A DNA stretch of 64,000 bases from Ulva prolifera (taxonomy: Eukaryota; Chlorophyta; Ulvophyceae; Ulvales; Ulvaceae). Under the pieces are notes generated by a model, which was not told where the DNA came from, made no database searches, and was given only the letters and a program-made list of their open reading frames with translations. Both the position numbers and the translations under genes were made by a program. Where the stretch lies: NCBI GenBank assembly GCA_023078555.1, contig CM041197.1:10102552-10166551 (forward strand), read 5' to 3'. Positions 1-64,000 of this stretch are shown here, one piece after another (positions within the stretch are counted from its first letter, which is position 1; every line of letters begins with the position of its first letter).

Positions 1-1
1 T

Positions 2-577
2 GATTTCTGTCTACAATACGGGCTGCCTGGCGAACGCTGTTTGCCTCCAGTCCCTGTCTTTGATGCCCAACCGTCCGAAGGCAGTTTTTCGTTCCACCTA
101 GCCAAGCAATCCATACAGGCTACTCTATCCCATGAACGCGATGATGAAGAATTTCGAGGAAGGAATGGAGCCAGAGTGCATGAATTCCGGTCTCGTCGAG
201 AGACTGGTGCGAAAGGAGTGAGGAAGCGGAAGGCCCAGCCAACGAGATCAGACGATGGCTGTGACATTTGCCCACGGCGCCCGCCTCCAGATATATCATC
301 AGATGACTTATTTCGCTCACGGATGTCACAACCTGATGCTCGCTCTGTCAATGAGTCTCATTCTGGCGCCGCTAGATGCACGACAAGCCACGGTCTGACG
401 AGACAGCAGGCGATCCTAGCAGGCGAGAAACGACGACAGCAGGGAAGGGCAAGGAAAAGTAAGTGTTATAATCATCGTGCTGCCATAGTCTCGGGTGTAC
501 TGGTTCATCTCAAACCAATCACAGTAGCGAGTGCCGGGAGCGGCAGCCATGGGTCGTTGTTGATGAGCCCCTGGTAA
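2..577 (+). CDS. Unrecognised protein, family member 1 (5' part outside window)
   Basis: The frame is open from the left edge of the window to TAA at 575-577. I do not recognise the family, but the reading frame is supported by a second, diverged copy at 10002-10625 on the other strand. Shared features in order: PVP[VL]F[DE] near the start, a helix ending SI-A-L-HE, a basic stretch with KRKA, the motif RSDDGC, RRPPP, an F--RM motif, a GL[ST] segment rich in K and R, and a C-terminal VSGV-V-L-P motif. A good-looking donor (GTAAGT at about 461) lies in the frame, but similarity to the other copy continues through it, so I read it as coding. The basic patches would suit a nuclear or nucleic-acid-binding protein; that is inference only. 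Another possibility is a decayed repeat-encoded protein. Confidence 0.55.
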   Translation, partial: DFCLQYGLPGERCLPPVPVFDAQPSEGSFSFHLAKQSIQATLSHERDDEEFRGRNGARVHEFRSRRETGAKGVRKRKAQPTRSDDGCDICPRRPPPDISSDDLFRSRMSQPDARSVNESHSGAARCTTSHGLTRQQAILAGEKRRQQGRARKSKCYNHRAAIVSGVLVHLKPITVASAGSGSHGSLLMSPW

Positions 578-2765
578 TCAGAGACTGCTATGTAAAGACG
601 CATTTTGCAAACAAATGCTAGTACGCCTGTGTTTCAGTGTGAATATGCTCATGTGGGCTAAACCTCTGTCTTTCGGCCGCGTTCTTCGCTGCTGACGCGT
701 GCTTCAACTTGTCTGCATCCGAGTGCTTCCGTGTGACAATCAGATCAAAACCTCTTCTGCGAACTACGACACGTTGGCGAATTGTTTATGCACCGATGGC
801 ATCAATGGTTGTGTGATCCGGGGGACAATTGCGTAGGAGCTGTGTTTCTCGCGCACACGTGTATCTCGAGATACATGCGATGCATCGTGCAAATAAATGC
901 CAGATTCCGCATTTGTGGACAAACGCTTCTGCCACAAACTGCTTGATCCACTGGGAGCGCGTGATGCGGCGATGTCATACGGAAATCTCCGGACTGGCGT
1001 GCCACCCTCTGGTTGCAACGGATCGATACCACCAGGTGCTGTGGGGCACATCGGCTGCAGAAACACGGAGCTCACTGGGCAACCCGCCAATTTCTGTGCA
1101 TGAAATTGCGAAGATGAGGTGTACGCAGATCATTGCGGCGCATTGTCGCCGGCATGTGCCTGTCTTGCAGTCCTGAGGCCTGAGGGAGGGAACCTGCCAA
1201 CAGCACAGGACAAGGTGTGCACGCAGCCCACACCTGATGCGCCCTGATGGAGACTGACCATCGTCAATATCACCTCCGGGTTTTTCTCCAAGAGGGGCTC
1301 ATGAAGTAGTTTACATTTAGTCTGCTCTGAGCCTATGCATCACAAGAATCAATCACATCCCCGAGCTGCTTAAGCCAATTGGCTGCTCGTGCACGTACCA
1401 CTGTCGAGATCTGATCAAAAAAGACACCCCCGAGATGCCTATTGTCAATCACATTGGAGTCTGTGAGAGTACTGCTTGTGAGGCAGCATCAGCAACTAGT
1501 CCCGGCCCTGCTGATCAGCATCACATTCGACTTCAACGAGCATGCTGCCTGGCCATGTCTGCTGTACAACCAAGGACACATGTCGGGACGCCAATGTTTG
1601 CGGAAAAGGAAGTGATTATAATAGAACTACACTTCATAGATCTGCATCGACAGCCTGTGACTTGCATACACAGTCACAGATGTCTGGACAGGTGTACACC
1701 TGTACGTACGTTTGGCTTGAGCGAGATCACGCAGACACTGGCACAGCAAGAGGCTGCGAACTTTGACATGATCAAACACGAACCAGGGCATGATAGCAAA
1801 CACGGGAGGTGCATATGCGGATCAGACAAGGTGTCTGGACAGGCGGTGGAACCACTGCCTGGCCTGACACCTTCTCGAGGCTCGGGCTTTCAGGAAGTTT
1901 CCCCACAGCGTGTGCCCCGCCATGCAGTCGTGGCGCCCCTGACAGGTGACGATTTGCGAGTTCTCTTGCCAAATACCTCTTCGCCTTGCAATATTGCATA
2001 CTCTCCATTGGTATCATTCGAGCGTGTCCAGGGCACTGCAGTCAAAGATCCTCTGCGGCCGTGCGGCATCGAATGGCACCTGTACACCGACTGCTTGGCG
2101 AGCGCCCCGTCAGCGTGACGCCTGTGAATCCCACTCACTCGTCTGGCCGTCCACTTCCGCTTCAAGGGGCTACGTCACATGAGCTCGATCTCTGGTGCCA
2201 TGTTGTATGCTACCCAGAATCCAAACAGTACACGCAACCATCATGCATGCAGTCTGCAGACACGCCAGCCTCCAAAAACCATGCCAACTGCCACGTATGG
2301 GAGCGAAACAAGACCCACGCAACAGTACCTGAGCCAGCCTCTGCATTCCTTCGGCACCTCCATCGACATACACAATCAAGAGCTGCCCGGGCCACCGGAT
2401 AGGCATCAGGTCAGCATGCTCAGGCCGGTCCAGTATCTTCGACGCACACTACCACCCTTTTTTGGTTTTGAATTGTGTGCGCGTGTACTAAAACCAAGGA
2501 CTGCCCCTCTGATACAACTTCGTAGCTGTCCCGCAGCCATGCACTGCAGCTTCTGTCACACTCCACCCACGCCAGAGCGCCTGTGGCGTTCAGACGAGCC
2601 TTCCCGCTGGCCGTCAAGCCGGCTGTGCGCCAGATGTACAGCACGTAAAGGTGGCAGGAGAGGTGGTACTGGAGCTGGACGACCCAGCAACAGCTCGGGA
2701 CCCTGCGCAGCTCGCGTGGACGGCTCCAGCGTCTGCTCGAGGGCGACACCCTGAAGCGGGAGGAC
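578..2765. other. No clear gene
   Basis: Only overlapping open frames on both strands, with no recognisable domain or consistent splice pattern. The longest frame (1435-2118, plus strand) has no recognisable features and I do not support it. The last 200 bases are GC-rich and may hold the final exon of the membrane-protein gene that follows on the minus strand, but two frames compete there. Confidence 0.4.
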
Positions 2766-5510
2766 CTGCGCCGGGCCCGCCGGGGCGCTCTGGGATCGCC
2801 ATGCAGAGGCCTGCGAACGCTGGGAGACCCGGTTCACTGCCTTGCGCACCGCAAATAACACCTTGCGAGCTCCAATGATTGTCATCGTGAACGCGAGGAT
2901 AGAGAAAGTGAACGACACGATCGTCAAAACGATCGCGTACCTGCACACACCCAGACCATTACTTGCAGGGCGTGCCTGCTGCGCGGGCTTCTGTTTCTGT
3001 GCATGTGGTGGTGTGTTGATTCCGCCCAAACTTACTTACTTCATGCCGCATTTCTGTGGTGGTGAAGCCGCTGTTACATGATTCCTCCATGTGACACACA
3101 ATTCAACAAGCGCTGCAGACGCCGCTGCAGACGCCGCTGCAAGGCGGGTGGGGGGGGCGCACCGCTGCTGCCGCGACCCGGGCCCTCGATTGCCCGCCAC
3201 ACCTGTGGGGGCCATATCTGCAAGAAGCTTGACGAGAGTGATCGACACCAAGCCCAGCTCGCAGGTGAAGGACCCGCAGTGTGCCACCGTCAGCATCCTG
3301 CAACACAGGGTGCCGTGTGGGACAGCTTGATCAACTCAGCGGGGCTCTAGTCGTGGGCAGGTGTGCAGAGGACAGGCGCTGCCCACCGGCTGATGTTCTA
3401 TGTGAGCGGGCGCCGCCGGCTGGCTCAGGAGGCGCTTGCTGCGGAGGCACCCTCTGCACAGGATGCCGGGGCTTGTGTCGGCATGCTGAGCTCCAGTGTC
3501 AGGTCGCTGTGCCCAACCATATAGAACAACGCCAGGAATACTTGGGTGCAGTTTCTGGATGGCAGCCTTTGAAGTGCCGCGAGGCGATCTGTCGCGGCTG
3601 CGCTGGCATGCTGGGCATGCGGCAAGGTGAAGAGGCGGGGTCACGACGGGGGTGTACTGTACTAATTTAAAAGCAGGGGCATGTAACGTGTAGCGCTGGA
3701 TTTTCTAGGTACTCAGCTAGGTATACTTCATCATAAATTCACTACTAGGGGTAGTAGACCCAACAAAGATTACATTTTTTTGATCCATACCCCATGTGAC
3801 GCTGTCCTAGATGTCCATGCTTTTAGTTTAGTACGGTACTACAGCAGCAGCATGCGGCGCACCTGCGGGAGCGTGTGCTGAGGTCGGAGTGCGCCCGGAG
3901 GCCTCCAAACACGGTCAGCACCACGCAGAGGCACATGTCGAGGGCTGCCAGGGCGGCTGCCAGGACAGCCAGCATCTTCCACTTCAGGCACGGAGACTCC
4001 GCGCCAGCCCAATAGCACGGTGGCTGTGCCTGCACCGCACCCGCCAGCTCAACGTCCCACCAGCTCAACGTCCCGCTCACAGTGGTGCGAGAGATGTCAC
4101 CATACTTGCAACAGGAACGCCTTCGAGTGGGCGGCAGGGCCAGGTCTTCCCTACTGCTATGTGATTCGAGGCTGGTCTCACGAGGAAGGCGCAGTCAGTT
4201 CTCCACTGGAACCAAGTGCAGGTCGTCCAGACGTTTTGTGAAGTACGAAGGCAGGAAGCAGCCAAGCAGCGGTGTTCGAACGATCGGGCAGGCCATGCCA
4301 GAGATCAGGACATGCTGATGCAGCCTCGTCCACGTAGCAGAACAGGCCTGTTGATGTTCGCGGCGTTTCCAACTTGGCTACTTTACCAGGCATTGACGCA
4401 AGGGGATGACGTCCAGGCATCGATTCCGCATGTTGCTAATGGATCAGGCGCTACACTGTGGTAGGCTGTTGCAAGATACACATCGCTAATGATCCGAGCT
4501 GCCATGCTTGGACATGGTTGATGAAGACGCACCAGCTCCAGTACCAACTTCACGAGAAGAAGGTCAGTCAAGCTATCCATCAGTCGGACGGTGCGAACTG
4601 TAGCATCCCAAATAGGCACCGCCAAGCTCCTGCATAGTACCTGGATAGTATGAAACGTTGCATCTACAGGTGACAGCAAGGTCTTCAGCATGAGCATGAT
4701 GATTTCGTCATTCTAGCTCCAAAACAAGCACTGCCAGTGCCTTCAGCTTTGGGTCTGTTCGATCGCCGCAGATATGCCATCGCGATCATGCAGAAGCATA
4801 TGCGTTGCAGCGCAATTTTCATGCCTCGTCACTGTTTATACCTGGTCGTACATGTTCCAATCCTGGCAGCAATACCTCGTCCACGAAACCACTGGCATCA
4901 CATTTATGTGTGTATGTACAGGCACTGATGCCAGCAGCTAGGCATACAGAGGTGCTTGGTGGGCACCAGCAGACCAGTCCTTGAAAAGCGCACATGTATG
5001 GCTGTGGAGGATGATCATTAGACGCCCCGCCACACTTCCCTGCAAACAGGAAGCACCAGAGGGAGACAAATGCGAGGGAGGTGAAGATGAGGCGGTTTTG
5101 AAAGGGGACAAGCTTCTCGGGAGACATCATCGTCCTGATTAGATCGATGTTGAGAGCTACTAATGCAACGCCAATGCAAACGGCATGCCGTCGACATTTG
5201 CAAGCAACAGCTCCAAGCCTCCAGAAGAAGCAGGTGTTGCTCCCGTGGCAAGCGGCGTAGATCATGAAGAGACAGTGCTTGAACGGCATAAAGTCAGAGT
5301 ATCCAAAGCAGAAAGTGACAGCTACAGTGGCCAAAGTCACTGTGGTCGCGATGAAGAAGCACAAGCAGGGCACATGAGGCTCCACATGGATGAGCGTCCA
5401 GGCCTCAGCAGCTCGTGGTCCCATACCAAGTAGACGACAATACTCGGTGAACCGTACATCTTTGACAAGGATCGTATGCCTCTCAGGCAGGGCAGCTCCC
5501 CCACCGCCTT
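2766..5510 (-). CDS. Multi-pass membrane protein of unknown function (partial model)
   Basis: Several minus-strand exons encode hydrophobic helices. Three join with matching phase: 4029..3863 (helix beginning KWKMLAVLAAALAALD), 3297..3163 (helix around GLVSITLVKLLAD) and 2940..2766 (helix around YAIVLTIVSFTFSILAF, followed by a basic tail). Their boundaries use CAG|GTGCGC, GCG|GTGCGC and GCAG acceptors. Upstream, about 5510..5036 reads RHTILVKDV followed by roughly four more hydrophobic segments; smaller candidate exons at about 4620..4527 and 4365..4200 are likely but their borders are unsure. The 3' end below 2766 is unresolved. I found no family match by eye; the HTILVKD stretch recalls the start of the cytosolic domain of OSCA/TMEM63 channels, but what follows does not. 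An intron holds a MITE at 3489-3604. Confidence 0.45.
3117..3142. repeat. Short tandem repeat, about 12-bp unit
   Basis: GACGCCGCTGCA is repeated about two to three times just beside the membrane-protein exon that ends at 3163 on the minus strand, so it falls in the downstream intron. Confidence 0.6.
3489..3604. mobile_element. hAT-like MITE, degenerate copy, in intron
   Basis: This stretch resembles the better-preserved copies at 35997, 57008 and 57237. It starts near CAGTGTCAGGTCG (3494), contains a gcccaa core and a ggcagcc-ttgaa-tgc segment, and ends near GCGATCTGTCGCGGCTG (3600). A 9-bp direct repeat, GGCATGCTG, flanks it at 3480-3488 and 3605-3613; the extra bases at the borders suggest an old insertion. 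It lies in the intron between two exons of the membrane-protein gene. Confidence 0.55.
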
Positions 5511-6294
5511 CTGCAACGGAAATTGATGTGCGCCAGAGTCTCTACGGCCGTGACTGCAGATGCGTAACCCAGGCAGCCTTGCAGCAGCAGTTATCGCACC
5601 TTGCATTCTATCTTGACGAGAATTATGCATGACGCCAACATGGGTCACCAGCAGTCTTCATGCGCAAGGTTACGCGTTGCGTGCAAGCGAAGAACAGGTG
5701 CTGCGCTGGACGATGACATCGGTTCAACAACGATACCGACATGTCAATCAAGCAGGGTTCGTTATAAGCGCGCGGCGAGTGTTGACGAGCGCGACCACAG
5801 AAAAGCTGCAGCGTTGTTTGCCCAAGACCACTCCCATGGGACCCCAGCCGGCAGAGTCTAGAACTTCTAAAAAACCGAATCACACTTGGCCAGAAATCTC
5901 ACATGCCCGTCATCATCAACACAGGCCGACCACGAGCACCTGCATGTATGGTGTATCTCTGAGATATCGCGATATGTCGGCGGCAGGTTGGTGCGCACCG
6001 AGATGCCTCCGCATGCTGCGCCATCTCGAATGCATGATGTGCACAAGCTCGCGATAGCTGATCGAGGAATGTCACGAACACTACCATGTGTTGGCAGGGG
6101 TGCGCAAGCCATCATGCGTGACTATGCACCCGTTCGAACAGGATCCTGTAGTCCGTATCCGCAAGGACTTCTGGACAATAACATCATCCTTGGGCTGGCT
6201 CCAAAATCAACATGAGTTTAAATATCATTGTCGAGCCAGTCCGCGGAATGCCCCATCCTTCAGTCCTGCATGGATTGCCAACTGCAGTACTGTC

Positions 6295-6342
6295 ACTGAC
6301 ACGTCAGTCTGTCAGGGATCCCTGACAGACTGACGTGTCAGT
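6295..6342. repeat. 48-bp perfect palindrome
   Basis: The left half begins ACTGACACGTCAG and the right half is its exact reverse complement, centred on GGATCC. There is no spacer, so it would form a perfect cruciform or hairpin. It is not inside any gene I can support. Confidence 0.97.
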
Positions 6343-6979
6343 CGACCCACGTACGCGCGCCGCATCTCGGCTTCTCGGCTGCGCGCGCACAGCAATCCTC
6401 GGCTTCCATCTCTCGAGATCGGCATCCTGGAGGACGAATTCTACGCGCGCAGAAACCTATTTCTACGCCTCTTGGCAGCTGTGTGGTCTGGTTGACTATG
6501 GTTTTGGCCCTCATGCGGCTGTTTCTACTGTGTTTCTCAGCTAGCACTGAGAACAGACTGGTCTGTTCCATGTGCACTGATGGGTTTGTTGTGTTTGGCT
6601 GTCCCCCTGCCACGGGCACTGCTACCTAGGATTTCCTTCTTTTCCTGCGTTTTATGGGCAGGTGGCCTTTTTTCTCTCACGGCTGCTGCCGCACGGGGTT
6701 GAGGTGCTGCGGAGGTACTTTTGTGCTGGGCCTCTTGCATGCATTGCCCGCGTTTGTAGCAGGCATGATGTGCCTAGTCTTGTGCTCTGATCTCGTGTCA
6801 GGTTTCTGAGTTCTGGACGATCCCGGTCTCCATCATTCTCGCTCTAGAGAACTGAATTCAATTAACATTGCGGAATTTGCGACCTGGTGTCGATGTTGAT
6901 TGCTTATAATTACAAGCAATCGACCCGCGTAGGCATCTGATGAGGCCCTTTGGCGAGGCCAACACATGTTCAGCCGGCC

Positions 6980-6997
6980 CGATCACGGCCGTGATCG
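6980..6997. repeat. 18-bp perfect palindrome
   Basis: CGATCACGGCCGTGATCG is its own reverse complement. Confidence 0.95.
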
Positions 6998-7177
6998 TCA
7001 TGTAATTTATAATTAGCATCAACCACTGCAGTGAACTTTCTACCTCAGTCGGTACAATTGCAACATATACAACTACCGTATACGTTATGAGTCACATACA
7101 GCTGTGCACTGGCCATGGAGTGCTGCTCACTGAATGGCACCTGGCCTAGAGAGTGTGCTCCTCCTGTCATTGATGAT

Positions 7178-7211
7178 GCATGAGCATGCTCATGCATATG
7201 AGCATGCTCAT
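7178..7211. repeat. Two overlapping GAGCATGCTC palindromes
   Basis: GCATGAGCATGCTCATGC (7178-7195) is a perfect palindrome, and its core recurs at 7198-7211. A further GAGCATGCT lies about 50 bases downstream. Confidence 0.9.
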
Positions 7212-7362
7212 GAAGGTACAAAGGACAGAGGCCAGGCATGCAGGCCAGGCATGCATATGAGCATGCTTGTGAGAGAGTGGCAGTGATGGTGTGCAGTCAA
7301 ACGTTTTGAGATCAGGGCCGACTTGGCATAAGTGCCACATCAATCTCGTCTTCTAGTAGAGC

Positions 7363-7392
7363 CCTGTTGATCGATCAACAGGCTGATCAGCC
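7363..7392. repeat. Adjacent 20-bp and 12-bp palindromes
   Basis: CCTGTTGATCGATCAACAGG (7363-7382) is followed, overlapping by two bases, by GGCTGATCAGCC (7381-7392). Both are perfect. Confidence 0.95.
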
Positions 7393-8273
7393 GCACCCGA
7401 CATTGTATCTGACAAGCAATACCCGCTACAGCATGGCGCATGGAGCGACTTGAACCTACACCTGCTACCTAGCCGGACATGTGCAGCCATGGCTGGCATG
7501 AGGCCCCCTGCCATGAGCTGCCAGACCACCAGCCAAGTAAAGTACAATACGCCTAGATGTACATTTGAATTTATAGGTGCCCCCTAAGGCTGACCTCAAT
7601 CGGCAATCCGCCGTGAGGAATGGTTTGAAACGTACAAATGCCCTCATATTCAGCTCAGGGTGAACTGTCTGCCATCGGGAGGACTCCCGTAGCCACTGCC
7701 CATGTGTGGCTACACGGGTGCAGCCTGCACCGGAGCCCTCGGTTTCATGCAGTAGTACCGCCCTGACCTGCCCAGGGGTTCCGCGCGGTACATGCGCTAT
7801 AGCTATGCCTCAGTGTAGCTGTCTCGTTGTTGTTGTTTCCCCCGAATCCCGCGTGTAACTTGAGAAGCCCGAATACCCGTCCCCGTGCCTGTCCTCCCGT
7901 GTCTGTCTGTCTGTTCCTGTTCTTAGCCCTGCTGTCCACAGGGGTCCATATTCAGCTGGCTAAGCTCAGGGGTGGCTCAGGGGTCGCTACAGGGGCCGCC
8001 TGCGGGCAGACTGAGTGCACACGAATCACAAGGGCGATTCAACGGAGGTGGGCTGTTCACAGTGTACAGATGCATGAGCCTGCATTGCCAGTCACAGCGG
8101 CAGCATGCGCAAGCGCCGGCCGGGCGGCGCTTGCCAAATCCATAGATAGATATATAGAAGACAGCCTGCCAGCGGTGTGGGCCGCGCAACATGACCACAT
8201 GACCACGCAGCTGCGTCTATGTGGCCATCCATGTGGCCACTGCAGTGCATGCGTGGCACTGCTACCATATGCA

Positions 8274-8275
<2 letters not shown>

Positions 8276-8310
<35 letters not shown>
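8276..8310. repeat. Poly-C tract, 35 bases
   Basis: An uninterrupted run of C. It creates false poly-Gly and poly-Pro frames on the two strands. Other C runs in the window are at 12488-12519, 22556-22577 and 26002-26015. Homopolymer length may be affected by sequencing error. Confidence 0.95.
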
Positions 8311-10001
8311 TGCCATGCACCCATACAATGCATGTTGTCAATGCTCTTTTGACGAGCTTTGCCGTGGCGCGGGTGCACCCACAGTCGTGACCAGCAGTCC
8401 GTCGGCACAAAGATGCACGGGATAGCCACAGAGGCGCTGCGTGTCCGCTCACGCCTGTGCCGCCTGGGGCAGGCCTGGGGAGGTCCATGCATGCCAGTGC
8501 CATATGGGCGGCTGCTGGACGCCTGCCGGTGGGAGGTAGGTATGGTAAGCATGTTTGGACATTGAACCCATGCATGCCAGGGCCACATAGATAACAGCTC
8601 CTATACTATTTTGAGTTGGAATTGTTGATAATTGGCTCAGATAACATGTCCCACTGAAAGGCCAAGAGAGCTGCAGTCACAGGATGGAGCTGTGAGCTCT
8701 GCCACATGCTGGAGGTGGCTGCCAGGCACTCAGTGTGGCAGGTTTGTCCTTGCAAGGACACAGGCTGCAAGTGGGCACCTGATGCCACACCAGCCCCATG
8801 CTGCAACGGAGTGACTGTGTGGCAAGATGCTTGTGACCGCCTTGGTCCCACAGATGTGCTGCTTCAACCTTTGACCAGAGACAGAGACCTTCCTGGGCTG
8901 CTGGGCTGCAGGAATTTGCATACATGTGGGTACAGCTACTTTGAGGGTGAGTACTGGTGACAGCTCAGGAAGCGTTCTGAAGATAAGCGCGGGTATATGT
9001 TAATCAGTCGAAATTTAGCCTGAACCGGCATCATTGCAGTGCATGTGCTATCACTTGACGACGCAGCATGTAGAGGTGGCTGCAACACGTGCAGGCCAGG
9101 TACTGATGACCGGACTGCATGGCCGTTGCGTCACATGGCCACAAGGCGACATGCAGTGGCGTCATCCCGACGTCCCTGGCGGTGCGCTTGTAAGCTATCC
9201 GCCGTAGCTTAGTACGACATCGGTGGTGCGAACATGCGTATCGTTTTCAAGGTCAATCTTTACACGAGAGCATCATAATCGCAAGCGAAGTTCCGACGGG
9301 AGGATACGCCACAATAATCCACAGATTTCTCTGCATTGTGTCCGACTCGAGGGCAGTGGCTGAGCGGCGAGATGCAGTTGTGCAGCACAACGCCGCGGAC
9401 CAGCACCGCTGGCTCACACGGTCTCAGGCACCTCGCGCAAAGACCGGACCATCCGCATATTGTAGCTGCATACAGGCTGGTGACTTGTTACTGTCAGTCA
9501 CGTCGTGCCGAGGTCATCGGTGGCGTTTGTGTCTGCTTGTACATATGCGCGACACTCAAACACATCTGTTCGTTGTTGTACCCGACAGCGAGACTTGACG
9601 CAGCATGCGAGGTACGAGCAGCAGGACAATGGAATTCGTTTCTGAATCTGGCTTGATGCACGCTTGCATGCGAGTGTTATGCGGACAGCCACTGGCGAGG
9701 TTAGGCCATGTCGGGCGTTGCCCAGTTTGACGCGCACATAGGCATCAGCACAGCAGGACATTGGCCTCATGACGGAAGCCTCAGAGCATACAAAATTCGT
9801 AACAATACGAAACAATCAGCTCATCGGGTTCACAGGTCGCTGGTTTGAGGGATGGATTCACACAATGTGCCAGACGCTCCGACTCGGCGTGTCAGCACTG
9901 GCTGGCCTGCAGCTGTTTAAGCAACAGCATTCACAGACAGTCGCCTGATGACCATGAACAGCGCGTCATCCTTACACATGAGTCTCGCTGTCTTCTCGCA
10001 A

Positions 10002-10625
10002 TCACACCACCGCCGGTACTCCGGGCAGCGTTCCACGTGCATGCCTGACGCCTGGACAAGGGTGCACAGGCGTCAACGGTACAACTACGCCAGACACCAT
10101 CACACTACAGATAATTCTGCCTGAAGACTTCCGCTTCCTCCTGTTGGCTCTCTTCTGGTTGGCTGCTATTGCCTCGTCTGCAGAGAGACCTCGCTTCTTC
10201 TGCATGCCGCCTGAACACCTCTTACGAACAGCGCTAGCAGTCGCCATGGTGCTCTTTGTGCCCTTCACCATCCGCAGAGCAAATTCTTCATCAGTTGAGG
10301 TCAGAGGGGGCGGTCTTCGCCTTGTTGCTTCACACCCGTCATCGGATCGCTTTGGATGGCATGCCTTCCGCTTGCTTGCTCCTCGCGCAGGGCGTGGTTG
10401 CAGCTGCTCGACAGCCGGCAGTGGGCAAGCTGCCGTCCTCAATCTACTCTCGTCTTCATGCTTGAGAGCTGCAGCTATGCTTTCCCGGGCTTGACGTAAG
10501 CAGAACGCAGATTGGAGCACCGGCTCTTCGAACAGCGGCACCGGGGTTGCGACATCAGCACAGGCCGCTCCCGACGAAACAGATGGCCTGCCGATATCGC
10601 AGATCCACTCCTGAGGGCTCTGCAT
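10002..10625 (-). CDS. Unrecognised protein, family member 2
   Basis: A single open frame of 207 codons from ATG at 10623-10625 to TGA at 10002-10004. It is a diverged paralog of the frame at 2-577. Both share PVP[VL]F[DE], a following helix ending in SI-A-L-HE, a KRKA basic patch, RSDDGC, RRPPP, an F--RM motif, GL[ST] and a K/R-rich segment, then VSGV-V-L-P near the C-terminus, with few gaps. The upstream 35 residues also line up weakly (C--[IY]G-P). The start may lie further upstream if there is another exon. No transmembrane segment or known domain is visible. The basic composition suggests a nuclear role, which is inference. The two copies point toward each other with about 9.4 kb between them. 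Confidence 0.6.
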   Translation of the reverse strand: MQSPQEWICDIGRPSVSSGAACADVATPVPLFEEPVLQSAFCLRQARESIAAALKHEDESRLRTAACPLPAVEQLQPRPARGASKRKACHPKRSDDGCEATRRRPPPLTSTDEEFALRMVKGTKSTMATASAVRKRCSGGMQKKRGLSADEAIAANQKRANRRKRKSSGRIICSVMVSGVVVPLTPVHPCPGVRHARGTLPGVPAVV

Positions 10626-12487
10626 TTCTATGCCGTGATGAATCGAGATGAACGCCGGGGTTTGCAGCCGGGACAGTTCGAATCACAATACGTAGCAGAT
10701 ATGATGAAGTAGCCTTGCACAGCTCGACGTGCCTGACCAAGCCTAAAGTAGTAAGTATGAACAAAAACCGGATACTCTAGGCTATAAGTACCGCACCAGA
10801 CGAGTTCACACGCACCTGTGGCACCTGGGCGATCCATTCGCTCCACATGCATGACACAGTTCACAGGCGGTGCAGCCGCTCACCAGCATCTGCCAGCATC
10901 TCGTCACCGCGTTGCACCCGCACGTCATACGAGGCCTTCCTCTAGAGTAGCATGGAGTGATTCTCATGACACATCGTGGTCTTCTCCACGTGGAGAACGG
11001 AGCACGCTGTGCAAGGTTGGGGGAAGAACTTTCGAACAGCTACACCCTCTGTCAAGCGGCAGAGTCGTGAACTGTATTCGCAGTCTGATCAAATTCAGAT
11101 ATTTCCCGCTTCCAGCCGTGTATATGACTCTGTGGTGTTTGACAGCGTGTTTGCGTCCTCGTTCTGTGTTCGACACTTGGTGATCCTGCGGTCTGTCTGC
11201 GCGGGATGCCACTCGCTCAGCGGCACTGAGCAAGGCACACTCACTGAGGAACAGCCTAGCTACTACACTCTGAAGGCGTGAGTCTTTGCGCGCAGCTGTG
11301 GGGCGGGCCGGTGGCGGACTTCACGATTATTTGATCCCGCATGCTGTAATAACAATCCTGCCACATTGGTGGTGCATCGCGCGGCATCGAAGTCTGCGTG
11401 CGGCTGTCCGCGAGTGCCAAAACACGCTCGGCCACAGTAACCCGGTGCTTGTATATCGTCACTTCCAAGTGGAGGCCTGCGTATTGCACGGCCTGCTATC
11501 GCGACGGCATCTTTGCATGCGAGCCAGCACTGTCAATATTGGTGACGATGCTACCGCACGTGCGCTCGCAACATGCAAATACAAATATGAAAAATCGTAA
11601 GCGATTTCCAGTGGAAGTTCGTGCGTAAATGTTAGTGTCATGCCATGCCTGCGTGATGGTATGCGTGCGAGGTGGCTGCACAGCCCAACCTGAACGCTGG
11701 TCAGCTGTCGCAGGGTGACGTCGCGCAAAGCCGCACACTGCACTCACAAACTCCTTGCTTTATGGCTTTGACAGGCTACTGGTTGAGCTGGGGCAGTCCC
11801 AGTAATTCGGGTCCTGCGCATCCCGAAACAGACCAGCGCCATCGCGATGTTTCGCTACCTCCCTGGGCTCGCCATCACACACAGCCATCACGCGACGGCA
11901 CGCCTCGTTAGGTCATGACTTCATGCAGATACATGACTGCCGCTCAAGCCTTGCGGCGCCATTTGTGCATTCCCTGAAGATAGATATCTAACCAGCAGGA
12001 CGATACTCTGCGTTGGTGGCGCTTGGAACAGCCCCCGCAGACCCAGTCAGGTGACCTATCTACTTTCGAAAAGGAAACCCTCCGACACAATATCAACACT
12101 TACACTGGGCATGCAGCACACTTCGAGGTCCATGCTTGCGTGCACTTGTTCACCCCACATGTGCACACCACACAACGCAGCAATCGGCTCAGGCCACAAC
12201 AAAACAACAGCAGCATACACAGCCTGCTAGTGCCAGCTCTAGAGGCACAGCGTCCCTTGAGCACCATCGATGATGCGATCTGCCAGCAAGCAGGGCCTAT
12301 CACAGATTGAGTTGTGTACGGTGGCCTCAGGGTGGCCTCCGGGTGATTCACCCCTGTGGATGTGCATGTGGACCCAGTGATTCGCAGTTGTCAATGTCCA
12401 ACAAGGGTCCCCCCAAGGACATCCGGATGTATTTGAACTTGACTACTGGTCCACGCCCATTGCCCCGCGCCGCGTGGACACAGCTGA
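10626..12487. other. No clear gene
   Basis: I see only short, uncorrelated frames on both strands and no repeats of note. It should hold the 5' flank of the gene at 10002-10625 and the 3' flank of the protease gene. Confidence 0.4.
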
Positions 12488-12519
12488 CCCCCCCCCCCCC
12501 CCCCCCCCCCTCCCCCCCC
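12488..12519. repeat. C-rich homopolymer next to protease stop codon
   Basis: Twenty-three C, one T, then eight C. On the minus strand this is a G run that begins only a few bases after the protease stop codon, so it would lie in the 3' untranslated region of that mRNA. Confidence 0.95.
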
Positions 12520-12524
12520 ACCAC

Positions 12525-15500
12525 TCAGCGCGCCTTCACCTGCTGGTCCAGCCACTCCATTCCCATACTCACACACAAGTCCTCCTCAAGCCGCAGATCC
12601 TCCGCCTCCCCACCCTCATACAGCACCTCCCCCGACGCCTCCACCTCACACGCCGTCCCCACCTTCAGCCCACCTTCCTCCAGCCGCTCCCCGCCGGCAC
12701 CCTCAAAGCGCCCGACCGACACCACCAGCGTGGCCCCCGCCCCCCTGCCGCCGTCGGCCGCCGGCCCGATGGGGAGGTTGCGCTGCGTGCGGCCCTTGCC
12801 GACGGTTGTTTCCCCGAGGAGATGCGCGCCGCGGCCAGCGCGCAGCGCGGCGGCGAGCAGCTCGCTGGAGCTCGCGGTGCGGCGGTTCACCAGCACGACC
12901 TGCACAGTGCGCCCGCAGGTGTTCGCACATGCCGCACGCGACATGCATGGTGGACACACATTGGAATTATCAACAACAACGTATCGTCGCCTCGCCGAAT
13001 AAGTAGATATCAGGGTTTCAGTGACTCGAGGTTGTTTGATCAGTACATGTGCGGCTGTTGCTGGTTTGGGTTTGTTTGCTGTGCAACAGGCTGGGGACGC
13101 AGCCGTAGGGTTGGGTACCTCAGCCTTGCTATTGGGGCGACCATGTGGGTTATGCTTCACGGCACAGCGTGGCAATCCAGTGATATGGCCTCTATACCAC
13201 TGGACCCTTGCACGTCGCGCACGTCGACCATACACAGTCAGCATGCGGCATGCATGCCTGTGCCTGATGTCAAGACCAGCTGGCAGCGGGTATCCGCATG
13301 CCGACTGCTGTAGGACGCCACAGCCCTGCTGCACCCCTCGCGCCGCAGGGCACCTGTGGCCACAGTAGCTGTGTCCACGCCTCACACATGCACGTGCATT
13401 CTAGGCTTCATCTGGAAAGCAACCCCCGTCGAGAGGACATCAGGAGAGGAGGCACGCACGATCGGCGGCCCGTTGCGGGACCGCCACACGTCCATGATCG
13501 GCCCCGGCGGCTGCCCCCCGGCCGCGGCCGCCTCGGCGCCGATGAAGTCCTCTATCCGCACCACCTGCCGGGGGCTGTCCCGGCCCGACACGTACATGAA
13601 CACCTCCCGCCGCGGCTCAAACAGCGCCGCCGCAGCGATCCCCTCCGCGAGCGAGCCGCCAGGGTTGTCTCGGAGGTCGAGCAGGAGGCCGGGGGGGACC
13701 CCCGCCGTGGTGCAGGCCCCCGCCCCGGCCCCCGCCGCCGTGGGCGTGGTGTTGGGGCAGGTGTCGGCGAGGCGCGGCAGCGCGGCGAGGGCGCCAGCGA
13801 CGCGGTCGGCCGCGCCGGGGGAGAAGACCCCGACGCGGATGTAGCCGTACACGCGGCCTGCCGGGCTCGTGACTGTGGAGATCTGCACCGGGTCCACTCC
13901 CTGCACATGCTGTCTGGGCTGCGTGAGTGCTGGCAGGACCAGCAGAGCAGCAAGAGGATGACCACGTCTTTCATTTACGCGAGTTGGCTGGACTCAATTG
14001 CCTGCACAGGGGCAGGGCCACAGTATCGGAAACCACCATCTCTTCAGTTGCGGCATGCGGAAGTCGAAGAGGCGCAGCACGCAGCCCACAGCACAGCACA
14101 GCAGGAGACAGCGTGGCGCACCACGGCCGCGGGAGACAGTTCGACAGAGTAGCTCCGGGGCTGCTGAGCCGCGCTGCGTGCTGCGGCGGGCGGCGCTGGC
14201 GCCATGGGGGTGTCTGGGTTCGCCCCAGCAGCGGACGGCGACGGCCGCGGCACATCTGCGTCCGCAGCCGTCGTGAGCTGCAGCCGCAGGGCGGGAACAT
14301 CCCGCGCCTCTAAGGTGTCCTTGAGATCCCTGCATGCATAGTCTTGATGACGCACATGCCATCGCCTCTGACGTCTCAAGGAGGCCCTAGAGTCGTGATG
14401 CATCAACTCTGAAGCGCAACTTATTTGACCATGGCGGAGTCTCGTCTGGTGCGAGTATGCTGTGTGCTGTGGTTCCGCACACAGCAGCGGTCCGCACTCG
14501 ACACGATTGAGCGTGCACCGTGTGCGTTGTATGGCTCTGAGGGATTCAAGATGATGCGCACTCCCTCCGAGAGATCGCAGATAGTCCAGACGCCTGCACC
14601 GGGATGACACACAGCGGCGCATAGGCCGCATCTTGTGCCGAGGGGATCATTTGTGTCTGTGCAGATCACACCCAGCGGCGGCCGCGGCAGGGGCGGCGTA
14701 CCTGGCGGAATCAGCATCGATCGCGCGGCCACCAACGGCGGTGACGTAGTCCCCTGAAGCCACACCGGCGGCGGCCGCGGCGCTCCCCGGCACGACGTAC
14801 TCCACGCGGCACGTCGGCGCAGCACGCAGCGTGGCTGGCTCCGCACTGGGGCGGCTGGTGGTGTCTCCAGACGCGGCCCCGCGTACGCCAGCAGCGGCCG
14901 CAGTGGCGCCGGCGGCCGGCCCAACGCGGCTGCCATCGTCCGGTTCGTCGCCGGCGCCTGCGCACTTCACGCCGAGGCCATACGAGAAGACCTGCACGTG
15001 CACGTGCACGTGTGGTGGCAGCTGCAGGTCGGCTGTTAGATCGGCAACACTGTGGCGGTGTGCTCAGCATGTCTACCCTGAGGTCACACACAACCGGGCG
15101 CCACATTTCCAGCATACCGTACTAAACCAAGTCCATCGACATCGAGGCCAGCGATACATGGGGTCTACGTAAAAAAACTTTGTTCGGTCAGTCACCCCGA
15201 GAAATCATGATAAACTGTACCTACCAGAGTACCTAGAAAACCCAGAGTTACGCGTGACATGTCGATGCATTTGATTTAGGACGGTATGCATTCACCGGTA
15301 CTAGCTCGAACCATGAATGTGCAACCCGATGTATTCGTGGGCAAAAACTCCAGGTCAGATGTAATTGCGCGGCGAGCGTCATCGGAACGCAACACAGATG
15401 AATTGAGAGCGGAGATCTGGCCCCGCTGAAATGGCGACGGCGACACTCCCGCATGCGTCCTTCCATACAAGGGGACCAAGGGGTCCTGAATGTGGGAGCA

Positions 15501-16594
15501 GCGCTCAAAAACAGCTCAGAAAGGCTCAGCCTGCCACACATCTTCGAGGAGAATAGATGACAGGATCTTGGTCCATTGTATGGCAGAGCACCAACACACA
15601 CGCCAGTGAGGGGCGCTGCTGGTATGGGGACGCGCCTGGCCGTTACGCTCGGCGTCAGAGATGCTCGCGGAGGCTCCAGAGAGGATCCGCGTGTACGGGT
15701 CGCCGAGCGCCTGCAGCAGCTCCGCAGCGCTCTCACGTACGGCGGCGGCTGATGGGGCCTCCGCTGACGCAGCGAGGGCGGCCTGGAAGCGTGCATCCCA
15801 GTCGGTGCCGTTGAAGGTGCCGTCCACATAGTAGTACTTCACCAGGGCTGCATGCATGGGTCCCTGTCAGTGTAAGAAGTCCTTGCTGTGGACGCTCGCG
15901 AGGTCAGATGTATGCATGATGTATTTCGAGGCGTCCGCCCGAGACGTGCCTGCAGCGCGTGGGTGCTCCTGTGTGATGCACGATGGACGTTCGATTCAGT
16001 GTTGTCGGCACGTGCTGCGGCCAGCTGCTTATGTGTACCCGGAGACACACTGCATGTGGTGGAGTTGGCGAGTAGGTGTGGTCGTGCACTGCAGTGTTAT
16101 GTCGGCACGCTTTGACTGCCCGCTACGGTGCTGCGTGGAGTGCGTTGTCTCGGAGCACCTACAGATTGTTTAGACTTAGAAATACGCCTGAGCGTCACAA
16201 GCAGAAGCGCCTGAGTCTGGCGAGGCCTCACCCAGGCCGTGTATGCTGTATGACGACCGGACAGCCACGTTTCTGTGAAGCCGCTCGTGTGGCATCTCTC
16301 ATGCGCACCATACGTCTGCACCAGTTCAGCTTGCGCTTGCCTCACCAGAGGGTCTTGCGAGGCCTTGTATCGATAAGTGATGCCTTCAGCGTTTGCTGGC
16401 TGGAGTTGCAAGAGCATGGCGCATGCTGCTGCCGCGATCGCAGTCCTGCATTCTGCAGGTGTCGCGCGACAGCTCTGCACATCACGAATCCGCCCTGACC
16501 GAGGAAAGCGTCCTTGTACATCGCTGCTGACATTCGAATGCGCCCCTGAGCGACTCGACGGCCTCTGTTGACCTTGCGGGTGAAATTTGAGCAT
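12525..16594 (-). CDS. ctpA: Thylakoid-lumen C-terminal processing protease (D1 processing, CtpA type)
   Basis: Peptidase family S41A. In plants and algae this enzyme trims the C-terminus of the D1 protein of photosystem II in the lumen. Six exons, all minus strand: 16594..16309, 15847..15636, 14991..14702, 14329..14122, 13900..13460, 12899..12525; 603 codons with phases closing. Residues 1-69 form a bipartite targeting sequence ending in a hydrophobic stretch and PANA, a lumen-type cleavage site. Next come the YYVDGTFNGTDW region, LGDPYTRI, a PDZ domain split over exons 3-4, GLLLDLRDNPGG (residues 403-414), the serine motif TASSSE (487-492; the family usually has SASASE) and the lysine in GKG (514). 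The PDZ region carries long Ala/Pro-rich insertions. Intron 2 appears to start with GC, not GT (CAG|GCGCGT). The start is the Met before LKFHP; an upstream in-frame Met at 16664-16666 is an alternative. Confidence 0.95.
13170..13222 (-). repeat. Fold-back repeat family, copy D
   Basis: On the minus strand it reads GTGCAAGG-TCCAGTGG, then TATAGAGGCCATAT, then CACTGGATTGCCAC; the flanks of the centre are inverted copies of each other. It lies in the last intron of the protease gene. Copies A, B and C are at 22520-22557 and 23034-23130. Confidence 0.8.
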
Positions 16595-17975
16595 AGTGCC
16601 CATAGAGTGTATGTGCCACACTACACATTTGCCCTGTTCAAGCGCGGTATTGTTGACTGGCCACAAGTCTTACTGTCAACAATCAAGTCTTTCGCGCAGG
16701 CTGCATGCAGACCTGTGTGGCCTAACGTGTGCATGACAGCGTGGATTGTCAGATACGACACGGGCACATGGTGCCAGTTATCATTGCCTGAAAAGATACC
16801 CATACTCATCTTGGCTCCGCTGCCAACGAACACTGACTCCTGTGATGTCTGCTACATTTAATTCATTATGTACGACCTTGAGCGATCAAGGCAACATGCA
16901 TTGAACAATACGGACAGGTACTTCGTACTTGTGCTGTAAGGGCATAGTCCGCCATACTTCCCTCGATTACATCCGATCTCATAATCAGATGGAATTTGAA
17001 TTCTACAGACAGAGCACACTCTGATCAAACATGCCAAAATCGCATGAGAGCTTGCGCTGCAAACACGCAACCATGGCAAACTGGCACATACGATACCTCT
17101 CTTTGACCTGCTTGCGTCCCTGCACCGCAAGCTGATCAAGCAAACTAGAACCAGGACAAACTCTAATCAATGCATGGTAAAAATACAGTACGTAGTGTAC
17201 CGTGTGCTTGCCACGGGCTCGCAAGCTTCCACATGCCTACACAACCCGTCCAGCAGTCTGTGCATTTGCTGTGAGTATAGTCCACGTCGTCCCCAGAGGA
17301 CAGCGCTGAAAGGGCCCGACGTCGCTATTCCTATCACCGGCACGACTGACACCCCCTACCTACTGACTGCACCATGCCGCGTGCTTCTGACACAAGCAGC
17401 ATGCCTGCTCAACCAACAGGCGCTCCCACCTGCCCTGTGGGCTTTGCCCTATGGACATTCATACCTGCCCCTTGGGCTTCATTCCACCTGGTGCAGCCCT
17501 GAATACTCCCCCGTTTCCGGTCTCCACTACTGCGGCCACAGAGCGCGCAGCAAAGGTCAAGCAACATCGACACCGCTGAAGCGCCCTCAGCCACACCGTC
17601 TTCTGTGCCTCAGCAGAAAGACCACACTCACATCGCCTCTGATGGCAGACCAGAACAGCTCTCCTCGCAGGCCACATGGCTACCAGAGCGCCAGTCGCTG
17701 CCAGCGGTGTCCGCCGCGCGGCAGCCATTCCAGCAAATCAGGCAGCACACGGCAAGCCCGCTCCAGCGGCATGCCGCACACCACACGCGCCCTGCATGCT
17801 GGGCGATGCGCCCATGCGCCGTGCTGAGGCGCGCCTGTGCAGCCGTCCCCGCCTGCTCCGCAACGCCGGCCGGCCTGTTCACCACCGCAGCGAATTGTTC
17901 ACCCCGCGCGGGAATGTCCACGCCGGCTAATGCACCACACCCGTCCGCCCGCCCCACTTTGCGCACCTGCGTGTG
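16595..17975. other. No clear gene
   Basis: Presumed 5' flank of the protease gene and 3' flank of the thioredoxin-like gene. Long frames at 17174-17827 and 17605-18291 on the plus strand lie opposite or beside the thioredoxin exon and show no domain; I treat them as chance. Confidence 0.4.
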
Positions 17976-20268
17976 CTACGAGCGGTGCGTCGGCAGGCCG
18001 AGGGGGTGCGAGCCCATGCCCCCCGCCATCGCGTCCACCCCGTCGAGCACCATCGTGTCGATCGTGCTGCCGGCGCCTGCGGCGGCGTCGAGTGCGGCGG
18101 CGTCGAAGCTGTCCAGCGCAAAGTCATCGACAGAGAGGGCCTCGGCAGCCGAGAGGGCGGACTGTGCGGGCGCGGCGCCGGCGGCGGCGGCCTCGGCCTC
18201 GCCGCGCTTCAGCGCCTCGAGGGCCCGCCGCATGTCGTCGATGCTGGAGAGGTTGGACGAGAACTGCGCGACGAGCTTGCCGCGGAGGTAGAGGCGGAAG
18301 TATGGCATGTGGCGCACATCCATCTCACGGCATTCCTCCTGCAGCTTGGTCGCGTGCACCTGCATGCCGGGGTGTCTGTGTTACGGGGGAATCTCTGTTG
18401 CACGATGCGTCACGTGTCGTGCCGGCTGACGGGGAGGAGGCGTGGGCAGGGACACTGAGCTGAGCTGAGACCGTGGGGTACACCGTGAGACTTGGTGCAC
18501 CAACAGAACGGGGTGGAGTTTCACAGGGCCTGCCTTCACACATGAGATGTGGGGGCTGTGGGAGCCTGCAGGCCAAGCTAGGGGGCGGCTTCCTGGTGCG
18601 ATTGGAGCATGTATGTTTGCTGTGCGGGGGATGCTGGTTGAGGCAATGGAGTGGTGGGTGGATCGGAGAGCGCTGCCACGTGCTTCATGCGACTGCGCAG
18701 TGATAACCTCGGGGTTTCGAGTACGTGCGGCTACTGGCCATGGCATTGACAATACTATGTATGAAGAGCAATGCATCTCCCAACCCCCGGTCTGACCGAA
18801 GCTGTCAGTTTCAGTGGAACCTCTCATTGACTCTCAGTTTCAAGCACATGCGATGCTCAACCGTCCGCAATGATCTCTCACAAGTTTTCTCAGTAGCTGC
18901 ATTCGGATTGTGTTCGGCTGGGCATGCGAATCGCAGAGGTCTGAGCTGTGTTCTTGATCACCCTCATGCAAGGTGTGAAGGAGAGGTGGGATTGCGTGGA
19001 CATGTGACGAGGTGCCTCGTCAGCGTGGCCTGTGCCAGTGCTGACACTGGCAGGCTCACACCAGCTGGAGAAAGGCGAAGAGCATCGAAGATGGGAATAG
19101 ATGCTCAACAGTGAACCTGTGAGATAAGCGTGAATGGAGGCAAACCTTGAAGAAGTCCACAGTGGGATACTGGCTGACAATCTGCATCATTTTAGGGTAC
19201 ATGCGCTTGCATCCTGGACAATCCGGCCGAAAGAAGTGCATTACAGCAGGTTGAGATACTGGTCTTGATATTGCTTGGCTGTAGGCTTTAAATTGGCTGG
19301 GGCGCGAGATCACACGTACGTTCGGTGAATGCGCATCTTCCCACCTGCAGTGCTGCCAACGATGTCAGCGCGGTGCTGGTACATGAGGTGATCAATAGCG
19401 CAAAACATGATGGAATTATATTTATGCGTGTCGCAGAGCCTAACTTCCAACGTCGGGCAGGCTTTGAATACGAAGTCGCAGCTACCTCCAGAAATCACGC
19501 ACCATCTGCTCGTCTTCTCCACTTGCATGACCTGAATTCGCTCGAGCCTCCTGAAAAACACACACTCGATCAGAATCGCTAATCTTGGCTATGACCTGCA
19601 TGGACTGATGTTCCAATGGTCGCTAAAGACTTCGCGAGGCCATCGTACAGTGAGGTGAGCAGCACATGCAGGAGCGACAGGCTGCTGAAGCCGCTGCTTC
19701 ACAAATTATACAGATATAGCGTTTCTGCATCCTCTATGCACCGGTGAGACGGCAAACGTGCAGTTCATCAGTGTCAAAGCTATGTCAGCCGAGAATACGA
19801 ATTTTACCTTCGCTGTCGCTGTGCATCACGCTCTAAAACATCTGGATGGACATTGGCAGCGGCAGTGGTCGGCCTTGTTGCTGTGATGCTCGTCGGCGCT
19901 GTTGACGATGCAGCAGCGTGCCGTCCGACAGCACGTTTGGCTTGCTTCCCGAGTCCCGATGGCGACCGTGCCTCGCTGGAACATGAATGCAGCGATTGCG
20001 CCCTCATGGTGTCGTCTCCAGCGAGCTCGAAATCGATAGGTGTCTTGCGAGATTCAAAGCTGCCGCAGCGCTCCGGCTTGAATGCAATGGTCAAGCAAGC
20101 AGCAAACAATGCCACGGCAAAACACACAGCTCGAACTCTATCCCCGCAAGGATATGTGATAGTCAAGATTGTAATAAAGCACCGAGGGCGGATGTCACAC
20201 CCGAGCGCTGTGGGACGCTTACGTGTGTTCACGGACGTTTCGGACGAGACTGACACAAACAACACCAC
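17976..20268 (-). CDS. Thioredoxin-like protein, ACHT-like, with N-terminal hydrophobic segment
   Basis: Model: 20268..19808, 19550..19503, 19296..19146, 18359..17976 (347 residues, phases closing). The last two exons are solid: AVMHFF-PDCPGCK with redox cysteines 196 and 199, then HMPYFRLYLRGKL with the cis-proline and SFSSN-like strand, matching the thioredoxin fold and most like the chloroplast ACHT group (GCGGC or similar active site, LPFFRFYRG). The C-terminus adds about 75 Ala/Asp-rich residues. The first two exons are less certain: exon 1 has a hydrophobic stretch (VCFAVALFAACLTIAF) followed by a Ser/Thr/Ala-rich region and exon 2 gives a short charged helix. ACHT proteins do not usually have a membrane segment, so the front may be a targeting sequence or belong to another gene. 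The plus-strand frame 19853-20374 competes with exon 1. Confidence 0.75.
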
Positions 20269-21649
20269 ATTTGAATTTCAGCATGCCTGTACGTGCCCCT
20301 TGAGTCTTATGGAAGTCGGTGAAACGTTGTCGACAAAAGTATGCAGCCGTCTCGCGCCATGCTCAGCTGGCTGATGCATCATCACATGCATGCGCCTGAG
20401 TTAGCTGGACGTGCGCGTCGCAGTGTGTGGATCGCCAGAGCATCACCACCACTTCATTAGATCGCGCATGGCCCCGATTCAGCCAGAGCCAAACATACAG
20501 CGTGGCTCTGAAGTAGTCGGCCACACTAGACGTACGAGACGCATGCGCACGTAGATCGCCTCGTTCATGCGCATGTTAGTCTGGATCATCAGCTGGCGCA
20601 GGCCTTTGCAGCAGTGGTCAGATCCGCAGTGCGCCTCATTTGACACAGCTGCTGTAACACCGCAAGGCCAACCGAGAGACAAGGCCGCATGAACCTGATT
20701 TGAGGCCAACACAGCACCTTTGCACATGTCTGCGCAGTCAACATATCCTGACGACGCAACGAGGACAGCGCAAGGAGCCATGCTGCCAAAGGGCTATGTA
20801 GCATATATGATCGACGCTGAACAAGAGTGGCCGCCAGGCAGTCCACATGACTCGTACAGCATTTCAGTCTTACGACCCGCTGCCTGGGCAGTGTTCCGCC
20901 TGATGGTCGGAAGACCTGTACGCAGGCCGGCAGCTGCGAGATCGCGACCGCTCTGCCTGAGCAACATGGGACTGTCACGTTGCATACAGTACCACCTCAG
21001 GGTCGGCAGTGCGATTACGGCCTGTTGTCCATGCATAGCCAGCTGCTGACAGCTGACATGGAGTGAAGCACGCCCTGTGCACACGAAGGCAAGTCCATGA
21101 CTGCTCAGCTAGCAGCTGCAGAGGACAGGCGCACAACTTCCAGCGCAGCAGTGTGGGCTGTTTCGAGCATCCTGAGCCCTTTCAGCAACGTTGGGCACTG
21201 TGCCACACTCTCGTGCCTTCCACCAGAGCCCCTGGGGTGCAGTGGCGACATTCTACACAGTCTCCACAGTCGATGTGCGATCTCTGGCACTGCTCTAGCA
21301 TCTGCAGACAAACCGACCTTCCGAGCTAGAACTCTGTTACCACGCTCAAGGCCAAAGCGCTTCCACGCGTACTGAGCTGCTCACAGTCAGCACAGCGTCT
21401 TTGCCAACCAGAGCTCCTGCTCATGGGTCCGAATGAACAGCTCCAACCTGCTCATGGCAGTGATGCGGCCCCAATGCACATCTAGTGTCGTTCTCGAGAT
21501 GTCGCCTGCTCAGCAATGCAACAAATTGTACATCAGTATGGGCCTGGGGACAACCACTTGCTCCATGGATGTGTCAAAAGCGCATGCGACCATGCAAGCA
21601 CATAGCGCGAATGTCCATGAGCTGCACGGTAATGGCAATCTGCTGTACC

Positions 21650-22198
21650 TAGGGATGGCACAGAGTCGAGGTGAACGGCCACCTCGTCTCGTGTCGGGGT
21701 CGAGGTGACACGAGGTGACACGAGGTCACCTAGGACTCGTACGATTCGACCTCGAACGCGTACGATTTACCTCGGACTCGTACGATTTGACCTCGAATTG
21801 CACGAGTTCACCTCGGATCGCTCTACTTCACCTCGCACGAAGGTGCAACACTACGTTGCCTACCCAAGGAAGATGGCACATGTGACATGCAGCATCTGCC
21901 ATATTGAACCATGTACATCTGAAACGTCAATACCAGGCACCTGTGTGGTAGATCAGTTACATTTTATTGGTGTAGTCCACCGTCTCTGCGCTTGAATGTG
22001 CTTCAAGCCAGTGCATTGTAGGCCACCGTGCGCCACAACGTGTATGACTATGCGCCTTTCGAGACGCTCGAGATAGCGGGATCTCGACCTCATCCGAGAT
22101 GATCATTTTTTCCACCTCGGAATCGTACGAGACTCGTGTCGAGATCGTTCACCTCGGTCCGACACAAGGACCTCGACCTCGACTCTGTGCCATCCCTA
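21650..22198. mobile_element. Non-autonomous hAT-superfamily element, 549 bp
   Basis: Begins TAGGGATGGCACAGAGTC and ends with the exact reverse complement; the terminal inverted repeats match perfectly over 23 bases. The 8-bp target-site duplication GCTGTACC lies at 21642-21649 and 22199-22206. Terminal TAGGGATGGC and an 8-bp duplication are typical of hAT elements. Both ends contain many degenerate subterminal motifs of the form CACCTCGGACTCGTACGATT. No transposase frame is present, so it would need a transposase from elsewhere. Confidence 0.93.
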
Positions 22199-22519
22199 GC
22201 TGTACCTGTTATCTGGAAGTGCGGGGGGAGATGGAGGGTGTCCGAGCATGCAGTCGCTGCTGACAGCATTCTCTCTGCCGTTGGATGGCTGTTTGTGCGC
22301 TTCTTCGCTTTGTTCACCTCACTGATCCTTGTTCACAGAAGCCACGCGTATTCTGTGGGTCCAGCCCAACCCGACTCCCCCTGTGCATGCCATCTGGCCT
22401 GCACCTGCATGGACATGGGTGGAGAGCTGCAGCAGCTGGCAGAGTGCACTCTGCCCATGCTCATGAGGTCAGTCGCAGATTGAGATCGGTCACTGTGGTA
22501 GCCCGGTGATTACCCGGTG

Positions 22520-22557
22520 ATCCAGTGGTATAGCGGCCATATCACTGGATTGCCACC
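22520..22557 (+). repeat. Fold-back repeat family, copy A
   Basis: ATCCAGTG and CACTGGAT are perfect 8-bp arms around a loop reading GTATAGCGGCCATAT; TGCCACC follows and runs straight into a 22-base C tract. Confidence 0.85.
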
Positions 22558-22577
22558 CCCCCCCCCCCCCCCCCCCC
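22556..22577. repeat. Poly-C tract, 22 bases
   Basis: Uninterrupted C run immediately after fold-back copy A. Confidence 0.95.
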
Positions 22578-23033
22578 AATGAGGCCAGGCGAGCACATCA
22601 CGTCACAGGAGTCCCACCTCGATTCCCTGTGGCTCAACTCGCTCTCTGACGCAATCTGGAAATCACACCAAGTGTCAGTGGCTGAGGTGTGCGTATGCAG
22701 TGTTGTAGACGGGGGGCAACTGTACCTCATCACCCCAGCAACGCATGTAGCAAGGCAAGCTGCACCAGGGCAGTTGAGTCATCCGAACCACCCCGGATCT
22801 GCAGGCGACAAGCTGCGCAAGCTGCGCGTGCTGCTGCAGCCAACCGGAGCCTGCCCGAACTGACATCGCCGATCTGAGAAACGGCCCGGGTTCAGAGAAG
22901 CATGTGGCTGACTCTGAGTCCCAGCAGAGCTGCCTTCGCAGTTGTCATACGGATGAAGGAGTGACCAAGAAGGGCTGGCGAAGAGCACCGGGCTCAGACA
23001 TTCCACCACAATCCCCGGCCTGGCACTGTCCCC

Positions 23034-23130
23034 GTGGCATTCCAGTGATATGACCGCTATGCCACTGGAGCCTCGCACGTTGCGGCGTGCAAGGATCCAG
23101 TGGTGTAGCGGTTTCATCTGGATTGCCACC
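23034..23130. repeat. Inverted pair of fold-back repeats, copies C and B
   Basis: Copy C (23034-23080, minus) and copy B (23086-23130, plus) are arranged head to head around CGCACGTTGCGGCGTGC. Each contains TCCAGTGG-[TC][AG]TAGCGG. Together they form an imperfect hairpin with arms of about 45 bases. Confidence 0.85.
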
Positions 23131-23827
23131 AACCCCGCTCCCAGGCACCGGGACAGCGGGGCTTGGGCCGGTCGGGCTGCGTGATCGGTACGCCAGCTGA
23201 TGCAGTGAAACCCGGGCTGGAGTGCACGCCTGCGCTTCGGCTCTTGAGCAAGCCCAATCAGGGCAGTAACAACAATACACCGCTTGGGTACCGGTACCCA
23301 AGCGAGCCACCTCGAGCTCGCGACCGCGGGCATTGCAATGCACAGACATGTACATGTCTGTGATGCACCATCTCGAGCTCCAGCTCCAAACAGCGCTTGC
23401 TAATTAATATGACGCAACAAACACGGTCACAGCCGCATCGCTGCCCGCTACCGCGGAGGCGAAGATACTCATCGCCCTACCCTTGCTGCTCGGACGAAGA
23501 ATGCATGGCAGCAGGTGGTATATGCATGCATGACGCGGCAGTGACCTGCGCTTCAGGTGCGGACTGGCACAGCTGCAGTGTTCCCGCGAGGCGGAATCGG
23601 AGCTGCTGAAACGGTTGCTAAGTTTACGTCTGCTAGCAGTGCTCTTGAGATGCTGTGACGTGTTTGCGTCTGAAGTGCGCATATGACCTGACCGGCGGAC
23701 ATGCTTGTTACGTGAGGCTTCAAAAACATACAGCAGCAACGCGTCCAGGCGCTCGAACATCACTGCTCTACTGACACTTCAACGCGTCTGTGCACCTATC
23801 CTGAACGAACCCGTGCCAGTTGTCAGT

Positions 23828-26800
23828 ATGCGTCGAGGAGGAGGGAGCGCAGGATCGCTCGTCGGGGTCGGAATCATCGCCGTGGCAGGCACGATTGCAT
23901 GGCATGGCGTGAAGAATGTAGGTATAGTTTTGCAAGCTCAACGCGAGATTCAGAAGGTGAGCTGCTTGGCATGCGTATCGGTGACGTGCTTCCGGATGCG
24001 TGTAGGAAACGCTGCCCGCCGGGAATCTCCTACGATCAGCCGTGAGGATACCGCAATTTATAAACACAATTATGACGTAGCCCCTGCACGTCCATTGTAC
24101 GATTGCGCGGGGGAAGGGCCAAGCGAGCCGTGCTGTGTCACACATGTGTCGTTTGACAGCACCTCCACCTCGATGACCCAAGAAACTGTGTGTCACCTAC
24201 TATGTGAGCATTTCTATTTAATGCACAATGTTGTCAATGTAGCTCCGAAAGGCTCTCGCAGTGTCATCGACTACCTCGAAGTGCATCACCGACAGCATGC
24301 TCCGCCAAATGTTCCGAGGTCTTGAAGGCGATACCGAGAATTCCACCTTGCTGATGCTTCCGTCCTGGCTGCCTTCGCTTCCGTCAGGCGAAGAATCCGG
24401 CGCCGTCCTCGCTGTTGACTTCGGAGGGACATCCTTTAGAGTCATGCAAGCGGTCCTGGGGACAGAGCTGGGAGACGTGGTGCGCCTTCTCCTGGTCAGT
24501 AAATTGTGCGACTTTCATGCCTCACGACTGAAGTGAAACAATTGATGGCTGCTGAGCTCTGCTTAGCTCTCAGTGCGCTATGTATGTGCTTGCCCGCTTG
24601 CATCCGCCACCAGGTCAAACTGCTTCTGCACTGCACACTGGCGTCCGTGTCCCAGGAGCAGGAGTACTCCCTTGGGCTAGTATCAGGAGAATGCGCCACA
24701 CAGGCATGCAGCTTCGAAGAGTGACACACCCCCGCCTCCTGCACAGTGCATCTTACGTCAGCAGAACAGACCGACAGGGGCGCTGATTCCGTGCTGATTC
24801 CGTGCGGGCTGAGCCGTCCATGATATGTCATGTTGACACAGGTCGCCACAGCTCGTGCCGTAGCGTTACAGAACACTAGGACAGACTGCAAAGCGTTGAC
24901 GCTAAGCTCCCTCGCACAGTGCAGCTGCTTCCAGTGCCGTCTCAGACACGATGCAGCACGACCACTGCAGCACCTCCGCCATCCAAACAACCTCCGCTGC
25001 TGCTTGTCTACGCCATCCACACGCCATCCAAACGTTCCAGTGTGCATTCAGGATCTCATTCAGGATCTCATCCGCCTGCAACGCGTCAATAGACATGCAC
25101 ACTTGTCGTGCACAATGGCAGCAGTCCACAGCATGTCCGCCGGAAGCCGCGAACCTCCATGCACATGCCTACCTTCCCTCTGCAAGCATAAGACAATGTC
25201 AGCAAAGCAGTCACTTTAGAAATCCCTGACTGCGTCGGCTGATTTTAATATGAATCAGGTGCATGCCAACCCGCGACCACACCACGGCCACCTCCCCCAG
25301 CCGTGCGTGGACTATTTGCATAAAGTCCATGCATGCGAGCCTGGAAAACCACGCTGTGGCCACCTGAATAGCTGTGTGCTGCTGAGCAGAAGCTGGTGTC
25401 CTCAACGGAGATCGACATCCCGTCAGCCATCTACACCGGCTCCGTTGCGGACCTCTACGGATTCATCGCCGCCGAGGTCGTCGCCTTTGCCCGCGACCGC
25501 GGCATCGCCATGGCCCCCGCCGGCCCCGACTCGGCCCCTCGCTCCAGCCTCGGTGACGGCTCCAGCCCGGGCGCGGACACCGCCGACACCCCCGCGCCCT
25601 CCCCCGCCCCCGCCGCAGACTCGCCGTCCGCCGCCGGCGACGGGAGCGGTGACGCGCAGGCACGTGCACTGGAGCGCGGAGGCAGCACGGAAGATCCAGA
25701 GGTGGCTGCGGCGGACGGCCTCGGGGACTGGGCAAACGTGGAGGCGGACCGCGGCGGCGGAGGCGCGGAGGCCGGCGATGGCACCTTCTTCCCACCTCTC
25801 GGCTTCTGCTTCAGCTTCCCAATGGTGCAGAGTGGCCTCACGGCGTGCGCTCCTCCCGCTCCCGCCCCGGCCCGCACTTACTCTCGAGCGCGCTGTGCTG
25901 TAGCGAATCTCCCGTCCGCCGCGGCCGAGACAGTTCCCGTTTCTGCGCGATGCAGCTGATGTTCGCGCTAGCTAGTGCAGCCGTTGGCGTTTCAGCCTAA
26001 TCCCCCCCCCCCCCCTTCTCCAAAGGGACATTCATGCGTTCAGACTCCAGATGCATCGGGGGGTATTGTTGCTGGCAGCAGTATCAACGTCCTGCAGGGC
26101 GCTGCAGTATCTCGAGATATGACACGGCAGGCTGACCCCTGCCTGCCACGAGTACAGCAGTCTCCCGCCTGCGGTTCCGTGCTGTTCGCAGCGGCTGCGA
26201 ACTAGCCTCCCCTCCCCACGTCCTTGCAGCCCCCTTCAGAAGTCATGCCCTTACTAACTCTCAAAACTCGACCACGTGATCATCTACTAGCTTGCAACGT
26301 ACTTGGCACTGCCAATTTAGCAGAGAGCCAGTACACGAACACCGATGCCATCATGCACAGCGCCTCTGTGAATCTTCACAGCCGCGCGCGGCTGCAGGGG
26401 GAAACTAGTGCGGTGGACAAAGGGCTTCGACATCGGCGACGGCATCGGCAGCGACCCCGCGGCGAGCCTGACGCGCGCGCTACGCCACGCCGGCTGGGCG
26501 GGCGGCGTCGCCGCGCTGCTCAACGACGGCATCGCAATCTTCGGCGCCGCGCGGTACCGCCACCCCCGCACCGCCGTCTCCATGATCCTCGGCACCGGTG
26601 TGCCGCCCCCTGCATGCGTGTTGTCGTTGGGACGCACATTCTATGATCTCAGGCCTGCGTTGTGGCTCTGAAACGGCGCCCCCCTGCATGCGTGTTGTCG
26701 TTCGGACGCACATGCTATGATCTCAGGCCTATGTTGTGGCTCTCGTACGGCGCCCCCCTGCATGCGTGTCGCCGTGCAGACACAGGCGACCAGGTGGTGT

Positions 26801-27364
26801 TCTTCTACGCGCTCAAGTAGCTTGTACGCTAGGCCCCACTGCCCAGACCCGGGATTCACTGCTCGCATGGTCAATGCGCATAGCTTGGGACAGGGTGTCG
26901 TCACCAGACGCGCACACCTTTTGAGTGTTTGCACCTCCCCTTCTCTTATCATGTGTGATCTGGTCACTGGGCCGTTGCAGGCACTGGCGCTCATGCATGC
27001 AGGCACCAACGCGGCGTACGTGGAGAGGATCTCCAACATCCCCTCCATGGGCCAGCCCGATGCGCCCGCCGAAGCAGAGACGGTCGTGAACACCGAGTGG
27101 GGCGCGTTCTCGTGCGCGGCCATCCCGCGGTGCGCCGCCGACGCCGCGCTCGACGCCGACTCGGTGCGGCCCGGCGCGCAGCCCTTCGAGAAGCTCGTGT
27201 CGGGCATGTACCTCCCGGAGATCGTGCGCAGGTGCGTCGCGACACGGCGCTGTGCTCTGCCTTGTCTTTTCTTTATCGGCGTGGAGCGGCTGCACCACCT
27301 CCGGTCTCGGCCACGCCACCACGGATGCACTGCGTGAGGTGCTGCTGCTTGTCTCGTGGGGTGT

Positions 27365-27443
<79 letters not shown>

Positions 27444-28943
27444 CGCGTGCGCGTGCGCGTGTGCATGTGCGTGTGTGTGTGTGTGTGCGTGTGCGGTGCT
27501 CATGCTTGGTCGCCCCGGCAGTGCATGATGGTCAGGCGCGGTGCCATATCGCATGCATGCAATGACAACCGTCTGGGGCTTGATTTGTAAACACTTTCGC
27601 CGGTACACATCAGCGGCGTGCCCATGACCGCAGGGCTGGGCAGGGGCCAACGCAGGCGTGCAATGCATGCCGTGTGGAGAATGGGTCCTCCGACCTGCTG
27701 ACGCTCATGATCGCAGCCACTGCGCCGCTGTACCTTGCCAGGCGCGCTGACAGCGGCGGCGGCGGTGCAGGGCGTTCCTGACGGTGGTGAAGCGGGCGGG
27801 CCTGCTCACGCCGGCGACGTGGGGCCGCCTCGCGGTTCCAAACTCGCTGACGGGGCCGCAGATCGCGGCGGCCGACGACGACGACTCGGTGGCACAGGGG
27901 GGCACCGCGGCTGTGCTCATGCATGCGCTCGGCATGCGCCGCATGCACTGCACGCTGCTCACGTGCTGGACCGTGCGCCCCTGCCTCATTTTCATCTCAT
28001 GAACATCTCTGCGATCTTCCCCTGCGACTAGCCTGTTGAGTGTCGTCAATCGAGCTGGTTAGTAGCGGCTGTGACAGTTGTCGTGGCAAGGGCGGCACAA
28101 CGTCTTCCACCAGCACCCAAAACCCTGCGTCGCCGTCAGCGGTGACAATGACACACAACCTCCACCTGCCCGCGCGCCTCAGCCACAACCACTTCCTCCA
28201 CATGCCACGTACAGCCGCCACCATGTCCCACTGCGGCGGCACTCCAATGCCCAGTCCAGCCGGGCCTGCCCACTGGACTCACTCTGATCACATGCTCAAA
28301 CCCAGGTGGACTCCTCTTGTGAAGTACAGCCGCGACGATGACCGCCTCGAGCGAGGCACGTTGTCTGACTCATACGCACGCACATCAGTCCAGGCGATGC
28401 GGGGCCGGCAGACACCACAGGAAAGACCCACCTTGATGCATGTCACACACCTCCAGGGGCCATCTGCGACATGGATCTCCAGAATCAAACCGAACGAAAG
28501 TTTTCAAGAGACTAAATCTGTTCTTCTTTTTCGTGTGAGTCTGGTGGACCTCTGCTTGTGAGGGATAGGCCTGTGGTGTGCAGCTGAAGCAGGTGATCGC
28601 GGCGGTCGTGGAGCGCGCGGCGCGCGTCCTCGCCGCCGGGCTCACCGCGCTCCTCCTCAAGGTCGGCGCCCCGCAGCGCGGCGGCACCTTCGCCCTCGCC
28701 GCCGACGGCTCCGTCTACCACAAGTACACCGCGCTCCGCCGCCGCCTGCACGGCGCCCTCGCGGAGGCCCTCGGGCCGCACGGCGGCGCGCTCGAGGGCT
28801 CCGACGCGCCGCCGCCGACGCTCGAGGCCGCGCGGCCCCGCAACGTCCTCTTCCAGGTGGAGTGCGTCGCGTGCGACGGGGGGTCGTGCTTCGGGGCTGC
28901 CGTGGTTGCGGCCTCCCAGGGCCCGAGCCTCGCGGTCGCGTAG
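23828..28943 (+). CDS. Hexokinase, membrane-anchored type
   Basis: Phosphorylates hexoses with ATP at the entry to glycolysis. Seven exons: 23828..23956, 24243..24479, 25390..25844, 26398..26597, 27003..27231, 27771..27912, 28584..28943; 583 residues, phases closing. Residues 12-30 are a hydrophobic anchor like that of plant type B hexokinases at the mitochondrial surface. Motifs: [10 protein letters not shown] (101-110, phosphate loop), LGFCFSFP (259-266) and [10 protein letters not shown] (275-284), which together are the hexokinase signature split by intron 3, LLNDGIAI with catalytic Asp 317 (the family usually has NDT), [12 protein letters not shown], and VNTEWGAFS (368-377). An Ala/Pro/Ser/Gly/Asp-rich insertion of about 95 residues (161-255) replaces a normally short loop. 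The exon 6 donor (GCT|GTGCTC) is chosen by phase. Introns contain a 74-bp tandem repeat and a long TG microsatellite. Confidence 0.95.
26002..26015. repeat. Poly-C tract, 14 bases
   Basis: Uninterrupted C run in hexokinase intron 3. Confidence 0.9.
26598..26785 (+). repeat. 74-bp tandem repeat starting at a 5' splice site
   Basis: The segment CCCCCTGCATGCGTG recurs with its TGCATG at 26611, 26685 and 26759, exactly 74 bases apart. The first two units match over nearly their whole length, including GATCTCAGGCCT-TGTTGTGGCTCT; the third is partial. The array begins at the donor of hexokinase intron 4. Confidence 0.9.
27359..27495 (+). repeat. (TG)n microsatellite
   Basis: Nearly pure TG repeat with some CG interruptions, inside hexokinase intron 5. 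It generates spurious Cys-Val and His-Thr frames on the two strands. Confidence 0.97.
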
Positions 28944-31430
28944 CGTGTACGGCCCGTGTACGTCCCCGCCATGCATGCACGCATGCGTAGATACTCGAAT
29001 TGAAGCCGATTGAGCGGCGAAATTGCCACGAGGCGTACGTGCAATGTGCGGGTGCGAAGCGGCCGGCGCGCACGGGGAGAGGGTGGCTTCGGCGGCCGCC
29101 CTCAGGCGCAGGACCCCCCACGCATGGGCATGAGCGCGTAGCGGCCCACGGCAGGCGGCCGTGGGGTTTACGGTGGGGTGCTGCATGATGGCACTGGAGC
29201 TGACTGACATCGCCGTGCACAGTGAGACGTGACAGCGCTGTATCTGCCCACACCGCAGTGCTCCTCAGGCTGGGCTTGCTGCCGGGCGGCGCACTGTGCA
29301 GAGGCTGCGGCCTGGGACCGCCGCACCGAGTGGTAGCATTGCGTGTGCGGACTGTGCTGGGTAGCGGCCGTGTGAATGTGACGTGCCGGCAGAGTCCACA
29401 TGGTGGCGGTCGACCAGACGGTGTGCATGGCAAAGGTCAGCAGGTGGCCGCTCGTTCGGATAGCAATCCTCTTGGGCTGCTATCCAGGTGCAGTCCGCAG
29501 TGGCGGCTGTGGATTCACCACTGCAGCGCCCATTGTGATGTGGGCGTAGATCGTGCTTCACCCTGTCGGTGACTTGCCATGGAGTTGGCGGTCAGAGGGG
29601 CCGGCCGCGCCCTCAGGCTTAAGGCCCAAGTGATGCACCATGTCACCGGGGCAATGTGGCGTCCTCCTGAGCCTATGAATGCGCAGCAGCCTCATTGGGC
29701 GATGCTTGTGAGCCCTGTAGATGGCAGCAGCAGCAGGAGGCATGCCTGGCTGACTGTTCCAATGGCCTAGCACTGCTCCACGGTCAACTTGGCTGCATGT
29801 CCGCAGCAGCGCCGTCGGCTGTGTGTCGCTGACAGCTTGTGCAGTCCTGATTGTGGTACAAAGACAGAGTCGGAGAGGCAGGTAGCAAGGCAGGATCCAC
29901 GGCCGCACGTGTCCGGCAGAGACGATATCTGCCGACACGCATGCCCGGGCCAGGCCTGGTTACGCATGGAGCCTAGAGATGGAACCGTAGTGAATGTGTA
30001 AGGCATCAAATGACCAGCAGACGTGGCAAACACTGCAGCAGGACGCCTCGCCTCCACTGGTGGCAGACCCATGCCACAGCTGCAGGGCTGATCCTGCCTT
30101 GCGACGCTGTTAGCAGGCTGAGTAGATAGCATCGTCGTGTTGGAAAGTCTGCATGGTCAGATGTGGCTCTAGTCCCAGACAACACTGCTTCCGTACAAAA
30201 GTCTCTTCCGAGTGTATCCTCGATCAGCGAGCCAGTCCACCGGAGCAGCTGTGCATTGCAGCATGCCATGGCTCATTCCGAATTCGTGAGCACGGGTATG
30301 CAAGTACTATCTCAGAGATATTTACTACTACCTACGCCGTCTGTGACTGTGATTTTGACTGTGTGAGCAGCACCCAGATGACGGACAGAGATGCTGCAGC
30401 CATGCGAGGTTTCCTGGACATGTTCGGGCGATGTCGGCATCATCGACAAGTGCTTGATAGGAATGATCACATGAACATGCATACTTCTGATGAATGTGGC
30501 GGGGGTAGTGAAACTTGATCGCGGGCAGAAGGCCAGAGTACAGAGGTAGCTCAGCCTAGGTGCACCTACAAATCACTGTATACACCCAATCGAGAGCAAG
30601 CAATCACTTTCATTTGCGTCAAGTATGTCAGTTTTCAGCGTAGCGGGAGGTCACTTTCGTGCAGGTCCTTATTCAAGCTGTGCTGTTGATATTGCCTCAT
30701 GCGGTGATGCTTGTTTCAGCGACAGCATCTCTGAAATCAGTTTTCACAACACAAGCACGAGGCCTATATTTTTCCTGGGAGCTCATTGGTTTTGAAGGCG
30801 GAATATTGATCACTGTGGTGGAGTGGCGACTCAGCAGCTCGCATGGCCCACACCGGCATCCCACGTTACGGACGACCTTGGCAGACACAGACATGCAGAC
30901 GCGCAGATGCCAATACACCAACATGAAAGCACCTACATTCTGGGTCAGTGAAGTCACTTGAGCCAGTGAAGTCGCCGATCATGATCACATGAACACTACG
31001 AACCTGTGGTCCTGCCCGCCCAAGAAAGGATACTGAAAACGCAGCCCCACCGAGCTGACATCGTGTGGTTTCCGGCATCATCTCACTTGGTATCATGCTG
31101 CTCATGGTGTGAAGGTACGCGATTTCCGTGGTGGATGTGCCCTGTTCGTTACACGGCTACACGTTGCGGCACAACCGCACGTGCTTGGCCCTTTCGCCAC
31201 CTCAATCTCTTCTCCGGGAACAGCTCAGAGTCGCCGATAGACCGATGCCACACTACACATGAATGCCGAGCATCTTGCATCAACACCATTCTATTTCTGA
31301 CACAAGTTGTACGATCATAGCTTGCAGTGGCCAATCAGTGGTGTTAACCGCACATTCGTGCTTGGACGTTCCCTGCTTTCTAAACACTCTTGATCGATCA
31401 CTCAATACATCCGTTGAATAGCACTGTAAC
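28944..31430. other. No clear gene
   Basis: No domain recognised. One possible plus-strand exon follows a good acceptor (TTTCGTGCAG at 30663): it starts VLIQAVLLILPHAVMLVSAT and is hydrophobic, but no partner exon was found. The end should contain the promoter of the PsbP-like gene. Confidence 0.4.
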
Positions 31431-33223
31431 ATGTCGTCCGCTGTGTGCAGCCATACTGTGGCCGCGTGGAACCGCAAGCCAGTCTCCAGTACGGACCACG
31501 AGTTCTACATGCCGCACATCAAACAGTAAAAGCATGATTTGACAAGGATTATGTTGCCGAATCTCTGCATTCTTTTAAGTCTATTTATTATATGGCGTGC
31601 TGTTTATAGGTGCCAGATGCACCCAAATCAAGTGTCGGAGCGCGCGGCACGATGGTGCAGCTGAGACCACCTCGGCTGCCGCGGTAGATCGCAGAAATCT
31701 TCTGATTCTTTCTACAGCTTCAGCTGTTACTGGCCTAAATGGACTGGCACTACCTGCCTTTGCGGACACAGAGAAGTACAAGGATCCCGAGGATGGCTTC
31801 GCTGTGACAGTGCCAGCAGCCTGGAGCTACGCCGTTCCAACGGAGCCGTACGACCGTTTCAGGTTTGCATGAAAGGCTTTGTGCCATGCCGTTGTGTATG
31901 TTATTTCACCTCACTGGTCAAGATCCACAGTCGATGTGTCTCCATGCACCGACGGTCGTTCGCGTTCACAAGGCATTGCAACCTGCGTTGCATGCACAAT
32001 TAAAACAGGCGTTTTCATTGCGTGTGCGCTCTGGTGCGAACCGCTGCCACGCGGGCGTGCCTGTGCCTTGCCTCCAGTTGCTGTGGAGAGAATCACCCAT
32101 GCTGCAGGGCGGGAGTTTCCACCAAGCGGACTCTCGCTTGGTTCCCGGAGAGCGGCACGGACGTGAATGTCACAATGGTGATCACCACTCCCGGAGCAGA
32201 CTACACCTCTCTCAAGTCCTTTGGCACAGCTCAGGACTTTGGAGCTAACCTTGTCACTTCCATGGACCGCTCATTTCTGCTGAAAAAGGGCAAGCCTTTG
32301 ACAGACGAGGTGCGCAATGGCTCCAACAAGACATCGCTCATGTGACCTGCCAGTGTATGGCAAAAAGCATCCTGACACTGCTTTTTGCGTGAGACAATTG
32401 CCATGCAATTGTGCGATGCCAATCCAGGCTACCCCACATGTGAGCCAACACCAGGGCCCCTTGCAGTCAACCACTTCATGCACGCCATATGAATGTGGCA
32501 TAAGACCTGCCTGTCTCGTGCAACAGTCGCCACACCAGCATACCACAGTCCACTCCGTGCTTGTGGTGGTTTGATTGCGTCCAGCGTGTCCATGCCCTGC
32601 TTGCAGTGCATGAACAAGCACACCCTCCACCCGTCCTGCAGTTCCTGCAGCTCTCGTGCGACCCTCCACGCCATCACAGCCACGCCACCGGCCTGAGACC
32701 ACGGCCGTTCAACGCGCTGCCTCGCACACAGTCCACCTCGCGTGCTGTGAATCGAACACAAAGCACCCCCACGAGGCCACCCCCCTCGATAAGTCCGAGG
32801 ATCTCAATAGAACAATTACAGCAGAAACAACGTGACGTGTAATACCACAAATCTCTGATCGTAAATACACTAGTCTCGGGGTACCGCGATTCAAATGCCT
32901 CCTCTGCAATCACCTATGCCACTGTCAGTCGACACAGTGCGAGCGGCACGCATTACCCCCGCCCTCCTCCGCTGCAGGTGCTGGTGGCGAAGCTCGTCAA
33001 CACCAAGACCGAGAACTCGTCTTACTACGTGGACTACACGGTGCAGCGCGGCACGCAGGCGCAGCGCCACCTCTACTCGCGCGTCGTCCTCGGCTTCAAC
33101 GGCCGCTTCCGCCGCCTCTACACCATCACCGCTCAGTGCCCCGAGAGCGCCTCCCGGGACACCAAGGACACCCTGCAGGGCATCGTCGCGTCCCTCAAGG
33201 TCGAGCGCCCGACCGCCATCTAG
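31431..33223 (+). CDS. PsbP-domain protein of the thylakoid lumen
   Basis: Four exons: 31431..31488, 31610..31862, 32108..32309, 32978..33223; 252 residues, phases closing. Residues 1-45 are a stromal transit peptide rich in Ser, Ala, Thr and Arg. A twin-arginine signal follows: RR at 47-48, a hydrophobic core LLILSTASAVTG, and cleavage after AFA (69-71), so the mature protein should reach the lumen by the Tat route. The mature part shows the PsbP pattern: Y-DPEDGFAVTVPAAW near the start, then TDVNVTMVITTPGADYTSLKSFG, LVTSMDRSF, YYVDYTVQ, RHLYSRVV-GFNGR-YT and a final SLKVER. PsbP relatives help assemble or stabilise photosystem II or NDH. At about 181 mature residues this fits a PsbP or a PsbP-domain (PPD/PPL) protein; I cannot say which. 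Exon 1 is short but its phase fits. Confidence 0.93.
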
Positions 33224-34682
33224 GCTCTGGTGGCCGTGGTGGCGCCGCGGTGCCTCTGGTGGCGGCCTAGCGCCAAACGTAATCAGCCGTACGCGTTTGT
33301 TTTCACCATGTGGTGTACGACTAGTAGCAACCTTGTTGCGCATGCCTCGAGGTGCGAGCTTGGCGAGGGAGCACCTGGTGGGCCCTAGCTCCAGCTGATG
33401 ATGTATGATTTCATGGCGAGGGAAGGTCCATTGGTCTGCGGAAACACATGGCTCATGCTGCTCTGATGGTGGTCCGTGGTGCGCCTTGCGTGCTGTCACA
33501 CGTAGCAGCCGCGGCGGTGTTGATGACGACGTCAAATGCTGCCGATCACTTGATCTACCACACAGGCGTGTGCTGTGTGACTGCAGTGGGCGAGGCTGCC
33601 GCAGTGGGGTGCCTTTGATGCCGTTTGCCAGCACGTGCCGATGCTTGCTGATACATGACTTCCCTGAGCCAACATCTGGCTGTGGTTGCACGAGAGTATG
33701 CTTGGCTCGCTAGTTAATAAGGGTGTTCGCCTGGAGCATCCGAGATTGTGTAAGCGTGTGTTCGGTCGTGGTGATGGTGCTGCACACTGCCAAGCCTGAA
33801 TTCAGCTGCTATCTCAGCCAGAGTGCATCATGCTGGAACTTCAGACCACTGCAGTGATTCCGGCTAGTAGACCGGGAGATATCAAGGTCGATTGAAAATG
33901 TGGCTGCCCACATTCGAACTCACTTGGTTGAGCATATTAGTGCATATGACCACAGCCCAGGAGTCGCCCAGTCAAGCAAAGGCGCCCAATCCATAGCACC
34001 ACTGTTGACACAATTACACGATGTCAGCAAGGAATGTCTGGCGGTACAACTAGCTGAGCACATCGGGCCACTGGGTGTCTGGCGCCGGACCGTTTACAGA
34101 GGCTACCAACAAAAGCTGCTCTCCAGCAAATGCTGCATGTCCACCCTGCAAACTCACAAGGCATTTACGGCTGCTGCGAAAGCATCTCATGTGCATGCAT
34201 GCGCAATGTGTCAGGTGATTCAAGCAATCGAGTGATCGGCAGCAGACTCCTCCAAGGCAGCCACCCGTTTCGCCGGCCTCTTCCGCAATGACCACCTGGA
34301 GGCAGAAGCTCCTCAGCGCATGGCGCATGCACCAGACCGTGCCATCTAGCAGCTTGCTCTGCCGCACGCGGCGCAGATGGTACCCGGGAAGCCTCCGCCA
34401 TCCATGCCTGCAGGCCTCCGAACCACAAAAGTCCTCCCACACCCATCATTCCGCACACATCATCGCCTACGAACACACCAGCCTGAGCACCGTGCAACCA
34501 GCTAATCTCACATGCGGGCCACATGCATGACCCTTGCAGCTGGCTACAGCTCTCACCCCGGAACTCAGTACCATGCACACACTTCTTCTTTTCGCAGCTC
34601 AGCTCAGCCTTCAGGGCTGCAACAATCGTACGGCCCTGTACTTCCCTATCATCGGAGACACGTCGCCATGCATGCATGCAGC
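33224..34682. other. No clear gene
   Basis: Presumed 3' flanks of the two converging genes. No domain or repeat recognised. Confidence 0.4.
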
Positions 34683-37059
34683 CTAGGTGTTGCGCCGCAT
34701 GCGCCGCTTGACGTGCTCCGGGAGGCCGGCCTCCGCCTGCGGCCCCTCGAAACCCTCGACGTACTCCGGCACGCCCTCGAGGCCGCGCGCCCAGGGCTCG
34801 GCGGGCGCGTAGAGGTCGACGGGGTTGGCGAGCGCGGTATCGATCGCCGCGTCGACGTCCTCCTCCGCAATCCACTGCCCGCTCCCGCGGAGCAGCAGCT
34901 CCGCCTGCGCCGCCCGGGACACCTGCACGCCGCACACCTCTGCACGCGATCGCGAGACCCTGGAGCAGACGCATCGGGCCGAGACGGGAGTGTGCGGTGC
35001 GCAGTGCGCCGTGTGCATAATCAGTCAAGTGCGCGCGCGATAGTGGAAGTGGGACACATTTGTCAGAGGAGGAGGCCCCAGGATCATGTTCTTGCGACAC
35101 GCTGCCGGGGGTCAAGGTAGCAGCGGCATTGCATGCTTGTGGAGATGCAGCGGGCGCAGAGGCGGTAGATGCGCCCGCATGCGGAACATCAGAGGGGCCA
35201 GGCTGGCGATTAAAAACGGACTGCAATATCTGTGCATGCAATTTGAGGTGCAGGTGTCTTTGCAGGGTTGCCCGCGAAGCTAGCTCAAAGGACCTCAATG
35301 CTGGCGGTCAGCCAGACGTGATGACCCATGGTGATTCCTGTCTGTATGCCTTGGGAGGTGGCAGGCGCGGATGGCACCTGCAGCCACTGGCGCAGGCCGC
35401 GAACGGTGCACCCGGCTCCGCTGGTGGAGACCACCGCCACACCAGACGCCAACGCCCAGCACAAACAATGCACACTCCGCCGGCGCTCCGCTCAGAAGCC
35501 GCAGAATATGATGCAGAGGCAGTGACCACTGAATGCGACCGAGAACCAAGGCTGTGGCATAGGCGCAGGACACAGCTCCCAGGGTGAGCAGGGCGAGGGG
35601 TCAGCAGCCACTGGGCATCTGGAGGCCCGCTCCTCCACGGAGGCCACGTCCACGGCGTGTGGCCGTGAGGGGGTGGCCGCACCTGCGCGAGGTGTACAGT
35701 CATCGCGTGGCGCGAGTACCGCGCCGCCATGCGGTCGTGCCGCCGCTGCTGCGCCTCCTCCCGCTCCGCGGCCACGCGCGCCGCCTTCTCCCGCTGCCGC
35801 TCTGTCAGGCCCCCCTCCGCCCCCGCGGCGGCCGCCTCCGCGGCCGCCGCCTGGCCGCCCGGGCCGTCGAGGTCCCGCTGCAGGCCCCGCATGACGTCGG
35901 GCGCGACCCAGCGCGCGAGCTGCCGGCGGAGATCCTCCCGCTGCTGAGTCAGCCGGGCGGCGTCGCGCTCGGCTTTGCGGCTCGCCAGCTGCACACCAGT
36001 CCTGGGTCGTCGGGCCCAAACACACAGAACACGTCCCGGGTCACTTGTTCAGGTGTGTTACTGGACGGCAGCCCTGTGAATGCTGCAAGGCGACCCGCAC
36101 CGCTGCTGCACACAGAGACAGCCGCAAGCGGGCGGGCAGGAGGTGACCGTCCGCTGATCGATGCAGGGGACTGGTGTGCGGTCGAGTTTGGCAGGTGTAG
36201 CACGGGCGCATGCGGCCTGCGAGGGGTGATGTGCCGCAGTGGGTGGCGTGGCAGTCCTTCGCTTGTGCCGGTAGACAATACAGGGCGCAGGGTGCATGGT
36301 GTGGCTTCATTCATCAGCTTGGGGGCAGGTGCATGTAACTAGTGAATGAGGCGCAGGCGTTGAGGAATGGGGTGTGGCGGCAGTGGATGTGCCTTGCTGT
36401 GTCCCCGCGTCTGCAGCGTTGACTTTGTGCGTCTGCGTCGATGAGATGCCCTGCTTGCTGCATCTGCTTTGTGGGTACATCTGCCTGTACTTGCCAAGCT
36501 ATGGCACCCGCTGGCTCCAGCAAAAAGGCAATCACTGAGGCACAGGGCCGACACTCGGTCGCTCAGCTATATACTGCCTCATACGGAGCGTGCTCACCTT
36601 AGCCCCGGAATTCGATGCAGCTAATCATGTTTGCATCAACGGCGGTCATGGGAGTTGTGAGCCCAGCCTCCCTTTGTCAGCTGTACATGGCTAGCAACGA
36701 GTCCTGAGAATTCCAATCTAGGCAGCCACTCGACAAAATCGGCAGCAGAAAGAGCGCACCACTTGATTGTGTTGCGTGACACGGGTTCGCCATGCGTTCC
36801 GAAGCACGGCGACCTTCTCGTTGTACTCTGATAGTTGCTCGTTGTATGCCTTGCGGTTACCCTTCGGATCAGGGCCATGACGCCAGCCCGGTGGAGGCGT
36901 TTCTCTAATTTTCACTTTGCTTAATGAGAGTGAACTCGTGTGGAGCTGGTGTTGGCATGGCTGAGCAGCCCAGGAAGAGCCTGAGCCAGGGCAAGCGTGG
37001 CATGGTGAGCAGGCTGAGGCTTGCCTAGCCAGGCTTTGCGCAAACTGGCCACTGCGCAT
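34683..37059 (-). CDS. Probable mitochondrial small-subunit ribosomal protein mS26
   Basis: Three exons: 37059..36760, 35988..35683, 34922..34683; 281 residues, phases closing. The N-terminus (MRSGQFAQSLARQASACS and following) is Arg/Ser/Gln-rich without acids, like a mitochondrial presequence. The middle is a long charged helix: NEQLSEYNEKVAVLRNAWRT, then RKAERDAARLTQQREDLRRQ and TERQREKAARVAAEREEAQQ. The last exon has SGQWIAEEDVDAAIDTALAN, which resembles the mS26 ending in which a coiled coil is followed by a short segment with W/F-I-T-E-[DE] and an Ala/Leu helix. The identification rests on this overall layout, so it is moderate; another coiled-coil organelle protein is possible. Intron 1 carries a hAT-like MITE placed so that its target duplication forms the 3' splice site of exon 2. 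Confidence 0.6.
35997..36105. mobile_element. hAT-like MITE at an intron acceptor (109 bp)
   Basis: Starts CAGTCCTGGGTCG and ends CGACCCGCACCGCTG. The 8-bp duplication CTGCACAC flanks it at 35989-35996 and 36106-36113. Read on the gene strand the duplication is GTGTGCAG, and the copy at 35996..35989 is followed directly by exon 2 of the mS26-like gene. The interior shares gtcgggcccaa and gcagccctg-gaatgc with the copy at 57237. Confidence 0.88.
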
Positions 37060-39425
37060 CGTGCGGAGTTACACCTGCATTGGTTCCGGACGTCGTACTT
37101 GTGGCGTGAATGCCAGGAAAACGTGGGATTGAAGCAAAATCAGTGCCGCGCAAAGCTCTGCGGCCTTGGTCTGCACAGAGATCTCGGGAGACCGTGCGCA
37201 ATCATGTACTACAAACATAAACTTTCGTATCTGCGCGTGTGGGTGCTTTGCATGCCCGTTGGAGCGGCCATGCATCGCAATCAAGAGGGAAGGCGCACGG
37301 TGAATGACAGCGGATGCAGTATAGGGAACTCCGCTGCTATAAAACACGATCCAGCCTGACCACCTAAGAAATATTTGCGTGTGCCAACGCTAGTGCCTGT
37401 GTCTTGTTGCAGGCATTCACCGCTGACGCCGAACTGTAACGTCGCGGTGACCTCCGTGGTGTTTCTGAGACATACAGCTCTACGCTGCACTTCACATGGG
37501 TCAGACACAGATCTGGATTCCCTGAAATGTTCCTGCACTACCAATCATGCGATCCGATGGGTTCGTACGCCAAACGCGATGCAAGGCCTGGTGGCTACCG
37601 GAGAGCGCGCGCTTGGGTAAAGTGCTCTGAACAAGAGGCATTTCTGCGGTTCTATTGCTCGAAGGTACCCGGGCGCAAACAGGTCTTGAATACCACATCA
37701 TCAGCCACATGCAGAGTCGAGAGCAAACGCTTCGGTGAATTCTGCCTCCCTAATCTCTGCAGTACCCAGGTAGTATGTATGCATGCTTATAAGCCTATAG
37801 GTGTAGGTGTTGCACCTGCAGGTGCTAAAGTGCCTCCATACAAATCGGCAAATTCAAGTCAAGCAGATTCCAGTTGATGTGACTTTATGTGCAAGATTCG
37901 GTACAGCCACGTTTGAGCTCGTCGCGCTGCTCCTGTACAGATCCTGGCGTGTTGGTGCTGCGTCGCATCTTGCAATGCTTTACTTCATGCACATCGATCT
38001 CATCGTGAATCTCCGGGACGCCAGGAGCATTCGAAAGGCCATTCAGGAGTGATACCTTTGGTCAAGTTGATCTTCCATGTATAGTGACATGTGTGCAACA
38101 AAGAGAAGATTAGAGACACAGGCAGCACCGCAGGCAACCAACCAACTCAAACAAAGCAGACCAGTCCTGCAACGAAATAAAACGAAAAGACACAAGCAGG
38201 CGATAGCCCAGAAACATCCGAAAGTCGTCAAAGCCCTCACACCCACAAGCCGCTACTCTTCATCACACACAACACACCTCCGGCTTCCTCCAAATGCCCT
38301 GCCACGCCAGCCGAGCTCGGATCACTTTCCCCCCACAAGCTCCACTTGCGGCTCTCGGCTGGACCATGTGGCATTCGTATCACTGCATTGCAGTACCCAC
38401 GCGGATCTGGGCTGCCAGTGTGGGTGACTCTCCGGGGCAGCGCTAGGGCTGCAGAGATTGCAGCAGCAGGCACAGGTTGGTGAATATCAAGCTAGTTATG
38501 GTATGCAAGGTAATCGCAACACATGACCATTTTGAGTGGCTTCGAAACATTCGCAACATTTGCAATCAATGCTTAAGCTGCAATAGTGTAAACCTCTGCA
38601 TTTCCTGCTCTGATCTTGGTGCGATTGTAGTTCAGCAGCCCATGGCGCAGCAGGTAGAATGGAGAACTGGCGGAGAACATACTCTTGGAGTGTCCCAACG
38701 AACTGAAATACCAAGAATGAGTGTGGAATTACCGAGCTCGAGCGCCCACAGAAGGCTCAAGCACTGGCACCACGCAGCAGACAAAATTAAAAGGCAATGA
38801 TGGCATTGTTTGCTATCAAGCATGGATGCCGTGCAGCAGGCAGTCGCTGTACAACACAAGTCGTGTCGTGCATCATGGCCAGGGCTTCGCGCTCAAATTC
38901 GCGCATACGGGGAAAATGCACGAACGATCAAGCTATGTGTGGAGACGCTGCGGCTGTGATCGAGACACGCGGGCATGGCTGGCCTTTGGCTGCGTTTGTA
39001 CCCATTGTCAATGCGATCACCGGGCCGGTACAGCCGCAAATTATTTGCGTGCTACCAGACTCAACATGACACAGATCTTTCCAGGTTGCGTGTTTGCGCA
39101 GTCCATGCGTGCACATCCATGTGCGAATGGCTTGTCGCCATGCCAACGATGAGATCAAAACATGGCGTACGCGCCGTGGCCAAGCGGAGACATGCCCACA
39201 GCTCCGGACGCCAGAGCAAGAGCGATCATCAGCGGCAACCAGCTTCAATTGCTCACAAGTTCTTACACCGGAATTTACGTCTATCTGTGGTGTTTTCCCA
39301 GAGAGGTGCCTGAGACTCAACTGCGCCTGCGTCGTTGAGGCGATGGCCTGGATTCGTGCCGGGGTCAACATCGCAATCACCAGTAGTTGATCTCAAACAA
39401 TTTCAAGTCAGCTGATCCTCTCGAG
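37060..39425. other. Mostly no clear gene; one possible exon
   Basis: Contains a possible terminal exon on the plus strand (37822-38052, listed separately). Elsewhere only short competing frames. The region upstream of 39426 should include the PRP17 promoter. Confidence 0.4.
37822..38052 (+). CDS. Possible C-terminal exon, unrecognised protein
   Basis: Follows a good acceptor (TTGCACCTGCAG) and reads 76 residues to TGA at 38050-38052. It includes TFELVALLLYRSWRVG and MLYFMHIDLIVNLRDA, a hydrophobic then charged pattern unlike chance frames nearby. No upstream exon with a matching phase was found and I recognise no family. Confidence 0.3.
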   Translation: MLKCLHTNRQIQVKQIPVDVTLCARFGTATFELVALLLYRSWRVGAASHLAMLYFMHIDLIVNLRDARSIRKAIQE

Positions 39426-42400
39426 ATGGATCTCCTCAGGGAGTACGGGTGTGCTCCGCCATCATCAACGACGACAAGGAACTATCTCAACCCGGCGATC
39501 TGCTACGTTCGCACTGCACAGCGTAGTCGACTCACGCTACAAGCATCTGCCTGGGTCTTATCAGGGATCAATGCACCTGGAAAGAGCGAGCCCGATGTTC
39601 CCTGGAAAGCCAGTGAGCCACAGTGGTATCAACAGCCTACAGCTTTGTCACAATCAGGGCGTCAAGTCCAGAAGAATGGAAGGAAAGTCGATGTACTGTA
39701 CCAGATGCTGCTGAAGTAATCTGCATGTATCTTGCCTGCAGGAATGCATCAGAAAGCAGTGGCGAGGACGTAGATACTGCGCCATCATTCATTTTCAAGA
39801 AGGCCATTTCAGCAGCTCCAGCGGTTGACACCTCAGGGCTAGTACTGACTGATGATGGCCAACCGATGTCTGCAGCTGCTGCAGCAGCCCAAGTTGCAGC
39901 CAACATTGGTAAAAGGACGCTGCAGTACAATCCCACAGTAGATGAGCTTCAAGGAGTGCAAGGTGGGGCGAACGCAGAAGCAACTGCCGAGGCGCTGCGA
40001 AATCATCGGTCAGGATTCGTCGAAGACATGGCCGTTCCAGGAGCGGTGTTTGACATGCAGTACAACGACTTCAACTCGAAAGGCGTTGCAGAGGCTCCAA
40101 ATGGCACCATGTTTGGCGACGTAGCGGCAGGTAAGCCCCATCACTGTCAAGTTATCACGTTTTCGAATAGGAATCATGCCCGAGAATTCGGTTTGCGACC
40201 TTTGGCGTGGATTGGTGGGAGTCCCTATGGGCTATCATGTGTGCCAGCGCGGGTTTCTGCTTCCAACCACCCGATTTCGGCCTGAATGACACAAAATGCG
40301 GCCTCAACGGTCTAAACCAGGTGAATCCGTGCCAGCACGGGACACCAACACAGTGCAGCAGCACCTGCACACTCCAAGCTGGTTCTGCAGTCAGTCGTAA
40401 CGCCACGATTGGTAACACAACCCATGCACCATGCCATGGAGCTACTGGTGTTCGTGCCAGTGCCCTCTGCTGCATCATTGTATCAACCTCTAATCTCTCT
40501 GCTGCATCATTGTGTCGACCCACTGCTCTCTCTGCTGCATCATTGTGGCATCAGCCTGACCCTGGCACGAGGTGGAATGGTCAGCAGCATGGGCAAGCTG
40601 CTGCAGATACACAAGTTGAAAATCTCGACGATCCAGTCCATGAAAATGTATCATCATGAGTGCAGAAAGCTGTGTTCGCGCTCGCATCAGACGAAGCCAT
40701 GTATCGCTCTGTTGTCCACTTCTTCAAGACTCTCTCCCCCTGCTGCGATGCTGATCTTTCCTGGCCAGGATCTCATGTCCCTCGCTGCAGTGTCCACACC
40801 GTTGCGCCACGCTTGTGCTCCTCAAATCTCTCATGGGCTGATCATGCCGACCATGCCAATTCTACAGACAGTTCTGGGGGCAAGGGGCATTCACGACAGA
40901 TATGCGAACATAGCCATGCAGCTTCTGCTACCCTCGGCACGTCTGCGGCTTCCTCCCCACCATCGCACTCGTCCGCAATGCCCTGCACAACGCATGTCTC
41001 CACAGGAGCTCTGACCTGTCACATGCATGCTGTGCCCACCTCGTCGTCCTTGCAAAAAAACAAGTTCTGCAGCATGAATTACATGGGCGCAGCCATTGCA
41101 TGCCGGAACACGTGCATAGTCTCCAAAGCACAGACTCCAAAGCAGCAAATCAATAAAGTTGGTAAGCCAAAGAACAAGGACGTTCGAAGCACTTCACCCA
41201 CACTGTTAGACGCTGTCAGAGGGGACAGCATGGAGTGCCTGTGCAGCCGGCGCTGGGGGTACAAAGCGCGCACGGACAGACGAGGAGGCGGCCGCGGAGC
41301 GCGCAGCACGCGACGCGAAGAAGCAGCAGCGCGCGGAGGAGCGCGAGGCCGCGGCGGCCGCCGCGGCGCGCGGCGGCGCGTGGCGGCTGACGACGGTGCA
41401 GCCCTGGGCCGGTAAGGTCGCGGCGCCGACGGAGCTGACGGAGGAGCAGAAGGAGTACATCGCGAAGCTCGACGCGGAGCGCGAGGCGAAGCAGGGCTCC
41501 AAGAAGCAGGCCGACGCGGTGCGTGCGGCGCTGCTCTGCACGGTCGGCTGTCGACGTGCCTGCTGGCTGGCTTTCGCCATACCGCGCGTTTCCACACGCT
41601 GCCGCGCCCTCGCGGTCTGAGGACAGTGTGTGAAACTCGACTCCCAGCCGAGCCAGTCTGTGTTGAGTCAGCGACGCCTCGAGGTGCACATGCTCCAGAC
41701 CGCCCTGGACCGCTTCGGACCGCGGGGCGCTGTACATCCGGGGGAGGAGAGGCTGGCCATGGCGATGCAGCGGACAAAGCTGCAGTCGCCCTCGGCCCCC
41801 GTGACCAGCCCGGATGAGTCTTCGGGGGGGGCCGCCGGCAGCGCCAACCGCAGGCGAAGGACTGCCCCCTCAGATCCAGGGGCTGATGCAAGCCTTAGCC
41901 ATGCAACACGCCGCCCCTCTGCAACACGTGTCTGCATGCAGGAGCCGACGTCGACGTGGCACGGCCCCGAGGGCAAGGACTGGGTCGGCGAAGGCTGGCT
42001 CGCCCCGCCCAAGGGCATCGCGAAGCACACCCCGGACCTCTGCTACCTCCCGCAGAAGTGGCTGCACACCTGGGGGTCCGACGGCTCGGGCCACAAGAAG
42101 GGCGTCAACGCGATCCAGTGGTTCCCCCGCACCGCGCACCTCCTCGGCTCGGCGGGCCTCGACGGCCGCGTCAAGCTGTGGGACGTGCACGGCGGCCGCA
42201 AGTGCCGGCGCACGTACGACGGCCACTCGCTCGGCGTGCGCGCGCTCACCTTCAACGCCGACGGCTCCCGCTTCATCTCGACCGCGTACGACAAGAAGAT
42301 GCTGCTGTGGGACACCGAGACGGGCCAGGTGCTGCTCCGCGCTGCGCGCGCTGTGCCTTGACGCCGTGCTGCGATGCGGCTGTGATGCGCATCTTGCTGT

Positions 42401-45055
42401 GATGTGGCGAGATGCGTGCCGTGTGCTTCGGTGGAGGTCTCGTTCAGGGGCGCGCGCGCCGCGGGTGAGGGTGCCCTCGGGGGGTCGAATGGTCAATAAC
42501 GGCAGCGCGTCGACCGTGTTCCGAGCGCGATCGCACGGCGGGCGCTGTGGGTCGGCGGAGGAACTGGCATCTACCTCGACGAGGCTACACAATCACATAC
42601 AGCGGCGTGGTGGTGACGCTGGGGCTGCGGGCAGGGTGCTCACCTGGCGGCCTTGCGTGAGGCCCTCCTGCCCGCCCGCGCCCGCAGTGGCCGTTCCGGA
42701 ATTGAATGCCCCCTCCGGACGTGCAGGTCATCCGCACGATCAAGCACAACACGATGTTCTACTGCGCGACGCTGCACCCGGACCCCGCGAAGCAGAACGT
42801 GCTGCTCGCCGGCGCCGCCGACAAGCGCGTCTACCAGTTCGACCTCGACACCGGCGACATGGTGCAGGCGCGCCCCCCCTCCAGCACACCCGGCCGCCCT
42901 CCCTGCGGCCTCTCTGCCGGGTCCAGCGCTCGAGTCAACCCCCTTCCCCTGCGTCTGTTTTGGTCGGTGCAGTGGTGGCCAGGTGGCGCCAGCTCCCGCC
43001 CCGGTGGAATCATGATGTGGTGCTGTGCCGTGCAATGCGTAACGGGTGGTGGCGGCGGTGCAGGAGTACCACTACCACCTCGGGCCGGTGAACACGATCA
43101 CCTTCATCGAGGAGGGCCGCATGTTCGTGTCGACCTCGGACGACAAGACCCTCCGCGTCTGGGAGCTCGGCGTCCCCGTGCAGGTGCGCCCCCCGCCCCC
43201 CGCCTCCACCCTGCCGCTGCACCGCCCCGTATTCTCAACAAGAATTCGTGCCCCCGTGGCTGCACTGCCTCGTCTTCGTTTCCTCCGTCTTTGCATCTGT
43301 TGCCGCACTGTCCTCTGCCTGCCGTTTCACGACGCTTCCCATTCCGCTGCCTCCTAGCGTGAGGCAGCCAGCCGCTTCCCGCACGTGGCAGCCCCTGCTC
43401 AGCACCCCTTGTCCGACAGAAAGCTCTCTCCCACTCGCAGCAAACCATGCTTCGGTGGTAACACCACCGCATGGCGTCGGGATCATGCCATTGCCACCAA
43501 ACATCGCTGGTTTCACCGCCCGCTGCACCGGCTGCGTGGCAGGTGGATCTCCATATCGATGCTGTTGGTTGCAGTCCATCTGCGTGTGTCTTCATGCGCT
43601 GTCGAACAATGGTTCGAGCTCAGCGTCTCTGTCCTTTCGGCCACCCGATGCACCGCCGCCGCGCTGTGCGTCTGTTGAGGTGTTGATGTTACGCCACGCG
43701 CTGGGCGCCTGTTGCGCATCGGCGTCAGGTCATGCGTGCGCTGCTGTACACCCTGTACTGTTCGGCCTAACGCAGCATAGTTCAAGGATTATTTACAATA
43801 TTTTACTTTGCAACGTCACGGCGATTTCAATTGATAGCAGCTTCAGCAATCTACGCACAAAACTTCCACACACAAGCAGGCACGGTGCCACTGCTCCGGG
43901 TGGCCGCTGCTGCGTGGCACAGTCAAAGCACGGACTGACTGCGGCGGGGCGTGCAGGTGAAGTACATCGCGGACCCCAGCATGCACAGCATGCCGGCCGT
44001 CGCGGAGCACCCCAACGGCAAGGCCCTCAGCTTCCAGAGCCTCGACAACCAGATCGTGACGTACACGACGGCCGGCCGCTTCCGGCAGAACCGCAAGAAG
44101 ACCTTCAAGGGCCACCTCGCCGCCGGCAACGCCTGCCAGGTGCGCCTCACCTTGGTGCTGATCGTGGCTCTTGATGCGAGGCCTGATACTGTTACTTCGT
44201 GCTGTGACATTCAATGGCCGGGGTCCTTGTAGTGTATTATAGATGCCAGGTTCCCGCCTCCTCCCCGCACCCGCGGTCCGTTGCGCCTGTGCCTGAACGG
44301 CGCATCAGGCTGTCCGTGAACGATCACACCCTCCACGCCACACCCCCGAGATCATGACCGGGTTGACACTGGCCGCGTGTGCCAAGGCCCATACACCATG
44401 GTGGGGTGTCCACGCCATCGGGGTGACCGCATGTTTGATCGCCCGCGAAGGGAGGCCCAACCCGCTCGTTGCCAGCGCAACGTGCGGCAGCAGCGGCGCT
44501 GGCCGGGGTGGCAGCATGTCTGGGCAGGCAGCCGACGGCAAGCCCACGCAGCAGCTGTTGCTCTGCACCTCTGGCGGCTGAAGGCACTCGAGAGAGGGCG
44601 TTCGGCATGCGGTGTCTCATCGTCTGGTGGCGAACCTGAGCGTATATAAGACATGCACAACCCTCATTGCACTACCCTCATTGCACTTCCCTGATTGCAT
44701 GATGCACAGCCCCGTGTCTTGCGTTGAGGCGACGTCAGTACGTCTACCAGTCGTGCTGTCCTCAACTTATAGACAGCACGACACGCCGGCATGAGTGTTG
44801 CAAGGCAGGCAGAACGGGCGGCGCTGACGGCCGAGCGTGGCGGCGCAGGTAGGGTTCTCCCCGGACGGCAAGTACCTCATGAGCGGCGACGGCGGCGGGA
44901 AGCTGCACTTCTGGGAGTGGTCGCACCCGGGGCGCACGCTGCGCACGCTGCCCGCGCACGACAAGGCGCCCTGCATCGGCTGCATCTGGCACCCCTTCGA
45001 GACGAGCCGTGTCGCCACATGCGGCTGGGACGGCCTCATCAAGCTCTGGGGCTGA
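39426..45055 (+). CDS. CDC40: Pre-mRNA splicing factor PRP17 (CDC40), WD40 protein
   Basis: Acts in the second catalytic step of splicing in the nucleus. Eight exons: 39426..39448, 39742..40130, 41247..41518, 41942..42328, 42727..42867, 43064..43183, 43957..44139, 44849..45055; 573 residues, the usual length, phases closing. It starts MDLLREYG, matching the conserved N-terminus. Exon 2 has the family region [17 protein letters not shown] and [20 protein letters not shown]. Exon 3 is a Glu/Ala/Lys-rich helix followed by PWAGKV. From residue 229 the seven-bladed WD40 propeller begins: [80 protein letters not shown] and [14 protein letters not shown]. Exon 5 probably ends at a GC donor (GTGCAG|GCGCGC), since this keeps the conserved VQEY junction. 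Intron 2 holds a tandem repeat of about 33 bp. Confidence 0.97.
40465..40555 (+). repeat. Tandem repeat of about 33 bp, three units
   Basis: CTCTGCTGCATCATTGT recurs at intervals of 32 and 33 bases inside PRP17 intron 2. Confidence 0.85.
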
Positions 45056-46149
45056 GGCGGCGGTGAGCATGCACGCCACGTCACGGCCGCTCGCCGGGTG
45101 CCCGGACGACAAACGCGGCACGATCAGCAGTGGAGACGCAGCAGGGGCGGCGTATGTTCTCGTGATGCTGCCTGAGGCCTTCACTTGATGGGGAAGTCGG
45201 CGTGACGTGACTTGATGGGCACTGCCGCGGCGGCTGTCGGTTGAGTGATTCCGGCCGAGTTGAGCCATGCATGCACGAGTGTCTGTCGGTGGCGACACAC
45301 CGACCCGGGCGGGGTGGGGCGGCTGTTTTGTTGATGAATTGTTGGCTGCGCTGCGGGCTGTGCCTATTCAGGCTTCAACTGCTGCCAGAGAGCTCCCTCG
45401 GTGCCGATGGTGTAATACATGGAATGCCGGCCGGACTGACCGAGCTGATTCCACAGAGATTATGCCGAACATATATGTAGCCCACCTTGCAAATTTGCAG
45501 CAGTGATACTCGGCCTGTGTGCCTCTTGTGGGCTGTTCATTTCAGGCCCGGTCCCGTTGATTGCCTGTGATGTGAGCATGCAACAGGCGTGTGCCGCTGG
45601 TATGCATCTCATAGCGATGCAAAGACGCCCTAAAATCTGCGATGCTTCGCGCCTATGTTGTGTCGCTTGCGTTTGTTGTGTACATCAATAACAGTCGAGG
45701 CCACTTTGCCCCCGGGTATGAAGACACCACCCCAAGCAGGTAGAGTACAGATGTGCCAATGTTGCAGCCACCACTATGTATGCTTTGCTGGCGTGGACGG
45801 CACTGCCTTCATGTACCACAGACCTTCCTTGCTAGGCGTTGCTTTGTTGGGGGTTGGGACGCTCACCGACATCCCTGCGGTGTCACTGGCCTCGTCAGCA
45901 GCAGCGGATGTAATCGCAGTAAGCAACGAGGTCATGGTGCGCCATGGGTACCACAGATCAGAGAGACACGGAGTAAGTGCCGTTGTGACCCATGACTTCA
46001 TACAAGACATGCGTGAATGATGAGCTGCATTATTCAGCACAGCCCGGCAAAACAGCGCCCCATACTCAAGTCGCGAGCGGCCATAGGCTCCTTTCCCGGC
46101 AGGTGCTGCCTTAGAAGCGATCAACTGAGAGAAAAGTAGCATATATGAC
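45056..46149. other. No clear gene
   Basis: Between PRP17 and the P450. Competing frames at 45655-46017 (plus) and 45774-46274 (minus) are both long, with no domain and no way to choose; I accept neither. Confidence 0.4.
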
Positions 46150-49100
46150 ATGATGATGTTGGATCTTGTACATGCGCTGATGTATGTCGGCATGTGCCTG
46201 CTTGCGGCACCAGTGCTGTTGCTTGGCGTCATGTTGTACCGGTACATGCTCTTGCGTTCTGCCCTGTCCGACATTCCCGGACCTGCTCCATCATTTTACT
46301 TCGGAAACGCAAAAATGCTGCTTGATAAAAATGGCGAGAGGATCCCCTTCCTGTACGTGCAAAAAGACCTGCAGAAGCAATACGGAGACCTCGTCAAATT
46401 TGCCATCGGGTCCATCCCGATGGTAGAGATCTACGGTGTGGCACGCGTGCATGCCTTGTTGACCACACACTTTAACCAGTGGATGTGTATCGCATAATCC
46501 GTATCTCCGTTGCTTCAGCCGTTCACCGTACCGAGATGCTGCACACACCATGTGCAGACAGACACGGCTGTGTCTCATATGCCAACAGCATCCTGAGGTC
46601 CAGTACCTTTTGACACCTTGCCCCAGAAGTGATGCTGCCAAAGCTGTGAACGACTGTCCTCTACACCAAGGCGGTGTCCATACTCCTTTTGAAGTGGTGC
46701 ACAGCCATCATCGGGTAAATACTGCGGCTGTACTTTGTAGCATACATGAGCTGTCAAAGATCATATGGTCATCACGTGTTTAGACTGGAAATCAAGGTGC
46801 CGGGAAGTCTCACCCAATCGGGGGACATTAGGTGCCTTCAACGCAGGGGTGGCTTTTTCATTTCTCAGTCTTAACACGTGATGACCATGTGCTGTTTGAC
46901 AGCTGATGTTTGCTACAAAGTACAGCCGCAATATGTGTTCGATCATTGCTGTGCACCGCTTCAGATGAGTATGGATACCGGCTTGGTGTAGAGGACAGTC
47001 GTGACGCGGACTACCCGTGCTCCCTGATGACACCATCAATAAAACTCACCAACGGCCTCGCCTGCTGCTGCCGACCACCACATGCTGACCGACCACACGC
47101 CTCGGCACTGACACGCCTGAGGCTGCACAGATGCACAATTACTCAACTGTACTGTACAGACGCCAAAACGATGCGGGAGGTGATGAGCAGCGGCTTCCAC
47201 ACCTTCAGGGACCGGCCATACTTCATCGTGCCGCTCATCGGCAAACGCAACGCCTCCTTCCGCGAAGCCCTGCTCTTCACCTCGTACGCCTCCCCCACCA
47301 ACCACGACGCTACCCCCATTGAAAGCGGTCTCGACAGCCGTCTCTGTACAACTCACTGCCGCCACCACTCGACATGCCACGGCCTCATGTATGTATGCCT
47401 GCCCCACCGCCCTCCTCTCGTCAGTCGCCTCCGGCACAAGCCACTGGAGCCGTCGCTCTGTTCAGAACGACATGCAGCGTCCATGTCGCCAACAGCACCA
47501 TTGGGAACTCGCCATGTGTGTGCGTGACACGAACGCATGCATGCCTCCACTGCAATCAGCGATTGCCCCATGTTGACTGTTCTTCTCCGGAGGCCTGTTC
47601 TCGCGTTTTGCAGGGTTTGCTGCCACGATGCGCCACAAGGCCCTCAAGGTTCTAACCAATATATCAGGGCAGTGATCGGGGTTGGCTGCAGGTCGCCGAG
47701 CTGGGCCAGTGTGCGCGCGGCCGCCATGCCGCTGTTCCACACCGCCGCCCTCAACGCCGCCGCCGGCGACATCGAGCGCCACATGCTCACCGCCTGCGAC
47801 GCCCTTGCCGCCGCGGCGGCGGCAGCCGCCGCCGCGGCCGGCGGCGGCGGAGCCGCCGCGGCGCCGGTGGACGTGCTCAAGGTCGTGCAGCAGGCGACGC
47901 TCGCGGTCGCCTTCAAGGTGTCCTTCGGCACCGACATCCCGACCGGCTCCGGCGTGGTGCGCCGCCACTCCTGTTTGATTTCCACGCGATCGTTGTGATT
48001 ACTTGGCCGTTCCCACAGACCACGGCGACATGCATGCCGCGCCGGCCTGTGAGGTCAGCACAGTGAGCGCCTGCGTGCAGTGACCACACGGAGGTGATCA
48101 GATTCGCGCATCCATGGCCCGCTCTGCAGACCATGCGCGTCTTGGAGGCGCAGCAGGTTGTGCACACGGCGTGAGGGTGCGTTGAAGGTGCGCTACGCAC
48201 CGGCGCCCGCGGCGGCCGGCTCGGCTCGGCTTTTCCGGACGGCGACCTTGGGCTGACACGCGTCACAGGCGTGTGACCTGTAACGGCCTAAAACGCCGAC
48301 CCGCCATGCATACCCCATGCGTTGCGTTTCACTGATGCAGAGCCCGTTGCCACTGCACTACCCACCCTATCCATCCATCTTCCCAGCATGTGTGCGTTTA
48401 CAACAAACAGATCTCCGCAGCAGCGGCACGTTTTGCGCCTTAGCCATACGCCGGCACCATGTGCAGGGTGGCGCAGGCGCACAGCACGAGCTCGCTGCCG
48501 CCTCCCGCACCTTCTTCGACTCCATGCGTGTCTCCGGCGGCCTCTCGCTCTTCGCCACAAACCTCCCGGTCGCGCTGCGGCCCTTCATCTGCCGCATATC
48601 GTACCACTTCAGCGCGCACAGCGCGCCCCTGAACCGCGCGCTCGACGTCATCTTTGCCGCGACGCAGCAGATGGTCGAGGCGTACGCGGCGGCGCACCCT
48701 GAGCTGGAGGTGGAAGCGCGGCCCGACGCGGAGATCCTGCAGCGCGGGCTCGGACGGAAGGTGCTGGAGGAGGGGGCGGTGCCGTCGGAACACAGCCTGA
48801 TCGCCCACATGCTGCGCTGCCACAACAAGTGCGCTGCCGGTGTCCTCACTAGGCCGGTACGCGCACCTGCCAATAGCAGGGGCGCTGTGCTTCCTCCGGG
48901 CCCACATGCAGCTCCTCGCGCTGCAAGCCACACGCCATGCCATTCGTTCATCGTTCAGCCCGGGCTCGTGCCTGCGTCAAGTTCGAATGTATCGTGCTTT
49001 GCACGGTCATGTTGCCGCAGTTCGTCGGAGCGAGTGCACCTCACGCTGCCCAGATGTGCGGGGTTCAAACTACACGAACTTGGGCCGTTGCATGCCAGAG

Positions 49101-50909
49101 CCCTTACAGCGGCCCGCACAGCATCGGTATTCAGACCGAATGTAGTATATAGTCCAGGCGCGGGGGGTGGCTTTGGCGGCCTCCCTCCTGCACCCCAACG
49201 CAACGGCAGCAGCGCAGCGGTGGCGTGCAGGGGCAGCGGGGCGCTCTTCACGCCGCTGGAGGTGCTGCCGCAGGCCTGGATGATGCTCGTCGCGGGCTAC
49301 GAGACGACGGCGGTGACGATCGCGCAGACGCTGTTCTGCGTCGCACGCGCCCCCGCCGTGGAGGCCGCACTGCTGCGGGAGATCGACGGCCACAGCGCGG
49401 GCAGCGTGCCGTCACAGGACACGATCGGCGAGTGGCCGCTTGCACTGGTACCCCTCTCCTCTCCCCCAACTGCTGTTAGTGCGATCTGACTCCTGCGAGA
49501 GCCACAGTGGTGACTGTGGATACCTCTACCACCGCGTGTGCATGCGCAGCGATACTCTCGGCATCTCAGCGCGATTACCTGACAGATCGACCCTCAACTG
49601 TGATGGGGGGGGGGGGGGAGGTGTGGGGGGTTTGGCTTATGCAAACAGGGCAGGCCGCGTGCATGTGGGCAGTCCGCCGGAGCTCTGCCCCCACGTCGAC
49701 ATCCTGCATGCATGTCCTACATCCCGCACGCACCGCCGCCATGCGCGCGAGCCGCCGGCGCACGCGTGCAGGCGTGCGTGAAGGAGGCCCTGCGGATCCA
49801 CCCTATCACGATGCCGGTGCGCATCGCTAATAAGGCCACGAAGGTGGGGGGCAAGGCCGTGCCCGCCGGCACGAGCGTCCACGTCGCGACGTACGCCATG
49901 CACACAGACCCGCGCATCTGGGAGGACCCGGACGAGTTCCGGCCGCAGCGCTTCGTCGACGGCCTCTCGGCCGACGCGGAGGCGGTGTACCAACCGTTTG
50001 GCTTGGGGCCCCGCGGCTGCATCGGGTGCGCTCCCGGCCATGCATTGCTCATGTATGGTCAAGCCGCTGCATCGGGTGCGCTCCCAGCCATGCATTGCTC
50101 ATGTATGGTCAAGCCGCTGCATCGGGTGCGCTCCCGGCCATGCATTGCTCATGTATGGTCAAGCCGCTGCTGATGCTTCACATACTCAAAGGCACACGAT
50201 GATGGTCAAGCCGCTGCATCCAATCTCCTCCTGCGTGTCGTGTCGTGCCTGCGCCCCGAGTGTTGGTGGTGCAGGCTTCAGAGGGACCACATCGGCCGCG
50301 CATGCATGCAATGCGAGGCAGGGCACCACTGCGCGGTATACCAGACTCCGATACAAAGCAGCATGCATGCACCGAGTGAGAGTGGGCGCCTGGGCGTCAT
50401 GCCAAGAACACGCGCGGTCACGATCACGCTGTATGCATTATTGCTTTGTCCTATCCATCGAGACATTGCCAACATTGACGACCCCGCAATCCGGGATGCA
50501 CTGGGCGACCAGTGGTGTCACGGGCACGCAATGGCTACGAGCGCATGAGCGAATATACACATCACAATGGCATGTGGTCCCGTCCATTCGGAGTTGCTAT
50601 CGTCCTCTTCAGGATACGGCTCAGCAAGTTCAGATGTACTTTACAATGGCTCGGGCTGTTGCTTGGCAGAGCACCGGATCATGCTACCAGGCTACTACTG
50701 CCGGGGGTGCAGTGCTACCAGCAGCAGCGGTATGCATGTGCAGGTACCGGCTGGGCCTGCTGGAGGCCACGATCGCGGTCGTGCTGCTGTACCGCCGCTT
50801 CCTCTTCCGCGTCAGCGACGCCCACCACCCCGGCGGCCACATCCGCTTCCGCATGAACCTCACGATGACGCCCGTCGACGGCATCTGGCTGACCGCGCTG
50901 CCGCGCTGA
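46150..50909 (+). CDS. Cytochrome P450 monooxygenase
   Basis: Heme-thiolate oxygenase, probably held in the ER membrane by its N-terminal helix (residues 4-35). Seven exons: 46150..46435, 47160..47283, 47692..47956, 48467..48828, 49231..49447, 49772..50025, 50744..50909; 557 residues, phases closing. Motifs in order: IPGPAPSF hinge (42-49), FRDRPYF, the I-helix AGYETT (367-372), the K-helix ExxR as EALR (423-426), PRIWEDPDEFRPQRF, and the heme loop FGLGPRGCIG with Cys 501, followed by YRLGLLEATIAVVLLYRRF. An Ala/Gly-rich loop occurs in exon 3. The heme-loop codon for the last Gly is split by intron 6. Three ATG codons stand in a row at the start; I chose the first. Substrate and CYP family cannot be told from sequence alone. 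Confidence 0.97.
46650..47002. repeat. Imperfect inverted repeat, arms of about 145 bp
   Basis: The left arm begins ACGACTGTCCTCTACACCAAG (46650) and the right arm ends with the reverse complement (to 47002). Further matching blocks include GGTGTCCAT/ATGGATACC, GTACTTTGTAGC/GCTACAAAGTAC and CATCACGTGTT/AACACGTGATG. It fills much of P450 intron 1. No clear target duplication was seen. It is probably a fold-back or MITE-type element. Confidence 0.85.
50018..50167 (+). repeat. 50-bp tandem repeat, three units, across an exon-intron border
   Basis: Units at 50018-50067, 50068-50117 and 50118-50167 are almost identical (one base differs in unit 2). Each contains TGCATCGG|GTGCGC, which is the end of P450 exon 6 plus its donor site. 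Parts of the unit recur just downstream. Confidence 0.95.
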
Positions 50910-52487
50910 CGCCCCAGCACGCACAGCATGCGCGGGTGGCGGTGCGACCGGCGGGCGTCTGTCGGCGAGGAGCATGCGCTCACAGTGTGAGCTTCACACA
51001 TGTGGTCGAGGCGGGGATCCGGGGCATGGAGGTGTTGGCCGCCGTGCCTCAGTGGCAGGCTGCCATGTTCCTGTGGCTTGGCCGTTTGCACGTCTCCCAC
51101 AGACTTGCTCTTTTCTTTCGGTGTGATATCCCGGGGGGGGGGGCATTGCAAAGTGCTTCCATGCGGCGAATGACGTGCATGTGCACACGATAGATCGAAG
51201 CGATCCAGCGATAGACTACTTGCGATCCATTTCCTGAGGAGCTTTTGAGAAGCTTGCCAGTGTTCCTTCGCTCCCTTGCTGCAACATATGTTGCACAGGG
51301 CGCGGTGAGCGCTGAGGTGCACCCCACGCTGAGGTCACGCGGAGGTCTACCACAGGGCGCAGTATATATATACTACGCCGCATATATGGGGCACGATGCA
51401 TGCAAGCTGAGGTCTGTTTCACCTCGGCGCCGCAACAGCATGCGCAGCTGTCCGCGAAATCTTCCGGGTGCCCTGGATCAGCGTGCTGTGCACTGGCGCG
51501 GCGGGGCTCTGCTGCAAACGGACGCAGCGTGTGCTGTGCATGCTGCGGGTTCCACCTGCGCGTGGCTGTTCTCCTCCCCCAGGAGCGCAGCATGCGAGGC
51601 GGAGCAGGGGCGCGCTGTGGGGGATGGCGCATCAGCAGGCTTGGAGTCCTGGGTGGGACTCTGGAAGGGCAGCAGTGCGGTGCATTGGTATCAATGCATG
51701 GCCACGCGCAGTGCGGTCGTCTGAGATGGCGGCGATGTGGAGACCGGAGATTGGATCTGTTCAATATGATTGCGCGGCCGCTTCGCCTCCAGTCCACCAA
51801 CGGATTACCAATTGTGTTACCTGCACCGCGTCGAAGAAACGGGACGGTTGTCGTGGTGTCTCATGTGGGGAGCTGCAGCTGCAGGTGGACGCTCAGCATG
51901 GTGCTGCATGGATTCGTCGTGGCCACTGGTGCACCCATGCCTGGTGGTAAGCGTGCCTGCTGAACTGTTCGGTGCCTGGGTTACTGTCTTCAGCTTTCAG
52001 GTTGTGCCACGTCCCAGCCCTTGAATTTGTTTCAGTGCGGTTTCTTCAGTTGTGCGTGCATTGGAGTGAGACATGCACCTGTGCATTGCTGGTTGTGTAT
52101 GGAATGGACTTCCGCATGAGACTGTCCCTCTGAGGCTTCTGTTCAGTTTGTAAACGTCCACATTTGAGCCTCGCTCACAGATGATACGAGGCGCTGTCGC
52201 TCTGCGCTGTGTCCATAGCTGCCTGCCAAACGTATTTTCATGGCAATTCTCCAATTTCACTCTTGTTTTGGTGCCTCCTCGGTCGGACAGTGGACACTAT
52301 TCCACTGCACCTCTCCACATGCATGCGCTGATGTGGGTATACATTTTCGATATTTATATCGGCATCGTTTGGCTCGCTCACGACAGTGCACGTATGTATC
52401 TCATTCTGACAGGTGAGCAAATGGGTGCAGTTGCGTTGACGATGCCGCAGCTGTTTAAGAGATACCTCGACGCTGCATCTTATCACC
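50910..52487. other. No clear gene
   Basis: Presumed 3' flank of the P450 and promoter of the kinase. No domain recognised in any frame. Confidence 0.4.
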
Positions 52488-55400
52488 ATGGCATCTGCCA
52501 GAACAGCTAATTCGTCGGACCTTCAGCTATGTAGCGCAGGACAAATTCAAGAGGTGGTACGCACCGTTTTAGATACAGCGCACGCGGACTACGCTGTCAC
52601 TGAATCAGCGGTCGTGCTAGAGCGTCTGAAACCAATACGGCTGATCGGCAGATCTGGGCAAGGGATTCGAGTCTTACAGGTAGGTGTTCAAGTATCTTGT
52701 CTTGCTCCGGTTCCCCTGACCTGCTGTACTGAACGATTCTCGCCACGTGCGCACTGGCCAAAGCAGAACTGCCCTCCAGCGACTGCAGAATGGCCACGCG
52801 AATAACACATCGCGTTCATAAGCAGGCTGCGCAAACAGAAAATGTACTCATTGACTTGGACATGGGTATGATCAGCCCGCCCGTATTCAGGTGCATGACA
52901 ACCTCACAGGCAAGCACCTTGCACTGAAAGTCTACTTGCGATCCTCCATGTCACACCTCCATCAGCATCAAGTTATAAGAGGCTGTCAAGTCCAGTCTCG
53001 CTGCACCTCCGAGGCCATCCCCTTCGTGTTGCCTCTCTACTCCCTGCTCCAGGTGCGCACCAGTACCATGTTCGCAAGCAGACACACACGACTCATCGCG
53101 TTCACACACCAGAGCGCCATAATGCGACATCAGAGCAGCAGCGTACGCATTAGTTCCTTCTTAGGTATAGTCACAGCTACGTTATGTGCTAGTTGGCCTG
53201 AGCTCGCAAGATGTAGCCAACCCTTCCAAAGCACCACGCACCGGCTTGCCCAGCGATGACAAAGACATACTCCCTCAACACGCCGGTGCTGTCACAGAAC
53301 CAATCTGAACGTGCTTTTGACAGTATCAACACGACTGCCGCCAGTATCTGTCATCTCCACCTGGGTCTTTGTTCTTCGAATCCGACCGATACCCCATGCT
53401 GGGCTATGGTAGTTCCAAATTCCAAATGTTCCCACCACACACATGGCCCAGGTCATTCTCATCACTGACAGCTGCATGCAATGCTGCCTGCTACCTTTAC
53501 ATGTCCTCAGGAAGTACTTGCACCACCAAGAGGCATCAGTTTCGATGAACCTCGGCTCCACTCAGTCCTCACTCATCCACCCCGTCACTCCTCCTCCTCC
53601 TCTGCATCCTCCTGCGCCGGAGGCGGCGGCAGCTCATCTCGCTCGCGCAACATCGCCGGCTCAGCCTGCATCACACACTCCCGCACCGCCGCGCTCCCGC
53701 CTCCACGCTTCAGCCCCCACCCGACGTACACGTTCGCCCACGTTTTGCCGTCGGACACCGCGAACGCCCCCGGCCACACCACGCTGCGCACACCGGCCGC
53801 CTGGTGCGGCGTGCTGCGGCTGCATGACGACGTCAGCGGCGCCCACGCGGGCATCGCGGCGGCCGCGGCCGCGTCCTGCGACGCCGCCGCGAGCAGCCGG
53901 GGGCCCTGCTCGGTCTGCTCTGGCAGTAGCGCGGGCGGGTTGTCCTCGTCCTCTGGCTCCGGGACCTCCGGCAGGACCGTGACTCCCATCGCCTTGATGT
54001 GTGGGGCCCTGTACGCCAAACGGAAGTGACTCGTGGCTCTGTGCCAGCTGTTCGTTGCCTCGGCGCCGGCCGCTCACAGCAGCCATCTATAGAATGCGGC
54101 CTGGCTCCAGTGGAGCCATGCAGTCAGGCCACATCGCAACCCCTGGTGCCAGCGGCAAACATGACACGCTGCATCCCATCCGAGTGGCACCTCCGGTATG
54201 ACTTAAAAGTCTGTGTTGGAGAGCTCGCGTGGATGCTTGTTCCAGGCAGTATGTGTATGTCGAGTGGCACTCCCAATCCATGGTCCATGTGGCGGATCTA
54301 TGCCAAGCCAGCCCACGTGGAACAGGGGGCTTCTCCACCTGTCCACAATCTCGTCAGCAGCCATGGAAGCGGCGATGTGCCAGTCTCAGGCAGGCTGCAG
54401 AGAGTGCCCTGCCACTCGAAAGATGTGTGGAGCTGTCAGACGAGACCAGCGTTCGCACCAGTGGCACCAGCTCCGGGATTCCCGCATCTGCACCGCCGGC
54501 AGAGCTGCATACTCCTCGTTTGGTTCCGGCTCCTCTGCCTCTTCTGGCATTGTGTACAGGCCGGCCGGGCAGAGTGTGGTTGCATGCGCAATCCTGGCTA
54601 TCTGTGCTCGCAGATAGTGCCTCTCGCGACCCGGGAAAGCTGGGAAGCCGCCAACACTGGAGTCCAGGTCACCAGTCAACAGCTTGTGGATGCTGCGTGC
54701 TGATCTGATCTGGCTTGGTGTGACATCATCCAACAGGACCAGAGGGCCTCCGGGATGGGTGCAGCAGTAGTACATGTACTTGTTGCATCCGGTCTCCACT
54801 TCAGATGGCGCCTCGCCCGGCGCGAGCTCCTGCTCCTCTGCTTCTTCCTGCAGGGGTCCTTTGCGATCTCCAGCTTGGTTGTAGATGTTCAGGTTGCTTG
54901 ATGGAAGAACGGTTGGGACTGCTCCAGCGCACAAGCTGGAGTAGCAGGTCAAAGGGAGAGTGGCCAGGCACCTTCTCCGGCCGCTCCATCATGCGGCACT
55001 CGAACACGTAGTACTGACCGTTGAGTGTATAGAATTTGCCGAAGAACCGCAGAGCTTCGACCTTGTAGTCATCATTTCCACCGAGCTGCTTCATGGTGAG
55101 CGAGACCTGATAGGCTTCCAGCTTGGGCAGCCCAACACCGCATACTGGCAGCAGGCGCAGTGCTTCCTCCGGATCCTCTGGCTCAAAAAAGGTGTACTGC
55201 AACTTATGCAACCTGATATCGCCTTGTCAATTGTTTGAGTCTGGACCAGGCCAAGATATGTGAGAATTCTGCCCACCTCGCCCGGTTCTGGAACCTCCGG
55301 TTCTGCATCCTCGCCATCAGGTACGATTTTCTTCTCCCTGAGACCATCAAGAGAGCTTTAATATCTGCTAATTCATGCCGACTTGGAGGAACGACTGGAG

Positions 55401-57682
55401 TTTGCGTACCCAAATAAGTCCAGGCTGGCAACTGCTGCTGCTGCATCTTTCGCACACTGCACAGATCCCCAATCAACGAAACACAATTAGACAAGATGAT
55501 ACTGTAGCACGAACTCCCAGGGACGCGTCAAGGGCACTTACATCTGCTGTGAGACGCTTGCATCGCGACTCGCCTTTGGTAAAATCGCTGTCTTGAAGCA
55601 AAACGCTCTCAAAGATATCGAGTGCTGCCGCGGGCTTCAGCTCAATAACCTGCAAGTATAACTTGCTGCTGCATACATCCGCCAAGGTCATCATTCTGAA
55701 GCTGGGTGTATGGCTGGGTGTCACTTACCTTCAGCAAAGCCTTCGCCAGTTGTTCCTTAGCCTTAGCCTGTGACGCATTCAAAGCGGGCGGATTTCCCAT
55801 TATTCTAGTCGTTGGGAGAATGTTGGCGTAGAAGTAACTGTGGTATGTCGCAACATTAACTGATACTCGTTCACAAACTGGAGTTACATTGCGTCGGCAC
55901 AAGACTATGGTAAAATCAAGGCAGCGTAATGTTTTCCGGGGACGTCAAGGTCATCGGCAATTGGAACCTATGATCATTTCGGACCTGTCACATCAACAAG
56001 CCTCTGTCGGTCACGCGAACCTTTCGCAACGTGTGGCGAGGGGGGTACGGAGCTGCCTCGGAACTTACGAGTCGGAAGGCTGTGACAACAGCCTTGCGGA
56101 GGTCTCGTGAAGGCAGCCGCACAATACAGACGAGGTCGAGTAATGGCCCTGGCTCCGTGTCATCCATGGCGGAAATCCCATGCTAGGCAGACATTGCAAT
56201 AGACAACGTCGCCAGTGCACTGCTGATCAGACGTCCGTGCCGATCCGTCATGTCCAGCCCAGAATAAAGAACCTGTTGCTTGTTTGCGCACATGTGATTT
56301 TGCACATGTGTCTATGTTGACTTGGCCTGCCGGCATCACCTATACCATAGCATCTCTCAGCATTCAATCACACATTCATCCATGGGGCAATCCGACACCC
56401 CAGGCACCGAGGACAGAGCTGACGGCTTCACATCACATTGCAGGATGATCTACATCTCTACTGTCTGACAGCGGTCAGCGAGAAAGGGGACTTGGCACAG
56501 TTTCTGCATGCCACTGGCCGCACCTTGTCAGCTACACAGGCAGCCAAGTATGTCCTGCGCCCATTGCTCAGGGCTGTGTCTAGGATGCACGAGCGAGGTC
56601 TCATCCATCGCGACATCAAACCTGAGAACTTGCTGATGAACGAAGACAACACAGTCATGCTTTGTGACTTTGACCTGTCGATCGACGCAATGGAGACGGC
56701 ACCAGTATCAAAGGTGGGCTCCCAGGACACCACTGCAGATGTGCTGGAGCTGTTTCGTTCAGAGTCGAAAGTTTAGGCTGACCAGGCAGTGCAAAAGCAT
56801 CACTGGACGGCTTCACGGCCAGCACCGCCCATTGTGCCGTTTGACTCAGCATCGAGCTGCAATCCCAGCAGCCATGGACGCCGGTGGGTCTAGAACTATG
56901 CATACATCCGTGCAGCAAGGGATTACGCAAACGGCACGCTGTGTTACAAGGACAACGCCAGTGAGGGAGGTAGCATCGCAGGCCGCCATCAGGGGAACCA
57001 TGTGCACCAGTGTTGGGTCGCCGCGCCTGATCACATGTAACAATTCCAGATATTCAGATCTAATTGGAATCTCCAGGGCTGCCACCCAGAAATTCATTTC
57101 GGGGTGGTAGCCCTGGAAATTGTGCAAAGCGACCCAACACTGATGTGCACACATCCACCCAGCCACCGACACGCACCACAAACCAACACATCCCCGCACC
57201 CTGCACACTGTGTTGCTATCGTGTAGGCGCCTGCAGCTGTGTTGGGTCGTCGGGCCCAATCATGTGGAACAATTCTGAATATTCGGGTTCACTTTCTGGG
57301 TGGCAGCCCTGGAAATGCCGCACCGCGACCCAACACTGGCCTGCAGGTGGGTACACCTGACTACGTGGCTCCAGAGGTGCTCCAGCCTGGTGGCTACAAG
57401 CACCATGGCGGTGGCGCTCGGGCCAGCCACCGTCACAGCTCATACACGGACAAGGTCGACATATGGGCCATTGGGGTGCTGGCCTGGGAAGTCATGGCTT
57501 GGTCTGCCCCGTTTGCAGCCTCGACGGTGCAGGCTGTGCAGAAGAATGTGCTCCACAAACCGATCAAGGTGCCAGAAGCCTGGCCACAGGCTTACAGAGA
57601 GTTTGTCACGGCGTGCTTGGTTCGGGACCCACAACGCCGGCCACCCGCTGCTGACCTCCTCGAGTACCAGCTGTTCCAATAA
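52488..57682 (+). CDS. Divergent serine/threonine protein kinase
   Basis: Four exons: 52488..52679, 52891..53052, 56444..56713, 57347..57682; 319 residues, all introns phase 0. Glycine loop LIGRSGQGIRVLQ (52-64; the second Gly is Ser), ATP-binding lysine in LALKVY (77), IPFVLPLYSLLQDDLHLYCL, catalytic loop GLIHRDIKPENLL (Asp 175), DFD instead of DFG (193-195), GTPDYVAPEVL (APE 216-218), DIWAIGVLAWEVMAW, and RDPQRRPPAADLLEY at the end. The helix C glutamate is not obvious. The activation segment and C-lobe look like an Aurora/AGC-type kinase, but I cannot name a subfamily. Little flanks the domain. The 3.4-kb second intron contains a complete gene on the other strand (radial spoke head), and the third intron contains two MITEs. 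Confidence 0.9.
53585..55800 (-). CDS. Flagellar radial spoke head protein, RSP4/RSP6 family (nested gene)
   Basis: Component of the radial spoke head that signals to dynein arms in the axoneme. Seven exons, minus strand: 55800..55729, 55649..55542, 55456..55410, 55337..55277, 55196..54972, 54847..54459, 54008..53585; 441 residues, phases closing. It starts MGNPPALNASQAKAKEQLAK. Family landmarks: LKPAAALDIFES, CGVGLPKLEAYQVSLTMKQL followed by ALRFFGKFYTLNGQYYVFE, TGCNKYMYYCCTHPGGPLVL, VTPSQIRSARSIHKLLTGDL, FPGRERHYLRAQIARIAHAT, SWCHWAPHIKAMG (joined across the last intron), WPGAFAVSDGKTWANVYVGW, and an acidic poly-Glu tail. The gene lies entirely inside intron 2 of the plus-strand kinase gene. 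The donor of exon 4 was chosen by phase and gives an intron of about 80 bases. Its presence indicates a motile cell stage. Confidence 0.94.
57008..57142. mobile_element. hAT-like MITE in kinase intron (135 bp)
   Basis: Perfect 13-bp terminal inverted repeats, CAGTGTTGGGTCG and CGACCCAACACTG, with the 8-bp duplication ATGTGCAC at 57000-57007 and 57143-57150. An internal hairpin pairs CCAGGGCTGCCACCC with GGGGTGGTAGCCCTGG. CAG termini and an 8-bp duplication fit the hAT superfamily. No coding capacity. Confidence 0.95.
57237..57338. mobile_element. hAT-like MITE forming the 3' end of a kinase intron (102 bp)
   Basis: Terminal repeats CTGTGTTGGGTCG and CGACCCAACACTG (one mismatch). The 8-bp duplication GCCTGCAG flanks it at 57229-57236 and 57339-57346. 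The downstream duplication ends exactly at the kinase exon 4 border (exon starts 57347), so it supplies the AG acceptor. Confidence 0.95.
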
Positions 57683-58637
57683 ATCAGCAGCAGCTCAGGC
57701 GTGACGCTGCCTAGGCAGTGCCATCTGGTCACAGCTTGCGATTCGTGTAACGAGGATATGGCTCAGTAAGTGCAGATTTAATTCACTTTGCTAGGCCGTG
57801 TGTCGCAAGCTGCGCTTGGCGACCCCACTCACCGTGCGCACGTGGACATCAACATTGTTCTCACCCAGTTCCAATATGCAATTGTTGTCGTGGTTGTTAC
57901 CTTTAACGCACTGACCGATTGCATTGGAGACAATGGGCCTCAGGCTTTGTGCATGCATGTAGTCGATCGTTCATTGGGCCTCATCTTGGGCCTCATCATG
58001 CCATGGCTGCAACCGGTCAGAGGTCATAATTCCACCTGCAAATCCGGGACGCTGGCCTCGAGGCTCCGGCAATGCCCAATGCGCTGCCGTGGAGCCGAGG
58101 TGACACTCCGCGGTGAGCCATGTCCGCCCTTGCGATGCACTGGGTATCAAAGCTGATGCTGCAGCATGCGGCAAGGAAGGTTTCTCAAAGCTTCCCACTG
58201 CATGAATGCCATCAACAATCGCCGTTTCATTGCAGACCAGCGCGGGGTTGCCTCACAGCATACTTGTTAGGGGTGCCGTTCAGGAATCAGACCTACCTGC
58301 TCGGAATTGTTCTATGTGATCGGGCTCGATTACCCATATGTGCACTGACTGCGGAGTCAGGCCTTGCACACCGCACGTGTGGGTCAGTGGTGGGGACAGG
58401 GCATGAGCCCAGGGCACGTGGAGGAGCCCAATTAATTTTTCCTCTCAGTAGGAGGCTGCGTGTGTGAACTTGCACGGTATGGGGGCGGGGGCTGGTGGTT
58501 TACGCGCAGGGGGGCGTGAGTGAGCCAGCTGATTCAAATGGTACTACCATTTAGTATCCGCCAATATTAATAGTATCCGCCAATTAATTCCAACACCAAT
58601 ATTGGTATGTCAAGTATAATAAATCTGGTTTTACTGA

Positions 58638-58752
58638 GCCGTGTCCTGAAGAGGACATTGACAACTCCGAATATACGGGACCGCATGCCGAAGGGTCGAA
58701 AAACCCGGAAGCCCCTGGGGGGCCACCAGACGACCGTATGCAACTCACAGGC
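58638..58752 (+). ncRNA. Possible structured RNA (unproven)
   Basis: Several nested stems can be drawn: GCCGTG with CAC-A-GGC, GGA with TCC, ATACGG with CCGTAT, and internal hairpins GGGT/ACCC and GCCCC/GGGGC. The layout with CTGAAGA between the first two stems and GAA before the third resembles a hammerhead ribozyme, but the cleavage triplet and the base after GAA do not fit the consensus. A competing hairpin is TGTCCT-GAAG-AGGACA. Confidence 0.2.
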
Positions 58753-60047
58753 CTATAGCACAACGCTTATCCCTCTCTAGTATGTATCCCCAGCAGATGA
58801 GGTGCTGCGTAGGCACGCACTGGAGGCACGCACTGGACAACCTCCGAAATACGATCAACATCTGCGGTGACCAAGACAGTCACGGCAACCTCGCACGAAA
58901 AACAAGCCAGCAATACCACGGCTCATACCGTTTGGAGACCTGGGTATCGCGAGACGCAGACACCAGTGTCAGACAAGCGCTCGCGGGGGGCGCACCTGTC
59001 ACGATTGCGCACCCACCCAGGTGCGCCAGCTGGAAGGCTGCAAGCTGCATCATTGCTTTCACGGACCCAGATCACTCGCCAAAGCCCGTCTACACACCTT
59101 CTTACATGTTCGCCCTAAAACGACGTCGTTCCCTTCCAGTATAACATTGTTCACAACAACGCGCACGTGCACCGTGCGCACCTGTACCTGTGCGCACCCC
59201 TCAAGGTGCGCAGGGAAGCTCTCTGCAGTATTGCCGCGGGTCGTATATGCCGCCAATCTTCATTCTCGGCACGTCTTAGGACGGTATGCACCTCAATAAA
59301 TACTATAAAGGCCTTTAGATCGGAATTCGAGCGATTTTCGGTTTCACATGGCTATGCGCACCCACTTCATGCGCACCCTGTTTCCTGGAGCACCCGGGTG
59401 CTCCTATCTTGCTGTAGCCTATGTGGGGCCTCCTCCTGTGCTAAGCGCGGTGGTCACCCACGCCCGTTTTGATTCCGTACAGCAACCGCAGAACCGAATC
59501 TACGACCTCCTGAAAAGCAGGGGGCAGCTTCTATACCGTCCTCAATTGCAATTGGTCAACCCATTGGACCCATGTAAAGTGAAGTAAATCTGAATTTACA
59601 TACAATTTACATAATTTACATGCATGAAGCGCTGGACGTGTGACACGTGGCACAAGGAGTGGAAGGCCGCGATCGGGGTACCCCATGCATGCTCATCTTC
59701 ACCAGTCGACTGTCCCTGCGCAGCGCTTTCAGGTCAACACAGCGCCATGAGCCATGCGCGTGCCTCGCAGTGCAAGTGTCCGCAGTGCCTGATCAGCTCA
59801 TCTTGTCGGGTGCACGCTGCACCTGGGTGCATGCTACACCGCCAGAGCGCACAGTGTATGACGTCAAGGTCTGTGCCTGCTGTTGGTGCAACATTTGCAT
59901 CCCTGCACCTCGGCCCATGGACCTCAACTGAGATAACCAGCAGCAGATCTATGCATGTGATTCATGCATGCGTCGTCATGTCAACACACCCGTATGGCCA
60001 TGGCGACATGTCTGCAGCACCCGAGGACCTGTTCACTCCGTATGCAC

Positions 60048-60119
60048 ACAATACCGTACTACAATAGTATTGTGTCGTGACGAACAATACCGTACTACAA
60101 TAGTATTGTGTCGTGACGA
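60048..60119. repeat. Exact 36-bp tandem duplication with internal hairpins
   Basis: Units 60048-60083 and 60084-60119 are identical. Each starts ACAATACCGTAC and contains GTATTGT, so each unit can form a hairpin by pairing ACAATAC with GTATTGT. Confidence 0.95.
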
Positions 60120-61413
60120 CACGCCATAATAATTGCATTTGTCAGGTGCCTTCACATATGTCAACGGACAAACTTTGAACCTATGGCTGCATGTCCTTTG
60201 TGCAAAGAGAGCAGTACATGTGCAGGCATGCAGAGTACTCTCACGTGGCAGAAGCGTAAACGGGTGCAGACAGATCTGTACCGATACTGTACCACAAGAT
60301 ATATGCGGTATCGCTACAGGTACAAATGACTAGCTTGACACATCCCAGCCTGAGGTGCATATGTGCAGGGACTGTGGGCAGGAGGACTTGTCCACACAGT
60401 GATCGTCAGGTGGGTGAGCATCAGTCAGGAGAACTCTCTACCTCAGACCTCAGAGTGGGAGACGCTAGCTCGGAGATGCGTCAAATGTAAGGCCCGAGCG
60501 CCACGTGGCATGCCTCTGCGCAGCGCCATGGCAGCCCGCGGCCGGGCGCATCAGATACCGATGATTCGGCGACTGCGCATGCTGCGCGCGGCATCGTCGC
60601 GAAGTGCTTCTACGCACATGTGCGTAGAAACTGCAGCTGATTCCATCGCAGATATCGATGCAGGCAGGCACCGATCCCACGCACGTCTGCGGCTCCGCAT
60701 CTCAGAGATGCTCCGCTAACCTCTCTACATGTGTTCGTTTTCTCCCGTTCACTCTTTTGTAAACTCGAGCTCTAGATCTACATGTACAACAACCCTCCGC
60801 AGAAAGACCGAACCCTCTGCCCCATGCCGCGGTTTATAATTAAGATTAATTAAGCCACTGCCGTGGGTACGCAACACTGGCTGCGAGCACACAGAGCCGC
60901 GCCCTCAGAACGCTCTGCACGCATCATGAATCTACATTGCCACGCTCCTCAGGTGCTGCGCATGCTGAGGCCTGATGTCTCGTCTGCGGTCACGCGTGAC
61001 CGTGATCACGGTCTCCATGATCAGGAATGACGGCATGGCACCAGCACTGCGAGCACGCACCGCTGGATCTTGTAGTAGCTGCGGGAGAAAAGTGCACTGG
61101 TTGTTGCTGGTTACTGGATCTTGGCTACACATTCAGCGTCATGGGTGCGCCGCACATGTGGAGTCAGCAACGCGTTGCAAAGACCCAGCAGCACGGTGGA
61201 AGCAGCAGTAGGGCTGTGTTCAGTGGCGGTGGGCGCCTTAAGTGCCTGGATCGCACATAATCTGTCTGGAATGTCAGCATTGAGGTGATGTCGACATCAT
61301 GCAAGATCGTCGTTTACTTGCCATTCCGTGGGTACTACCACTAGTACTGGGTAGGAAAAATGTGTACACTGGCTGCGCCTTGAATGCGTAGTTGAGCCTA
61401 CGCACTGGAAGAA

Positions 61414-61623
61414 ATGCCAATGCAGTTCATTTTTCACGACGATAAGCGACGAAGGCGGTCCATATCTCCACGTGTCAAAGAGCCCAGCGATGCCGGGTCG
61501 GAGGGTCCTGCCGAAGCCAGCATCGACGCCCGGACGGCTGCTCCCCGCCAGCCAGAATGTAAGATAGAAAGACGACGAGAAACTAATCGAAGAGCACAGG
61601 CGAATTTCCGGAGTCGACGGCAG
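61414..61623 (+). CDS. Probable first exon of a bZIP transcription factor
   Basis: ATG at 61414 opens 70 codons ending at a donor CAG|GTACGC (61623/61624). The start has a KRRRR nuclear-type basic patch; the end reads KIERRRETNRRAQANFRSRR, in which N-x7-R and the surrounding R-A-Q-x-x-F-R-x-R-R fit the bZIP DNA-binding basic region of the Yap/Pap type. The leucine zipper should start in the next exon, but I could not find a convincing heptad repeat in the following 2.3 kb, so the gene is incomplete in my model. The basic region alone could also arise by chance in an Arg-rich frame. Confidence 0.45.
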
Positions 61624-64000
61624 GTACGCTGCGTTGCTGGTCGCAAGCGATGCGTCACGGAGCAAGCCGCGCAGCTGCTGCTCTGTTCTAATGCGTCCAA
61701 GTGTCGCGCTGTGGGCACCAAACTTGTGTAAAGCTGACGTTTCACCGCGCGGCGGAGTGATGGGGTCTCTGCACAGCCGAGCACAGCAGCTCGGCTAACT
61801 GGCTGTAGTCGCATGCACACACGTTGCATGCTTCCGCCATACTTCAGCCATGATCATGTGCACTCACTTTTATTTCGCATCTGCATCTGGCAATGATATG
61901 TATTCAACGTGAAGAGAACTTCGGTCTAAAACGCCGATGCGCGCCTGGTCCACGCCATCGCAGCTCGCGAATGGCTGAGGAAGACGCCAAATTCACACGC
62001 TTACAATTGTTTTTCGAACACTTTCGGATTCAGCGTTCATTCATTTCGCTGATGGCCTTCGTTCCGAGTCTACGGTGAATGCGAAGCCGATCGCCTGACC
62101 AAGCCGTTGGCTCGAGGCTGCCACGCCTCGCAAGTCGCGGATCCACATCGATTACAACTTCGAATGGCAACAGACGCATCAATAGGGCCCTCGATGTGAT
62201 CGTGTGCACAGGGTGAGCACATTGTTCGCTGGAATACGAAGCAGTCAGTTGTAGATCCAACGCGATAAGGCGCGCTGCCTGACAACACGTGTGGACATGC
62301 ATATGCCGGTCATCATACATGTAACATGTTCGATAGGCGTACTTGCGGTAGACGACGCAGCGTAATATGCTGCAGTGAAATATGCTGCAGTGAACAGGCA
62401 GGCCTAACATGTTGCAGGAATGTGAGCAAGCAGACGTGCATCGTATGTTGCGACAGCACAGCCGGTGAGGCAGGTAGCCCTATAGCCCTGCACGCATCGC
62501 ACGGTACCAGCGCAACGCAATCGACCCAGAAATGCACCCAACAATCCATCATCACCCCCGCCACCTCGGCACACTCCTCGTCACAATCCCAAGCAAGCTG
62601 GTCAGTGAAAACGTCTTGCCTTGAGTTGATGTGTGCCCATCATCCCTTGTGGCACGTATGATCCATCAAGCGCACCACCATGCATGCACCCCTCATGAGC
62701 ACCCACACATCCCCGCACACCACGCATCCTCAAACACACATCCCTGTGCACACACTCTGCACACTCTGCCGCCCGTTTGCCCTCTGCCCCGCTGATGGTA
62801 CATGCCCGTGGGCCAGGTGCTCCTGTAGAAGCTCGTTGTCCCGTCCGCGGTGTCCTCTCGGCGGACCGCATTCCCTTGCCTGCTACGCGCCATATCCCGT
62901 CGGCCGCCCCAGTACGGCTCTTCAGCTCGGCCAGGAATGCATTGTGGTCGGTGCCTGCTTGCCTTGTAGTCGTTGTGCCAGGTCCGGCGCGGATGGGGCT
63001 TGGGAGGGGCTGCAAGGTAGGCCTCTGCCGCGTTGCTGCTTGGTCTCTGTGATGGTGAGCTGGCAGCTCCAAAACTTGGCAGGCCCCTCATGCGCGAGTG
63101 AACCACACACCACACAGGGTGCCCCTGACTGCTCACCAGTTCTCTCACCTATTTTTCTCTCTTGGTTTCGCCTCCCCGCCTCCCCGCCGCGTCCTTGCCC
63201 CCTTTGTAACCCACCAACCACCTGCATGCAATTGCATACCCACATGTACCGAGGTAGAATGGTCACTGTTTAATGCTGTATTACTTGAACATCACGGACC
63301 GGCATAACATGTTCCGGCCTTGCCAAAGGGACTCATCACTGCATGCATGCCCAACTGCATGGCCACATGCTGTCATCATCATCACCTCTCTGCACCCGGA
63401 GCCAGCCATGCACACATACATGCGCCCCGCATCTCGTTGTGGTGGAGTGTGGTGGACCATGGTGTGTTTGTGACGAATGCTTTGCGCCGGTTGAGTGCGG
63501 CGTTAAGCAAAGCCTAGGGAATGCTTACGTGCTCCATATGGGGCTTCAATCTTTGGCAGGTATTGCCGGTCGGGCTGTGGTGCGAGCTCGTGCCCGGCCA
63601 AGTGCCATGAGACAGTGAGTGGGGATTTTGAGAACCGGTTGCGTGCCCGGCCTCTGTCATTTAATGGACAGAGGCCGGGCACGAAACCGGTTCTCAACAA
63701 CTGTGGCTACATGCACGCCTTTGACCTTGATCCGTTGCCGGTGGTCCTGCGTCCTTGCAAGACACATTACCTACAGTGGTGGTGGCGGCTCGTTGTGCTC
63801 CTTGAGCCACAGATTTGCAAAGGCAAAGGCATCTACTGATCCATAACAAGCACAATCGCTGGGAGGTCAGTCGTGCCTCACCACGTATGCATGACTCACA
63901 CACAGTCAACACAGCCCTGCAGCAATCAGCCAGCAGCAGCACCCCCAGCTACGGCCATTACGCCTCCCTGTACCACCTCACTGTTCCTCCTCCCTGTACG
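61624..64000. other. No supported gene; one hairpin
   Basis: Possibly contains later exons of the bZIP candidate. A GC-rich island at about 62790-63000 has open frames on both strands and may be an exon of an unrecognised gene, strand undecided. A strong hairpin lies at 63628-63697. Confidence 0.35.
63628..63697. repeat. Inverted repeat with 31-bp arms
   Basis: Arms 63628-63658 and 63667-63697 are reverse complements with one mismatch, around an 8-base loop ATTTAATG. The arm starts TTGAGAACCGGTT and includes GTGCCCGGCCTCTGTC. Confidence 0.95.

Follow-up and report, generated by a model that had tools for sequence, protein, structure and literature searches.

The window analyzed here, a stretch of 64,000 nucleotides of the Ulva prolifera genome, contains a kinase gene in which the intron preceding the last exon carries two copies, A and B, of one MITE family (Table 1). 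A single reading frame joins exon 3 to the last exon across AAG/GTGGGC...GCCTGCAG/GTGGGT (the slash marks the junction), and this continuity of the protein places the putative kinase acceptor at 57346. The donor lies 515 bp 5' of the first GCCTGCAG duplicate. The original prediction for this locus was that a 102-bp element and its 8-bp target duplication stand flush with a kinase exon, and this was confirmed: the two GCCTGCAG octamers around copy B are identical and the exon starts directly behind the second one. The upstream octamer thus presents an identical acceptor 110 nt before the downstream one. The left end of copy B begins with CTGTG. The best-matching kinase paralog without the element presents only 39% identity, which is too distant for comparison.

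Table 1. Features of the kinase locus (positions in the window) and the seven genes in which a copy stands flush with a homologous exon.
Feature	Position	Strand	Basis and remarks
Kinase exon 3 (HRDIKPEN...DFDLS), upstream of the intron	56444..56713	+	Pfam Pkinase 1.9e-16, profile 72-148
Predicted kinase intron, 633 bp, GTGGGC...GCAG, containing MITE copies A and B	56714..57346	+	Protein continuity
Copy A target duplication, left, ATGTGCAC	57000..57007	+	
MITE copy A, 135 bp, same family as copy B	57008..57142	+	Internal fold-back
Copy A target duplication, right, ATGTGCAC	57143..57150	+	
Copy B target duplication, upstream copy, GCCTGCAG (putative displaced old acceptor)	57229..57236	+	Sequence
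MITE copy B, hAT-like, 102 bp	57237..57338	+	Dissection and genome similarity search
Copy B left terminal inverted repeat, CTGTGTTGGGTCG	57237..57249	+	One mismatch to family end
Copy B right terminal inverted repeat, CGACCCAACACTG on the plus strand	57326..57338	-	
Copy B target duplication, downstream copy, GCCTGCAG (putative acceptor adjoining the last exon)	57339..57346	+	Sequence; frame across the junction
Last kinase exon with stop (VGTPDYVAPEVL...)	57347..57682	+	Pfam Pkinase 1e-14, profile 158-263
L001, kinase			Homology from residue 1
L157, prolyl-tRNA synthetase			From residue 1; PDB 3.5e-37; duplicates with one mismatch
L165, NCA2			From residue 3; 1.8e-15; 103-bp element; duplicates with two mismatches
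L163, Branch transferase			From residue 4; 4.4e-16; no match in PDB
L144, aldo/keto reductase			From residue 5 in Pfam, 4 in PDB; 1.9e-10
L151, urea amidolyase			From residue 9; PDB 9.8e-14; no match in Pfam; 103-bp element
L003, NFX1-type helicase, AAA_12			From residue 9 in Pfam (1.8e-16), 5 in PDB (NFX1-type zinc finger protein 1)

Copy A, which the original prediction did not mention, contains an internal inverted duplication that folds back, and it shares with copy B a 27-nt stretch with 93% complementarity. The predicted RNA fold of positions 56990-57360 forms a separate hairpin for each copy (z -6.8 for the whole stretch), and the palindromic duplicates lengthen the predicted stem of copy B. 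Rfam gave no match anywhere in the 64-kb window. We also observed by eye, at about 58290-58345, a minus-strand piece resembling the interior of the MITE, with no recognizable ends or duplication.

The 13-base end of the family (CAGTGTTGGGTCG) has 570 exact occurrences (283 + 287) in the 88.9-Mb genome, relative to 4 for a reversed control pattern; these exact ends are partly non-independent, as one element may yield two of them and some loci are duplicated segments. A similarity search with copy B returned 757 first-look candidates, and at least 40 further places, a lower bound, were scored at 80-91% identity to copy B in its own genome. From 118 loci we dissected 84 distinct copies, accepting flanking octamers with at most two mismatches; 39 of these loci gave no new copy and some of them show an already counted copy from its other end. 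Most copies (58 of 84) are exactly 102 bp long. Their flanking octamers were identical in 42 cases and differed by one base in 26 and by two bases in 16, the copies having been chosen for such octamers. When the octamers were moved 9-21 bases outward as a control, at most two mismatches were found in 3 of 332 comparisons. Given the excess of exact ends over the control pattern and of octamer matches over the shifted control, copy B and its duplication are not the product of chance.

The family presents the properties of hAT elements, which have short inverted ends beginning with CA.TG and a target consensus of nTnnnnAn. The family end is of the CA.TG type and an 8-bp target duplication was found in the 84 dissected copies. 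Among the 68 copies with duplicates differing by at most one base, the target octamer is near-palindromic, about STGYRCAS, and its symmetrized matrix shows T at position 2 and A at position 7 (0.69 each) with mostly C or G at both ends. The target preference is therefore hAT-like. We identified 16 matches to the hAT dimerization domain in the genome; the six on C1 were compared with the exact ends listed there and none lies within 18 kb of one, so that this comparison on C1 revealed no autonomous element sharing the ends of the family. Two other observations concern the family. A 530-bp stretch (L138:456-985) with the same kind of ends and the duplication CTGTGCAG is possibly a longer relative of the MITE, and the loci L063 (C1) and L158 (C4) share an identical flank GCGGCAGGTCCT behind CTGTGCAG, apparently a duplicated segment carrying the element.

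Judged by its letters, the target preference STGYRCAS resembles the splice acceptor TGCAG/G. When the 68 octamers were oriented as the window copy, AG closed 27 of them, CT opened 22 and both were found in 11. Behind the exact ends, the octamer is closed by AG in 168 of 570 cases. The base following these AG-closed octamers was G in 71, C in 55 and A or T in 42 of the 168 cases, relative to a window background after AG of 26.7% for G and 35.4% for C. This represents an excess of about 26 for G (P = 9.4e-6); against this, only 18 of the 49 duplicates closed by AG in the first sample had G as the next base. The octamers closed by AC (n = 141) were followed by C in 36 cases and by G in 36 cases, both at background (24.5% and 24.7%), and the frequency of G differed between AG-closed and AC-closed octamers (P = 0.003). 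Since the AC-closed ends are at background, G is not simply favored beside any octamer. The striking count is only the conditional one, G given AG: over all ends, the 71 of 570 with AG/G are slightly above the 62 expected from the target logo. The donor-like pattern N6AC/C presented no excess (36 of 141), but this says little because only one or two donor cases were expected. The original prediction had set a tie to splice sites against insertions spread evenly through introns and intergenic DNA, and on this point the outcome is mixed: the acceptor position is over-represented among AG-closed ends, but 402 of the 570 ends present no AG there.

Fifty of the 71 AG/G ends were examined, of which L174 and L175 proved to be the same as others, leaving 48 distinct ends. 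Frames that open at the duplicate were searched in Pfam, and some of them also against PDB sequences. We found that 7 of the 48 ends are flush with a homologous exon, with similarity beginning at residue 1-9 (Table 1); where it begins a few residues in, placing the start of the exon at the duplicate is the most economical interpretation rather than proof. In five of the seven genes, the two duplicates do not differ. In the first sample of 84 copies, just two were flush by homology: the helicase and the window kinase, the latter having served as the query. In the helicase gene, both flanking exons were recognized: AAA_11 is matched up to profile position 254 of 257 upstream and AAA_12 from profile position 1 downstream. 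Its intron of 509 bp presents the same geometry as in the kinase, with the donor 391 bp 5' of the first duplicate. The donor was located in these two genes only. In the five others, inspection by eye of 150-153 bp of upstream sequence revealed no exon, and Pfam matched none of four open frames taken from three of these loci.

Other copies lie near exons in a different layout. A homologous exon (sulfate permease) is present at L022 and is not flush, and exons lie about 80 bp or more from the copy at L015, L016 and L135, where a motif search placed SRCR in the first two (2 of 3 members) and FGGY_C in the third. Pfam was run on 620 of the 658 flanking reading frames and gave few matches; the distribution of exon distances for ordinary copies is incomplete. 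Among the families found near copies and not placed were GMC oxidoreductase, DUF4246, anticodon-binding, TPM, Band_7 and two kinases. One AG/G end (L035, EamA) was dropped as a flush case, the domain fitting by eye an acceptor 90 bp further down. Four others (L145, L166, L162 and L121) present coding-like flush frames and were rejected, as Pfam matched none of them and PDB gave no match for L166 and E = 0.012 for L145. Of the eleven flush candidates, 9 are in sense and 2 in antisense orientation, a proportion similar to the 40 to 21 of the remaining AG ends.

Some further loci show partial layouts. L113 presents an exact right end on the minus strand (near 492-501), with no recognizable left end or duplication, beside a frame resembling NOL10/ENP2 (PDB 1.5e-11); a possible exon start is at GCGCAG/GAC, 7 bp past the octamer, but uncertain as the similarity also covers the preceding codon. 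At L110 and L031 the octamer GTGCAGAG is followed by T and a coding-like frame without a Pfam match, and the acceptor could lie within the duplicate (GTGCAG/AG).

Codon usage was scored at the same ends using a model whose training set comprised 21 kinase exons and left out the window kinase. Scores above 4 were observed for 10 of 48 AG/G ends, 0 of 33 AC ends, 0 of 18 AG/C ends, 3 of 7 AG/A or T ends and 3 of 64 others (AG/G versus AC: P = 0.0035; Fisher test). A rank test gave P = 0.013, and P = 0.16 after removal of the seven homology cases, so the codon scores contribute little independent evidence. As exon finders, codon-usage models were abandoned as too weak: the window kinase scores below zero, that is, as non-coding, and a self-trained model drifted toward GC-rich third positions.

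We then estimated how many acceptor insertions the target motif would yield. The weight of the target matrix over background is about 25-fold for the octamer NNNTGCAG and about 11-fold for NNNNNCAG; the acceptor consensus was assumed, and five acceptors outside the counted cases gave weights from 0.6 to 255. We assumed 70,000 introns, a number borrowed from a different genome, that of Ulva compressa, for which 69,134 coding introns are given in PMC9266709. With these values, 0.2 acceptor insertions are expected at random among the 570 ends and 5-6 with the 25-fold weight, and a general preference for introns could lift the expectation to about 13. The AG/G signature implies 26 or more acceptor cases, and the motif-only expectation is lower. 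These results suggest that the likeness of the target motif to the acceptor probably explains part of the recurrence, leaving a rough two- to five-fold gap beyond the motif. Because this gap rests on borrowed numbers, we do not claim targeting.

The gap could reflect an attraction to acceptors or a retention there beyond the motif, a reading that we hold as a minority possibility. Insertion might be directed toward regions undergoing transcription or splicing, or copies sitting at acceptors might survive better, being harmless or even good 3' splice sites. An excess of two to five times the motif expectation and the flat donor side speak for it, but the expectation uses the intron number of another alga and an assumed acceptor consensus, a general intron bias would close much of the gap, and the absence of donor cases is uninformative when one or two are expected. 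The orientation of the flush candidates differs little from what the remaining AG ends show and does not favor it either. We consider somewhat more doubtful still the view that the integration site of this family is in effect the spliceosomal acceptor, to a degree exceeding the motif, with CGACCCAACACTG and the 8-bp duplicate forming a portable 3' splice site. If true, intron ends would have been swapped for transposon ends genome-wide with the protein untouched.

For the kinase itself, it is very likely that a non-autonomous hAT-type element inserted at the 3' end of an existing intron and duplicated its acceptor, which represents intron growth and not intron gain. The 8-bp target was the last eight bases of the intron, and its duplication kept an acceptor in front of the element while placing a second, identical one directly against the exon, as the two octamers show. 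The intron would thereby have been enlarged by 110 nt (102 + 8) with the exon start kept, and the coding sequence would be unchanged provided that splicing uses the downstream AG, as the open frame suggests. The old branch region would now be separated from the downstream acceptor by more than 110 nt and by another AG, and a branch point and tract may be supplied by the element end CGACCCAACACTG or brought near by the predicted hairpin of the element. The claim that the target duplication re-created the acceptor on the exon side is borne out by the sequence, and the layout recurs in six other genes.

Alternatively, the insertion may have damaged the kinase, the upstream AG being used, the element retained and the gene failing. 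Downstream of the old branch region, the AG met first is likely that of the upstream duplicate, and its use would add 110 nt to the kinase message, shift the frame and lead to a stop; over all seven genes, use of the upstream AG would shift the frame in five, the frame staying open in L151 and L165, which carry 103-bp elements. We find this unlikely, given that the downstream frame of the kinase is intact and that the same arrangement is present in six other conserved genes. However, five of the seven genes carry identical duplicates, so the insertions may be young and the intact frames prove little against damage. It is far less plausible that copy B is a pure coincidence, one insertion among hundreds without any recurrent tie to acceptors: the many exact ends without AG at the duplicate and the two flush cases among the first 84 copies would fit, but the frequency of G behind AG with its flat AC control and the flush layout in seven different genes do not.

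PMC9860276 defines an introner as an intron that arises when an element inserts into an exon and that shows similarity close to each of its splice sites, and the screen described there demands similarity near both intron ends, to exclude secondary insertions; some families co-opt their 3' site from the sequence at the place of insertion (Fig. 2C legend of PMC9860276). The original prediction had likened the kinase locus to this geometry, which is not supported, and had added that the element extended an intron or entered an older one, which is supported. The 102-bp element does not span the intron of 633 bp in the kinase, nor does the element in the helicase span the intron of 509 bp, and the anatomy of both genes speaks against the creation of an intron by exon insertion. 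An origin of the intron from the element itself, after entry into an exon, is hardly credible: a target duplication at the acceptor is also seen in the families co-opting their 3' site (PMC9860276), but the donor precedes the first duplicate by 515 bp (kinase) or 391 bp (helicase), the spliced element with one duplicate would measure 110 nt instead of 633, and in the five other cases no exon was recognized in the 150-153 bp upstream and the donors were not located there.

Growth of an older intron at its acceptor, as we propose, would offer a DNA transposon a way into the region of an intron under the tightest constraint while leaving the protein as it was, because the splice signal displaced by the element is restored by its target duplication. 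Such a case sets intron growth apart from intron gain, and screens asking for similarity at both intron ends, as that of PMC9860276, would pass over this class. The seven genes constitute natural replicates of the choice of the spliceosome between two like acceptors about 110 nt apart. Our literature search, which covered open-licence papers, found no paper on acceptor-flush MITEs.

Relative to known systems, this family resembles hAT-type MITEs in its 8-bp duplication, its short inverted ends starting with CAGTG, its length of about 100 bp, its symmetric target (T at position 2, A at position 7), and its hundreds of exact ends. It differs from them in that we identified no autonomous element sharing its ends and that some copies end flush with exons. 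The maize elements Ds and Ds1 are likewise of the Ac/Ds type, produce an 8-bp duplication and affect the splicing of host genes (PMC5432752); Ds1 has its own donors and acceptors near its ends, whereas here the putative acceptor is duplicated host sequence. Finally, the introners of Aureococcus, Micromonas, Chrysochromulina and others share with this family one respect only, namely that the insertion site or duplication of a DNA transposon supplies a splice site (PMC9860276). In contrast to introners, which make a whole intron in an exon according to the same source, this family appears to enlarge an older intron at its 3' end only.
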